A stretch of 64,000 nt of DNA from an uncultured Lachnospiraceae bacterium (GTDB taxonomy: Bacteria > Bacillota > Clostridia > Lachnospirales > Lachnospiraceae): contig CAJODN010000003.1 in NCBI GenBank assembly GCA_905233695.1, positions 1,542-65,541 on the forward strand, given 5' to 3'. A program made the translations under genes and the position numbers. Under the pieces are notes generated by a model. That model made no database searches. It was given only the letters and a program-made list of their open reading frames with translations, and had not been told where the DNA came from. Shown piece by piece: positions 1-64,000 of this stretch (position 1 is its first letter; every line of letters starts with the position of its first letter).

Positions 1-225
1 TTTATATTAGTATTTCTACACCATAATAACTCTACGCCGCTAAAATGCGGCTTAAGAGTTTTATGGCTGCAGAAATACTTTGCTTACTATCATTTATTAA
101 CTACAATAACTATACACCACTATAATGCGGCTTAATAATTTTATGGCTATAGAAATACTTTGCTTACTATTACTTATTAACCACAATAACTATGAGACAC
201 TAATAATGCGGCTTAATAATTACAG
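1..225. repeat. Tandem repeat, period 80-81 bp, about 2.7 copies, overlapping the recF 3' end
   Basis: ATGCGGCTTAA recurs at 45, 125 and 206, with GAAATACTTTGCTTACTAT and TTATTAAC also repeated at the same period. Confidence 0.9.
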
Positions 226-1291
226 TTCCGTCAACTATATTAAATACTTTATTTACATCAAATCTATTATTAACAAAATCATCTAATCCAGTACAGGTAA
301 TAATTGTCTGGATATCACTAATGCTCTCTAATAAAAACTTCTGTCTGTTACTATCAAGTTCTGAGAGAACATCATCGAGAAGTAATACCGGCTTTTCACC
401 AATAATATTACTAACTATATCTATTTCCGACAGCTTCAGAGACAGCGCCGAACATCTTTGCTGGCCTTGTGATCCGAATTTTCTCATATCAATTCCGTTA
501 ACGGAGAATTTGATATCGTCTCTGTGAGGTCCGACTGATGTCTGAGCATATCTTAGATCTTTTTCTCTGTTCTTAATAAGCTCATCTTCAAAGAATATAT
601 CATCAATATTGGGTTCATAGCTTATTATCAGCTCTTCTTTCCCATCGGAAATCTTAAGATGTTTCTCTTTTACGTAATATTTTAACTCGTTAATGAACTC
701 TCTTCTTCTCTTAATTATACTTTTTCCATAATTAATAAGCTGCATATCCCAGACTTCCAGTGTTTCTTTTAAGTTATTATCATGATTAATATCTCTTAGA
801 AGCTTATTTCTGTTATTAAGTATCTTATTATAGTTAATTATGTCCGATAGATATATATTATCGATCTGTGAAAGCTCACTATCAATAAACCTTCTTCTTT
901 CAGATGGCCCGTTTTTTATAATATTTAAATCTTCCGGAGAAAATAATATAACATTTAAGAGACCTAATAGTTCAGACGTTTTCTTAATTGGAACCTTATC
1001 TATCTTAATAATTTTCTTTTTATTCTTAACAATGTGTATATCAATATTATGTAAGCTGTTGTTTTTATTTATAACTGTATTAATATAGGCTGAATCTTCA
1101 TCGAACCTTATTACATCTTTATCTTTACTGCCTTTATATGACTTACTGATGGCACTGTAATAGCAAGCTTCAAGAAGATTGGTCTTACCTTGAGCATTAT
1201 CCCCATATAAAATGTTAATATTATCATCAAATGCTACATTAATATTTTCATAATTTCTGTAATTGATAAGTTCTATCTGATTAATTATCAT
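200..1291 (-). CDS. recF: DNA replication/repair protein RecF
   Basis: Walker A GDNAQGKTNLLEA, LLLDDVLSELD; position next to dnaN/dnaA. Confidence 0.97.
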   Translation of the reverse strand: MIINQIELINYRNYENINVAFDDNINILYGDNAQGKTNLLEACYYSAISKSYKGSKDKDVIRFDEDSAYINTVINKNNSLHNIDIHIVKNKKKIIKIDKVPIKKTSELLGLLNVILFSPEDLNIIKNGPSERRRFIDSELSQIDNIYLSDIINYNKILNNRNKLLRDINHDNNLKETLEVWDMQLINYGKSIIKRRREFINELKYYVKEKHLKISDGKEELIISYEPNIDDIFFEDELIKNREKDLRYAQTSVGPHRDDIKFSVNGIDMRKFGSQGQQRCSALSLKLSEIDIVSNIIGEKPVLLLDDVLSELDSNRQKFLLESISDIQTIITCTGLDDFVNNRFDVNKVFNIVDGTVIIKPHY

Positions 1292-1497
1292 TTTATAACC
1301 TTAATACTGTTACCTTCGAAGGAAACTTCGTCTCCGGGATAAATCTTCTTACCTCTTCTTGTCTCAATAACGCCGTTAACTTCGACAAGTCCGTCACCTA
1401 TAACAATTTTGGCTACGGATCCGCTGTCAACGAGTCCGGCCAGCTTAAGTAGTTGGCCAAGTTTAATATATTCGTCTTTAATAGTAACATTTTCCAT
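1288..1497 (-). CDS. S4-domain RNA-binding protein (YaaA/RlbA-like)
   Basis: 69 aa S4-like sequence between dnaN and recF, conserved synteny. Confidence 0.9.
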   Translation of the reverse strand: MENVTIKDEYIKLGQLLKLAGLVDSGSVAKIVIGDGLVEVNGVIETRRGKKIYPGDEVSFEGNSIKVIK

Positions 1498-1501
1498 AAT
1501 A

Positions 1502-2617
1502 TTAATTCAGGTTGGTAAGATTAATGGGAAGTATAATGTATATATAGGATTCCTCTGCATCCTTTATATAACATGGTGCCTTATTATCTAACATATAGAT
1601 ATCAATCTCTTCATCATCAATAACCTTAAGTGCATCCATGAAGAACTTGGGATTAAATCCAATCCTCATATCAACACCTTCCTTGGTTATATCAATATCT
1701 TCATTCATCGATCCTATAAATGATGTAATACTGAGATTAATATTATTATCTGTTATATCCATAACAATCGGCTTCTTATCGCCTTCCTTAGCCATAAGGG
1801 AAGCTCTGTCTATTGAATCGTAGAGAAGCTTCTTATTAATCTTTACCTTCGTCTTATAATCTGTTGAGAACATGTGATCAAGCTTGAAGAATTCTCCGTC
1901 AATAAGTCTTGATACAACAACAGTCTCATCAAATTCAAATATAATATTATTATCTGTTATGTAAATACTTACATTTTCATCGGCAAATCCCGGAACAATC
2001 TTACTTACTTCATTAAGTGTCTTACCGGGAACAATTACCTTCTTATATTCATAATTATTATTAAGCTTAATATTTCTTATAGAAAGTCTATGACCGTCAA
2101 GTGCAATAACTTTAAGGTTATCTTCACTGATTTCGAAGAGTTCACCTGTCATCATCTTATTGGAATCATTATCTGCAATTGAGAAAATCGTCTGCTTAAC
2201 CAGTTCTTTTAATGCAAATTGTGATATTTCAATAGGCTCATTTCTTGATATAAATGGAATGTTAGAGAAGTCTTCTCCCGATTTACCTACTATATCAAAA
2301 TGAAGATTGCCTTCCTCACATACAATACTTGTCTTTAAATTATCATAAGTAGTAATAATAATGTCACTGTCAGGTAATTTTCTTACAACTTCTGATAAGA
2401 ACTTGGCATCAATTGCAACTATACCCGGTTCACTAATCTCACCTTCAATAGTAGTCTCAATACCAATTTCCATATCATTGGCAGTTAACTTGATATTGTC
2501 ACCTGAAGCATCAATAAGAATACATTCAAGTATTGCCATTGTAGTTCTTACAGGAACTGCTTTTCCTACAATGTTAACTCCTTTTAATAAATCACTTTTT
2601 GAGCAGATAATCTTCAT
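1502..2617 (-). CDS. dnaN: DNA polymerase III beta subunit (sliding clamp)
   Basis: Full-length 371 aa beta-clamp sequence; synteny. Confidence 0.97.
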   Translation of the reverse strand: MKIICSKSDLLKGVNIVGKAVPVRTTMAILECILIDASGDNIKLTANDMEIGIETTIEGEISEPGIVAIDAKFLSEVVRKLPDSDIIITTYDNLKTSIVCEEGNLHFDIVGKSGEDFSNIPFISRNEPIEISQFALKELVKQTIFSIADNDSNKMMTGELFEISEDNLKVIALDGHRLSIRNIKLNNNYEYKKVIVPGKTLNEVSKIVPGFADENVSIYITDNNIIFEFDETVVVSRLIDGEFFKLDHMFSTDYKTKVKINKKLLYDSIDRASLMAKEGDKKPIVMDITDNNINLSITSFIGSMNEDIDITKEGVDMRIGFNPKFFMDALKVIDDEEIDIYMLDNKAPCYIKDAEESYIYIILPINLTNLN

Positions 2618-2792
2618 TGCATTTCTCCAATCTTTTGCCTATATAAATATATATAGTAAATAGTATTAGTATTATTATAGGGCGTTAATTAGTTGATAAC
2701 CCTTATTGTGTTCATATTTTATTAGATTATGTAAAATGTTAAATCTAAAATATAAGTAATTTTTATGTTTATTTATTATGGACAGTTGTGGA

Positions 2793-4202
2793 TTAATTAG
2801 AATTAATCTTCTTCTTAATTGCTTCAATCTGGTTATTAAGCTCTTCATCTGTCTTTAATTGTTCAATAATGTTATTACGTGCGTTGATAATTGTGGAGTG
2901 ATCCTTTCGTTCCAGTAATTTAGCGATTGTATCTTGTGAACAATCTGTTTCTTGTGTACACAGATACATTGCTACGTGTCTCGGTCTTATAATATTCTGA
3001 GATCTGTTCTTACTTATAAGCTGTTCAATTGTAACTCCGTAATGCTCACATACAACCTCTATTATTAATTGAGGTGTTATTTCCTTAGGTTTATCCGGAC
3101 TTATTATTGAGTCAAGAAGTTCCGCTGCTTTATCTATGGTAATCTCAGTATTTTCAAGCTTGGAATATGCAATAAGCTTATTAATAGCACCTTCAATACT
3201 TCTTATATTAGACTTAATGTTGCTTGCAATATAATCAACTACGTCATCCGGTAAATATGCATTCCTGTTCTCAATCTTATTCTTTATAATAGCAACTCTT
3301 GTCTCATAATCGGGAATCTTAATTTCAGCAGTTATTCCCTGTTCGAATCTTGTAATATAACGATCATCGAATTCTTCCATTTCTTTTGGCATCTTATCTG
3401 AGCTTATAACTATTTGCTTGCCAAGTGTATGTAATTTGTTAAATGTATTGAAGAATTCCGCCTGTGATGATTCAGCGTTTTTATCTACGAAGAACTGAAT
3501 ATCATCAATAAGAAGGACATCTGCTGTTCTGTATTTATCTCTAAAATAAGTCATATCGTTCTCATTTGACTTATTTCTTGAGTTTTTAATACATTCAATA
3601 ACCTCATTAGTGAACTCTTCTGCTGTAACATAGAGTACTTTTTTAGAGTTATCATTTTCAATTATTTGATTACCTATGGCATGCATAAGGTGAGTCTTAC
3701 CAAGTCCCGGTCCTCCGCATATGAATAATGGATTACATATTTCTCCCGGAGCCTCTGATACGGTAAATGCTGTTCCTTGTGCGAACTTATTATTACCGCC
3801 TACTACGAATGTGTTAAATGTGTAGTTCGGATTAAGGTTAGAATCCATATAATTAGCGGAATTGGTAAATTCATAATTTAATTCTTTATCTGATTCTTCA
3901 TCCTTTTGTGTTGAAGATCCGAGTTTAACTGCTTCATTGGGAAGAATAATCTTAATATTATAATCTTTGCCGGTTATATCCTTAACGACATTCTTAATAA
4001 TAAGCTTATATTTCTTCTCTATAAGAGCAATCATCCTGCTCTCAGAATCTTCGCTGTATATAATGTAAAGAGTGTCATCAATAATGTCATATATTTCCAA
4101 AGGCTTAAGCCAGGTGTTATATGCAATATCAGATGTATCAGTCTCTTTTGTGACTATTTGTTTGATTTCATCCCATTTATCGTTGATTAAGTCCAGATCC
4201 AT
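2793..4202 (-). CDS. dnaA: Chromosomal replication initiator DnaA
   Basis: GGPGLGKTHLMHAIGN, LLIDDIQF, C-terminal DNA-binding motif RPRHVAMYLC and DHSTIINA. Confidence 0.99.
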   Translation of the reverse strand: MDLDLINDKWDEIKQIVTKETDTSDIAYNTWLKPLEIYDIIDDTLYIIYSEDSESRMIALIEKKYKLIIKNVVKDITGKDYNIKIILPNEAVKLGSSTQKDEESDKELNYEFTNSANYMDSNLNPNYTFNTFVVGGNNKFAQGTAFTVSEAPGEICNPLFICGGPGLGKTHLMHAIGNQIIENDNSKKVLYVTAEEFTNEVIECIKNSRNKSNENDMTYFRDKYRTADVLLIDDIQFFVDKNAESSQAEFFNTFNKLHTLGKQIVISSDKMPKEMEEFDDRYITRFEQGITAEIKIPDYETRVAIIKNKIENRNAYLPDDVVDYIASNIKSNIRSIEGAINKLIAYSKLENTEITIDKAAELLDSIISPDKPKEITPQLIIEVVCEHYGVTIEQLISKNRSQNIIRPRHVAMYLCTQETDCSQDTIAKLLERKDHSTIINARNNIIEQLKTDEELNNQIEAIKKKINSN

Positions 4203-4580
4203 CTCGTACCTCTATTAATTAAATATATTACAATAGGAAGAAACCCATAATAATATATATAAAAATCCAAAAAACGCTATTTAATATTTTACCTCAAATC
4301 AGTATTTTTATCAACCTTACGAGTAATATATTAGGTTAATATTCACCGGATAGAATATAGCCTTAAATTGCACTTTTATGAACTCTTTTTATAATTATTA
4401 ACGGGATTAATTTAAGTATTTGTTTTATGAACATTTTGTGAAAATTTGTGAAACATCAATATTATCACGTAAAACATGGTATTAAATTGTGATTAAATAT
4501 TAACTTTTCCACAAAGTTATCCACAAAACGTTGATTATTCACTTAATATTGAAAATGTTATTCACTATAGTTTATAGCTT

Positions 4581-4649
4581 ATATAACATATGATAAATGC
4601 CTGTGAGCGACTGGATGTCTTTTCCCAGGCATTTATACATATGTTATAT
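4581..4649. repeat. Long inverted repeat (23-bp stem with one 1-nt bulge)
   Basis: ATATAACATATGATAAATGCCTG versus CAGGCATTTATaCATATGTTATAT. Confidence 0.9.
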
Positions 4650-4653
4650 TTGC

Positions 4654-4681
4654 TTGACTTAGACTAACTTTGTGATATAAT
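4654..4681 (+). promoter_or_regulatory. rpmH promoter
   Basis: TTGACT-16 nt-TATAAT upstream of rpmH. Confidence 0.7.
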
Positions 4682-4729
4682 TGTAACGATGTTTTCGACA
4701 TTTCGAGGATGAAGAGGAGGTGAACAATT

Positions 4730-4864
4730 ATGAAGATGACTTATCAACCAAAGAAAAGACAGAGATCTAAGGTTCATGGTTTTAGAAAGAGAATGAGTTC
4801 TAAAGGCGGAAGAAAAGTATTACAGGCTAGAAGAGCTAAAGGCAGAAAGAGTTTATCAGCTTAG
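4730..4864 (+). CDS. rpmH: 50S ribosomal protein L34
   Basis: [44 protein letters not shown]; 44 aa, absent from the supplied ORF track. Confidence 0.98.
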
Positions 4865-4875
4865 ACTTATTTAGT

Positions 4876-4909
4876 GTTTAGACCACATAAGGTGGTCTAT
4901 ATTTTTTGA
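4876..4909 (+). terminator. Hairpin/attenuator between rpmH and rnpA
   Basis: TAGACCACataaggTGGTCTA-type stem followed by TATTTTTT. Confidence 0.75.
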
Positions 4910-4921
4910 AAGTATTATTTT

Positions 4922-5260
4922 ATGAAATTTAGTGAATCGTTAAAGAAAACATCAGATTTCCAAGTTGTCTATAAGAAAAGAAGATCAAAAGCCAATAAAT
5001 ATTTGATTATGTATGTAAATTATAATAACTTGGATAAGAACAGACTTGGGATTTCCTGCAGTAAGAAAGTGGGTAATTCCGTTGTAAGACACAAAATGAC
5101 GAGACTGATAAGAGAATCATATCGGCTACATGAAGAGTATTTTAACATTGGGTTGGATATCGTAGTCGTTGTCAGACCAAATGCCAAAGACATTGGATAT
5201 AAGGAAATGAGTAGTGCGTTTATGCATCTGGCAAATCTTCACAAAATAGTTAAGAAATAA
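4922..5260 (+). CDS. rnpA: Ribonuclease P protein component
   Basis: RNase P protein signature [29 protein letters not shown]. Confidence 0.97.
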
Positions 5261-5280
5261 TAACTTATGAAAAAGGTTTT

Positions 5281-5532
5281 ATGATAAAAAATTTATTTAT
5301 TTCAATTATTAAATTTTACAGAAAACACATTTCCAAGTATAAAAGGTCAAAATGTCCTTATTATCCCACATGTTCAACCTATGGTCTTCATGCCATAGAG
5401 AAACATGGGGCATTCAAGGGAGGAATTCTGACTACTTGGAGAATTCTTAGATGTAACCCTTTTTCAAAAGGAGGATACGATCCTGTTCCGGATAAAGTAT
5501 TCTTTCAAATAGGAGGTAAAAGATTTGAGTGA
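5281..5532 (+). CDS. yidD: Membrane protein insertion efficiency factor YidD
   Basis: [24 protein letters not shown]...[13 protein letters not shown]. Confidence 0.97.
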
Positions 5533-6880
5533 GATTTATTTAACTGCCTATGATGGGTGGTTACTCGGACCGATAGCTAAAGCAATCGGTTGGGTAATGG
5601 ATAAAATTTATATCTTCTTTTATTCAACATTTGGAATTGAAAATATTGCGGTTTCAATTGTTGCCATTACTTTAATTATTTATCTTGCTTTGTTCCCGCT
5701 TACCTATAAGCAGCAGAAATTCTCTGCCGTTAATAGGTTGATGCAGCCGGAGATTAGAGAGATTAATAATAAGTATAAGGGTAAAAGAGATACTGAGTCT
5801 ATGCAGGCAAAGCAGGAAGAGACTCAGGCTGTATATGATAAGTATGGTGTATCAGCAATGGGTTCTTGTATTCAATTAATTATTCAGATGCCTATTCTTT
5901 TCGCATTATACAGAGTGTTCTACAACATTCCTGCATATATCAGCGGAGTTAAGGCTGTATTCACGGAAAAGGTTGGAAACGCCGCAGTTTCAATAGTTGA
6001 TGCTATTACAAGTTCTGATGCATTCATGGAAAAGATGCAGAAACTCTATGATTTTGCTGAGCTTAAGAACGTATCTGCAGACTTTACAGGTCAATATACA
6101 TCTGAAACTTCAGAGACAATAAGAAATTATATTATTGATGTATTATACAAGTTAGGTGAAAACGGTTGGGCTAAGCTTCAAGAATTATTCCCTAACCTTG
6201 CTGACGCAATAACTGCTGTTCAACAAAAGCTTCAAGATATTAACTACATTTTCGTACTTAACATTTCCGATACTCCTTGGAACCAGATTAAAGCAGGATG
6301 GACAGCTGATTCGAAGGATTTCGTATTAATTATATGTGCACTTATGGTACCGCTTCTTGCATGGGGTACTCAGATGATTAATATTAAGCTTATGCCTACG
6401 ACTAATGACAGTAACGATCAGATGGCTAAGACAATGAGAACTACTAATATGCTTATGCCCCTTATGTCATTATTCTTCGCATTTACAGTGCCTGTAGGTC
6501 TTGGTTTCTACTGGATTACCGGTTCTGTAATAAGAATTATTCAGCAGTTCTTCTTGAATCTTCACTTTAAGAAGCTTGATGGTGATGCGATTATTGAGAA
6601 AAATAAAGATAAAGCCGCAAGAAAAGCTGAAAAGAGAGGTCAGAAGAGAGAAGCTCTTTATAATTCAGCTCATATTAATGCCAAGAGTCTAAAATCCAAT
6701 ACTTCAACTCAGATTTCTGATCAGAATCAGGCTAAGCTTGATAAGTTAAACGAAGTAAGAAAGAATCCTCCCAAGGGTTCAATGGCCAGTATCGCTAATT
6801 CCGTTAAGGAATTCAATGAAAAGAATAATGCGAGCGGAAACAAGAATAATAATAAAAACAATAACAATAAGAAGAATTAG
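5525..6880 (+). CDS. yidC: YidC/Oxa1 membrane protein insertase
   Basis: YidC-like TM core and synteny; Asn/Lys-rich C-terminal tail. Confidence 0.95.
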
Positions 6881-6900
6881 TAATATTAGGAGAATAGATA

Positions 6901-7716
6901 ATGGAACTAAATACACAAACATTTGAAGCAAAAACGGTAGAGGAAGCTATTACCAATGCTACTGTTTCTCTTGGAATTACAAGCGATGAAATCGGTTATG
7001 AAGTTATTGAAAAAGGAAGCTCAGGATTTCTCGGACTTAATTCTAAGAATGCTGTTATTAAAGTATGGAAAAAAGCTGATGAATTAAAGATTGAAGAAGA
7101 GAAGGCTAAGGAAGAAGCTGCTAAGGCTGTTGATACTGCTTCCGATAGTGATTCTTCTGAAAATGTGGTATCAAGCAGTGAAGCTTCTGTAGAATCAGCT
7201 GATGAAGCACCTGTAAAGCCGGATAAGAAGCCGGAAAGAAAGCTTGTTGTTGATGATAAAGCAGCTGATGAAGCCAAGATATTCCTTAATGATGTATTCT
7301 CATCAATGAACATTCAAGTTGAAATTGAAACATCTGTTAATAATGAGGATAAGGTACTTGAGATTGAACTTTCAGGTCCTGAGATGGGAGTTATAATCGG
7401 AAAAAGAGGTCAGACACTTGACTCTCTTCAATATCTTACATCTCTTGCTGTTAATCGTAAGGTTGAGAATCATACAAGAATTAAGATTGATACAGAGGAT
7501 TATCGTAACAGAAGAAAGGCAACTCTTGAAAACCTTGCCAAGAACACGGCACATAGGGCTAAGAGAAATAAGTCTTCAGTAAGTCTTGAAGCAATGAATC
7601 CTTATGAGAGAAGAATTATTCACTCAGCACTTCAAGATGATAAGTATGTAACAACTCATTCGGAAGGTGAAGAACCTTACAGACATGTGGTTGTTGTACC
7701 GAAGAAGAACTACTAA
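6901..7716 (+). CDS. jag: Jag/KhpB RNA-binding protein (Jag-N, KH, R3H)
   Basis: GVIIGKRGQTLDSLQYL KH motif; R3H-like C terminus; synteny. Confidence 0.95.
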   Translation: MELNTQTFEAKTVEEAITNATVSLGITSDEIGYEVIEKGSSGFLGLNSKNAVIKVWKKADELKIEEEKAKEEAAKAVDTASDSDSSENVVSSSEASVESADEAPVKPDKKPERKLVVDDKAADEAKIFLNDVFSSMNIQVEIETSVNNEDKVLEIELSGPEMGVIIGKRGQTLDSLQYLTSLAVNRKVENHTRIKIDTEDYRNRRKATLENLAKNTAHRAKRNKSSVSLEAMNPYERRIIHSALQDDKYVTTHSEGEEPYRHVVVVPKKNY

Positions 7717-7743
7717 GATTTGTTAAATATTTATATGATTTTA

Positions 7744-7774
7744 AGTCCCGGCTTTGAAAGTCGGGGCTTTATTT
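7744..7774 (+). terminator. Rho-independent terminator after jag
   Basis: AGTCCCGGCTTTgaaAGTCGGGGCTTTATTT. Confidence 0.75.
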
Positions 7775-7877
7775 ATGTAGAAGCATTTTGAATTGGCTCT
7801 GAATAGTTTTTTTATTTGTAAAAAAATACATTTCATACTATTATAGTAAAGGAATTTATTATAGGAAGGTTTTATTA

Positions 7878-9248
7878 ATGAATAATTCTGATACAATTGC
7901 TGCAATATCCACTGCTCTATCCAATTCCGGAATTAGTATTATAAGGGTAAGTGGTCCCTCTGCAATTTATAGTATTGATAAATTATATAATGGTAAATGT
8001 AAATTAACAGAGGTTGGCGCCAATACTATTAACTATGGTCATATTGTTTATGATGGTAATATTATTGATGAAGTGTTGGTATCAGTATTTAAATCTCCTA
8101 ATTCATTTACCGGAGAAGATGTTATAGAGATTAATTGCCATGGCGGTGTTCTTATTACCCGAAGAATTCTTGAAATGATTCTTCGCTTAGGTATAAGACA
8201 TGCGGAGCCCGGAGAATTTACTAAGCGTGCATTCCTTAATGGAAGGATTGACCTAAGTCAGGCAGAATCTGTAATGGATATTATAGAGTCCAACAGTGAA
8301 TATGCACTTAATGCTTCCGTTAAGCAATTAAACGGTGATGTATCAAAAGAAATTATTTCTCTTCGTGAGAAAATTATATATGAGATAGCTTACATTGAAT
8401 CGGCTCTTGATGATCCCGAACACATTTCCCTCGATGGATATAATGAGAGATTATCAGGTATTATCTTAGAAGTTAAAAATAGAATTAATAAATTAATATT
8501 AAGCAGCGACAACGGGATTCTTCTTAAGAACGGAATTAATACTGTAATTGTAGGTAAGCCCAATGCCGGTAAATCTTCTCTTCTTAATATCCTTGCCAAG
8601 AAGGAAAAGGCTATTGTTACAGATATTCCCGGAACGACAAGAGATATTATTGAAGAACAGATTAATATTAACGGAATTGTTCTTAATATCCTAGATACCG
8701 CGGGGATTCGCGATACCGATAATACTGTCGAAAAAATTGGTGTAGATAAATCACTTGATGCAATTTCAGAAGCAGATCTTATTATATTTGTAGTTGATTC
8801 GTCTATCAACTTAGATGATAATGACATTACTATTATAGATAAGATTAAGAATAAGAAATGTATCTGCCTTCTTAACAAGTCGGATCTTGATAATATTGTA
8901 ACTGAAGAAGATATCAAGAGTCATATTAATTGCAATATCATTTCTGTTTCAGCTAAGCATGCCCTCGGTATTGAAGAGCTTGAAGATGCAATTAAGGATA
9001 TGTTCTTCCACGGGGAAATCAGTGACAATAATGAAGTTGTAATTACAAGTATCAGGCATAAGGATTTACTTTGTAAATGTGATGAGTCGCTGTCACTCGT
9101 TATGAAAAGCCTTGAAGACAATATGCCGGAAGACTTCTACTCTATTGATCTTATGGATGCGTATAAGTATTTGGGATTAATTATTGGCGAAGAAGTTGAG
9201 GACGACTTAGTAGAAGAAATCTTTTCTAAATTTTGTATGGGTAAGTAG
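7878..9248 (+). CDS. mnmE: tRNA modification GTPase MnmE
   Basis: GKPNAGKSSLLN, DIPGTTRD, C-terminal FCMGK. Confidence 0.98.
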   Translation: MNNSDTIAAISTALSNSGISIIRVSGPSAIYSIDKLYNGKCKLTEVGANTINYGHIVYDGNIIDEVLVSVFKSPNSFTGEDVIEINCHGGVLITRRILEMILRLGIRHAEPGEFTKRAFLNGRIDLSQAESVMDIIESNSEYALNASVKQLNGDVSKEIISLREKIIYEIAYIESALDDPEHISLDGYNERLSGIILEVKNRINKLILSSDNGILLKNGINTVIVGKPNAGKSSLLNILAKKEKAIVTDIPGTTRDIIEEQININGIVLNILDTAGIRDTDNTVEKIGVDKSLDAISEADLIIFVVDSSINLDDNDITIIDKIKNKKCICLLNKSDLDNIVTEEDIKSHINCNIISVSAKHALGIEELEDAIKDMFFHGEISDNNEVVITSIRHKDLLCKCDESLSLVMKSLEDNMPEDFYSIDLMDAYKYLGLIIGEEVEDDLVEEIFSKFCMGK

Positions 9249-9255
9249 GAACTAA

Positions 9256-9291
9256 GCATTCTGTAAAAAAAATGTCATTTATACAGAATGC
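9256..9291. repeat. Hairpin downstream of mnmE
   Basis: GCATTCTGTA...TACAGAATGC, 10-bp perfect stem. Confidence 0.75.
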
Positions 9292-9390
9292 GTAGCTTAC
9301 TATATATTTAATTGTATAAAAAGTATGGTAGTATGTGTAGAAACGTGTAGTGTCTCATATAGATTATTATATTAAATGAGGATATAATTT

Positions 9391-11298
9391 ATGAGTAATA
9401 GCAAGAATTATACTTATATAGAAGAAAGTTACGATGTAGTAGTAATAGGTGCAGGTCATGCGGGTTGCGAGGCCGGGTTAGCTTCAGCACGTCTTGGTAA
9501 GAACACAATTGTATTTACCGTCAGTATGGATTCCGTTGCTATGATGCCTTGTAATCCCAATATCGGCGGAACCTCCAAGGGACATCTTGTTCGCGAGGTT
9601 GATGCCCTGGGCGGTGAAATGGGTAAAAATATCGATAAAACATTTATCCAATCCAAGATGCTTAATAAATCAAAGGGACCTGCCGTTCATTCACTTCGCG
9701 CCCAAGCAGATAAAGCTATGTATTCCCTTGAAATGAGAAAGACTCTTCAATCTCAAGAGAATCTGACTCTAAGGCAAGCCGAAGTATCGGAACTTATTGT
9801 TGAGGATAATGAAGTTAAGGGAGTTAAGACATTTTCAGGGGGAACATACCACTGTAAATGTGTGATTATTTGCACCGGAACGTATCTATCATCTCGCTGT
9901 CTCTATGGTGATGTTATTGAATACACAGGTCCCAACGGTCTTAAGTCTGCGGATCATCTTACTGATTCTCTAAAGGATAATGATATCAATATTATGAGAT
10001 TCAAGACAGGAACTCCTGCTCGTATTGACGGAAGTACCATTGATTATTCCAAGATGGAAGTTCAGAACGGTGATGATGAAATAATTCCTTTTTCATTCAC
10101 AACCGATAAAGAATCTATTCAAAAGGAACAGGTTTCTTGCTATCTCACTTATACCAATGAGAAGACGCATGAGATTATTAGAGAAAATCTTGATAAATCT
10201 CCTATTTATGCCGGAATTATCGAAGGAACGGGTCCTAGATATTGCCCCTCAATCGAAGATAAAGTGGTAAAATTCAGCGATAAGTCACGTCATCAGTTAT
10301 TTGTAGAGCCTGAAGGCCTCTATACCAATGAAATGTACATAAGCGGAATGTCAAGTTCTATGCCGGAGTCTGTTCAATATGATATGTATCGTACTGTCCC
10401 CGGACTTGAGAATGCCAAAATTGTAAGAAATGCTTATGCGATTGAATATGATTGTATCAATGCGACTCAACTTAAAGCTTCACTTGAGTTCAAAAATATT
10501 AAAGGATTATTTGCGGCAGGTCAGTTCAACGGAAGCAGCGGTTATGAAGAAGCTGCGGCTCAGGGAATAATTGCAGGAATTAACAGCTCTAGATTAATTG
10601 ATGAAATGGAACCGCTTATTCTTGATAGAAGTGAGTCTTATATCGGAGTTCTTATTGACGACCTTGTGACGAAGGAAACTAAAGAGCCATATCGCATGAT
10701 GACAAGTCGTGCCGAGTACAGATTACTCCTTCGTCAAGACAATGCTGATCTTCGTTTAACCAAGATTGGATATGAAGTTGGTCTTATTGATGTAGATAGA
10801 TATAAAAAGCTTTGTGAGAAAGAAAGACTTATTGAGGAAGAGATAGAAAGAGTTAAGTCTGTTAATATCGGCGCCAATAAAAAAGTTCAGGATTTGTTGA
10901 CGGCGAATGACAGTATTCCTCTTAAGTGCGGAGTTAAACTTTCTGATCTTATAAGAAGACCGGAACTTAATTATGATATCCTCTCTCCCATTGATGAAGG
11001 AAGACCTACTCTTCCATTTGATGTAAGGGAACAGGTAAATATTAATATTAAGTACGAAGGTTATATTGAGAGACAGATTAAGCAGGTTGAAGATTTTAAG
11101 AAGCTGGAGTCTAAGATTATTCCGGAATCCGTAGATTATAATGATGTAACTTCCCTTCGACTTGAAGCAAGACAGAAATTAAATGAACTTAGACCCAGAA
11201 GTATCGGTCAGGCATCTCGAATATCCGGGGTGTCTCCTGCCGACATTTCCGTTCTTCTGATTTATCTTGAGCAGGGGAAATATTTAGATAAAGAATAA
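9391..11298 (+). CDS. mnmG: tRNA uridine-5-carboxymethylaminomethyl modification protein MnmG
   Basis: [45 protein letters not shown]. Confidence 0.99.
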
Positions 11299-11340
11299 TC
11301 GTTTATGATTATATTTTTTGTTATAATGGAGTAATTAGTT

Positions 11341-12594
11341 GTGAGTAAAAAATTAAATTACAATTTAATAAATTTACAGAAAGGACTAGACTGGTATGAT
11401 GTATCATATGACGATGCTAAGATAGATAAGCTTATCACTTTCTATGAAATGGTAGTAGAAAAGAATAAGGTTATGAATCTTACCGGTATAACTGACTTTG
11501 ATGAATTTGTCGATAAGCATTTTCTTGATTCTCTTGCAATTAATAAAGCCTATCCTGAGATTAAAGACGGGATTAATGTAATTGATGTTGGAACAGGTGC
11601 CGGCTTCCCGGGAATACCTCTTGCCATTATGTTCGAGGATTCTCATTTTACATTATTCGATTCTTTAAATAAGAGAATGAACTTTATTGATGAAGTTGTT
11701 GATGCTCTGGGTCTTACTAATGTCGATACTTTATGTGGTCGAGCTGAGGACTTCGGTAAGGATTCTTCTTACAGAGAAAAGTATGACTTATGTGTAACAA
11801 GAGCTGTGGCAGAGCTTAATGTTCTATCTGAATTAACTTTACCCTTTGTTAAGGTGGGAGGTAAGCTTATTGCATATAAGTCTTCTAAGTTAAATGATGA
11901 ATTAGTATCATCAATAAATGCCATATCTACATTTGGCGGTAATATTAATAAGATTGCTAAGGTCGATATTCCAAGCTATGATTATTCTAATGAGATTGCA
12001 ACAGTAGGTGAATCCTCTGCTGATACTTCTAAAATATTTCGCATTGCTTATGATAGGAACCTTCTTATTATTGATAAGGTTACTAATACTCCGGATAAAT
12101 TTCCTAGGAAGGCAGGAATACCTAAGAAGCGTCCGCTTAATTTTGTAAGTGGGGTTTATAGGGAAGGTCTTTATTGGCCATTAACGAAGGACGTTGATGG
12201 TGTTATAAAAATTAATGATTTTAAGACACGTAAGATGATTATGTGTTCTACGGATTACACTCATAATTATGATGAAGCTAACACGCTTTTATATATTGTA
12301 TCTGAGAGGGACTTTATAAATTATCTTGAAGTTGAAGAAGAGGTTCTTAAGAAATATGATTATACTAATGTAGGTAATGTTCCGAATATTAATGAGGAGT
12401 GTCAAAGAAGATTAGAACTATATGAGAATGAACTTGTAAAGCATGCAATCGATGCTACAGTAATTCCTATTGTAAAATATGAGATTGATAACTTCTGGCC
12501 ATACGAACACTTGGGTCTTGGATATTGTCATCATTGCGGAGCGAAGTTAGATACAAGTAGATTCTGTCCTAAGTGTGGAGTGTCTTGGGTTTAA
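11341..12594 (+). CDS. rsmG: 16S rRNA (guanine527-N7)-methyltransferase RsmG with an extra ~150-aa C-terminal zinc-ribbon region
   Basis: RsmG motif VIDVGTGAGFPGIPLAIM and PRKAGIPKKRPL; extension ends CHHCGAKLDTSRFCPKCG. Confidence 0.93.
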   Translation: MSKKLNYNLINLQKGLDWYDVSYDDAKIDKLITFYEMVVEKNKVMNLTGITDFDEFVDKHFLDSLAINKAYPEIKDGINVIDVGTGAGFPGIPLAIMFEDSHFTLFDSLNKRMNFIDEVVDALGLTNVDTLCGRAEDFGKDSSYREKYDLCVTRAVAELNVLSELTLPFVKVGGKLIAYKSSKLNDELVSSINAISTFGGNINKIAKVDIPSYDYSNEIATVGESSADTSKIFRIAYDRNLLIIDKVTNTPDKFPRKAGIPKKRPLNFVSGVYREGLYWPLTKDVDGVIKINDFKTRKMIMCSTDYTHNYDEANTLLYIVSERDFINYLEVEEEVLKKYDYTNVGNVPNINEECQRRLELYENELVKHAIDATVIPIVKYEIDNFWPYEHLGLGYCHHCGAKLDTSRFCPKCGVSWV

Positions 12595-12643
12595 TTATTA
12601 TAATTTGATGAGGTTTAATTTGGTAAGACGTTTAATATGAGAC

Positions 12644-12693
12644 TTTATACAGAAGTACCCTCATTGAAAACAAGAGGGTACTTACTGTATAAA
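12644..12693. terminator. Bidirectional terminator-like hairpin between convergent genes
   Basis: TTTATACAGAAGTACCCTC-11 nt-GAGGGTACTTaCTGTATAAA. Confidence 0.7.
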
Positions 12694-12713
12694 TGTTTCA
12701 TTACTTATTACAC

Positions 12714-13640
12714 TTAATCTATTATTTTTTTTATTTCTATTAAGGTCTCATTCGGATTCTCATAGTGTGGTACAATACTTGAATCACTTATTGAAACAAC
12801 TTCTATATTCTTATTTATACTCATGTATTCATCTATAACATAGTTAGTCTGCTGGTCACCTTTTACCAGATAGATATTTTTTACTTTCGGTAACACATCT
12901 GTAATATCACATGACACATAGCTTGTTGTCTTACATGCATAAAGGAATCTTCCTTTACTGTGATTAAGATGAGATGCTTCGTAACAAGCTTCCGTTATCT
13001 CATCAACAACATCAGCGTTAAAAATGTGAGCCTCAAGTTTATCTTTTATTCTCTCTTCAGTCACCATACAATTATATATTGTTGCTCCGAAGATAGGTGT
13101 ATATAATAATCTCTTCTCGAACAGTTTCATTCTTGTTGTACGAAGCGGCATTTTGTCAATCATTGCCGGATTAATAAGAATTATTTTATTGAATAATTCT
13201 TCCATGTATTGAGTCATTATTATGATTGATGCAGAATCTTTACTTGCAATTACATCGCACTTTTCTTTTATTATTTCTTCACAGAAGTTACTTATTAGTT
13301 GTACAAATGTATAAGCTGTATATGTTATATCCGGTTTGTCTGAAAGCCCGCATCCGATAAGATCTATAGAATACACAGTATGATTTGCAGCCAATTCATC
13401 TTCAATCATCTTCCACTCATGACTTGATGATAATACGCTTAAGTCATGAACAAGAAGAACCGCCGGACCTTTTCCTTTAACATTGTAATGAACGGCTCCC
13501 TCTTTCCATGTGTAATAATATCCTTCATTTATATTAAGCTTGAACTTTTTTGCCTTTTCATTGACGATTCTATTGAAGACTTCCAATGTGGCTATTGATA
13601 GAAATCCTATGGCTACACCTTTATAAAAATTTTTCATCAT
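12714..13640 (-). CDS. Alpha/beta hydrolase
   Basis: VLLVHDLSVLSSSHEW, YSIDLIGCGLSDKP; N-terminal signal/TM segment. Confidence 0.8.
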   Translation of the reverse strand: MMKNFYKGVAIGFLSIATLEVFNRIVNEKAKKFKLNINEGYYYTWKEGAVHYNVKGKGPAVLLVHDLSVLSSSHEWKMIEDELAANHTVYSIDLIGCGLSDKPDITYTAYTFVQLISNFCEEIIKEKCDVIASKDSASIIIMTQYMEELFNKIILINPAMIDKMPLRTTRMKLFEKRLLYTPIFGATIYNCMVTEERIKDKLEAHIFNADVVDEITEACYEASHLNHSKGRFLYACKTTSYVSCDITDVLPKVKNIYLVKGDQQTNYVIDEYMSINKNIEVVSISDSSIVPHYENPNETLIEIKKIID

Positions 13641-13779
13641 ATTACGCTTCTCCTTTTTATGTTTATTAATATAATTATATTAGATATGCCATTCTTTTAC
13701 AATGAAATGTATCAGTAAAAAGGATTTTCTATATATCTTTTTACGGATATAGGATATAATAATTATAGTTATAAAAGAA

Positions 13780-14292
13780 ATGGCGGTAATTATTATGGAT
13801 GAAATCAGAAGATTTTTTGTGAAAATGCTAGATGAACTTAACAGAAGACTCGACTCTCTTACTATTGAAGGCAACGAACTTGATATAAGTATCAAGGAAA
13901 ATTCAAGATTTCTTGAAGTTCTAAGTAAAGAGAGTGAGGTTCCTTTCTCTGAATTTACTCCCAGGGATCTGTCTTATAAGAATGAAAAGCGAATAAATGA
14001 ACTTAAAGAAATAGTAGATTCCCAGAATAAAGATAAAGAAAATCTCGATACTGAGATAGATGATATTAAGAAAAGAATAGATGAGATTAATAATTTGATT
14101 AAGATATTGGATGAAAAGCAGGATAGTGGAGAGGATAATACTTCCAATCAAGCTATTCATTCTGAAGATGATATATCAGATATTAGTACAGACAATAATA
14201 TTAAATCCTCCTTAGAAAATATTAATTCATATCTTCCGGCAGATCCTATGAGAGCCAAAATCGAATTGAAAAATATAATAAATAATCTGTAA
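13780..14292 (+). CDS. Uncharacterised coiled-coil protein
   Basis: 170-aa charged helical ORF; second possible start at 13798. Confidence 0.6.
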   Translation: MAVIIMDEIRRFFVKMLDELNRRLDSLTIEGNELDISIKENSRFLEVLSKESEVPFSEFTPRDLSYKNEKRINELKEIVDSQNKDKENLDTEIDDIKKRIDEINNLIKILDEKQDSGEDNTSNQAIHSEDDISDISTDNNIKSSLENINSYLPADPMRAKIELKNIINNL

Positions 14293-14331
14293 AAATTTTT
14301 ATATACAAGATGTTGAGGTTCACTTTTGAGA

Positions 14332-14347
14332 TGTTTCACGTGAAACA
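14332..14347. promoter_or_regulatory. parS site
   Basis: TGTTTCACGTGAAACA, exact consensus palindrome. Confidence 0.97.
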
Positions 14348-14441
14348 TCTCTCTTTTTATGTTTCTCAGAAGGTATAAATATACAATATTTTGTATTTTT
14401 GAATTATATTATATACGATAATTTGTATTTATATATATGAG

Positions 14442-14457
14442 TGTTCCACGTGAAACA
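14442..14457. promoter_or_regulatory. parS site
   Basis: TGTTCCACGTGAAACA, matches TGTTNCACGTGAAACA. Confidence 0.97.
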
Positions 14458-14747
14458 TTCAACTTACAATCTGCTAAACATCCATTCGCACAACAACATA
14501 TTGATATTGACCCTCATTTTCAAGACAAAATGATTATAAATATAGGTAGAATTGATAATTCTGTAATGATATAATACCTTCTGTGTTAGGAGAAATAGAC
14601 ATTAACATCGGTTATGGTTGTATAATACTATCCTAATATCATTTTCCTCAAGCGTTAGTATATGTTAGTAATCGTAAAATGAGGGGATTTCCCAACACGG
14701 ATGTTGGGAAAAGGCAATCATTGTTAAAACCCGGATTATGACCTTCC

Positions 14748-14978
14748 GCTTTCCGATTGGTCTATATATTTATAACAGATGTTCTGCGCTAAGAAGATAT
14801 TGTGATTAAGGTCTACGTTGCTAGTTACGTATGACGGGAACCAGCGATTAATCCTCCGTCCGGTCAGTAATCGCTTTCTCGCGACATCCATGTCGCTCGA
14901 TTCCTTCACTGAATTAATCACTAATATCTTCTAAAGCTTGAACAAAATGGTTATAAATATATAGCCAATCCGGAAAGC
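14748..14978. repeat. Structured intergenic element, copy 1 (231 nt)
   Basis: Outer near-perfect 28-bp inverted repeat; inner AAGAAGATATT/AATATCTTCT and GTGATTAA/TTAATCAC; internal hairpins AGCGATTA/TAATCGCT and GCGACAT/ATGTCGC. Confidence 0.85.
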
Positions 14979-15072
14979 TGGTAATCAGAATAAAGTAAAA
15001 TAGATACACATAGATTAACGGTATATAAGATACACATAATACACTATAATTCATCACTGAAGGAGATTATAA

Positions 15073-15840
15073 ATGGGAAAAATTATTGCAATTGCTAATC
15101 AAAAGGGTGGCGTTGGAAAGACAACAACATCTATCAATCTGTCAGCTTGTCTTGCTGAACTTGGCAAGAAGGTACTTGTTATCGATCTGGATCCTCAGGG
15201 AAATTGTACCAGCGGATTCGGTATCGAGAAAGAAGAAATCGAAGATACGGTATACGAACTCATACTTAATGAATGTACGGTCAAGACAAGTATGATGACC
15301 CCTGACGGTATTGAAAATGTCACAATTATTCCTTCCAATGTCAATCTTGCCGGTGCCGAGATCGAGCTCCTTGAATTCAACGAGAAGGAATATGTTCTTA
15401 AGAATTCCATAGATTATGTTAAGGACGATTACGATTATATTATTATCGACTGTCCTCCTTCACTCAATATGCTTACGGTAAATGCTATGACGACAGCCGA
15501 TTCAATGATAATTCCGATTCAGTGTGAGTACTATGCTCTTGAAGGAATCGGACAATTGATTCATACTATTGACCTTGTACAGAAGAGACTTAACTCGAAA
15601 CTTAAGATTGAAGGTGTGGTATTTACAATGTATGACGGAAGAACCAATCTCTCGAAGGACGTTGTAGATAATGTTAAGAATAACCTCCAGGCACACATTT
15701 ACAATACCATTATTCCGAGAAATGTATCATTGGCCGAGGCTCCTTCTCATGGACTTCCCATCACACAGTATGATAATAAGTCGCAAGGTGCGAAGAGCTA
15801 TATGAACTTGGCGAAGGAAGTTATAGAGGGGGTTAAGTAA
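15073..15840 (+). CDS. parA: Chromosome partitioning ATPase ParA (Soj)
   Basis: NQKGGVGKTTTSINLSACLAELGKKVLVIDLDPQGN. Confidence 0.97.
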   Translation: MGKIIAIANQKGGVGKTTTSINLSACLAELGKKVLVIDLDPQGNCTSGFGIEKEEIEDTVYELILNECTVKTSMMTPDGIENVTIIPSNVNLAGAEIELLEFNEKEYVLKNSIDYVKDDYDYIIIDCPPSLNMLTVNAMTTADSMIIPIQCEYYALEGIGQLIHTIDLVQKRLNSKLKIEGVVFTMYDGRTNLSKDVVDNVKNNLQAHIYNTIIPRNVSLAEAPSHGLPITQYDNKSQGAKSYMNLAKEVIEGVK

Positions 15841-16718
15841 TGGCAAAAAAAGGCGGATTGAATAAGGGACTCGGAAAAGGAATAAACGTATTAATTCCCG
15901 AAACAAAAGAGACAGTTGAGGCAAGTGACGGAATCCTTGAAGTCGATATTAATAAGGTTGAGCCTGATAAGAATCAGCCGAGAAAACATTTTGATGAAGA
16001 CGAGTTAGCGGCTCTTGCGGATTCCATTAAGCAGCACGGTGTCATCGATCCACTTCTTGTTCAGGACAAGGGTGACTACTACGAGATAGTCGGTGGTGAG
16101 AGAAGATGGCGTGCATCTAAGATGGCAGGTCTTAAGAAGGTACCGGTATATGTTAGAGAATATACCGATCAAGAGAAGCTTGAGATCTCTCTTATTGAAA
16201 ATATTCAGCGTGTCGACCTTGATCCCATTGAGGAAGCGACTACCTATAAGAGACTAATGGAAGAATTTAGCCTTACTCAGGATGAAGTTGCCGACAGAGT
16301 ATCTAAGTCAAGACCGGCGGTAACCAATGCACTTAGACTTCTTAATCTTGCACCGGAAGTTCAGGATATGCTGTCCGAGGGAATAATTAAACCCGGTCAT
16401 GCAAGAGCACTTCTTGGTATTAAGGATACGGAGAGTCAGATTGACTTTGCGAATTCAATAATCGATAATCAGCTTAGCGTACGAGAAGTTGAAAAAGGAA
16501 TTAAGAAGATGCAGGATGGCGGACCGACACCTGCACCTAAGAAGAAGGAATTAGATCCTCAGCTCACTGCAGTATATTCCGAAATCGAAGAGAATCTTAA
16601 GGAGTCTATAGGTACCAAGGTTAAGATTGTTGCAAAGGATAGTGACAAGGGTAAGATTGAGATTGAGTACTACAATCGCGATGAGCTTGAGAGAATAGTC
16701 GACAAGCTTCAAGGCTAG
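15840..16718 (+). CDS. parB: Chromosome partitioning protein ParB (Spo0J)
   Basis: NQPRKHFDEDELAALADSI, GERRWRASKMAG, ENIQRVDLDPIEEA. Confidence 0.97.
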   Translation: MAKKGGLNKGLGKGINVLIPETKETVEASDGILEVDINKVEPDKNQPRKHFDEDELAALADSIKQHGVIDPLLVQDKGDYYEIVGGERRWRASKMAGLKKVPVYVREYTDQEKLEISLIENIQRVDLDPIEEATTYKRLMEEFSLTQDEVADRVSKSRPAVTNALRLLNLAPEVQDMLSEGIIKPGHARALLGIKDTESQIDFANSIIDNQLSVREVEKGIKKMQDGGPTPAPKKKELDPQLTAVYSEIEENLKESIGTKVKIVAKDSDKGKIEIEYYNRDELERIVDKLQG

Positions 16719-16789
16719 AACACATAGGACTGCGAAGAGAAAATACATTTACAATAACAGAACAAATGTTCGCATAGAAAGGATTAACG

Positions 16790-17290
16790 ATGGATTTTAT
16801 AACAGGAATGATTGAACAGTATAATGCATTCATAATTATGGGTCTTATATTACTGGTAGTTATACTTCTTATAATAACGATAGTTAATGCTGCTAAGGCC
16901 TCATCTCTTAAAAAGAAGTACAATCTGTTTATGCAGGGTAAGGATGGAAAGTCTTTAGAGGACGATCTCATATTCAGACTTGAACAGATAGACGAGCTAA
17001 TTGAGAGTAACGCCGCCAATGAGAGAAATATCGATCTTATATTTAAGAAGATGAATCTTACATTTGTAAAATACGGTCTCTTCAAATATGATGCTTTGGA
17101 TGAGATGGGTGGAAAGCTTTCATTTACTCTTGCAATGTTAAATGAGCAGAATGATGGATATATTCTTAACGTTGTGCATTCTCGTGAGGGATGCTTCAGC
17201 TATGTAAAGGAAATCATTGCCGGCAATCCTGTCTTGGTCCTTTCACCGGAAGAGCAGGAGGCTTTGGAAGAGGCGTTTTCGAAGGAATAA
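16790..17290 (+). CDS. DUF4446-like membrane-anchored protein
   Basis: N-terminal TM, KYGLFKYDALDEMGGKLSFTLAMLNEQNDG; downstream of parB. Confidence 0.85.
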   Translation: MDFITGMIEQYNAFIIMGLILLVVILLIITIVNAAKASSLKKKYNLFMQGKDGKSLEDDLIFRLEQIDELIESNAANERNIDLIFKKMNLTFVKYGLFKYDALDEMGGKLSFTLAMLNEQNDGYILNVVHSREGCFSYVKEIIAGNPVLVLSPEEQEALEEAFSKE

Positions 17291-17306
17291 TATAGAATAA
17301 TATAAG

Positions 17307-17448
17307 ATGCTTTCCAAATATAATGCGCTTTCATAACGGTCGTTCTTCGCTAATAATATGTAAGTGATTAAGGTGTACGTCGCTGGTCACTAACATATTC
17401 TAAGCTTGAACTTAATTGTTATGAAAGCGCATTATATTTGGAAAGCAT
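17307..17448. repeat. Structured intergenic element, copy 2 (142 nt)
   Basis: 31-bp perfect outer inverted repeat ATGCTTTCCAAATATAATGCGCTTTCATAAC; inner AATATGT/ACATATT and AGTGA/TCACT; core sequence shared with copy 1. Confidence 0.9.
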
Positions 17449-17543
17449 TGCTGGTTGATACTAATTACAACTACCCCATTACTTTTTTGCAAAAACGCTT
17501 CTTATAGTATATAATAGCATTGTCTTATATATTTAGGAGATTT

Positions 17544-18413
17544 ATGCATAGTTATTTAAGGTCAATAGGATTTAAGAACATAACAAGAGAAAGGCTGTCA
17601 GAGATTCTGTATCTCGCGTCACAAAATCCGACGGGATACGAGATGGCCTTGGACATGGATGGGAATGAGTTCTCAGAGATTCGTTACGAGATAGCACCCG
17701 GAATGGGAGTTGCTGTTCGAGGCGATTATGATGAGAATGACAACTTCAAGGCAGAATACTATTTCCCATATTATGAAGCTGTTCTTAATTCTTCAACTGC
17801 TACTGTACATATAATTAAAGAGTCAGACAGAGATTGTTTTCAGGGTGTGCTTGAAGATAACAATGTTGCGATAGATATAATATTTCATCTGCAAAATATG
17901 ATTCCTTGCCTTCAAGCATTCGACAATACGACGACCGTTGCCCCAGCTAACGTGAGTCTGTGCGGATTATCCCTGGATGCAAAAATCATAATGCCGATAT
18001 ATTCGGACGAATCAATTAAGGCAAAACGATATAAGGCAAAGGTTACAAGAGATAAGCTCGTTGCCAAAGCAAAAGAAGGTGACGCCGATGCCTATGAGAA
18101 ACTGACAATGGACGATATGGAGAAGTACTCTATGATTTCCCGTCGAATTAAGGATGAGGATGTGTTGTCTATCGTTAGCTCAACATTTATGCCAAGTGGA
18201 ATTGAGAATGATAAATATGCCGTTATCGGAGAAATACTTAATTATAAGACGCTTGTAAATTCACTTACAAAGCAGAATGTTTATATTCTGACCATTGACT
18301 GCAGTGATCTTAAGATGGATGTGTGCATTAACGAAGACGACCTCTTCGGTGAGCCTGCAGTCGGCAGACGATTCAAGGGAGTTGTCTGGATGCAAGGAAG
18401 ATTAAATATATAA
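17544..18413 (+). CDS. DUF3881-like protein
   Basis: MHSYLRSIGFKNITRERL; AGGAGA before ATG 17544, so the track start at 17520 (TTG) is probably too early. Confidence 0.75.
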   Translation: MHSYLRSIGFKNITRERLSEILYLASQNPTGYEMALDMDGNEFSEIRYEIAPGMGVAVRGDYDENDNFKAEYYFPYYEAVLNSSTATVHIIKESDRDCFQGVLEDNNVAIDIIFHLQNMIPCLQAFDNTTTVAPANVSLCGLSLDAKIIMPIYSDESIKAKRYKAKVTRDKLVAKAKEGDADAYEKLTMDDMEKYSMISRRIKDEDVLSIVSSTFMPSGIENDKYAVIGEILNYKTLVNSLTKQNVYILTIDCSDLKMDVCINEDDLFGEPAVGRRFKGVVWMQGRLNI

Positions 18414-18418
18414 ACTGT

Positions 18419-18490
18419 GCCCTCTTAGTTAAATGGATATAACAAGTCCCTCCTAAGGATTAGTTATCAGTTCGATTCTGGTAGAGGGTG
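18419..18490 (+). tRNA. tRNA-Arg (anticodon CCT)
   Basis: Cloverleaf: acceptor GCCCTCT/AGAGGGT, D stem GTTA/TAAC, anticodon arm AGTCC-CTCCTAA-GGATT, T arm ATCAG-TTCGATT-CTGGT; CCA not encoded. Confidence 0.93.
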
Positions 18491-18530
18491 TAACCTAATC
18501 GGGGAGATGTGATTTCTTCGATTACAAAAT

Positions 18531-20195
18531 ATGAAAGGCTGGGGATTTCATATGAAAAAAGAAAAAAAATCTTTAAACAATCCTGAAACAGAGACAAGGG
18601 AAAGGATCGATGAATCAAACGATTCGGGCGTATTCAAGGATAAGCTTCGAATAGCGCTTTGCAGTATAATAGCTGTGCTCCTTGTCTTGATGGAAGTGTA
18701 TTCTATGATAAGCTTCAATTTTATCGTAGATATCGTAATCGGAATACTGATTGCAATTGATGTATTCTTTCTTATCAGCTTCTCGCTGGATCTTAGTCAG
18801 AAAAACAAGCAAGCAGAGAAAAAAGAATATGAAGAATTGTATCGAGCGCAGAAAGCTTCTTATCTCGTAATAAGGAAAAGCTTCAACGAGTTACAACAGA
18901 GAATCGATACACTTGAAGAAAAAACGGCAATTCCCGCGGATGAGATTATTACGGCACAGAAAGCTGTTGCGAAGGTTACAATCAGCAGAAGTAAGGAGAA
19001 TACCGACGCACTAATGAACTCCAATGACGAGCTCATTAATCAATTCTTGTCATTTGAGGAGAAGCTGGAGTCCAATAACCAATCTCTTATTGATAAGCAG
19101 GAAGAACTCCTAGGGGCCACTCGTGAGGAGATTCTTGAGAAGAATAAGATTCTTGAAGAGAAGGTGGAAGCCCTTAATTCTATAATAGACGGAATGCAAA
19201 GTTCCGTTAACGGAGTTCAGACATCTGTTTCCGATATTAAGAAGGATATAGCGGATCTCGAGGCAAAGGAGCCTGTTGTGCAGATGGTTGCCCCTACAGT
19301 AGCACCGATGCCGCAATATATACCTCAACCTGCACCTGCAGTTGCGCCTACACCTGCAGTGGCACCTGCACCTGCAGTGGCGCCTGCACCTGCAGTGGCA
19401 CCTCAACCCGTACCCGAACCTGCGCCTGCTCCCGCACCGGAAGCGGTTGCAACACCCGAGCCGACGCCTGCACCTGTTGCGGAAGCAGCTCCCGCACCTG
19501 AACCGACACCTGAACCTGTGACAGAAGCAGTTCCTGAACCTGAACCTGCGCCTCCACCTGAACCGGAACCCGTGGCAGAGGCGGCGCTTGAACCGGAACC
19601 GATGGCAGAGGCGGCGCCTGAACCTGAGCCCACTCCTGAGCCGGAGCCGGTAGTGGAGGCAGAACCTGAGATCGAACCTGAACCGGAGCCTGAGCCCGAG
19701 CCTGCGCCTGAACCTGCAGCCGAAGCAGAACCGGCGGCAGACCCATTCGCGGGAATAGATACGTCGGATCCAAATAAGCAGATGAGTCCTGATGATATAG
19801 CGGCACTTCTGGAAGCTGCCAATAGTGCAACAGAAGAAGCGGAAGCTATTGCGGATGGAATAGAGGAAGAAGCAGAAGCAACTGCTCCGGAACCGGAGCC
19901 GGAGCCCGAGCCTGCGCCTGAACCTGCAGCCGAAGCAGAACCGGCGGCAGACCCATTCGCGGGAATAGACACATCGGATCCTAATAAAGAAATGAGCCCT
20001 GATGATATCGCGGCATTATTTGCTGCGTCTAATGCTGCAGCAGAAGAGCCTGCACCCGAACCTGAGTCCGAACCTGAGCCCGAGCCTGAACCTGAAGCAG
20101 AGCCGGCGGCAGATCCGTTGGCGGGACTTGATACTTCCGACCCCGGCAAGATAATGAGCCCTGAAGAAATACAGGCACTTTTCGCAAACCTATAA
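18531..20195 (+). CDS. Membrane-anchored coiled-coil protein with Pro/Ala/Glu-rich repeats and three [10 protein letters not shown]-type motifs
   Basis: Two TM segments, coiled coil, PEPEP/APAP repeats; start could be 18552. Confidence 0.8.
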
Positions 20196-20253
20196 AAATT
20201 TCCTTGCATTTTATATTCTATTCCTATATAATAGTGCTTGCGTTGAAAAGCGT

Positions 20254-20326
20254 GCGCGATTAGCTCAGCTGGCAGAGCACCTGACTCTTAATCAGGGTGT
20301 CCAGGGTTCGAACCCCTGATCGCGTA
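20254..20326 (+). tRNA. tRNA-Lys (anticodon CTT)
   Basis: Cloverleaf: GCGCGAT/ATCGCGT, CCTGA-CTCTTAA-TCAGG, CAGGG-TTCGAAC-CCCTG. Confidence 0.96.
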
Positions 20327-20334
20327 GAAAAAAG

Positions 20335-20366
20335 GAGACCACACGGTATGTGTGGTCTCTTATTAT
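20335..20366 (+). terminator. Terminator after tRNA-Lys
   Basis: GAGACCACACggtatGTGTGGTCTCTTATTAT. Confidence 0.8.
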
Positions 20367-20386
20367 ATACATATATCATAATCATC

Positions 20387-21037
20387 TTAATTAATTGGCT
20401 TGGCAATAAGCTTATGTATTGGATTACCCTGGGCTGAGAACTTCTCTTCGTACTCAGTCATTATGTTGCCGGCGTTAAGGTCGGGATTATTATGTAAATC
20501 ATATGTATAATCAACGAGTTTCCAAAGCGCAGAATCATTTATTGTCTCCAATGAATAATCGAATAACCCTGTGTTATCCGTCTTGAATTCCAATACCCCA
20601 TCATCCTTAATAATATTATGGTACATTTCAAGGAAGCCGGGGGAAGTCAGACGGCGTTTAGCGTGACGATCCTTAGGCCAGGGATCCGAGAAATTAAGGT
20701 ATATCTTATCAACTTCGTTCGGAGCAAACATATCTGTCAGTTCCCTCGCATCTTCACAAAGAAACCTGAGATTATCCGGGAGATTCTCTTCATATCTCAT
20801 AAGCGCTTTATAAAGAACAGTGGGATAGCGCTCCAGTCCCAGGTAATTTATGGAGGGATTTTCACCGGCAAGCGTTGTTATGAATTTGCCTTTGCCCATG
20901 CCGATTTCTATGTGAAGAGGCGCATTTTTTCGAAAGATTCCCTCGCACCAATGACCTCTACACTCTTCAACATTGTGTATGATATACTCTGATTTCTCTA
21001 TATATTCATCCGCAGCGGGGATGTGTCTTAGTCTCAT
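20387..21037 (-). CDS. trmB: tRNA (guanine46-N7)-methyltransferase TrmB
   Basis: IEIGMGKGKFI, LNFSDPWPKDRHAKRRLTS. Confidence 0.96.
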   Translation of the reverse strand: MRLRHIPAADEYIEKSEYIIHNVEECRGHWCEGIFRKNAPLHIEIGMGKGKFITTLAGENPSINYLGLERYPTVLYKALMRYEENLPDNLRFLCEDARELTDMFAPNEVDKIYLNFSDPWPKDRHAKRRLTSPGFLEMYHNIIKDDGVLEFKTDNTGLFDYSLETINDSALWKLVDYTYDLHNNPDLNAGNIMTEYEEKFSAQGNPIHKLIAKPIN

Positions 21038-21150
21038 ATGTTTCTCCTGTAATGTATAGGTTCTTTGGTAAGCGTCATGTTATAAATGTATAGTTACGAC
21101 GGTAAGCTGTAGCTTAACAAATCCTAAAATATTATAACACAAAAAAGCAA

Positions 21151-21179
21151 TTGATATATAGGAAGACAGGATGTATAAT
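21151..21179 (+). promoter_or_regulatory. Promoter of the 21301 gene
   Basis: TTGATA-17 nt-TATAAT. Confidence 0.75.
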
Positions 21180-21253
21180 TAAAGACATAAATTGTGTCGT
21201 GATACAATATAACGACAACTATTATGATGAAAAATGACGTAACATACATAGAA

Positions 21254-21270
21254 CGACATATATTATGTCG
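21254..21270. promoter_or_regulatory. Candidate operator palindrome
   Basis: CGACATAtatTATGTCG; related imperfect palindrome GACATAAATTGTGTC at 21184-21198. Confidence 0.5.
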
Positions 21271-21300
21271 CAAACCATCACATTTACAAGGAGACCTTAC

Positions 21301-21798
21301 ATGGATTCTATCAGAAAAAACCCTTCAAGAAAAGAGTGCGAAGACCAGATAAGAAGAATACTGATGACAGAGGTATTGCAGAACGGCAAGAATACACATT
21401 TCAAATCTGCAAAAGACTTCATGCGCTACTTCGAGTCTCTGTACCTTGCCGGCGACAGTCTTAGCAAGCAGGTGCAGCGCGCGATAAAAGCGATGGATCT
21501 TCCGAAAGACGATGACGGCTATTTCATTATTAATAAGACGAGCGAGCAGATGGAGGAAGACAGGGAGATTGGCAAATTACTTCGTGCTACTAATGCCACA
21601 AGTGTAGATCTTTCGAACTGCGAGACATTCTTTCTTAAAACGGAGAAAAAATACAAGGATTATCTGATGACTCTAATAGAAGAATCAGAGACATTTAAAG
21701 GAAAATACGTAACAATAGTAGATTCAAGCGACGGTCTCATTTTTTACACAGAGAATAAGTCTAACTTGGAGACGTTAATAGAAAGTTTAATACAGTAA
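21301..21798 (+). CDS. Uncharacterised protein, possibly a divergent ArgR-like winged-helix regulator
   Basis: ATG 21301 with AAGGAGA; SAKDFMRYFESLYLAGDSLSKQVQRAIKAM resembles an HTH layout. Confidence 0.45.
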   Translation: MDSIRKNPSRKECEDQIRRILMTEVLQNGKNTHFKSAKDFMRYFESLYLAGDSLSKQVQRAIKAMDLPKDDDGYFIINKTSEQMEEDREIGKLLRATNATSVDLSNCETFFLKTEKKYKDYLMTLIEESETFKGKYVTIVDSSDGLIFYTENKSNLETLIESLIQ

Positions 21799-21955
21799 TT
21801 CCCCCTGACATGTAGGAATCGTGCATGCTACTCGATACAAAAAAATAATAATTGCTTATATTAATAAGAATTGATGTCTGTTATAATTAATTTGCCACTT
21901 GTAAAAAAAGGAATTGGCATAATTTTATGACATTTACCCTAAAAAGGAATAAATA

Positions 21956-23368
21956 ATGAATAAAAAGAAAAAACTCAAAATAAAGATTGTTGCAATTACA
22001 CTGATGATGGTACTTACGGGAACACTTCTCAAAACGGCAGAGGTCAAAGCTCTTGAACCGTGGCCCGGCGCAGTGGATACGGTGAGTAGATCCGCAATAG
22101 TAATGGATGTTGATTCCGGAGCGATTCTGTACGAGAAGAATATTGACACTCAGTGCTATCCCGCAAGTATTACCAAGATCTTAACAGTGCTTCTTGCACT
22201 TGAGAATAGTGACCTTAATGAGGTAGTAACATTTTCAGGGGATGCAGTATTCAAGAACGAGGGCGCCTCATCACACATCGGTCGAGATCTTGACGAGCAA
22301 ATGACAATGGAGCAGTGCCTTTATGCCGTTATGCTTGAATCTGCCAATGAATGTGCCTACGCCGTAGCCGAGCACGTAGGTGGCGGAGACATCAATAAGT
22401 TCATACAGATGATGAACGACAGAGCCAAGGAGCTTGGCTGTACGAATACACATTTCTCCAATCCAAACGGACTCCCGAACCCTGACCACTACGTGTCAGC
22501 GAGAGATATGGCGCTTATCAGCAGGGAGGCTTATCAGAATAAAATGTTCGATAAGATTACCGGAACAAAGTCTTACACGATTCCGCCCACCAATAAGCAT
22601 GCTGAGCCGACACTTCTCAATAATCATCATGCGATGCTTAATTTCTATCAGACCAGCAGATACTTGTATCCGCCTTGCGTCGGTGGTAAGACCGGTTATA
22701 CCAATGATGCCGGCGCCACACTGGTGACCTATGCGAAGAAGAATAATATGACCTTGGTGGCCGTGACTTTGGGTGGCGATACTCAGACTTATTATACCGA
22801 TACTACCAATATTTTGAATTATTGCTTTGATAACTTTACTGCGTATAATCTGTCGTCCGGTAGCGAGGTCGGTGTTGACAACTTGACCGGCAAGCTGGGC
22901 GTTCTTAACAGCGACAGTAAATACATTATGAAGGGGGAGAATTCCAGCGTAATACTCCCTAACGGAGCGGACTTTAGTGACACTAAGAGCAAATTAGTCC
23001 CGGTTAACAATGGAAAAGACGACGTCGCAGGACGGATACAATACTATTACGGCGATAGGTATGTGGGCGCAGCGGACCTCATTTACCATAAGGCGAGGAA
23101 GGTGCCGTATCCCTTCCACAATATCGATCCCGAATACGGCGGAAGCGAGATTAAGTACTTAAGAATTGACTTTAAAATGATACTTATTGTGATCGCGATT
23201 CTTTTAATAGCATTTGCAACGTATAAATTCATGAAGAGAAAATCCGGCGTAATTCTCCTTAAGAGAAAGAGAAGGACGGATACGAGAGTCAGAAGAAGGC
23301 AGAAGCCGAGGTATACCGTAATCGAAAGAGGTAGACAGAAGTCTCGAAGAAGACGTAGACGAAGATAA
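21956..23368 (+). CDS. D-alanyl-D-alanine carboxypeptidase (PBP5 family) with C-terminal TM and Arg-rich tail
   Basis: SITK, SAN and KTG motifs. Confidence 0.95.
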   Translation: MNKKKKLKIKIVAITLMMVLTGTLLKTAEVKALEPWPGAVDTVSRSAIVMDVDSGAILYEKNIDTQCYPASITKILTVLLALENSDLNEVVTFSGDAVFKNEGASSHIGRDLDEQMTMEQCLYAVMLESANECAYAVAEHVGGGDINKFIQMMNDRAKELGCTNTHFSNPNGLPNPDHYVSARDMALISREAYQNKMFDKITGTKSYTIPPTNKHAEPTLLNNHHAMLNFYQTSRYLYPPCVGGKTGYTNDAGATLVTYAKKNNMTLVAVTLGGDTQTYYTDTTNILNYCFDNFTAYNLSSGSEVGVDNLTGKLGVLNSDSKYIMKGENSSVILPNGADFSDTKSKLVPVNNGKDDVAGRIQYYYGDRYVGAADLIYHKARKVPYPFHNIDPEYGGSEIKYLRIDFKMILIVIAILLIAFATYKFMKRKSGVILLKRKRRTDTRVRRRQKPRYTVIERGRQKSRRRRRRR

Positions 23369-23415
23369 TCGATATGGAAAATGTGTTATAAAACCAAAAT
23401 CTAAAGGGGGACAGT

Positions 23416-24051
23416 ATGGAAGCACCATTTCCGATGGATCGAAGCGAGAAAAAAGAGTTCGAATTCGAAGTAATCGAGAAGCTGATTGATGAAAATAACG
23501 GAATAGTCAGGACGAAGCAAATAACTGATCTGGGAATTGACTATAGAAGAATTATAACTTATGTGGACGAAGGTCGACTTATCAGGGTAAAAAGCGGATA
23601 CTATGCCATCAATCTCGACACATACAATGAAGAGGACCTGATTGCGGGAATGTTTCCTGACGGAGTGCTCACTATGGAGACGGCGCTTTATTACTATGGT
23701 TATCTCAAGACACGCCCCTTTGTCTGGAAAATTGCGGTGAGTAAGAACACATCCAAGTCCCGCTTCAAGATGGATTATCCGGCTCTTGAGCCATATTATT
23801 CTGAGAAGGAAGTTCTTAGCCTCGGGGTAACGGAGACCACGATTGGCAACTCAACAATGAACATTTACACGAAGGATCGTCTCATATGCGATGTGCTTAA
23901 ATATGAAGATAAGATGAAGCGCGAGGACTTTAAAACCGTCGCGCTTGCCTATATTCAGGATGATGACAAGGATGTGTCGTCCCTTATGGAATGTGCGTCT
24001 AAGCGCAAAGTAAGACAGAAAGTTCAGAATATGATAGGTGTGTGGCTGTAG
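23416..24051 (+). CDS. AbiEi-like antitoxin/transcriptional regulator
   Basis: NNGIVRTKQITDLGIDYRRIITYVDEGRLIRVKSGYYAI; LTMETALYYYG. Confidence 0.8.
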   Translation: MEAPFPMDRSEKKEFEFEVIEKLIDENNGIVRTKQITDLGIDYRRIITYVDEGRLIRVKSGYYAINLDTYNEEDLIAGMFPDGVLTMETALYYYGYLKTRPFVWKIAVSKNTSKSRFKMDYPALEPYYSEKEVLSLGVTETTIGNSTMNIYTKDRLICDVLKYEDKMKREDFKTVALAYIQDDDKDVSSLMECASKRKVRQKVQNMIGVWL

Positions 24052-24897
24052 ATGTTGAACCCTAATCTTATTAAAATTAAATCCAAGGAACTGGACATTC
24101 CCTATGAGAATCTTCTTATGGGATGCATTCTTGAGGAGACGGTGAAGTTCGTATCCTCGAACTACAAGGAAGAGCTGTGGGTGATTAACGATAGTGCCTT
24201 AGGGCTTGCTTCATATAAGAGAAGCTTGAATGATACCCTCATTCTATCCTATTCCGGCTCGGAAGAAATGGAGGATTTCGTACGGAAGCTTTCAATGTCC
24301 ATCGTGTCATATTATATGAATCTTGATATCAAGGTGGCTACGGAGTTTCTGTCTCAGAGTACCGTTTGTTTTCGGCTGGATATATTGAAAATGCGCATTC
24401 CCTTCGTACTTGTTGTGCAGAAGACGGGAGAGCTTAACACATTTCCAAGAGAGAAGACGCTGATGCTTACCTTAGAGAATGCGAAGGCCATTCACTACAT
24501 GGAATACCCTCTTGAGGAACGGATATCAGAGCTTGTATTCGATATTCTTGATAAGCTAGAGTTACTTAATGAGATGAATTCCTACATAGACCTATACGAT
24601 ATTCTGAAGACGGAGACTGTTGAAGGGCGTAAGGTTAAGGAATGTCTCTCGGGGAAATGTGAGAAAAAAAGCGGATTCGATATGAAGAGATTCGAGGTCC
24701 TTCGAAGCTATGGTGACTATGCTTACATGAAGAAGAAGTGGAAGCGCGCCGTTAGGCAGGCGAAGCGAGACGAATTGGAATGGTCAGAGGTTCATGAACT
24801 TATAATCAAGTTCACGGAGCCAATTTATAAGGCGATGCTTTCAGACGACCTTTTCTTCGGGGATTGGATTCCGGAGATAGGAAGGTTCCTTGATTAA
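24052..24897 (+). CDS. Divergent AbiEii-like partner protein
   Basis: Start codon directly abuts the AbiEi-like stop (TAGATG); layout resembles AbiEii but catalytic motifs not recognisable. Confidence 0.5.
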   Translation: MLNPNLIKIKSKELDIPYENLLMGCILEETVKFVSSNYKEELWVINDSALGLASYKRSLNDTLILSYSGSEEMEDFVRKLSMSIVSYYMNLDIKVATEFLSQSTVCFRLDILKMRIPFVLVVQKTGELNTFPREKTLMLTLENAKAIHYMEYPLEERISELVFDILDKLELLNEMNSYIDLYDILKTETVEGRKVKECLSGKCEKKSGFDMKRFEVLRSYGDYAYMKKKWKRAVRQAKRDELEWSEVHELIIKFTEPIYKAMLSDDLFFGDWIPEIGRFLD

Positions 24898-24915
24898 ACC
24901 CGCAAAGGAGACTTA

Positions 24916-26364
24916 ATGGAAACCCTTAGTGAGAAGCTTAGAAACTTAGAAACCGATGGGGCATATCCATTTCATATGCCGGGACATAAGAGGCAACTTG
25001 ACGGTGCTTATAGGTACGATATAACCGAGATAGAAGGATTCGACAACTTGAACAGTCCGCGAGGAATCATTGCTGAGATGAATAAGTCCATTGCCGACCA
25101 CTACTATTCTGAAGTGAGCTTCTTCACGGTAAATGGCTCTACTTGCGGTAACTTAAGCGCCATTTCGGCGGTTGCAGATATGGGCGATACCATACTCATC
25201 GCACGGAATTGCCATAAAAGCGTGATTAACGCAGTGATCCTTCGGAAGCTCAATGTGGAATATATTAATCCAAAGATGTATAACGATTCCTTGATTGGAT
25301 TCGTTTCGGTAAGTAGCGTTATGCAGGCGGTTACTTCACTCGAGTCACGTGGCACGAAGCCGAAAGCCGTTGTTATAACAAGCCCCACATATGAAGGAGT
25401 CGTCTCAGACGTCAAGGGAATAAGCGAGTTCCTTCACTCTAAGGACATACCGCTTATTGTGGACTCGGCTCACGGAGCGCATTTTCACTTTGATAGCGCA
25501 TTTCCGGAGGACAGTCTTCGTGATATTGACATATGCATAATGAGTGCACATAAGACACTGCCGGTGCTTAACCAAGGCGCCATTATCCATGTCAACTCGG
25601 ATTTGGTTGATCCTGAAAATGTCATGAGATACATTAGCATGTATCAGACCAGCTCTCCCAGTTATGTAATAATAGAGAGTATGAGCCGTGCGCTAGAGTT
25701 AATTGATGAGAAGAACCCGTTCCCCGAATATGTCGCTAATCTTCGCAGATTCTACGAGAAAACGGCGGATTTACGGACTTTATCGGTGGAACCCATCTCA
25801 AGTGACAGGGATATGGGTAAAATCGTAATCTATACGAATAATTACCTGACCGGAGATGAACTTGGCAGGACTCTTCGAGAAGATTACCGTTTCGAGCTTG
25901 AAATGTACGGGCGAGATTATGTCCTCGCCATGACAAGTTGTATGGATACTGCGGAAGCACTGGATGGCCTGGCGGAGGCACTTGTTACGATAGATAAGGG
26001 TATAGATATTTCTGCAAAATGTGATGCGGAGCCAGGGCAGATTATAGATACTTCGACTAAGGGGGATGCCGACTTGAGACAAAGAATAGATTATCTAAGG
26101 CACCACGAGAAGAGAATGGAACCCTTTGAAGCCGTTAAGAACACTGTATCGATGCCTGTTGAAGAAACTATAGGCAAGATTGCCGGCGAAGTAGTAACTG
26201 CCTACCCACCCGGGATACCCGTTATAATACCCGGAGAAATAATTGATGAAAGCGACGTAGACTATATGAAGGAGACCCCATGCTATACTGTATTATGGGC
26301 AAAAGCTCAACAGGAAAAGACACAATTTTCAAAAAGCTACTCAGCGACAAGGAACTGGGCTTAG
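24916..26364 (+). CDS. Orn/Lys/Arg decarboxylase (PLP fold I)
   Basis: PFHMPGHKR, SAHKTLPVLNQGA, AYPPGIPVIIPGE. Confidence 0.93.
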   Translation: METLSEKLRNLETDGAYPFHMPGHKRQLDGAYRYDITEIEGFDNLNSPRGIIAEMNKSIADHYYSEVSFFTVNGSTCGNLSAISAVADMGDTILIARNCHKSVINAVILRKLNVEYINPKMYNDSLIGFVSVSSVMQAVTSLESRGTKPKAVVITSPTYEGVVSDVKGISEFLHSKDIPLIVDSAHGAHFHFDSAFPEDSLRDIDICIMSAHKTLPVLNQGAIIHVNSDLVDPENVMRYISMYQTSSPSYVIIESMSRALELIDEKNPFPEYVANLRRFYEKTADLRTLSVEPISSDRDMGKIVIYTNNYLTGDELGRTLREDYRFELEMYGRDYVLAMTSCMDTAEALDGLAEALVTIDKGIDISAKCDAEPGQIIDTSTKGDADLRQRIDYLRHHEKRMEPFEAVKNTVSMPVEETIGKIAGEVVTAYPPGIPVIIPGEIIDESDVDYMKETPCYTVLWAKAQQEKTQFSKSYSATRNWA

Positions 26365-26867
26365 AAAATGTCGTAAGCTACACAACTCGCCCAATCCGTG
26401 CCAACGAAACCGATGGCGTGGAATACCACTTCGTTGACACTGCGAAGCGAGACGACCTTCAGAGCCAAGGCAAGATCATAGAGCTTAGAACATACAATAC
26501 TTGCTACGGTCCATGGGACTACTTCACCGTTGACGACGGACAAGTGAACATTGATGAGAAGAACTATATCGTAATCGGAACCCTTGAATCCTACGAAAAG
26601 ATGCGGGACTACTACGGAAATACCAAAATCCTGCCGATATATATAGAAGTAGAGGATGGTATCAGGCTTCAGCGCGCCCTCAATCGGGAGAAGAAGCAGA
26701 AGCATCCTAAGTATAACGAAATGTGCAGGCGATTCCTTACGGATGATGAAGATTTCTCTAAGGACAAGTTGGAGAAGGCCGGAGTTAATCGCATTTTCAA
26801 GAATATTGTTATTAAAGACACTGTAAACGAGATTAAAGAATATATAAGAAGTAATGCCGTGAGTTAA
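26280..26867 (+). CDS. Guanylate kinase-like protein
   Basis: [36 protein letters not shown]. Confidence 0.88.
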
Positions 26868-26884
26868 CGAAGAAAGGCAATATT

Positions 26885-27325
26885 ATGGATATAAAGGTTA
26901 ATAGTGCAACACCGGTCAATCAGACAACGGATGCGCCCAAAGTAGAACAAACTGACGACAAATTCAAATTCACGCTTGTATCCAAGATAGATGATGCTAA
27001 TCTCAAGGATAAGCTTTCCGGGCTTATGGATCAGATTAACGAACAAGGTGACAGAATCGCCAAGCATATGGATATAGCTGATATGAAGAAGTACCGCGAA
27101 TTGGTAAAAGAGTTCATGAATGAGGTGGTAAATCGCTCTCATGAATTTACCAGAGAGAATTTCCTGGATAGGAAAGGTCGTCACAGAGTATACGGTATGA
27201 TTCGTCAAGTCGATGATAACCTTGACAGTCTCGCTAAAGAGCTTGTTAAGGAAGAAAAGGATCATATCGCAATCCTCGGTCATATTGACGAGATTCGCGG
27301 ACTGCTCCTCGACATTTCAACCTAG
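26885..27325 (+). CDS. YaaR family (DUF327) protein
   Basis: [52 protein letters not shown]. Confidence 0.9.
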
Positions 27326-27372
27326 TGTATCTTTTGTCCACCTAATGACCAACCAAATTTATCAAAACACAA

Positions 27373-27409
27373 CCCCTGTCGATTTAAACAAACCGACAGG
27401 GGCATTTTT
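27373..27409. terminator. Terminator between yaaR and desulfoferrodoxin
   Basis: CCCCTGTCG...CGACAGGGGcattttt. Confidence 0.85.
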
Positions 27410-27438
27410 GTGCATTTCAACATGTTAAAATCAACTAA

Positions 27439-27813
27439 CTATATTTCCTTCATCCATAGTCCATGAAGATTACAGTACTCATAGACTGCAACAGGTTTGT
27501 CACCGTCAGCGACTACGAATTCTGCCGCTGGTTTCTCACCCGGATTAAGTGTCTTAGTCTGGCTTCCGTTCGCCGTCTCAAGAACAATGAATTGGATGAA
27601 GTGTTCGTCCAGCATTGGGTGCTCTACTTCACCGACCTGAACCTTAACTACATTTCCGTCAACCGTAACGGAAGGAACGTGCTTTTCTAGCGCCGCATCG
27701 GTTGTTCCGGGCTTAAGCTCTTCCATAGCTGAGCCGCAGCAGGATACGGGAACCTTCGAATCAACGAGCTTCGTAATAATATTACCGCATGTGTTACATT
27801 TGTAAAACTTCAT
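27439..27813 (-). CDS. Desulfoferrodoxin / superoxide reductase
   Basis: CNTCGN...CCGSAM; EHPMLDEHFIQFI; EYCNLHGLW. Confidence 0.95.
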   Translation of the reverse strand: MKFYKCNTCGNIITKLVDSKVPVSCCGSAMEELKPGTTDAALEKHVPSVTVDGNVVKVQVGEVEHPMLDEHFIQFIVLETANGSQTKTLNPGEKPAAEFVVADGDKPVAVYEYCNLHGLWMKEI

Positions 27814-27860
27814 AAGAATTTACCTCCTTCAACGTATTGAATGTCTTTGTTCTTGATGAA

Positions 27861-27888
27861 TTGATTATAACACATCCTGTGGTATAAT
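27861..27888 (+). promoter_or_regulatory. Promoter of the VanZ-like gene
   Basis: TTGATT-16 nt-TATAAT, 6 nt before ATG 27895. Confidence 0.7.
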
Positions 27889-27894
27889 CATATT

Positions 27895-28389
27895 ATGAGA
27901 CGAAAGATTTTTATAGTACTTACAATTATATGGATGATTGTAATATTCGTATTCTCCGCCAAAGAAGCCGATGACTCTGCCAGGGCGAGCAACGAAGTCG
28001 GACTCATAATCGGAACAATTTTTGTACCGGGCTTTGAAGATAAGTCTTTCGAGGAACAGATGGAATTTGCCGACATGATAGATCATCCCGTAAGAAAGAC
28101 GGCACATGCTATGGAATATGCAATCTTGGGTTTCTTGGTAATCGGAATAATATACGGCTTAAAGCTAAGGGTTGTATGGCAGGCGATTATCGCATGGGCT
28201 CTGTCCACACTTTACGCAGCCTCAGACGAATTCCACCAGACATTTGTGGTGGGGCGAAGCGGAGAATTAAAGGACGTGGGTCTGGATAGCGCCGGCGCTC
28301 TTGCCGGAGTCTTGGTCGGAATACTTATATTTAAAATGTACTATAATAGACGGGCAAAAAAGAAAGAACGGGAGCAATTGACAGAGTAG
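27895..28389 (+). CDS. VanZ-like family protein
   Basis: SAKEADDSARAS, RKTAHAMEYAILG, SDEFHQTFVVGRSGELKDVGLDSAGA. Confidence 0.92.
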   Translation: MRRKIFIVLTIIWMIVIFVFSAKEADDSARASNEVGLIIGTIFVPGFEDKSFEEQMEFADMIDHPVRKTAHAMEYAILGFLVIGIIYGLKLRVVWQAIIAWALSTLYAASDEFHQTFVVGRSGELKDVGLDSAGALAGVLVGILIFKMYYNRRAKKKEREQLTE

Positions 28390-28441
28390 TTCGAAACTGA
28401 CATAATGTATGTATAGTGGTTATAGATTATTGAGGTTATAG

Positions 28442-29497
28442 ATGAAATTTGAAGATATTCAAGGGCAGGAGGCGCTTAAGGAACATTTTAAGAGCGCTAT
28501 CCGTCTTGGTAAGGTGAGCCACGCCTACATAATTAACGGTGAAAGGGGTTTTGGCAGGAAAGCTCTTGCGGAAGCCTTTGCTCAGGCTTTACTTTGCGAA
28601 AAACTTAACTCGGATCATGACGAGAATCAGATATCTTTCCCGGGAATAGAGGCAAAAAAGCCGAAACCCGAGGTAATCGAGCCCTGCGAAGAATGCGTAA
28701 GCTGTAAGAAGGCTCGTCATCACAATCATCCGGATATAATCTACATTTCCCATGAGAAACCCAATATCATATCGGCCGATGAGATCAGGACAGAGCTAGT
28801 CGACACCGTGGATATTATCCCATACGAAAGTAAGCGGAAAATCTATATAATCGAAGACGGAGAGTTAATTAATGAGACGGGACAAAACATATTACTTAAG
28901 ACTATTGAGGATCCGCCGGACTATATAACCATAATTCTTCTTACGACAAATGTTGATAAGCTTCTTCCAACCGTATTATCAAGGTGCGTATGTCTTAACA
29001 CAGTGCCCGTAAGCAAGGCGGAGATTAGGGCGCATCTTATGGATAACGGGGTAGTGGATTATCAGGCGGATATGGCCGTAAGCTTCGCAAAGGGTAATCC
29101 CGGCAGAGCCTTGTCTATCGCAAATGACGTTTATTTTCAAGAGAGATGTAAGACGGTATGTAATATAATTCGCGATATTAATCACTATCACGTCAGGGAA
29201 ATATCCAATCTGGCTGCGAGAATCGAAGAGGATAAGGAGAACATGGGCGAATACATGGAGCTTCTGATGATGCTTCTTCGCGACGCAGTTGTCTTTAAGA
29301 CTACGGGTGATGAAGGGCGACTTTTGTTCGCACGGGAGATTCGCTTAATCAGGGAAATGTCGAAGATGAGCTTAAGCAGGCTTAACAGTCTTATTAATAT
29401 AGTAAAAGACACTGATGAGAAGATTCAAGCCGCTGTAACGCCTGACCTGGCTATAGAAATGATGCTAACTAATATGAAGGAGATATATAACACATGA
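28442..29497 (+). CDS. holB: DNA polymerase III delta' subunit
   Basis: HAYIINGERGFGRKALAEAFAQALLC, LLKTIEDPP, LLPTVLSRC. Confidence 0.93.
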   Translation: MKFEDIQGQEALKEHFKSAIRLGKVSHAYIINGERGFGRKALAEAFAQALLCEKLNSDHDENQISFPGIEAKKPKPEVIEPCEECVSCKKARHHNHPDIIYISHEKPNIISADEIRTELVDTVDIIPYESKRKIYIIEDGELINETGQNILLKTIEDPPDYITIILLTTNVDKLLPTVLSRCVCLNTVPVSKAEIRAHLMDNGVVDYQADMAVSFAKGNPGRALSIANDVYFQERCKTVCNIIRDINHYHVREISNLAARIEEDKENMGEYMELLMMLLRDAVVFKTTGDEGRLLFAREIRLIREMSKMSLSRLNSLINIVKDTDEKIQAAVTPDLAIEMMLTNMKEIYNT

Positions 29498-30543
29498 TGG
29501 TAAAAGTAATTGGAGTAAGATTTAGAAATGTAGGGAAAATATACTACTTCGATCCTACGGGATTCGAACTCGAAGTAGGGGACAAGGTCATTGTTGAGAC
29601 GGCAAGGGGCTTGGAACTCGGAACGGTTCTGTTGTCTGAACGCGAAGTCGACGAAGAAAGCATAGTAAGTCCCCTAAAGGGAATAGAGAGAGTTGCTTCC
29701 GAAGAAGATATCGCACATGCCGAGGAGAACAGGAATAGAGAGAAGGACGCATGCGTGACCTGTAAGGAGAAAATTGCAAAGCATGGTCTTGATATGAAGC
29801 TTGTGGGCGCGGAATATACATTCGACAATAAGAAGCTTCTCTTCTACTTCACATCAGACGGAAGGGTTGATTTCAGAGAACTTGTCAAGGACTTGGCAGG
29901 CGTATTCAGAACGAGAATAGAGCTTCGTCAGATTGGAGTGAGGGATGAGGCCAAGCTTCTCGGTGGTCTGGGAATATGCGGTCGAGAGCTTTGCTGTGCA
30001 TCGTATCTGTCGGATTTCGTTCCGGTATCGATTAAGATGGCGAAGGAACAGGGACTTCCCTTGAATCCCTCTAAGATATCGGGAAACTGCGGTCGTCTTA
30101 TGTGCTGTCTCAAGAATGAGAACGAGACTTATAAGTACCTTAACAGCAATCTTCCCAATAAAGGCGATACAATAATTACACCTACCGGTCGGGAAGCAGT
30201 TGTTGAAGAGCTCGGAGTGCTTCGTCAGCAAGTCGTTGTTGTTGTGGAAGGTGAGGACGATATTAAGGAACGAATAACGTATCACGTAAGCGAGATCGAG
30301 TTCAAGGGCAAGAAAGGTGTCGATGTAGAGGTCACTGATGAGGAGGAAAAAGAGCTGGAGGCTCTCGAGGATAACGAGAATGATGAAATAGAAGTAAACA
30401 GTGACGAAAAATCAGCTGACAATCGTTCCGATGACAAAAAGAAGGACGATTCATACCACTCAAGAAACAAGAAGCATAGAGGCAAGAAGAGAAGAAACAA
30501 GAGATTCAACAAGAATAAGAAAAATGAAAAGGATGAAAAGTAG
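29494..30543 (+). CDS. ricT: PSP1-domain protein RicT (YaaT)
   Basis: GLGICGRELCCASYL, KISGNCGRLMCCLKNE; synteny with holB. Confidence 0.93.
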   Translation: MMVKVIGVRFRNVGKIYYFDPTGFELEVGDKVIVETARGLELGTVLLSEREVDEESIVSPLKGIERVASEEDIAHAEENRNREKDACVTCKEKIAKHGLDMKLVGAEYTFDNKKLLFYFTSDGRVDFRELVKDLAGVFRTRIELRQIGVRDEAKLLGGLGICGRELCCASYLSDFVPVSIKMAKEQGLPLNPSKISGNCGRLMCCLKNENETYKYLNSNLPNKGDTIITPTGREAVVEELGVLRQQVVVVVEGEDDIKERITYHVSEIEFKGKKGVDVEVTDEEEKELEALEDNENDEIEVNSDEKSADNRSDDKKKDDSYHSRNKKHRGKKRRNKRFNKNKKNEKDEK

Positions 30544-30546
30544 CCC

Positions 30547-31276
30547 ATGAGTGGTAACGTAACACTTAAAGGCAATGAGCGACTTGACGAGCTTCACAGG
30601 AATGGATACAGGATTATTCAAGATCCCAATCGTTTTTGCTTCGGGATTGATGCGTGCCAAGAATAGTCCGGAGGACAAGGTGCTTGACATCGGAACCGGA
30701 ACCGGCGTCATTCCGATTCTCATGGAGGCCAGGTACAGGGGGCATGACTACATCGGCCTTGAGATACAAGAGGATGTGGCCGATATGGCAAGACGCTCAG
30801 TCGCATTCAATAATCTTACCGATAGGATTGTTATTGAAAATATTGATGTGAAAGACGCTCTTTCCTTATATAAGCCCGGCTCCTTTGACGTAATAACGAC
30901 GAATCCTCCGTATATAAAGGAAAATGACGGTCTTATTAACCCTAATGATACGAAGGCATTATCAAGGCACGAGCTCAGTGTAACACTTGAAGATGTCGTA
31001 AGAATAAGCTCGAAGCTTCTTAAGAATAAAGGTAAATTCTATATGATTCACAGACCTTCAAGGCTTATGGAGATTATGAGTGTGATGAGGGAATATAATC
31101 TGGAGGTTAAGAGACTTCGAACAGTTCATTCCTATGTTGATAAGGAGGCCAGTATGGTGCTTATTGAAGCGCTTCGCGACGGCGGTGCCTTTATGAAGGT
31201 TGAGAAGCCCTTAATCATATACGATTCGGATGGGAAATATATGGAAGAAGTGGGAGAAATATACTACGGAGAGTAG
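30547..31276 (+). pseudogene. tRNA1(Val) methyltransferase-like (YabB/TrmN6) gene, frame-disrupted
   Basis: Frame 1: MSGNVTLKGNERLDELHRNGYRIIQDPNRFCFGIDA then stop at 30664; frame 2 resumes RAKNSPEDKVLDIGTGTG...TNPPY. Confidence 0.85.
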
Positions 31277-31279
31277 AGA

Positions 31280-32140
31280 ATGGCAGGAACACTTTACCTA
31301 TGCGCAACGCCGATAGGCAATATGGAAGATATAACATACAGAGTTGTTAGGATTCTGAGAGAATCGGATCTTATTGCTGCAGAGGATACAAGAACCTCGA
31401 GAAAGCTGTTAGATCGGTACGAAATCAACACACCGATGACTTCTTATCATGAGCACAACAAGATTGAGAAGGCTAAGGTTCTTATAAGTAAGCTGCAGGC
31501 AGGAAATGATATTGCACTTATCACGGATGCCGGAACCCCGGGAATCTCCGACCCCGGAGAAGAGCTTGTTAACCTATGTTATGAGAACGATATTACCGTA
31601 ACCTCTCTTCCCGGAGCGGCCGCTTTAATCACGGCAGTCACAATGTCGGGACAGCCTTGCAGAAGATTTGCATTTGAAGCATTTCTTCCCAAGGATAAAA
31701 AGTATAGAGTTCATGTGCTTGAGGAATTGGCCCAAGAAACCAGGACAATTATTATATATGAAAGCCCCCATCACCTTAAGGCGACACTCAAGGAATTATC
31801 AGACGTATTAGGTGAAGACAGACAGCTTACCGTTGCCCGGGAGCTTACCAAGCGTCACGAAGAAAAGCTGAGATTCACATTTAAGGAAGCCCTCTCTTAT
31901 TACGAAGAAAATGATCCTAAGGGCGAATATGTTCTTGTGATTAAGGGAAAATCCAGACAGGAACAGGAAGACGAACAGCGAGAAAAGTGGGAAGATACGC
32001 CACTTTCTGAACATATGAAGATCTATCTTGACCAAGGTCTTGATAAGAAAGAAGCCATGAAAAAGGTGGCAAAGGACAGGGGAGTCAGCAAGAGAGATGT
32101 ATATCAAGAGTTACTCAATGAGAAGAACGAGGACAATTAA
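31280..32140 (+). CDS. rsmI: 16S rRNA (cytidine1402-2'-O)-methyltransferase
   Basis: LYLCATPIGNMEDITYR, AAEDTRTSRKLLDRY, ITDAGTPGISDPGEELV. Confidence 0.97.
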   Translation: MAGTLYLCATPIGNMEDITYRVVRILRESDLIAAEDTRTSRKLLDRYEINTPMTSYHEHNKIEKAKVLISKLQAGNDIALITDAGTPGISDPGEELVNLCYENDITVTSLPGAAALITAVTMSGQPCRRFAFEAFLPKDKKYRVHVLEELAQETRTIIIYESPHHLKATLKELSDVLGEDRQLTVARELTKRHEEKLRFTFKEALSYYEENDPKGEYVLVIKGKSRQEQEDEQREKWEDTPLSEHMKIYLDQGLDKKEAMKKVAKDRGVSKRDVYQELLNEKNEDN

Positions 32141-32787
32141 TGGATATTAAAGCAATTTTGATTGATCTTGACGGAACAATTACCGATACAGAGAGAATAT
32201 ATCAACGTCAGTGGGTTGAAGCCGCAAGGTCACTGGGATATAACGATTTTACCACAAAGGATGCGTTGGAGCTTCGAAGCGCCTGGTATCCTTATGCTGT
32301 CAGGCTTATGCAGATAAAGTTCGGAGATGATTTCGACTTCGATAAGCTGAAGGAAACCTGCGCCAACCGTACCTTGAACGAGCTTAAGGAAAAGGGTACA
32401 CCGCTTAAGCCCTATGCAAGGGAATTCTTAGAAGAATTAAGGAAGAGGGATAAGAGAGTGGTTCTTGTATCCGCCACAAGACCTGAGATTATAAAGGGTA
32501 GGCTAAGTGCCGTTGGTCTAACGGAATATTTTGACGAAGTGATATCAGCACACGGCACCAAGCGCGGTAAACCCTACCCGGAGCCATATCTCTATGCTTG
32601 CGATGTAATAGGAGTAAAGCCTGAAGAAACAATAGCAATTGAAGATTCGCCTAACGGCGTGGATTCTGCCGCGGCAGCAGGCTGCAACACTATCATGGTT
32701 CCGGACCTCACCCCCGCAGAACCAGCGCTTATGGCTAAGCTATTTGCTTACGCAAATAATCTAAAAGAAGTTCTAGACTATATTTGA
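32140..32787 (+). CDS. HAD-family phosphatase (beta-phosphoglucomutase-like)
   Basis: ILIDLDGTITDTE, KPYPEPYLYA, IEDSPNGVDSAAAAG. Confidence 0.9.
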   Translation: MDIKAILIDLDGTITDTERIYQRQWVEAARSLGYNDFTTKDALELRSAWYPYAVRLMQIKFGDDFDFDKLKETCANRTLNELKEKGTPLKPYAREFLEELRKRDKRVVLVSATRPEIIKGRLSAVGLTEYFDEVISAHGTKRGKPYPEPYLYACDVIGVKPEETIAIEDSPNGVDSAAAAGCNTIMVPDLTPAEPALMAKLFAYANNLKEVLDYI

Positions 32788-32802
32788 TAGGACACTACAT
32801 AA

Positions 32803-32942
32803 GCCAAGAGGAAGTAAAGTGTTTCGCAAGACCTTTTCGGGTCTCGGCGCTTAGCGATTTGCGTAGCAAGAGCTTAGCGTCCGCTAGGGGTACCCGATTA
32901 GAGCGAGAGCGTGTCTGCGAAATACTTGTACTTCCTCTTGGC
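32803..32942. repeat. Long structured intergenic element (140 nt)
   Basis: GCCAAGAGGAAGTA.aAGTgTTTCGCA paired with TGCGAAAtACTTGTACTTCCTCTTGGC; internal GACC/GGGTC hairpin and GGGTACCC. Confidence 0.85.
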
Positions 32943-32953
32943 GTATATTGAAT

Positions 32954-33008
32954 AAAAAGGGAGCCGTGCCCAGATGATTATTCATCTAAAGCGACAGCCC
33001 CTTTTAAT
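32954..33008 (-). terminator. Terminator-like hairpin downstream of rpsR
   Basis: AAAAAGGGAGCC...AGATGAttatTCATCT...CCCCTTTTAA. Confidence 0.7.
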
Positions 33009-33023
33009 AGTTAATTACTGTTA

Positions 33024-33272
33024 TTACTCTATCACATACGGCATAAGTGCTACGTGACGTGCTCTCTTTATTGCTACTGTAAGAGCTCTCTGGTGCTTAG
33101 CACAGTTACCTGTGATACGACGAGGAAGAATCTTTCCTCTTTCAGAAATGTATTTCTTAAGTGTTGTTGTGTCTTTATAGCTGATAGTATTATCTTTACC
33201 GCAGAAGACACATACCTTTTTTCTTCTGTGAACAGGTCTTCTTCTTCCGCCTTCACTTTTATTATAAGCCAT
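33024..33272 (-). CDS. rpsR: 30S ribosomal protein S18
   Basis: [59 protein letters not shown]. Confidence 0.98.
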
Positions 33273-33302
33273 GATTATTTCCTCCTATAAAATGTGGTTA
33301 AC

Positions 33303-33731
33303 CTACACGAATGGGAGATTATCTTCTGTAGCATCATCAATTGGGTTGAAGCCGTCGCCTGCATCACCTGTAGGTGCACTTGAAGGAGCATCTGCAAAGT
33401 CGCCGCTTCCTTGAGCATTCTTGCTCTCGGCAAATTCAACATTGTTCGCTACAATCTGATCCTGATACACGGTTTTGCCGTCTTTCTCATAATTGTTGTT
33501 ACGAAGTTCGCCTTCCACAACAATCTTAGTTCCTTTGCGAAGATATTTCTCAACAAATGTTGCCGTATTACCGAATGATGTAAGATTGAAGAAATCGGTA
33601 GGATAATTACCGTTCTGATCCTTATATCTTCTGTCAACAGCAATTGAATATCTTGCAACCGGCTTATTATCGTTAGTGTATCTAATCTCGGGGTCACGGG
33701 TTAACCGTCCCATCAAAAATATTTTATTCAT
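33303..33731 (-). CDS. ssb: Single-stranded DNA-binding protein
   Basis: MNKIFLMGRLTRDPEIRYT; acidic C terminus DNLPFV. Confidence 0.97.
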   Translation of the reverse strand: MNKIFLMGRLTRDPEIRYTNDNKPVARYSIAVDRRYKDQNGNYPTDFFNLTSFGNTATFVEKYLRKGTKIVVEGELRNNNYEKDGKTVYQDQIVANNVEFAESKNAQGSGDFADAPSSAPTGDAGDGFNPIDDATEDNLPFV

Positions 33732-33754
33732 AAATGTTCTCCTTTGGTTAAATC

Positions 33755-34045
33755 CTATGCCTCGTCTTTTCTAACGCATAAGAATCGAAGAACGTTGTCC
33801 ATAATGCGAACATTTTTCTCGAGCTTAGCAGGAACTTCCGGTTCAGCGTCGAATTGGATAAAGTAGTAGTAGCCTTCATTCATCTTCTGAATTTCATAAG
33901 CAAGTCTCTTTTTACCCTGATCTTCGACCTCTGTTACTGTTCCGCCGTGACGCTCGATGTAACCCTTAGCCTTGTCAACTGTGGCTAATCTTACGTCTTC
34001 TTCGATCTTCGCATTAACAACGAGTGCTAATTCATACTTGTTCAT
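33755..34045 (-). CDS. rpsF: 30S ribosomal protein S6
   Basis: MNKYELALVVNAKIEEDVR; GKKRLAYEIQKMNEGYYYFIQFDAEP. Confidence 0.97.
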   Translation of the reverse strand: MNKYELALVVNAKIEEDVRLATVDKAKGYIERHGGTVTEVEDQGKKRLAYEIQKMNEGYYYFIQFDAEPEVPAKLEKNVRIMDNVLRFLCVRKDEA

Positions 34046-34192
34046 GCTTTTACCTCCTTTTGGACTAGTTGGGATAGTGCAACAGCATTATCCAAGGATA
34101 TTTTATATACCACGAGGCTATATATTATCACTATTTTAGGGAAATGACAAGAGTTTTACAAAAAAGTTAAGAAAAAATTAAGAAATGCAAAA

Positions 34193-34221
34193 AACCCGAG
34201 AACATATCTATGTCTCGGGTT
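34193..34221 (-). terminator. Terminator downstream of the sirtuin gene
   Basis: AACCCGAG...CTCGGGTT with T run on the minus strand. Confidence 0.85.
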
Positions 34222-34233
34222 CGTTTACAGTAA

Positions 34234-34980
34234 TTAGCACTTTATCTGGGACATTACCTCTCCGATAGGATCCGTTATTACAAGGTCGGCATGCGCATCT
34301 CTTGTAGTCGCCCCTTTATTAATAAGGACAAGATGCTTTCCTTTGAAGTAATTAATAAGTCCTGCTGCCGGATATACCGTAAGACTGGTGCCTCCGATAA
34401 TAAGCATGTCGGCATTGGATATGGCATTTACCGAACCGCTAACCTGATAGTCATCAAGACCTTCTTCATATAATACAACGTCCGGCTTAATAATTCCGTT
34501 ACACTTCTCGCATCTCGGAACCCCGTCAAAATCCGGCTTGTCCTTACAAGATAAAATATAATCGCCGTCGTAGAACTCACCGCAGTCCATACAGTAGTTA
34601 CGAAGTGTACTTCCGTGAAGCTCGAATACCGTCTTACTTCCGGCCTTCTGGTGAAGTCCGTCAATATTCTGTGTAACGACTGCGTCAAGCTTACCGGCTT
34701 TTTCAAGTTCTGCAAGCTTCTTATGTGCTGCGTTAGGCTCAATTCCCGTAATCATAATCTTATCATAGTAGAAGCGATAGAATTCCTTTACTTTGTGCAT
34801 GAAAAATGTGTGAGACAGAATCTGTTCCGGTGGATAGTCGTACCTCTGATTATATAGTCCGTCTACCGATCTGAAGTCCGGAATGCCGCTTTCGGTGGAG
34901 ACACCTGCACCGCCGAAGAAAACAATATGATTTGATTCATCCACGTATTCTTGTAATTTAGCTACCTTCTCTGTATCCAT
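34234..34980 (-). CDS. NAD-dependent protein deacylase (Sir2 family)
   Basis: FFGGAGVSTESGIPDFRS, VTQNIDGLHQKAG; GGGAGGGG before ATG 34980, so the track start 35097 is too long. Confidence 0.96.
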   Translation of the reverse strand: MDTEKVAKLQEYVDESNHIVFFGGAGVSTESGIPDFRSVDGLYNQRYDYPPEQILSHTFFMHKVKEFYRFYYDKIMITGIEPNAAHKKLAELEKAGKLDAVVTQNIDGLHQKAGSKTVFELHGSTLRNYCMDCGEFYDGDYILSCKDKPDFDGVPRCEKCNGIIKPDVVLYEEGLDDYQVSGSVNAISNADMLIIGGTSLTVYPAAGLINYFKGKHLVLINKGATTRDAHADLVITDPIGEVMSQIKC

Positions 34981-35135
34981 AATAACCCCTCCCGAAAAAA
35001 AGAAAATACTATAAGCATAATTGTACAATAAATAAGGAAGATTGTTAATAATTTTATTAAATATTGACTTATACATTATATGTAGGTTTTGGTACAATTT
35101 TACACGGTGAAATATTATAGAAAGGAGAAAGAATT

Positions 35136-35795
35136 ATGGCACATGAAGATGCACGTAACGGAATTGGCAAGGTGTTCACTGCTCAGATATTACTTATCAT
35201 AACAGCTATTTGCTATGCTATCGCAGCTATTTGTACAGCCGTAACAATTGGTGCTGCAGCATCTGACGCTATGGTAGGTGCGGGAATAAGCGCTATACTT
35301 TTAGTAGTATTCGGACTTGCAGGTGGTGTTATGTCTATTATCGGTTTTATTCTTCAGCTTGTTGGTCTCAGCAAGGCAGGAAAGGATAACGACAAGATTA
35401 AGAGTGCTTTCACAATTACAATCATTGGATTAATCATTGCAATTGTTATAGGTATTATTAAATCATTAGTTGGCGCTTCTTATGCATGGGCAGGTAACAT
35501 CGGTGACCTTGTTAACTTCATCATCAGTCTTATTGTTACATATAATGTATTAATGGGTTGCGCAGAGCTTAACCCTGCATTACAGGAAAAGGCTGAAAAG
35601 ACATGGAAGATGTACATGATCGTTGTAATCCTTGATATCGTAATTGCAATCGTAGCAATTATTATGGGTATTCTCGGAGTTACTGCTGTATCAGCAGTTG
35701 CATCATACATCTTGATTATTCTTGATGTTGTATTCGAGGTTGTATCATTTGTTATGTACCTTATGTTCTTAGCACAGGCAAGAAACGAGGTATAG
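35136..35795 (+). CDS. Membrane protein, tandem paralogue 1
   Basis: MAHEDARNGIGKVFTAQILLI; TWKMYMIVVILDI; polytopic. Confidence 0.75.
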   Translation: MAHEDARNGIGKVFTAQILLIITAICYAIAAICTAVTIGAAASDAMVGAGISAILLVVFGLAGGVMSIIGFILQLVGLSKAGKDNDKIKSAFTITIIGLIIAIVIGIIKSLVGASYAWAGNIGDLVNFIISLIVTYNVLMGCAELNPALQEKAEKTWKMYMIVVILDIVIAIVAIIMGILGVTAVSAVASYILIILDVVFEVVSFVMYLMFLAQARNEV

Positions 35796-35817
35796 TAGAT
35801 TAACATTTGTCGAAGGA

Positions 35818-35857
35818 GGCGTCTCCACAATATATTGTGGGGATGTCTTTTTTTTGC
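35818..35857 (+). terminator. Terminator
   Basis: GGCGTCTCCACAATATATTGTGGGGATGTCTTTTTTTT. Confidence 0.85.
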
Positions 35858-35932
35858 ACAATATACTTGCAATTATGGTCAAAATTTAGTATTATCTACG
35901 GGTAATAATAAAATATTACGAGGAGACGGACT

Positions 35933-36529
35933 ATGGCAAACGAAAATGCCCGAAATGGAATAGGTAAAGTGTTTATCGGTCAGATTTTTGTAATCATCTC
36001 GGCCTTTTGTACATTGCTTTCTCTTATTCCCGGAATGGGACTTATGATAGCAGGAATATCGGTATTAGTTCTTAATCTTATAGGATTAATAATTTCGCTG
36101 GTGGGACTCAGCAAAGCCGGTAAAGAGAACGGACGACTTAAGACTGCTTTTACACTTACGATGGTCTCCATAATAGTGGAAGTCGTATGTGGAATCATGG
36201 GAGCCTTTTTACAGGTTACTTGGATGGAGCAAATCGAGGGAATTTTTACAACCGTATTATCACTTCTTATTACATATAACGTGTTATTTGGTTGCGCTGA
36301 GCTTAATTCCGAATTAAAGGGAAGAGCGAAGGGTACATGGAAGATGTACATGATTGTCGTTATTCTTGATATCGCAATTACCATAGTCGACCTTATATTG
36401 GCAATAATGGGAGTTACAGATGTGTCTGCAATCGCAACTGTTATCCTTGTACTTATCGATCTTGTATTCGATTTTATCGCATACATCAAGTACCTGGGCT
36501 TCCTTAATATTGCAAGAAAAGAAGCATAA
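35933..36529 (+). CDS. Membrane protein, tandem paralogue 2
   Basis: MANENARNGIGKVFIGQIFVI; TWKMYMIVVILDI. Confidence 0.75.
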   Translation: MANENARNGIGKVFIGQIFVIISAFCTLLSLIPGMGLMIAGISVLVLNLIGLIISLVGLSKAGKENGRLKTAFTLTMVSIIVEVVCGIMGAFLQVTWMEQIEGIFTTVLSLLITYNVLFGCAELNSELKGRAKGTWKMYMIVVILDIAITIVDLILAIMGVTDVSAIATVILVLIDLVFDFIAYIKYLGFLNIARKEA

Positions 36530-36550
36530 ATGAAAAAGGAGGAAATAATC

Positions 36551-37150
36551 ATGCAACATGAAAATGCACGTAACGGTGTAGGTAAACTTTTCACAGCAGA
36601 AATTCTTTTAATTGTTTCTGTATTTTGTTCGCTCTTAACATTAATTCCTGTAGTGGGAACTATTATTGGTGGACTTGCGATGGCTGTTCTTGGCATCATC
36701 GCATTTATCCTTCAGCTTGTTGGTCTTAGCAAAGCAGGACAGGATAGCGAACAGATTAAGTCAGCATTCATGTGGGTAATCATCGGATTAATTGTTTCAA
36801 TTGTTATGGCAATTTTTGCAGGAATTTGGTCTGATGCAACATGGATTCAAAACATTGGTAAGATAGTTAACTTTATCATTAGCTTACTCGTTACATACAA
36901 TGTTTTATTCGGATGTGCAGGTCTTAACTCTGCTTTAGCAGAGAGAGCTGAGAGTACATGGAAGTTCTACATGATAGTAATTATCATTGAGATAGTAGTA
37001 ACTATCGTTCTTGTAATACTTACATTAATAGGACTTTATGCAGCAATGGCTGTCATCGCAGTAATATTCGTACTTGTTGATGTAGTACTTCAGTTAATTG
37101 CATACTTCAAGTATCTTGGCTTCCTTAAGCAGGCTAAGGACGAAGTATAA
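36551..37150 (+). CDS. Membrane protein, tandem paralogue 3
   Basis: MQHENARNGVGKLFTAEILLI; TWKFYMIVIIIEI; AAGGAGG before ATG 36551. Confidence 0.75.
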   Translation: MQHENARNGVGKLFTAEILLIVSVFCSLLTLIPVVGTIIGGLAMAVLGIIAFILQLVGLSKAGQDSEQIKSAFMWVIIGLIVSIVMAIFAGIWSDATWIQNIGKIVNFIISLLVTYNVLFGCAGLNSALAERAESTWKFYMIVIIIEIVVTIVLVILTLIGLYAAMAVIAVIFVLVDVVLQLIAYFKYLGFLKQAKDEV

Positions 37151-37175
37151 GATCAGAACATTTTATGCTTACTAA

Positions 37176-37204
37176 GGCACCCTCTTTAGAGGGTGTCTTT
37201 TCTT
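37176..37204 (+). terminator. Terminator
   Basis: GGCACCCTCtttaGAGGGTGTCTTTTCTT. Confidence 0.85.
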
Positions 37205-37205
37205 A

Positions 37206-37234
37206 TTGAAAAGAAATGTGAAAAATAGTAAAAT
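37206..37234 (+). promoter_or_regulatory. Candidate galK promoter
   Basis: TTGAAA-17 nt-TAAAAT. Confidence 0.6.
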
Positions 37235-37239
37235 ATACC

Positions 37240-37371
37240 TATTCAGAAGCAAGCAAATTTTCATGCATATACTTGTCGAATGCTTGCATTCGTAAAAGTA
37301 TATGGGTGAAAATTTATTTGGCGAGAGCCAATATGAGAAAATACGAAGTATTTTCGAATAGGTTCTGAATA
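37240..37371 (+). other. Structured galK 5' leader candidate
   Basis: TATTCAGAA/TTCTGAATA enclosing AAATTTTCATgcATATACTT/AAGTATATgggTGAAAATTT, CGAATG/CATTCG, TTGGC/GCCAA and GAAAATAC/GTATTTTC. Confidence 0.65.
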
Positions 37372-37403
37372 ATTATATGGATTATTCTCTGGGAGGAATC
37401 GGT

Positions 37404-38576
37404 ATGGATGAGAAATTATTAAAAAAGAAATTCATTGAAAGCTACGGAGACGGCGGTGATATAAGAGAGTATTTCTCTCCCGGTCGCGTTAACTTAATCG
37501 GCGAACATACCGATTATAACGGCGGTCACGTATTTCCGTGTGCACTCACCCTCGGAACCTACGGAATAATGAGGAAAAGAGACGATTCTACCATGAATTT
37601 CTCATCTGCAAATGTAAGGCTCGGTCAGGTAATTACAGTTGATCTTAATGATGTCAGCTACAAGCAAGAATATAACTGGGCTAATTATCCTCTCGGAATA
37701 GTATGGGCCATGAAGGAAAAGGGAATAGAGTTAGATTCCGGCTTCGATATGATGATATGGGGAAATATTCCCAACGGTTCGGGACTCTCGAGTTCAGCCA
37801 GCATCGAAGTATTAATGGGTAAAATGCTTCAGGATATTTACAAGATTAAGAGCTTGAGCATGCTTGATCTTGCGCTTATCGGTCAGTATTCAGAGAATAA
37901 TTTCAACGGCTGTAACTGCGGAATTATGGATCAGTTCGCCGTTGCAATGGGTAAGAAGGATAACGCCATGTTCCTTGATACGAGTAACCTCTCATATCAA
38001 TATGCGCCAATTAACCTTCCGGATGAGAAGATAGTAATAATTAACAGTAAAGTCAAGCATTCACTTGTGGATTCTGCTTATAATGAGAGACGTGAGCAGT
38101 GTGCGTCTGCCCTCGCAGATCTTCAGACAAAGCTTGACATTAAGACCCTTGGAGACCTTGATATTGATACATTCGAGGCCAATAAGGACCTTATTAAGAG
38201 TGAAATTGTAAAAAAGCGCGCTAAGCATGCCGTATACGAGAATCAGCGTACAATAGAGGCAGTGGACGCCCTTAAGAAGAACGATGTGGAGAGATTCGGA
38301 CAGCTTATGAATGAGTCACACATCTCTCTCCGGGATGATTATGAAGTAAGCTGCGATGAGATTGATATACTTGTTGAGCTTGCATGGAATACCAAGGGAG
38401 TAATAGGCTCTCGAATCACAGGCGGCGGATTCGGCGGATGTACCGTAAGTATCGTTAAGAATGATGCCGTTTCGAAATTAAAAGAATATGTTGAAGAGGA
38501 ATACCTCGTTAAGACGGGGCTCAGACCGGAAGTCTATATAGTAGATATCGGCGACGGAGCCAAGAGGATCGGATAA
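37404..38576 (+). CDS. galK: Galactokinase
   Basis: SPGRVNLIGEHTDYNGGHVFPCAL; GSGLSSSASIEV; GGGAGGA before ATG 37404. Confidence 0.97.
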   Translation: MDEKLLKKKFIESYGDGGDIREYFSPGRVNLIGEHTDYNGGHVFPCALTLGTYGIMRKRDDSTMNFSSANVRLGQVITVDLNDVSYKQEYNWANYPLGIVWAMKEKGIELDSGFDMMIWGNIPNGSGLSSSASIEVLMGKMLQDIYKIKSLSMLDLALIGQYSENNFNGCNCGIMDQFAVAMGKKDNAMFLDTSNLSYQYAPINLPDEKIVIINSKVKHSLVDSAYNERREQCASALADLQTKLDIKTLGDLDIDTFEANKDLIKSEIVKKRAKHAVYENQRTIEAVDALKKNDVERFGQLMNESHISLRDDYEVSCDEIDILVELAWNTKGVIGSRITGGGFGGCTVSIVKNDAVSKLKEYVEEEYLVKTGLRPEVYIVDIGDGAKRIG

Positions 38577-38612
38577 TCTCCGTCCTATCTTAAAAGAGGA
38601 AAGGTTTAAGCA

Positions 38613-40664
38613 ATGAAGAGGCTACAATACAGCGAAGCCTTCAAGCATTATGTAAGGCTTCCGCTATATCTTATACCTATATTTATTGTGGGAGACATAT
38701 TATTATTCGCATTCGATCACGCTCGTATGGGATTTATATTTACCATAATGATCGTGGCATATGCGGTATTTATAATAGCTCTCTATGTATACAATCAGAA
38801 ATCAATCGACCAGTCGCTTATTAACTTCGCGGTAGGATATGCCACCGTGCAGAAGTCTATCTTAGAGAACTTGGACGTGCCCTACGCTCTTACGACGTTG
38901 GACGGTAAGCTTTTCTGGATGAATAAGGCTTTTTGCGATACCACGGGTAGGGATAAGACATATTCTAAGTCAATAACGTCAATTATCCCACAGATTACGA
39001 AAGAGAAGATTGCGGCATTAGAGCTTGGTGAAGCTATCACATTTCCAATACAATATGAGGAAATGTTCTACAAGGTTACGATTCATGCCTACGAAGCCGA
39101 GATTATGAAGGACGGCGATATGATAGGCTTCAAGGAAGGCGAGAACGTAGTGTACGCCGTTATGCTCTATGACGAGACGAAAGAGAAGACACTTGAGATC
39201 AGTTACAGGCAGAGGGAGATGGCGGCAATTCTCGTATACGTAGATAACTACGAAGAAATCGTAGACGCAGTGGATGCCGTGAAGCTCTCAGTTGTTCGAG
39301 CGGTAATTGAGAGAAAGGTATATAAATACTTCCAGAATAAGAAAGCCCTGGTTCGAAGAACCGACAGGGATAAATATGTTGTTGTAACCGACCGTAAGGG
39401 CTTAGAGCTTATGGAGGCTGACAATTTCGCTATCCTAGAGCAGATCAAGACCACATCTGTTGCGAAGGACGTACAGCCCACCTTAAGTATCGGTATAGGA
39501 ATTTCGGCAGAGGATTATAATCAGAATCTGGAATATGCCAAGGCGGCAATTGACGTGGCGCTGGGTCGTGGCGGTTCACAGGCCGTTATTAAGGAAGGCG
39601 ATGAAATATCATACTACGGTGCATATGGTAAGGAGAAAGAGAAGAACACCCGTGTTAAAGCGCGTGTTAAAGCCCAGGCCCTTCGTGAGCTTATGCAGAC
39701 AAGAGACGATATTATTATCATGGGTCATTCCATCTCGGACGTAGATGCCTTTGGTGCTGCAATAGGTATATACTGTGCGGCAAATTCTCTTGGAAAGAAA
39801 GCTCATATCGTACTAAATGATGTTACTAGCTCACTTCGTCCGATTGTAGAGACATTTTCAAAGGAAAAGGGTTATCCCGATGACCTATTCATAGATAGCC
39901 CCAACGCACTTATGATTCAGGATAAGAACACTCTTGTAGTTGTGGTTGATACCAATAGACCGAGCTATACTGAGTGTCCGGAGCTTATATCCCGTAGTGA
40001 GTCTATAGTGGTGTTCGATCATCACCGTAACAGGAAGGATACAATTGAGAATACGCTCCTTTCATATATTGAGCCTTACGCTTCTTCTACCTGTGAAATG
40101 GTAACTGAGATGTTCCCTTACTTCTCTGATAAGCTTGAGCTTACAACGGAAGAAGCGGATGCGTTGTTCGCGGGAATACTTATCGATACCAACAACTTTA
40201 TGACGAAGACGGGGGTAAGGACATTCGAAGCGGCGGCATATCTTAGAAGAAACGGTGCCGAGGTTAGCCGTGTAAGGAAGCTTCTCCGTGAGGATATGGC
40301 TGCTTATAAGGCGAAGGCTGAGATTGTAAGACATGCGTCCGTATATAACAATATGTTCGCAATATCCGTTTACAGCGGTGAAAATGTGGAGAGCCCCACA
40401 ATTGTCGGAGCACAGGCGGCCAATGAGCTTCTTAACATTGTGGGAATCAAGGCGTCCTTCGTGCTTACGGAATACAATAATAAGATATACGTAAGCGCCC
40501 GTTCCATCGATGAGATAAATGTGCAGCAGCTCATGGAAGAGCTGGGCGGAGGCGGTCACCTCAATGTGGCGGGAGCCCAGATTAAGGGTAAGACCACTGA
40601 TGAAGTTAAGGATATGATTATAGAGGTTATTGATAAATTTATAGATAAGGAAAATCTGAGGTAA
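38613..40664 (+). CDS. gdpP: Cyclic-di-AMP phosphodiesterase GdpP-like (TM, PAS, degenerate GGDEF, DHH-DHHA1)
   Basis: MGHSISDVDAFGAAIG, VVFDHHRNR, LGGGGHLNVAGAQI; next to rplI/dnaB. Confidence 0.95.
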   Translation: MKRLQYSEAFKHYVRLPLYLIPIFIVGDILLFAFDHARMGFIFTIMIVAYAVFIIALYVYNQKSIDQSLINFAVGYATVQKSILENLDVPYALTTLDGKLFWMNKAFCDTTGRDKTYSKSITSIIPQITKEKIAALELGEAITFPIQYEEMFYKVTIHAYEAEIMKDGDMIGFKEGENVVYAVMLYDETKEKTLEISYRQREMAAILVYVDNYEEIVDAVDAVKLSVVRAVIERKVYKYFQNKKALVRRTDRDKYVVVTDRKGLELMEADNFAILEQIKTTSVAKDVQPTLSIGIGISAEDYNQNLEYAKAAIDVALGRGGSQAVIKEGDEISYYGAYGKEKEKNTRVKARVKAQALRELMQTRDDIIIMGHSISDVDAFGAAIGIYCAANSLGKKAHIVLNDVTSSLRPIVETFSKEKGYPDDLFIDSPNALMIQDKNTLVVVVDTNRPSYTECPELISRSESIVVFDHHRNRKDTIENTLLSYIEPYASSTCEMVTEMFPYFSDKLELTTEEADALFAGILIDTNNFMTKTGVRTFEAAAYLRRNGAEVSRVRKLLREDMAAYKAKAEIVRHASVYNNMFAISVYSGENVESPTIVGAQAANELLNIVGIKASFVLTEYNNKIYVSARSIDEINVQQLMEELGGGGHLNVAGAQIKGKTTDEVKDMIIEVIDKFIDKENLR

Positions 40665-40667
40665 ATT

Positions 40668-41114
40668 ATGAAAGTTATACTTACACAGGATGTGAAGAAT
40701 CAAGGTAAAAAAGGCGACGTTATCGAGGTGAGCGACGGATATGCCCGTAATATGATAATTAAGAAGAAGCTTGGCGTTGAGGCTACACCCAAGGCGCTTA
40801 ACGATCTTAAGCTTCGGAAGAAAAATGACGAGAAGGTTATGGCAGAGAACTTGGCACAAGCCAAGGAGTTTGCGAACGAAATTGCTGGATGGACAATAGA
40901 AGTTCGGATTAAAACCGGAGAAGGCGGAAGAGCATTCGGTTCCGTTTCTTCTAAGGAAATAGCCGAGGCTGCCAAGACTCAATATGGTAAGGACATCGAT
41001 AAGAAGAAGATTGTACTCGAGGAGCCCATTAAGAATCTGGGAACATACGAGGTTAAGATTAAGCTTCATCCGGAAGTTACTGCAACAATGAAGGTTCACG
41101 TGTCGGAGAAATAG
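40668..41114 (+). CDS. rplI: 50S ribosomal protein L9
   Basis: MKVILTQDVKNQGKKGDVIEVSDGYARNMII. Confidence 0.98.
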   Translation: MKVILTQDVKNQGKKGDVIEVSDGYARNMIIKKKLGVEATPKALNDLKLRKKNDEKVMAENLAQAKEFANEIAGWTIEVRIKTGEGGRAFGSVSSKEIAEAAKTQYGKDIDKKKIVLEEPIKNLGTYEVKIKLHPEVTATMKVHVSEK

Positions 41115-41117
41115 ATT

Positions 41118-42461
41118 ATGGATGATATTCAGGAAAATGCTGTAAGCAGGGCGATGCCGAGAAGCGATGAATCGGAGCTTGCGGTTATCGGCTCTATGAT
41201 TCTTAATAAGGATGCGGTTGAGCAGGCCTCTGAAATTATTACGGAGGATGACTTCTATAATAAGCAATATGCTCATATGTTCCGTGCAATGGTGGATATG
41301 TATAATGAGGGCGAGGAAATCGATGAGGTAACCCTTCAGAATAAGCTTACGAGTACCGATCTTCCGCCCAGCGTTACATCAAGAGAACATATTCTCGACA
41401 TTATGGATGCCACCCCCACATCAATTAAGGTTAAGGACTATGCGACTATCGTTAGGGATAAGTCGCTTCTTCGTCGTATAATCAAAGTTAATCAGGATAT
41501 AGAGAATGATTGCTATTCCGGCAGGGATGATGTTGAGACTATATTAGAGAAGACGGAGAAGGAAGTATTCTCTCTTATTAAGGATAGAAGCGTGGACGAC
41601 TACGTTGACATTTCCACGGTGGTATTCAACGCACTTCAGAGAATAGAAGCGGCGAGTAAGAAGAAGGGGCCGGTTACCGGTGTTGCTACAGGGTTTTCAG
41701 ACCTTGACTATCAGACGGCCGGGTTGCAGCCATCGGATCTTGTCCTTATTGCGGCAAGACCGTCAATGGGTAAGACCGCATTTGCCCTTAATATTGCACA
41801 GTATACCGCCATCCGTAATAACTTGCCGACTGTTATCTTCTCACTGGAAATGTCAAAGGAGCAGCTAGTCAATAGATTCCTCTCCCTAGAGACCGGAATC
41901 AACGCACAGAAGTTGCGTACGGGAGACCTAACAGAAGACGAATGGATGATTCTGGCCGAAGCATCGTCCAATATCGGCTCAAGCGGGCTTATTATTGACG
42001 ATACCTCAAGCATTTCCATTAATAATCTTAAGAGTAAATGCAGGAAATATAAGCTTGATAAGAATATAGGACTTATAATAATTGACTATTTGCAGCTTAT
42101 GGAGACAGGCGGAAGAGTTGAGTCTCATCAGCTTGCAATTGCCGAGATATCAAGGTCTCTTAAGGCGCTCGCAAGAGAACTTAACGTACCTGTTGTGGCC
42201 CTGTCTCAGTTATCGCGTAACGTTGAGAAACGTGATGACAAGAGACCGATGCTATCGGATCTTCGTGATTCCGGAGCAATTGAGCAGGATGCCGATGTTG
42301 TAATGTTTATCTATAGGGATGATTATTACAATAAGGATACGGAGAAGAAGAATATATCTGAGATAAATGTGGCTAAGCAGAGAAACGGCCCGGTGGGAAC
42401 AGTGGAGCTTGCCTGGATTCCTGAACTAACTAAATTTGCGAATAAAGAGAGAGAGCACTAA
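41118..42461 (+). CDS. dnaB: Replicative DNA helicase
   Basis: LIAARPSMGKTAFALNIAQ, VFSLEMSKEQL, LSQLSRNVEKR. Confidence 0.98.
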   Translation: MDDIQENAVSRAMPRSDESELAVIGSMILNKDAVEQASEIITEDDFYNKQYAHMFRAMVDMYNEGEEIDEVTLQNKLTSTDLPPSVTSREHILDIMDATPTSIKVKDYATIVRDKSLLRRIIKVNQDIENDCYSGRDDVETILEKTEKEVFSLIKDRSVDDYVDISTVVFNALQRIEAASKKKGPVTGVATGFSDLDYQTAGLQPSDLVLIAARPSMGKTAFALNIAQYTAIRNNLPTVIFSLEMSKEQLVNRFLSLETGINAQKLRTGDLTEDEWMILAEASSNIGSSGLIIDDTSSISINNLKSKCRKYKLDKNIGLIIIDYLQLMETGGRVESHQLAIAEISRSLKALARELNVPVVALSQLSRNVEKRDDKRPMLSDLRDSGAIEQDADVVMFIYRDDYYNKDTEKKNISEINVAKQRNGPVGTVELAWIPELTKFANKEREH

Positions 42462-42489
42462 AAATTCCCGGCATTTCTGCCGGGAATTT
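42462..42489. terminator. Terminator between dnaB and the DUF1858-like gene
   Basis: AAATTCCCGGCatttctGCCGGGAATTT. Confidence 0.85.
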
Positions 42490-42496
42490 GTCGTCA

Positions 42497-42706
42497 TTAT
42501 GAAGCCTGGCTGGCCAAGTAATTGTTTATGTCATCTACCAATCCATCAGGGTCGATGCCGTGTACTGCGGCAGCCTCTTCTATAGTCTCCATCTGGCTTG
42601 CGGGACAACCCAGACAATGCATTCCGATATTCATAAGAATCGGTGCAACATTTTCATCTATCTGAAGAAGTTCTCCAATCATTGTGTTCTTATCTACCTT
42701 AGCCAT
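42497..42706 (-). CDS. DUF1858-like small protein
   Basis: IGELLQIDENVAPILMNIGMHCLGCPASQMETIEEAAAVHG. Confidence 0.9.
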   Translation of the reverse strand: MAKVDKNTMIGELLQIDENVAPILMNIGMHCLGCPASQMETIEEAAAVHGIDPDGLVDDINNYLASQAS

Positions 42707-42875
42707 TATAATTCCTCCTTACCTATTAAATTGTAGCATCATTTATTATAATCGTTTTTTGTACTAATTTCAATACAAAACCGCAACTCTTTCGAAACTA
42801 TATTGTAAAAAGGAATATACTACGATAGAATGAAATTACAAATGGGTATATATTAAACTAAGGAGGAATTTTATT

Positions 42876-43046
42876 ATGGCATACGTTATTACTGATGAAT
42901 GTGTATCATGCGGAACTTGTGCACCTGAGTGCCCTGTTGAGGCTATCTCTGAAGGCGACGCTCATTACGAAATCTCTGCAGATGCTTGCATCGAGTGTGG
43001 AACATGCGCAGGTGCTTGCCCTACAGGAGCTATCCAGGCACCATAA
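42876..43046 (+). CDS. 2[4Fe-4S] ferredoxin
   Basis: MAYVITDECVSCGTCAPECPVEAISEGDAHYEISADACIECGTCAGACPTGAIQAP; 56 aa, absent from ORF track. Confidence 0.98.
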   Translation: MAYVITDECVSCGTCAPECPVEAISEGDAHYEISADACIECGTCAGACPTGAIQAP

Positions 43047-43069
43047 CATGATATTTAATTAAGTAAGGA

Positions 43070-43098
43070 AAGCATTGGCCAATGGTCAATGCTTTTTT
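43070..43098 (+). terminator. Terminator after ferredoxin
   Basis: AAAGCATTGgccaatggtCAATGCTTTTTT. Confidence 0.85.
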
Positions 43099-43189
43099 GT
43101 GCAAAAAAATACATTTCCCATTGAAAAATGAATCAGTCTGTGGTAAATTAATTAAAGGCTTTAATTAATTATTATGAAGAGGGATTAAA

Positions 43190-44617
43190 ATGAGTATGAA
43201 AAAAAGAATAATCAACTTGATTGTGGGATTCGCGCTTTATCTTGCCATCGCTTACGGACTTGGTCTTACAGGTGTAATCGATCCGACCGCCGCTAAAGGT
43301 ATCGGTGTAGCAGTATGGATGATATATTGGTGGGTTACAAGACCTGTTGATATAACGGTGACGGCACTTCTTCCCGCGGCAATTAATGCGGTATTCTCCA
43401 TTGTTCCAATGGAAGATATTATAAGCCAGTATTCTTCAAGCAGTATTATTCTTATATTCGGATCTTGCCTTCTTACTGCGCCCTGGGCATCAATCGGTCT
43501 TGATAAGAGGATTTCACTTAAGGCCCTTTCATTAATCGGACCTTCCATGAAGTCCCAGATAGCTGTATGGCTCTTGGCTGCAATAGTTCTTTCCAATATG
43601 ATGCCGAACGTTGTGGTTGTAGCGATATTTACACCTATTGCCGTTGCAATGCTCAAGGCAGCAGGCTATGAAGATATTAAGAAATGCGAGCCCGCCGTTC
43701 CCATTCTCTGCGCAATAGCCTGGGGAGCACAGCTTGGCGGTGCGGGAACACCTCTCGGCGGTGCCATGAATATTACAGCCATTGATTTTATTGAGAAGTA
43801 CACAGGACAAGAATTCATGTATGTCGACTGGATTATAAGGATGCTCCCTTATACCATAGTTGCAGCAATTGTTGTCCTTCTTATGATGATATTTAAGAAG
43901 AGAAAAGTTGATAGATTAGAGGGAACAAAAGAGTATTTTAAAGAGGCTTATGCAGAGCTCGGTCCCATGAAGAGAGAAGAGAAGATAAGTCTTGTGCTCT
44001 TCGTAATAGCTATGCTTGGTTCATTCCTTCGTCCGCTCTATGCAGACCTTATTCCGGGTCTTGTTCCGGCATATCTATTCTTAATAACGGGACTTATCAA
44101 CTTCATTATAATTGCGGCTGATAAAAAGACTATGCTTCTTGAATGGGATAAGGCTCAGAAAGAAGTTATGTGGGGAATGTTACTCCTCTTCGCAGGCGGA
44201 CTTGCCTTAGGTCAGATTCTTACGGGATCGGGAGCTAACGATGTAATAGCTGAAGTTATATCTAAGATGAACTTAACCGGAGGTCTCGGAACAATAGCGA
44301 TATTTGCTGTATTTGCATGTATTATCTCTGAGATGACCAATTCCACAGTGTCGGCTGCCGTTACGATACCGATTGTAATCGGCGTTACGACGAAGATAGG
44401 TCTTAATCCGATACCATATATATTCACGACGGCAATGGCGATGAACTACGAGTCGCTACTACCGGTAAGTGTAAGAGCTATTACTGTAAGTCACGGAATA
44501 GAACCTAATAAGATGCTGAAGTCAGGTTTCCCCATAACTGTAGTACGTATGCTGGTAGCAATTGCAGCAGGTTATATTATGCTTCTTGTATGGCCGGGAT
44601 TTGGGGAGTTGACCTAG
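43190..44617 (+). CDS. SLC13/DASS family anion transporter
   Basis: Polytopic; MTNSTVSAAVTIPI and MNYESLLPVSVRAI. Confidence 0.88.
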   Translation: MSMKKRIINLIVGFALYLAIAYGLGLTGVIDPTAAKGIGVAVWMIYWWVTRPVDITVTALLPAAINAVFSIVPMEDIISQYSSSSIILIFGSCLLTAPWASIGLDKRISLKALSLIGPSMKSQIAVWLLAAIVLSNMMPNVVVVAIFTPIAVAMLKAAGYEDIKKCEPAVPILCAIAWGAQLGGAGTPLGGAMNITAIDFIEKYTGQEFMYVDWIIRMLPYTIVAAIVVLLMMIFKKRKVDRLEGTKEYFKEAYAELGPMKREEKISLVLFVIAMLGSFLRPLYADLIPGLVPAYLFLITGLINFIIIAADKKTMLLEWDKAQKEVMWGMLLLFAGGLALGQILTGSGANDVIAEVISKMNLTGGLGTIAIFAVFACIISEMTNSTVSAAVTIPIVIGVTTKIGLNPIPYIFTTAMAMNYESLLPVSVRAITVSHGIEPNKMLKSGFPITVVRMLVAIAAGYIMLLVWPGFGELT

Positions 44618-44659
44618 TCGGGGCTCATGTTACAGAGCCACGATCAGAGTCTAACGTAT

Positions 44660-45439
44660 CTACAATTTCTGAAGTGTCTCTATGGCATTTCCCAGAATAA
44701 CAGAAGAATAGTGCTCAGTAAAATACGCATCACTTCCGATAGACAGATTCTGCTGCTCACTATACTCAGATATTATATTACACACCTTGTTGAACTCTTC
44801 CGGCGTGTGACTTGACTTACTGCAGACAAGATAATACTTGCCGTTATGCTTATTCTTGTAGAGCGCATTCTCTCCGTGGTAGAAGTCACCCAGCACATTT
44901 GCCAGGTTAATAACATCATCGAGAGAATCGAATACGAATAGCTTCGTAACATCAATGGGAATCTCCAGCTCGGTGTTCTGACCGCCGGCCTTCTTAAGAG
45001 TCTCCGTTACTTCCTTAGCCTTCTTGAATAGGTCGATAATGTCACTGGCAGACGTACGACGCTTCTCTTCGATATCCTCGAATTCGTAGTCGTCCGTATC
45101 GTAATCATAGTCGTACATATCGTCGTATTCGCCGTCTTCGTACTCTCCGTTATCCTCTGTAAAATGTGAAAATCTAGTATCCAGTTCCTCGGGATACTCA
45201 ATCTTCGTAACGATAAGCACAATACTATCGTCAGAGAGAGGGACAGCCTCTATCATAAGCGGAATATTTTCAGCTTCAAAACCGTATTTATATGATGCCC
45301 ACTTTAACATTTCACGAAAGAGAGACTTTGCCTTGTCGGTACCGTATGCAAGCTCGGTAAGATTAATGTGGCGAAGCTCAAGATCTTCCTTAGTTAACGT
45401 GCATCTGATTTGATTGTCGTTAATCTTTTCTATCTTCAT
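44660..45439 (-). CDS. mecA: Adaptor protein MecA
   Basis: MKIEKINDNQIRCTLTKEDLELRHINLTELAYGT; C-terminal MecA domain. Confidence 0.93.
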   Translation of the reverse strand: MKIEKINDNQIRCTLTKEDLELRHINLTELAYGTDKAKSLFREMLKWASYKYGFEAENIPLMIEAVPLSDDSIVLIVTKIEYPEELDTRFSHFTEDNGEYEDGEYDDMYDYDYDTDDYEFEDIEEKRRTSASDIIDLFKKAKEVTETLKKAGGQNTELEIPIDVTKLFVFDSLDDVINLANVLGDFYHGENALYKNKHNGKYYLVCSKSSHTPEEFNKVCNIISEYSEQQNLSIGSDAYFTEHYSSVILGNAIETLQKL

Positions 45440-45585
45440 AAAAACACCCTAATTATTCTTTCCCCTACTATAATTATACGGGTAAAATTATATCATGTAA
45501 ACAATAAAATAATTAACATTTTCTTAACTTTATTAACGAATTATTAACACTTTCTTAAATTTTTATTAAATTTTCGCCCGATGTA

Positions 45586-45614
45586 TTGCATGTCGAATTA
45601 AACTTTGGTATAAG
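45586..45614 (+). promoter_or_regulatory. Candidate promoter of the kinase-like gene
   Basis: TTGCAT-17 nt-TATAAG. Confidence 0.5.
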
Positions 45615-45624
45615 AATAATTGAG

Positions 45625-46926
45625 ATGCTTCTTTCGAAAGAAGGAGGCGATAGAATTAACATTTCACAGAAATTGTCTGACAAGTATGATGAGATTAAGG
45701 TAATATATGAATCGGCAGCCAGTCTCGTAATACTTGTAAGGCTAAAGAGTCTTAGGCACGAACGAATTATCAAGAGAATTGCAAAAAGTTCGGATAAAGG
45801 TCGTGACAATTCTTTAAAAGAGGCTGACATCCTCTTGAATCTGAGACATCCCAACATACCTATACTCTACGATCTTGAAGAAGATGAAGATTACTTCTAT
45901 CTGGTAGAGGAATATATTGTCGGAGAGTCTATGGCAGATTATTTATATCTGCATCAAAGCATTTCCCATAGAGAGCTTATACGGATAGCGACGGAATTAT
46001 ATAACGTACTGGAGTACCTCCATAACTTCGAGACACCGATCTGCTATCAGGATATGAAGCTCGAGCATATCTATTTATCGAAGGGGCGAATAGTCCTTAT
46101 CGATTACGGTATTGCAACTTATCTTAGGGATAAAGAAAGTCCTATGTACGGAACACTTTCATATGTATCGGAGGCGCAGCTCCAGGGTAAATGTGACGTG
46201 TCAAATGACATTATAAGTACCAAGGTAGCGCTTAAGAAAATATATGAAAGCTCTAAGGAGAAGCGCAGCCTTCCGATAGAACGTCTGTTAAAGTGTGATG
46301 TTAACGGCACGGCTACGGAAGAAAAGCTAAGGTGGCTTTTCCTTTTGGCAGACGAAAATAAGGAAAAGAAGCATCTCGATGTGAATATAGCGGTTGTAGG
46401 AAATGATAAGGGGATAGGCGTAAGTCACATTGCCATAGCTATTAATTGTTATCTTAACAATAAGGGTATTGAAAGCTTTTATATTGATGAAAGTGCAGGC
46501 GATGTAATTGAGAAACTGTCGGCAAGAGACAGAAGCCTTAATGAGAAGGATAATATTATATACCACGATTGTTTTAAGGGGCTTCGCCGAAGCGGCGAAG
46601 CTTTAGAAGAAAAAATCCCTCCGACCGGGCTTATGGTCATAGACTGCGGTACGTGTATCGATAAAGCGAAGAGAAGCGACATTATAATATATGTCGTATC
46701 ATCAAGGCTCTATAAGAGTAACGAAATTGATGATGTAGCCTTCGAGAAAAGAACATGTGTCATAGTTAACCCCAGGTCTGTGTGGACAGGAGTAGAGATT
46801 GCCAAGATGCTTTCGAAGAAAGTTTACTCATTTCCCATAGATGAAGATCCGTTTGCTATAACCCAAGTCAAAAACCAGGTGTTAGATAGAATTATTAGTA
46901 AGATTATACCAAATAGTTCGGATTGA
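45625..46926 (+). CDS. Protein kinase-like domain fused to a degenerate ParA/MinD-like domain (start uncertain)
   Basis: EADILLNLRHPNIPILYDL, CYQDMKLEHIYL...LIDYGIA; then VAVVGNDKGIGVSHIAIAINCYL. Confidence 0.8.
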   Translation: MLLSKEGGDRINISQKLSDKYDEIKVIYESAASLVILVRLKSLRHERIIKRIAKSSDKGRDNSLKEADILLNLRHPNIPILYDLEEDEDYFYLVEEYIVGESMADYLYLHQSISHRELIRIATELYNVLEYLHNFETPICYQDMKLEHIYLSKGRIVLIDYGIATYLRDKESPMYGTLSYVSEAQLQGKCDVSNDIISTKVALKKIYESSKEKRSLPIERLLKCDVNGTATEEKLRWLFLLADENKEKKHLDVNIAVVGNDKGIGVSHIAIAINCYLNNKGIESFYIDESAGDVIEKLSARDRSLNEKDNIIYHDCFKGLRRSGEALEEKIPPTGLMVIDCGTCIDKAKRSDIIIYVVSSRLYKSNEIDDVAFEKRTCVIVNPRSVWTGVEIAKMLSKKVYSFPIDEDPFAITQVKNQVLDRIISKIIPNSSD

Positions 46927-46938
46927 CGGGAGAAAAAA

Positions 46939-47553
46939 GTGAGAGAACAATTTAAGATCAGAAGAAAGACACAGATTGCAATATACGGAACGGGAAGTAC
47001 AAGACTTGCAATTGCATTTGCTAATTACTTCGCAAGCTATCTTAAGAAAAAGGTGGCGCTGGGCGAAGTGGGTGAAGGCAATCTATCCGATATGTCAAAA
47101 GAAGATGTAAAAAGTAAGCTTACCGTATCCGAAGATAAGTCCCTCGTTGGCTTCAGGCGGATGAAGGTTGATTATTATCCCTATATTAATGAGGAGTCGG
47201 TTAAGGTCTTAGAAAGTGAACCCTACGACGTTATTATCTGGGATTACAAGAATATAAGCCATGGTTATATGAGTAGCTTCAAGCAATGCGACAGGAGACT
47301 TTTTCTATGTAATATTGCAAAATACAATAGGCGTTCCTTTTGTAGGATTAAATATGTATTTGAGAATGACATAGTGAATGTGGAAGTTTACAGTTATTTA
47401 CTTAATAAAAAGGACAAAAAGTGGTACAGAAATACCATGGGAAGGTCTAAGGTTCTTTCTGATGTCAGGGAGCTTCGCTTAATAGAGGATCCCGACAAGT
47501 TAACACACAGTGACATTATATTTCTAAGTAATCTGGCTGCCGCAAATTTTTGA
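46939..47553 (+). CDS. Uncharacterised degenerate ParA-like protein
   Basis: QIAIYGTGSTRLAIAFANYFASYLKKKVALGEVGEGN; operonic with the kinase-like gene. Confidence 0.6.
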   Translation: MREQFKIRRKTQIAIYGTGSTRLAIAFANYFASYLKKKVALGEVGEGNLSDMSKEDVKSKLTVSEDKSLVGFRRMKVDYYPYINEESVKVLESEPYDVIIWDYKNISHGYMSSFKQCDRRLFLCNIAKYNRRSFCRIKYVFENDIVNVEVYSYLLNKKDKKWYRNTMGRSKVLSDVRELRLIEDPDKLTHSDIIFLSNLAAANF

Positions 47554-47569
47554 AAGGAGGAGCGAAATC

Positions 47570-47635
47570 AACGCAGGCGTCGGGTGAACCCGACATAGAA
47601 TAATCGGAAGATTCTTTTGTCTGCATGCCTGCGTT
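47570..47635. repeat. Branched inverted-repeat element
   Basis: AACGCAGGC/GCCTGCGTT enclosing GTCGGGTgaACCCGAC and AGAAT...ATTCT. Confidence 0.75.
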
Positions 47636-47685
47636 TTAAAAAACTGATAATACTACGGAATTCAATTGAAATAAGATATTAAGAA

Positions 47686-47720
47686 GTGCCACCGGGAAGA
47701 CTTTTCCCGGTGGTCTTTTT
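47686..47720 (+). terminator. Terminator
   Basis: GCCACCGGGAAgacTTTTCCCGGTGGTCTTTTT. Confidence 0.85.
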
Positions 47721-47820
47721 GTGTTAATATACTAGGGATTGAAGTAATACTTTGATACTGCTTGCAGTAGCAAAGTATTACTTGAAGACCTTAAAAACAA
47801 TATATCTAACGGGGACATCT

Positions 47821-49536
47821 ATGGATAAATTCAAAAAATTAGCAAGTAAAATAGTCACAGACAAACGCTTCATAATAATTCTTATTATTCTTGTAGTGCT
47901 TGTTGTTGCGGGAATACTTATCTACAATAAGAGGTACTCTCCCAGCAACGAAACAATGACTCTTAACGAGTATTATGAGGTTAAGGGCGATGAGATGGCG
48001 GTGATTATTGACGGTGACCTTCTCTCTAATATTGACGGCGCTCCCGACGGAATCGTCAGGAATAATACTCCTTATGTAAAATGTAAGACAATAAATGACG
48101 CAATTAAAGATGTCTACGCTTATGACAACTCCGAGCATAAGGTGAGCTTCACCACTACGGAAGGAACGTACAGAGGTACAGCCGGCGCCACCGGATACAC
48201 TTTCAAAGGTCAGAACGTTGCCACTGACTATGTGCCGCTTATAGAAGCAAACGGCACGGGATACATAGCTCTCGGATTCGTTAAGGATACAACGGGAACG
48301 GAATATACGTTTAACCAGGATCCCGCAAGGGCGGCAATATACACTCCCGGAGCGGAGAGAACGAAGGCCGAAATCGATGAAGATATCGAGATGAGACGCT
48401 TCGGCGGTAACAGAAGTAAGATTCTTGCTACGGCGAAGAAGGGTGATAAGATTACGGTTGTCGAGAATTACGGAAGCTGGAGTCAGGTTCTTACAGAGGA
48501 CGGAATCCTCGGCTGCGTTCCCAACAGTGCCATAGATGACAAGGATACTGTTAAGAATAAGACGGGCGCGGCACAAGACAGCCTGAAGCACAACCTTATG
48601 AGCGAGCCCATAAGACTTGGCTGGCACCAGGCATTTTCAAGTGCGGCAAACGGCGAGGTTGAGTCAGTCTTAAGCACCGCAGGAGGCATGAATGTTATAA
48701 GTCCGACCTGGCTTCAGATTAAGGACAACAAGGGCTCACTTAATAACCTGTCTAATGACAATTATGTTAACCTCTGCCATGGCAAAGGTATCAAGGTGTG
48801 GGTGCTCGTAAGCAATATTGAACGTGACGTTGATGAAAATCAGTTATTCAACGTAACATCAACGAGAGATGCACTTGTTAACAATATAGTAAGCGCCGTT
48901 ACGGCCGTTGGTGCCGATGGTGTTAACGTTGATATAGAGTCGGTAGGCGATAACAACGTCGATGGCTATACGGAGTTTATTAAGACACTTGCTTTGAAAT
49001 GTAAAGAGAATAACCTGGTTCTTTCGGTAGACAATTATAATATCAGTTCCGCTGACTACAATGTTGATGTTCAAGCCAGGTTCACGGATTATGTTGTGCT
49101 CTTCGGATACGACGAGACATGGACCGGAGCCGGTAAAGCGGGATCTAACAACTCAATTAATTGGGTTAAGAAGGGCGTGGAAGGAATGCTCGCCGAAGGC
49201 GTAGATAAGTCTCAGCTAATCCTTGCGATTCCATTCTATACAAGGCTTTGGATTCAATCGGGTGACACTGTAACAAGTGAAACCGTTACGCTTAAGGATA
49301 CCCCGGCGCTTTTAGAGCAGAATAACGCTACGGCAAATTGGCTTAAGGAGAACAAGGAGAATTACGCCGAGTGGTCGAACGGCGACAAGAAATACAGTAT
49401 CTGGATTGTGGACAATAAATCCCTTCAGGAGCGTGTGAACTACGTAATGGAGAAGAAGCTCGCAGGTATAGCGGCTTGGAAGCTGGGTAACGAGACGGCT
49501 GATACATGGAAGATGATCTCAGACACAGTGCGATAG
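47821..49536 (+). CDS. Membrane-anchored GH18-family protein with SH3-like region
   Basis: N-terminal TM; DGVNVDIE catalytic motif; start at ATG 47821 (MDKFKK). Confidence 0.88.
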   Translation: MDKFKKLASKIVTDKRFIIILIILVVLVVAGILIYNKRYSPSNETMTLNEYYEVKGDEMAVIIDGDLLSNIDGAPDGIVRNNTPYVKCKTINDAIKDVYAYDNSEHKVSFTTTEGTYRGTAGATGYTFKGQNVATDYVPLIEANGTGYIALGFVKDTTGTEYTFNQDPARAAIYTPGAERTKAEIDEDIEMRRFGGNRSKILATAKKGDKITVVENYGSWSQVLTEDGILGCVPNSAIDDKDTVKNKTGAAQDSLKHNLMSEPIRLGWHQAFSSAANGEVESVLSTAGGMNVISPTWLQIKDNKGSLNNLSNDNYVNLCHGKGIKVWVLVSNIERDVDENQLFNVTSTRDALVNNIVSAVTAVGADGVNVDIESVGDNNVDGYTEFIKTLALKCKENNLVLSVDNYNISSADYNVDVQARFTDYVVLFGYDETWTGAGKAGSNNSINWVKKGVEGMLAEGVDKSQLILAIPFYTRLWIQSGDTVTSETVTLKDTPALLEQNNATANWLKENKENYAEWSNGDKKYSIWIVDNKSLQERVNYVMEKKLAGIAAWKLGNETADTWKMISDTVR

Positions 49537-49625
49537 ATTCAGCCCCGCTTCTGCCTAAATTCCTTCTTCCTCAATCGACGATGTCCCGCAGTCGAGGAAA
49601 CTAAACCACACATTTTAGTTTTCCG

Positions 49626-49653
49626 TTGATTGAAATACGAAAAATGGTATAAT
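49626..49653 (+). promoter_or_regulatory. Promoter of the Sua5 fusion gene
   Basis: TTGATT-16 nt-TATAAT, 6 nt before ATG 49660. Confidence 0.7.
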
Positions 49654-49659
49654 ACCTCT

Positions 49660-51168
49660 ATGGATACATGTATACTTAAAGTTGATTGGTCTGACGTAGG
49701 TCAACAGGCCTTAGAGAAGGCGGCTAAGATAATTAAAGACGGCGGACTTGTGGCATTTCCCACGGAAACTGTATACGGACTGGGAGGCGATGCCAAGAAC
49801 TCCCGGTCAGCGAAGAGAATCTACAGAGCCAAAGGAAGACCCAGCGACAATCCCCTTATTGTACATATAGCCACCATAAGCCAGCTCGATGAGGTGGCTG
49901 AGGATATACCGGAATATGCGGAAGACCTGGCGGAAGCGTTCTGGCCGGGACCGCTGACACTGATACTTAATAAGAACAGATCCGTACCAAGACATACGAC
50001 CGGAGGACTTAGTACGGTTGCGGTTAGGATGCCGGATAATGAGATAGCAAGAGAGCTTATAATTAAGAGCGAATGTTTAATTGCCGCACCTTCGGCAAAT
50101 GCATCAGGGCGCCCAAGCCCCACCACGGCAGAGCATGTGAAGGCGGATCTTAATGGCAGAATAGATGCAATAATTGATGCGGGCCCCTGCGAAGTGGGAG
50201 TGGAATCGACGATTCTTGATCTTACGACCGATGTTCCCACAATACTTCGCCCCGGAATGATTACCAAGGAGATGATCGAGCAGGTACTCGGAAGGGTTAT
50301 TATAGACGCATCTAAGTCAGAGGAAGAGTCGGACGACAAGCCCAAGGCACCGGGCATGAAATACAAGCATTACGCACCCAAGGCGAGTCTTACCATCGTT
50401 GAAGGAAGGCCGGCAAGGGTTGCATCATATATTAATTCACAGATAAGAGAGGGTAATTTACTCGGTCTTACAACGGGAATTATAGCAAGCGAGGAGAACC
50501 GGAAGAGATACGGGGGCGACTTCGTTAAGACAATCGGTTCCTTAGAGGACGAGAAGGAGATAGCGCATAATCTCTACAGTACGCTTAGGGAATTCGATGA
50601 TCTTAAGGTAGACAGGATTTACTCGGAGAGCTTTGATAATCTTGAAAATGCGGATGCAATAATGAATAGACTGGAAAAAGCGGCAGGCCATAAGGTAATA
50701 AGTGCCGATAAGGTGTCTATTTCGAGAATTATCTTCGCGGGTAAGAACGGCTCGAACAGAAGCCCAATGGCAGCGAGCATTCTTAAGACCATGAAGATGG
50801 ATAAGAACTACGAGATTCTTTCTCGCGGGATTCTTGTTCAGTTCCCGGAGCCTTTGAACCCTAAGATTGAAGCGGTTCTTAAGAGTAACGGGATAGAAGT
50901 GGAGGATTATCACGCCGAGCAGCTTAAAAGCGAAGATATCACTCCCACAACTATAGTATTTACCATGGAAGAGTCTCACAGAGACAGAATTATAGAGACG
51001 ATAGACAGGGCGAACGAAGATAATACATTTGTATTAACGAAGTATGTTGGCAACGAACTTGAGATTCCCAATCCTTACGGCGGTTCGCTTCAGCTTTACG
51101 GACTTTGTTTTGAATCAATTAAAGAGACACTTAACAGTTTGGTTAACGTATTAGATCAGGAGGGCTAG
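49660..51168 (+). CDS. Threonylcarbamoyl-AMP synthase (Sua5/YwlC) fused to an LMW phosphatase-like domain
   Basis: GLVAFPTETVYGLGGDA, KGRPSDNPLIVHI, PGMKYKHYAPKA; C-terminal NRSPMAASIL...PNPYGGSLQLY. Confidence 0.93.
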   Translation: MDTCILKVDWSDVGQQALEKAAKIIKDGGLVAFPTETVYGLGGDAKNSRSAKRIYRAKGRPSDNPLIVHIATISQLDEVAEDIPEYAEDLAEAFWPGPLTLILNKNRSVPRHTTGGLSTVAVRMPDNEIARELIIKSECLIAAPSANASGRPSPTTAEHVKADLNGRIDAIIDAGPCEVGVESTILDLTTDVPTILRPGMITKEMIEQVLGRVIIDASKSEEESDDKPKAPGMKYKHYAPKASLTIVEGRPARVASYINSQIREGNLLGLTTGIIASEENRKRYGGDFVKTIGSLEDEKEIAHNLYSTLREFDDLKVDRIYSESFDNLENADAIMNRLEKAAGHKVISADKVSISRIIFAGKNGSNRSPMAASILKTMKMDKNYEILSRGILVQFPEPLNPKIEAVLKSNGIEVEDYHAEQLKSEDITPTTIVFTMEESHRDRIIETIDRANEDNTFVLTKYVGNELEIPNPYGGSLQLYGLCFESIKETLNSLVNVLDQEG

Positions 51169-51171
51169 GAC

Positions 51172-51657
51172 ATGAGCGACAAGAGGACAGATTATATAAG
51201 CTGGGACGAGTATTTTATGGGTGTTGCGAAAATGTCCGGAATGCGTTCAAAAGATCCCAACACACAGGTTGGTGCATGTATCGTAAGTCAGGATAATAAG
51301 ATTCTGTCTATGGGCTATAACGGATTCCCCATCGGATGTTCAGACGACGACTTCCCATGGTGCAGAGAAGGGGATCCTCTTGACAACAAGTATTTCTATA
51401 CGACTCATTCTGAGCTTAATGCCATTCTTAATTACAGGGGCGGAAGCTTAGAGGGAACGAAATTATATGTATCGCTTTTCCCGTGTAATGAGTGTGCCAA
51501 GGCCATAATCCAGGCCGGAATTAAGACCATTATATATGATTGTGATAAATACGCTTCAACACCTTCGGTCATTGCGTCGAAGAGAATGCTTACGGCTTCG
51601 GGTGTGGAGTTTCGAAAGTACGAGTCATCGGGAAGAGAGATTACCATGACTCTCTAG
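51172..51657 (+). CDS. dCMP deaminase-like cytidine/deoxycytidylate deaminase
   Basis: THSELNAILN and PCNECAKAI zinc motifs. Confidence 0.93.
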   Translation: MSDKRTDYISWDEYFMGVAKMSGMRSKDPNTQVGACIVSQDNKILSMGYNGFPIGCSDDDFPWCREGDPLDNKYFYTTHSELNAILNYRGGSLEGTKLYVSLFPCNECAKAIIQAGIKTIIYDCDKYASTPSVIASKRMLTASGVEFRKYESSGREITMTL

Positions 51658-51666
51658 GAGTAATAT

Positions 51667-51954
51667 TTGAAGAAGCAGAAGAAGAATAATGAAATCGGGG
51701 AAATGCTTGTGCTCTTAATGCAGGTCAGTATAAGCATGATAGTACCGATTGGTCTAATGGTTGCGCTGTCTGTATTCATTGTTAATAAGACAGGAATTAA
51801 GTGGATAAGCATTATCCTCTTCATAGTAGGTGCGGCGGCAGGCATGCGAAATGTGTATAAGCTTATCCAAAAGTACTTAAAGAAGAAAAAGGAACCATAC
51901 GAGATAGCGAAGGAAGAAAACAGTGAAGATGATGAAGAGAATCCTGACGATTAA
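51667..51954 (+). CDS. AtpZ/AtpI-like membrane protein
   Basis: Two TM segments at the head of the atp operon. Confidence 0.75.
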   Translation: MKKQKKNNEIGEMLVLLMQVSISMIVPIGLMVALSVFIVNKTGIKWISIILFIVGAAAGMRNVYKLIQKYLKKKKEPYEIAKEENSEDDEENPDD

Positions 51955-52348
51955 TCAGGCACTGCCTATGCTCCTTCTCGGAATAGTAGTGTGGGGAGTA
52001 CTTGTTCAGATTACGGGCATATGGTTTGTGGAGGATAAAGTAAGGTATTCCACGGGAACGTGGATTGGAACGGCGCTTGCTGTGTTCATGGCAATCAATA
52101 TGGCGCTTGTCATAGATTCGGCAATAATTAAAGGCTCGAAGGTCGGTATACTTCGACTTAAGTCAATATTTCGTTATTTAATAGTGGTAATTGTCTTTTT
52201 TGTTATGGTATACTTTGACTTAGGGAATTTTATACCCGCCTTTATTGCAGTTATGGGTCTAAAGGTAAGTGCGTATGCACAGCCTTATATTAATAAAATA
52301 TTCCATAGGGATATTAAAGAAAAAGAAGAGGAGGAGGTGAAGATGTGA
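51923..52348 (+). CDS. ATP synthase subunit I-like membrane protein
   Basis: Four TM segments directly upstream of atpB. Confidence 0.65.
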   Translation: MKMMKRILTINQALPMLLLGIVVWGVLVQITGIWFVEDKVRYSTGTWIGTALAVFMAINMALVIDSAIIKGSKVGILRLKSIFRYLIVVIVFFVMVYFDLGNFIPAFIAVMGLKVSAYAQPYINKIFHRDIKEKEEEEVKM

Positions 52349-53082
52349 ACGGACTTATTCTGGCGGATTCGTCAGCAGATAATATAGATTTTATGATACA
52401 TGGTCTTATATCATATGAGTTATTCGGACACACATTCTGGATAACAACAAGCCATGTATGTATCTTAATTGTTATGCTGGTTCTTATTGGCTTTGCTATT
52501 GTGGCCAACAGGAAGATGAAGCATGCCACAGAGGTTCCCACAGGATTACAAAATGTTGTTGAGCTCATGGTTGAGAAGCTCCAAGGAATGGTCGGAACTA
52601 CCATGGGTAAACATGCCCCGAGATTTTCCAATTACATTTTTACGATTTTTGCGTTTATTATTTTCAGTAATATTTCGGGGTTGTTCGGACTTAGACCACC
52701 GACAGCGGATTACGGAACAACATTACCACTTGCGTTAATAACATTCGTGCTTATATGGTTTAACACATTTAAGCATAACAGCTTGAAGGAAATATGGATT
52801 GATAAGTGTTCACCACTACCGCCTTGGCTTCCTATTTGGCTACCCATTAACCTTATAGGTGATATAGCGGTACCCATATCATTATCCCTTCGTTTGTTCG
52901 CAAATGTGTTATCGGGAACGGTAATGATGGCGCTGCTCTACGGCTTGCTAGCTAAGATAGCTTATGTATGGCCGGCAGCATTACACGGATACTTCGATCT
53001 GTTCTCAGGATCGATACAAGCATATGTATTCTGTATGCTTACAATGACATATATTAAGAATGCCATTGGAGATGATGAATAA
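52345..53082 (+). CDS. atpB: ATP synthase subunit a
   Basis: SLSLRLFANVLSGTVMMALLYGL, QAYVFCMLTMTYI. Confidence 0.97.
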   Translation: MNGLILADSSADNIDFMIHGLISYELFGHTFWITTSHVCILIVMLVLIGFAIVANRKMKHATEVPTGLQNVVELMVEKLQGMVGTTMGKHAPRFSNYIFTIFAFIIFSNISGLFGLRPPTADYGTTLPLALITFVLIWFNTFKHNSLKEIWIDKCSPLPPWLPIWLPINLIGDIAVPISLSLRLFANVLSGTVMMALLYGLLAKIAYVWPAALHGYFDLFSGSIQAYVFCMLTMTYIKNAIGDDE

Positions 53083-53103
53083 TATTATATTTAGGAGGAT
53101 TAG

Positions 53104-53364
<261 letters not shown>

Positions 53365-53402
53365 TCCTTTAAGTTGCGATAAAGAAAGGAGGAACATAGC
53401 GA

Positions 53403-53905
53403 ATGGAAAGGTTATTCGATCTTGACCCCCAGCTGATACACGATACTATCTTACTTGCAATATCAGTACTGGTATTATTCGCTATCTTGTCTTATCTGTT
53501 ATGGAATCCGGCTAAGAAGCTTTTACAGGATCGTAAGGATAAGATTGCAAATGATATAGCTTCGGCGACGAGCGATAAGGAAGAAGCCGCTAAGCTAAAG
53601 GCCGAATATGAGGCTAAGCTTAAGGATGTCGATAAAGAAGCAGACGCAATTCTCGCGGAAGCAAGACAGAAGGCTCTTAAGAATGAGACGAAGATAGTTA
53701 ACGAAGCGAAGGAAGAAGCGCAGAGAATTATTAAGAGAGCCGAGGAAGAAGCGGTTCTCGAGAAGAAGCGTGTAGCTGACGAGGTTAAGCAGGAGATGGT
53801 AACAATCGCTGCCCTTATGGCGAAGAAGGTTGTTACTGCTAATATTGATACGTCGGTACAGGATTCCCTGGTTGACGAGACATTAAGAGAGATGGGTGAT
53901 TCTAC

Positions 53906-53918
<13 letters not shown>
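53403..53918 (+). CDS. atpF: ATP synthase subunit b
   Basis: N-terminal TM, WNPAKKLLQDRKDKI, long helix. Confidence 0.96.
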
Positions 53919-55977
<2,059 letters not shown>

Positions 55978-56002
55978 GTTAAGTGAAAGGTGGTAATGTA
56001 TT

Positions 56003-56875
56003 ATGGCCTCTATGAGAGACATAAAACGAAGAAGACAGAGTGTAACAAGCACTCAGAAGATCACTAAAGCCATGAAGCTTGTATCTACTGTTAAGTTGCA
56101 GAAGGCTAAGCAGAGAGCTGAGAATACCGATCCTTATTTTAACTATATGTATAATACGGTATGTTCAATGCTTGAAAAGGCAGGAAATATCAATCATCCG
56201 TATCTTAAGGCGGGTGAAACTGAGAAGAAGGCAGTAATTGTCATTTCTTCTAACAGAGGACTTGCCGGAGGATATAACAGTAACGTAGTTAAAGTAGTTA
56301 CCGGAAGTGAGCTTAAGCCGGAAGACGTTAAGCTCTATACAATCGGTAAGAAGGCACATGATTTACTGGAGCACAAGGGTTACGAAGTGGTGTCGGAACA
56401 TGATGACGTGATGGAAGCGCCTACATATGATGATGCCATGGAGATATGCAATGAAGTGCTCGATGCTTATGCAAGCGGCGAAGTGGGCGAGATTTACCTT
56501 GTGTATACACATTTTAAAAACACCGTAAGTCACGACCCTAAGATGCTTAGGTTGCTTCCCGTAGATGTAACGGAGAATGAGAGAGAAGGCGACGCAGAAG
56601 AGAGTAAGGATTCTAAGATGCTTATGAACTTCGAACCTGAGCCGGAAGAAGCACTTGATATGATCATTCCGAAATATATTACAAGTCTCGTATACGGCGG
56701 TCTTGTTGAGGCCGTTGCTTCCGAGAACGGAGCACGTATGCAGGCTATGGATTCTGCGACAAGCAATGCAGAGGATATTATCAGTGATCTGACACTTAAA
56801 TATAACAGAGCTCGTCAGGGATCGATTACTCAGGAACTTACAGAGATTATCGCAGGTGCTGAGGCTATATCGTAG
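56003..56875 (+). CDS. atpG: ATP synthase subunit gamma
   Basis: RDIKRRRQSVTSTQKITKAMKLVSTVKL; C-terminal YNRARQGSITQELTEIIAGAEA. Confidence 0.98.
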   Translation: MASMRDIKRRRQSVTSTQKITKAMKLVSTVKLQKAKQRAENTDPYFNYMYNTVCSMLEKAGNINHPYLKAGETEKKAVIVISSNRGLAGGYNSNVVKVVTGSELKPEDVKLYTIGKKAHDLLEHKGYEVVSEHDDVMEAPTYDDAMEICNEVLDAYASGEVGEIYLVYTHFKNTVSHDPKMLRLLPVDVTENEREGDAEESKDSKMLMNFEPEPEEALDMIIPKYITSLVYGGLVEAVASENGARMQAMDSATSNAEDIISDLTLKYNRARQGSITQELTEIIAGAEAIS

Positions 56876-56887
56876 ACGAACAAATAA

Positions 56888-58300
<1,413 letters not shown>

Positions 58301-58311
58301 GGAGTGAGACT

Positions 58312-58713
58312 ATGGCAGAGAATATGGTAGCTGTTGAAATCATTACGCCCGACAGAGTTTTCTACACAGGCGAGGCGAAAATGATTGAATTTAATACTAC
58401 TGAGGGTGAGATAGGTGTATATCCCAAGCATATTGCGCTTACGACGGTAATTGCCCCCGGAATCGTTACGATAACGACGGAGGATGACAGCGTTAAGGCG
58501 GCGGTGCATGCGGGATTTGCGGAGATTCTTCCCGATAAAGTAACCCTCCTTGCAGAGATTGCCGAGTGGCCTGACGAGATCGACGTTGAGAGAGCTCATG
58601 CGGCGGAAGAGAGAGCAAGAGACAGGCTCGCTAAGAAGGACGAGAACCTTGACGTTATGAGAGCCGAAATTGCTCTTAAGAAGGCGCTGGTTCGGCAGAA
58701 CATCAAGGTGTAA
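58312..58713 (+). CDS. atpC: ATP synthase subunit epsilon
   Basis: EIITPDRVFYTGEAKMIEFNTTEGEIGVYPKH. Confidence 0.97.
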   Translation: MAENMVAVEIITPDRVFYTGEAKMIEFNTTEGEIGVYPKHIALTTVIAPGIVTITTEDDSVKAAVHAGFAEILPDKVTLLAEIAEWPDEIDVERAHAAEERARDRLAKKDENLDVMRAEIALKKALVRQNIKV

Positions 58714-58737
58714 GCCCTCACATAATTAAGATTATTT

Positions 58738-58768
58738 CCCGATTAGGCATATGCTTAATCGGGTTTTT
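58738..58768 (+). terminator. Terminator of the atp operon
   Basis: CCCGATTAggcatatgctTAATCGGGTTTTTT. Confidence 0.88.
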
Positions 58769-58800
58769 TCTTGTAAATGTATAATTTTTATGGTTAAATA

Positions 58801-60750
58801 GTGCCTATGAGTACGCTTAAAAGTTCATCTAACAGAATACGCGGTGTAATATCCCTTCTCCTTGGGATTTTCTGCAGTGTTGGCATACAATTATCCATTG
58901 TTATGCAGGCCTCTTCGGAGAATACGGATGAGATAGATTTCGGTAACGAGATGATAGTGGCTGTTCGTACATTTTACCTTTCTATGCGAACATCCAAGGT
59001 TGCAATGGCTCTTCTTGCCATTTGTCTTGCTGTAATCATATATAAGGGCAGTCAAATTATTTTGGAGAAGTGGCAGGAAATAGCGCTTATTGCATTCTCG
59101 GTAGTCTTTTCCTTTATGCAGCTTTTGGCGCAGTCATTTAAGGAAGATGATAACCTGGACTTTATATTCGACAAGGGGATCAACGTAGTAAGATCCCTGG
59201 TTCACGGTGTTGCCCTGGCTATTGTATGCTACATGGTGCTTAAGATAATAACGTATCTGATAAGGCGATACTGCATCCAGAAGGAGCTCGCTACTTCAGA
59301 GAAGCCCACTTGGAAGAATTGGCTGCTTAAGATTGGTCTCTTCTTCGTGGCCTGGCTTCCTTATTTCATATTGTTCTACCCCGGTACGGCAAATGTTGAT
59401 ACCGTAGTTCAGATGATGCAAAGCTTCGAGATACCAAGCTACATTAATGACTTAACCACAATCCATCCGCCGGAGACTTATTATACGAATCATCATCCAT
59501 TTGCGACAACTATGCTGTTTGAGCTGTTTTTTAAAACAGGATTATATTTGTTTGGCGACATCAGAATCGGAGTTGCCATCTATGTTGTGCTACATATGTT
59601 GTTTCTTGCCACGGTATTTGCCGGTGCGTTGCAATATTTACAATACATTGGAATTACCAAGAAGAGGATATTATTCATTCAGCTTATTATAATGTTCCTA
59701 CCCATTTTCCCCATGTATTCCATATGTATGGTGAAGGATACGCTGTTCTCGGCATTTCTCCTTATACTTATGATTATGATGTACGAGGTGGCGAGAACCG
59801 AGGGCGAATGCTTCAGGAAATGGCAGTTCGATGTACTGCTTGCAGTGGATTCTGCTCTTATAATGCTTACGAAGAACTACGGGATGTATATACTTATAGT
59901 GGTTGCAATCGTTTATATGATAGCATACAGGAAATATATAATAAGGATTCTTATATCCTTCCTTCCCGTAATCCTTCTCTATCAATTCTTGTGGATCATG
60001 GTGCTTCTTCCGCTTTGGAACGTTGCGCCGGTGGGAAAGCAGGAGGCTTTAAGCGTTCCCTTCCAGCAGACAGCCAGATATGTGTCGGAATATGGCGAAG
60101 AAGTAACGGAAGAAGAAAAGGAAGCGATTAACGGAGTTCTTCCCTATGATAAGCTTAAGAAGCTATATGAGCCAATGCTCAGTGACTGGGTTAAAGAGAA
60201 GTTTAAACAAGAATCAACTACCGAAGACTTGACGAAGTACTTCAGTGCATGGTGGCAAATGTTCTTAAAGCACCCGGGCACATATATTGAATCTATACTT
60301 AATAATACCTACGAATATTGGGATATGGACAAGATCTCGGATCTCGAATACTATTCCTTCGAGCCATACTTGCAGAAGCATGATAAGAATAAGGAGTATA
60401 CGGAGCTTTATGTAACACATAATTACAACACCGGTGGCGAACGGTATGCCGTATATCAGCTGGTACTTATGCTGGAGAAAACGCCAATTGTGAATATATT
60501 TGCATCTCTTGGACTCTTACCGTGGCTGATATTATACATGATTTTATTTACATTTTTCCAGAAGAGGGGGAAATATGTACTGACGTATCTTGTTCCCGTA
60601 CTTATATATGCCATATGTATGGTGGGACCGGACAACGGCAATTCCAGGTATATCATGCCGGTAATATTCGCGACGCCGTACCTTATAGCCTTATTATTCA
60701 GGCCGGTCAGCGAAGCCGACAGAGAAGTAGTAGATAAATTAAAAGAATAG
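58801..60750 (+). CDS. Large polytopic membrane protein (DUF6020-like)
   Basis: Many TM helices; FYPGTANVDTVVQMMQSF, NHHPFATTMLFELFF, MVKDTLFSAFLL. Confidence 0.75.
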   Translation: MPMSTLKSSSNRIRGVISLLLGIFCSVGIQLSIVMQASSENTDEIDFGNEMIVAVRTFYLSMRTSKVAMALLAICLAVIIYKGSQIILEKWQEIALIAFSVVFSFMQLLAQSFKEDDNLDFIFDKGINVVRSLVHGVALAIVCYMVLKIITYLIRRYCIQKELATSEKPTWKNWLLKIGLFFVAWLPYFILFYPGTANVDTVVQMMQSFEIPSYINDLTTIHPPETYYTNHHPFATTMLFELFFKTGLYLFGDIRIGVAIYVVLHMLFLATVFAGALQYLQYIGITKKRILFIQLIIMFLPIFPMYSICMVKDTLFSAFLLILMIMMYEVARTEGECFRKWQFDVLLAVDSALIMLTKNYGMYILIVVAIVYMIAYRKYIIRILISFLPVILLYQFLWIMVLLPLWNVAPVGKQEALSVPFQQTARYVSEYGEEVTEEEKEAINGVLPYDKLKKLYEPMLSDWVKEKFKQESTTEDLTKYFSAWWQMFLKHPGTYIESILNNTYEYWDMDKISDLEYYSFEPYLQKHDKNKEYTELYVTHNYNTGGERYAVYQLVLMLEKTPIVNIFASLGLLPWLILYMILFTFFQKRGKYVLTYLVPVLIYAICMVGPDNGNSRYIMPVIFATPYLIALLFRPVSEADREVVDKLKE

Positions 60751-60868
60751 TGCAAAAAATCGCTGTTATATCATATGAAAATCGGCATTTCGAATAGTTA
60801 CAAAAGAATTATTAATCTGTTATAATACACAAGAATAAATGAGTTAATATTGAAAACGGGGTGTAAAA

Positions 60869-61093
60869 ATGGCTTTGGATTTTGATATGGAGAAGGAAAG
60901 GGAGTTAGACGATCTTCACTTGCAGCTACGTAAGCTAGAGCAGGAGAAGGAACAACTCCAAAAGAAGATAGAGCATATTGATCAGCAGGAAGCTCGAATC
61001 AAGACAAGGATTAACGAGATGAATGACGATGATTATGTGTCTCGTAAATTGCAACTTCTCTACGATCAGAAGCACGAGAAGAAAAGTAGATAA
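60869..61093 (+). CDS. Small coiled-coil protein
   Basis: 74 aa, heptad-like Lys/Glu/Leu sequence; upstream GGGGTG. Confidence 0.7.
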   Translation: MALDFDMEKERELDDLHLQLRKLEQEKEQLQKKIEHIDQQEARIKTRINEMNDDDYVSRKLQLLYDQKHEKKSR

Positions 61094-61113
61094 GATTATC
61101 GGAGCATTTTTCT

Positions 61114-62970
61114 ATGTTTAACAAATACAGAGAAAAAGACAGATATGCCTTTTTACTTGGCGTTCTCTTAGGTCTGGTTGTTTTTATAATTATTTACGGA
61201 ATAAATGTCATTAATCCATGTAATGTGACATGGCTTCTTCACTCGGACGATATCGAGGGAAGTATCGATCTTACACAGCATTATATGGGATGGGTGTACT
61301 ATAGGGATACACCTTGGACATTTCCGATAGGTCTTACAGAAGGTCTGTATATTAAGCCGGTGTCTGTTGTGTACACCGACTCAATCCCTCTATTTGCTGT
61401 ATTCTTTAAGCTTTTCTCGGGGATTCTTCCGACATCTTTTCAATACATGGGAATATTCGGTCTATGTTGTTATGCGCTTATGGGTGGCTTCGGAGCCCTT
61501 GTTACGAGGCGCTTTTCTTCGAATGTTATTGTAAATGTTATATCGGCGCTTTTCTTCGTATTATCGCCTGTACTTCTTAACAGGATGTATCTTCATACCG
61601 CCCTCGCCGCACATTTTCTGATTGTAGCGGGAATTGTTGTATGGCTTTACAGAGACAGGATGAAGCGTGGGAAAGCTCTTTTGTCGTGGACTGTTCTTTT
61701 GGCATGCGGAACCCTTATTAATCCGTATTTTACGCCGTTTTTATACGGAATTCTTCTCTGTGCCGTTCTTCAGGATTTAATAAGCGGAGGGAAAGTCAAG
61801 CATTGTATAGTGGATATAGTCCTTCCTCTTGCAGTAACCATTTTTGCCGCATGGATTATCGGTATGTTCTACGGTGATACCAATCCCGGTGGAAGTGGAG
61901 GGCTGGCAATTCACTCATTTAATATGGACGCCTTAGTTAATCCTGTAACTTATGCATCCGATTTCGGTCATTTTACATACGGCTACAGGGAGATTACATA
62001 TTCTTCGATAATCGATGGCTTTTCTCTTGCTGACCCGCGTCAGAACGAGGGCTTTGCTTATCTGGGACTTGGAATGATATTCCTTTCGATTATTTCCATA
62101 GTAATATTAATAGCGTATGTCATAAGACGGAGAAGGATAGTTAAGAGAAATATAAGGCTCGGTAAGTACGGGTACGCAGACAGACCTCTCAGTAAGATGG
62201 GCAGAAGAAAAGTAATCTCATATGTAATTGCACTTTCGGTCTATCTTGTCGTGTTTACCTTTCTGGCATTAAGTCCAACCTGGACTATCGGCGAAACAGA
62301 GCTTTTCAGTATTCCATACCCGGATATAATATGGGATACCCTCAGCATATACAGATCATCGGGAAGATTCATATGGCCAACCTATTATATGATTATGAGT
62401 CTCTCTCTTATTATTCCGAGTTATATATTTGTTCATAAGAAGAATAATACGTATGCAGAGAGTCTGTTTCCTCACGAAAATGTGTTTATGAAGGAGCGGA
62501 TAACGGTAATCTTCATTATGGCACTGTGTCTTCTTGTTCAGATTATCGATTTATCATCTGCAATTATGCAGAAGAGGTATGATTTCCACAAGGATACGGA
62601 ATATGTATCAGACCTTCAATCATTGGCTTGGGAGGAAATTGCGGGAAGCTGCGATACAATTGTAACCTGTCCCCCCAGTAGGGATCTATACATGGACAAT
62701 CTTAGTGCAATGTCCTTCGAGATATATGCCAAGGAGCACGATATGTCCATGAATATAACGTATCTCAGCAGGAATCTCTCGAAATATGCGGATCGTAATA
62801 CCTACGAGGAATTCTGTAATAGAGGTGAAGGAATTACATATCCCAATCATATGTATCTTTTCTTAAGGGCGGATGAAGAGGATCTGCCGGACGGTGACAG
62901 ATTCAATCTTAATTATTATTATATAGACGGCTATATTGTCGGACTCGACAAGGGAGTTAATATATACTGA
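61114..62970 (+). CDS. Polytopic membrane protein (DUF6311-like)
   Basis: Many TM helices; GGFGALVTRRF, LNRMYLHTALAAHFLI. Confidence 0.7.
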   Translation: MFNKYREKDRYAFLLGVLLGLVVFIIIYGINVINPCNVTWLLHSDDIEGSIDLTQHYMGWVYYRDTPWTFPIGLTEGLYIKPVSVVYTDSIPLFAVFFKLFSGILPTSFQYMGIFGLCCYALMGGFGALVTRRFSSNVIVNVISALFFVLSPVLLNRMYLHTALAAHFLIVAGIVVWLYRDRMKRGKALLSWTVLLACGTLINPYFTPFLYGILLCAVLQDLISGGKVKHCIVDIVLPLAVTIFAAWIIGMFYGDTNPGGSGGLAIHSFNMDALVNPVTYASDFGHFTYGYREITYSSIIDGFSLADPRQNEGFAYLGLGMIFLSIISIVILIAYVIRRRRIVKRNIRLGKYGYADRPLSKMGRRKVISYVIALSVYLVVFTFLALSPTWTIGETELFSIPYPDIIWDTLSIYRSSGRFIWPTYYMIMSLSLIIPSYIFVHKKNNTYAESLFPHENVFMKERITVIFIMALCLLVQIIDLSSAIMQKRYDFHKDTEYVSDLQSLAWEEIAGSCDTIVTCPPSRDLYMDNLSAMSFEIYAKEHDMSMNITYLSRNLSKYADRNTYEEFCNRGEGITYPNHMYLFLRADEEDLPDGDRFNLNYYYIDGYIVGLDKGVNIY

Positions 62971-62986
62971 TTAACAGAGGTGAAGC

Positions 62987-63994
62987 GTGAATAAAGAAGG
63001 CAAAATTGAGTTATACAGATTCTTGGCATGTCTTTTCATTATGATGGGGCACTATTTGTATTATGTGTTACCGAATCTGGAATTACCCTTTGTTGTATCG
63101 TATCAGTTTGTTGAGTTTTTCTTTATGGTAACGGGGTACTTTACGGCAAGGCATTTTGATCTAAAGTGGCAGGAAGGAAGCGGTGCCAAGGAAGTCTTAA
63201 AATATCATTTTAAGAAATTCTTAAGATTCATGCCCTATACGATTCCGGCGATTATAGGTGTCTACGCCGTAGAAAGCTACACTTTTATCTTGGCGGATAA
63301 TATTCAGGGATTATGGGATAATCTTAAGGATATTGTACTTGAGGTACTGTTCTTATCAGTATTCAGACCGTCGGGAGCCCATCTTTTCGTAATGTGGTTT
63401 TTGTCCGCAATGTTTATTACGCTTCCCGTTCTTATCGCATTCTGCTTCCTGAAGAGAAAGTGGGTTAAGATAATACCCGGCACGATTCTTCCGGTCATAT
63501 ACTATGTGTTGACTCCCGATTATACCTCACAAAATCCCGTTAATCAGCTTCTAAGAGCATTTATGGGAATGCTCTTGGGTGCAACGATTTACTATCTGTC
63601 TTGTTACATAAAGGAACTAAATGTACCGAAGGCCGTAGAATGGATATGTACGATTTTGTTTACGGTAGCGTATATCGCACCGATTATCATCTGTTATAGG
63701 AACATGTTCTTAAGCTATGAATATATAATTTGCTTTGTTGTGTGGATGATGATACTGATGTCGGACTTAACGGTGATGAAGCCCTGGCACAGCAGAATAA
63801 TGGGGTATCTCGGAGATATCAGTATGCCTGTTTTTATGTGGCATATCGCCGTGTTTAAGTTTGTAAGTGTATTTAATGTACTAAGCGACAACGAGATATT
63901 AAGAATAACGGTAAGTTTTGCCATGGTCTTTTTCATATGCATTATCAATATGGCGATAGTAAAGCTCTGTAAAAAATATATTAAAAAGACGTAA
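62987..63994 (+). CDS. Acyltransferase family 3 membrane protein
   Basis: KEGKIELYRFLACLFIMMGHY; VEFFFMVTGYFTARHF. Confidence 0.88.
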   Translation: MNKEGKIELYRFLACLFIMMGHYLYYVLPNLELPFVVSYQFVEFFFMVTGYFTARHFDLKWQEGSGAKEVLKYHFKKFLRFMPYTIPAIIGVYAVESYTFILADNIQGLWDNLKDIVLEVLFLSVFRPSGAHLFVMWFLSAMFITLPVLIAFCFLKRKWVKIIPGTILPVIYYVLTPDYTSQNPVNQLLRAFMGMLLGATIYYLSCYIKELNVPKAVEWICTILFTVAYIAPIIICYRNMFLSYEYIICFVVWMMILMSDLTVMKPWHSRIMGYLGDISMPVFMWHIAVFKFVSVFNVLSDNEILRITVSFAMVFFICIINMAIVKLCKKYIKKT

Positions 63995-64000
63995 AAATTC

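Follow-up and report, generated by a model that had tools for sequence, protein, structure and literature searches.

A putative pseudophosphatase domain of YwlE type fused to Sua5 in Lachnospiraceae

A Sua5 fusion gene and its C-terminal domain

The window, by which we mean the whole 64,000-nucleotide stretch of DNA analyzed here, stems from an uncultured Lachnospiraceae bacterium and carries on its forward strand a Sua5-pseudoYwlE fusion gene (49660 to 51168), one uninterrupted open frame encoding 502 amino acids. The product comprises the TsaC/YrdC-like catalytic domain of Sua5 (amino acids 23 to 199, 49726 to 50256; Pfam PF01300 Sua5_yciO_yrdC, E value 3.8e-62), the SUA5 C-terminal domain (amino acids 201 to 343, 50260 to 50688; PF03481 Sua5_C, 9.5e-38), and a putative pseudophosphatase domain of YwlE/LMW-PTP fold (amino acids 357 to 494, 50728 to 51141; PF01451 LMWPc, 2.7e-15). 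All three Pfam domains score above their cutoffs, LMWPc with 57 bits versus 23.2. Both domains that define membership in Sua5, YrdC/TsaC and SUA5, exceed curated cutoffs, and the Sua5 part is assigned as L-threonylcarbamoyladenylate synthase above the curated cutoff of NCBIfam TIGR00057. It is 48% identical to Pyrococcus abyssi Sua5 (TMt 0.95). Thus, the protein shares two complete Sua5 domains with the known threonylcarbamoyl-AMP synthases (TIGR00057; PDB 6f87) and differs from them in its extra C-terminal domain. The fusion is the only Sua5/TsaC-family (PF01300) gene in the assembly, which is 97.6% complete; TsaD-family (PF00814) matches number two, both on one contig other than that of the fusion.

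A sigma-A-like promoter, TTGATT-16-TATAAT (49626 to 49653, forward strand), precedes the gene, with the -10 element ending 6 bases before the ATG. This distance is identical in all eight members of the genus compared, and no ribosome-binding site lies between the -10 element and the ATG, which suggests that the fusion gene is transcribed as a leaderless mRNA. The gene 3' of the fusion is dCMP-deaminase-like and is followed by open reading frames that read as ATP synthase subunits by sequence. Directly upstream, 47752 to 49536 encodes a protein that combines SH3_3 with glycosyl hydrolase 18 and has a hydrophobic stretch at its N terminus. Farther upstream, a protein-kinase-like domain joined to a C-terminal part of no assigned type (45586 to 46926) adjoins a MecA gene on the reverse strand (44660 to 45439).

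Among solved structures, YwlE (4pic) and the Thermoanaerobacter tengcongensis LMW-PTP (4egs) come closest to the C-terminal part. Modeled alone by AlphaFold, the domain was predicted with high confidence (pLDDT of 93.6, pTM of 0.89), and a Foldseek search with this model returned YwlE 4pic first (TM-score of 0.85, E value 2.8e-13). The LMW-PTP/YwlE layout that the original prediction had read from the sequence is thus borne out by the Pfam match and by the predicted fold. The full-length model (pLDDT of 92.7, pTM of 0.79) matched P. abyssi Sua5, with YwlE lower in the list.

The P-loop of the fusion reads IIFAGKNGSNRSPMA. In the alignment to YwlE structures, Gly361 (50740 to 50742) occupies the position of the nucleophile Cys7 (YwlE numbering), as originally proposed, the GN of CxGNxC has become NG, and Cys12 is replaced by Asn. 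The phosphate-binding arginine of the loop, Arg13, is retained as Arg367 (50758 to 50760). The general-acid loop reads IPNPYGG and has Asn471 (51070 to 51072) in place of Asp118. The reference row that we take to represent Bacillus subtilis YwlE agrees with the 1zgg alignment where that alignment covers it. Active YwlE is recognized by a C-x4-C-R-S/T P-loop with nucleophile Cys7, by the general acid Asp118 in a DP(F/Y)G loop, and by McsB in the genome; the fusion has neither of the two sequence features, and no McsB was found in this genome (see below). LMW-PTP chemistry needs a cysteine nucleophile, and the C-terminal part is predicted to be a YwlE orthologue that has lost its arginine phosphatase activity.

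Conservation in the genus and loss of the catalytic site in the family

All eight species of the genus that were compared carry the fusion. Position 7 is Gly in seven of them and Ser in one, and none has Cys; position 118 is Asn in seven and Asp in one. The replacement of the general acid claimed by the original prediction therefore stands for this protein and for most of the genus but not for the species that keeps Asp. The pseudophosphatase domain of the window is 62 to 81% identical to those of its genus-mates, similar to the Sua5 core (69 to 77%) and mostly above the SUA5 domain (58 to 65%). It contains no internal stops, and its dN/dS by the NG86 method is about 0.03 to 0.14 for genus pairs with measurable dS, dS being saturated for many others; in the pair L155-L156, it is 0.035, and the two Sua5 domains have values of 0.054 and 0.116. 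Our reading is that purifying selection acts on a noncatalytic domain in this genus. With Cys7 lost in eight of eight species and dN/dS this low, the domain is neither the product of a sequencing error or one-off mutation nor a decaying pseudogene. A kept fold, lost catalytic residues, and purifying selection on the protein together agree with the proposal of a conserved pseudophosphatase.

The loss extends far beyond the genus. Among 299 genomes of the family Lachnospiraceae, nearly all of different genera, 148 had a match. Once classical LMW-PTPs, duplicates, and two loci with an unalignable P-loop had been set aside, 137 Sua5-type copies remained: 19 are fused to Sua5, 108 have Sua5 adjacent, and for the other 10 no Sua5 scored in the stretch examined. 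Cys7 is absent from 87 of the 137 copies (C in 50, S in 48, D in 19, G in 9, A in 7, E in 2, and T in 2), and only 16 combine Cys7, GN, Arg13, and Asp118 in a full canonical site. One copy, L114 in genome G074, has a complete YwlE site save for Cys7, which is Ser as in the crystallized YwlE C7S mutant. The best tree has 22 changes in the presence of Cys and 9 in fusion, with strongly supported branches forcing only three changes for the Cys-less group; the catalytic residues were probably lost several times in the family.

Since a degenerate site is common to most Sua5-linked YwlE copies of the family, fused or separate, the loss is not due to fusion: the majority of dead copies stand as genes of their own, and fusions outside the family look active. 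A class-wide search, in which 30 loci were examined, yielded 27 copies from outside Lachnospiraceae, all canonical with CxGNTCRS and a DP loop. They had ranked highest against a profile in which dead copies predominate, and their selection, if anything, favored dead copies. Three of them, L265, L267, and L271 from another Clostridia family, are Sua5 fusions that share the domain order of the fusion described here but keep CTGNTCRSPM and DPFG and lack the family motif described below. Adjacency of ywlE and sua5 is found across Clostridia.

Among 23 sampled genera without a match, 22 have an intact Sua5 and no ywlE found beside sua5, and the remaining one (G040) yielded a Sua5 fragment only. As judged from these 22 genomes with an ordinary Sua5, the Sua5-linked ywlE gene is dispensable. 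At the loci L293 to L313, where ywlE is missing, the genes after sua5 are rpiB-like, upp-like, or deaminase-like. A search bias toward dead copies that hides many canonical ones is unlikely because the search reached classical LMW-PTPs and because these 22 genera had no ywlE beside sua5.

A family motif and the phospho-arginine system

When the 87 family copies without Cys7 were compared position by position with the 16 canonical ones and with the 27 from outside the family, the Cys-less copies proved to have lost constraint at positions 7, 8, 9, 10, 12, 14, 115, and 118. Arg13 is kept in 82% of them. The dead copies hold another stretch more strictly than the active site, namely, RGxVVxFPEPxNxK (R35, G36, V39, F40, P41, E42, P43, N48, and K50), present in the window as SRGILVQFPEPLNPK (amino acids 388 to 402, 50821 to 50865). 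These positions are 87 to 100% conserved in the Cys-less copies, and almost all of them are fixed in the canonical family copies too, with P41 at 62%. Outside the family they are variable, except for those of G36 and N48, which replace conserved Ser residues. The presence of the motif in both canonical and dead family copies suggests that it probably arose before the catalytic loss and outlived it. It falls in a stretch that we take to be the variable loop of LMW-PTPs near the mouth of the active site. A further conserved element, YGLCFE (amino acids 480 to 485, 51097 to 51114), marks the start of the C-terminal helix.

Neither the genome of the window nor genome G252 has a match to McsB (PF00217). 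CtsR was not found in the window's genome either, and Clp_N proteins number two. With neither McsB nor CtsR found, this bacterium may make no phospho-arginine whatsoever. The advice to look for a separate active YwlE in the genome led only to L001, an LMW-PTP of the classical type with LFICHGNICRSP and DPWYTG. Phospho-arginine sensing, one of the two roles originally suggested, is weakened by the lack of McsB and CtsR relative to the other, a link to t6A synthesis.

Across the family, McsB-positive genomes contain 15 of the 16 canonical copies but only 13 of the remaining 121 (Fisher P = 1.4e-11, from raw counts that ignore phylogeny). Similarly, of the genomes that have McsB, 12 of 15 with a canonical YwlE but 4 of 45 without one keep its motifs intact, namely, NE[ED]D and the GEG glutamate (phylogeny again ignored). 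We presume the motif positions from those of phosphagen kinases, the McsB paper having yielded no residue numbers when searched for them. An independent-pairs test of the McsB association, for which supported branches provided only three pairs, was not significant. McsB presence does not require a canonical YwlE, which occurs in 15 of the 69 genomes with an annotated McsB. Most of the McsB homologues examined (L241 to L260 and L315 to L354) have altered motifs, often NGDDH and FPTN or YPTN versus NEEDH and CPTN, and look as if they were pseudokinases. Overall, genomes with a degenerate or missing YwlE mostly lack McsB or have one with altered catalytic motifs.

Possible roles in t6A synthesis

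We consider it probable that the domain is a pseudophosphatase left behind by the decay of the phospho-arginine system, and that Sua5 and t6A synthesis retain it as a module for binding or regulation; it probably binds rather than catalyzes. Repeated fusion of neighboring genes is classical evidence, albeit not proof, of interaction. The t6A link suggested in the original prediction thus finds backing in genomic linkage and repeated fusion to Sua5 and also in the published control of TsaD by McsB and YwlE: YwlE shields the TsaD of B. subtilis from degradation by ClpCP after marking by McsB (PMC7546277). The ancestral YwlE might have had phospho-arginine of TsaD as its substrate, with the docking outlasting the chemistry. 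In lineages that mostly lack McsB or have an altered one, the catalytic residues have been lost; the P-loop arginine usually remains, as do the fold and the motif, and in several lineages, this genus included, the dead protein is fused to Sua5. Working by binding alone, the domain could hold Sua5 near its t6A partner or partners, most plausibly TsaD or TsaBDE as receivers of the short-lived TC-AMP, which decays in minutes and for which a Sua5-TsaD handover was proposed (PMC9654439). Alternatively, it could tune Sua5 via the old phosphate pocket. More tentatively, and with the odds somewhat against so full an account, we speculate that the family-wide pseudophosphatase descends from a phospho-arginine eraser whose writer became a pseudokinase or was lost, and that it is now a dedicated t6A subunit or domain which brings Sua5 and TsaD together or serves as a phospho-ligand sensor.

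A purely structural role, in which the dead domain stabilizes or dimerizes Sua5 or shields the SUA5 domain with no other partner, is compatible with the contiguous fusion, the confident full-length model, and the conserved motif, and with the 19 fused copies. We nevertheless regard it as unlikely, considering that most copies are separate genes, that genera lacking the gene have an ordinary Sua5, and that the retained P-loop arginine is left unexplained. It is also conceivable that the fusion merely coordinates expression.

That arginine, kept in most Cys-less copies, is in line with a sensor or substrate trap whose dead pocket binds a phosphorylated protein or ATP, AMP, or PPi and signals to Sua5. 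The 48 copies with Ser for Cys have the same change as the YwlE C7S crystal with a phosphorylated active-site serine (4kk4). However, P-loop positions 8 to 12 vary freely, and Gly, Asp, and Glu also replace Cys, which implies that a precise phosphate nest is not conserved; moreover, the domain is present in a genome without McsB. We therefore place this explanation, too, among the improbable ones.

Neutral decay of a phosphatase drifting toward deletion after phospho-arginine signaling was lost might account for the many lineages with catalytic loss and for the 22 of 23 sampled nonmatching genera in which no ywlE was found at the sua5 locus. For this genus it is contradicted by dN/dS, and it agrees poorly with a domain that is free of stops and matches the Sua5 catalytic core roughly in conservation, and with the strictness of the family motif in dead copies; hence, we deem it very unlikely. 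Least probable of all is an enzyme that still uses another nucleophile or performs another reaction: Ser and Asp are frequent at position 7, but Gly, Ala, Glu, and Thr occur there as well, Gly dominates in this genus, Asp118 is mostly Asn, and the chemistry of the family depends on Cys.

The binding module that we favor shares with the YwlE/PtpB arginine phosphatases (PF01451) the fold, the sua5 neighborhood, the P-loop arginine, and a DPYG-like loop, and differs from them in having lost Cys and usually Asp, in having gained RGxVVxFPEPxNxK, in being fused to Sua5, and in its occurrence in a genome without McsB. Phosphatase folds without the catalytic Cys that are selectively kept are known as pseudophosphatases in eukaryotes; those proposed here are, by comparison, bacterial, of LMW-PTP type, and tied to tRNA modification. 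We found no bacterial LMW pseudophosphatase and no earlier description of a Sua5-phosphatase fusion in the literature searched, an absence that is not proof of novelty; the word phosphatase does not occur in a paper on Sua5/TsaC evolution (PMC10321239).

If correct, our reading would provide a clear bacterial case in which a writer, McsB, and an eraser, YwlE, lose catalysis and at least the eraser protein is kept. It also points toward a physical connection of YwlE with Sua5, possibly in B. subtilis as well, where McsB and YwlE control TsaD. The carriers are gut and rumen Lachnospiraceae, and Sua5 is a universal tRNA modification enzyme. Degenerate P-loops were found at named loci of Roseburia, Pseudobutyrivibrio, Lachnobacterium, and Shuttleworthella, and the cultured carriers, which make this reading testable, include Roseburia hominis and Roseburia faecis, Pseudobutyrivibrio, Lachnobacterium bovis, and Shuttleworthella satelles. 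In the Eubacterium oxidoreducens copy, GN is lost, whereas Cys7, Arg13, and Asp118 are all retained.
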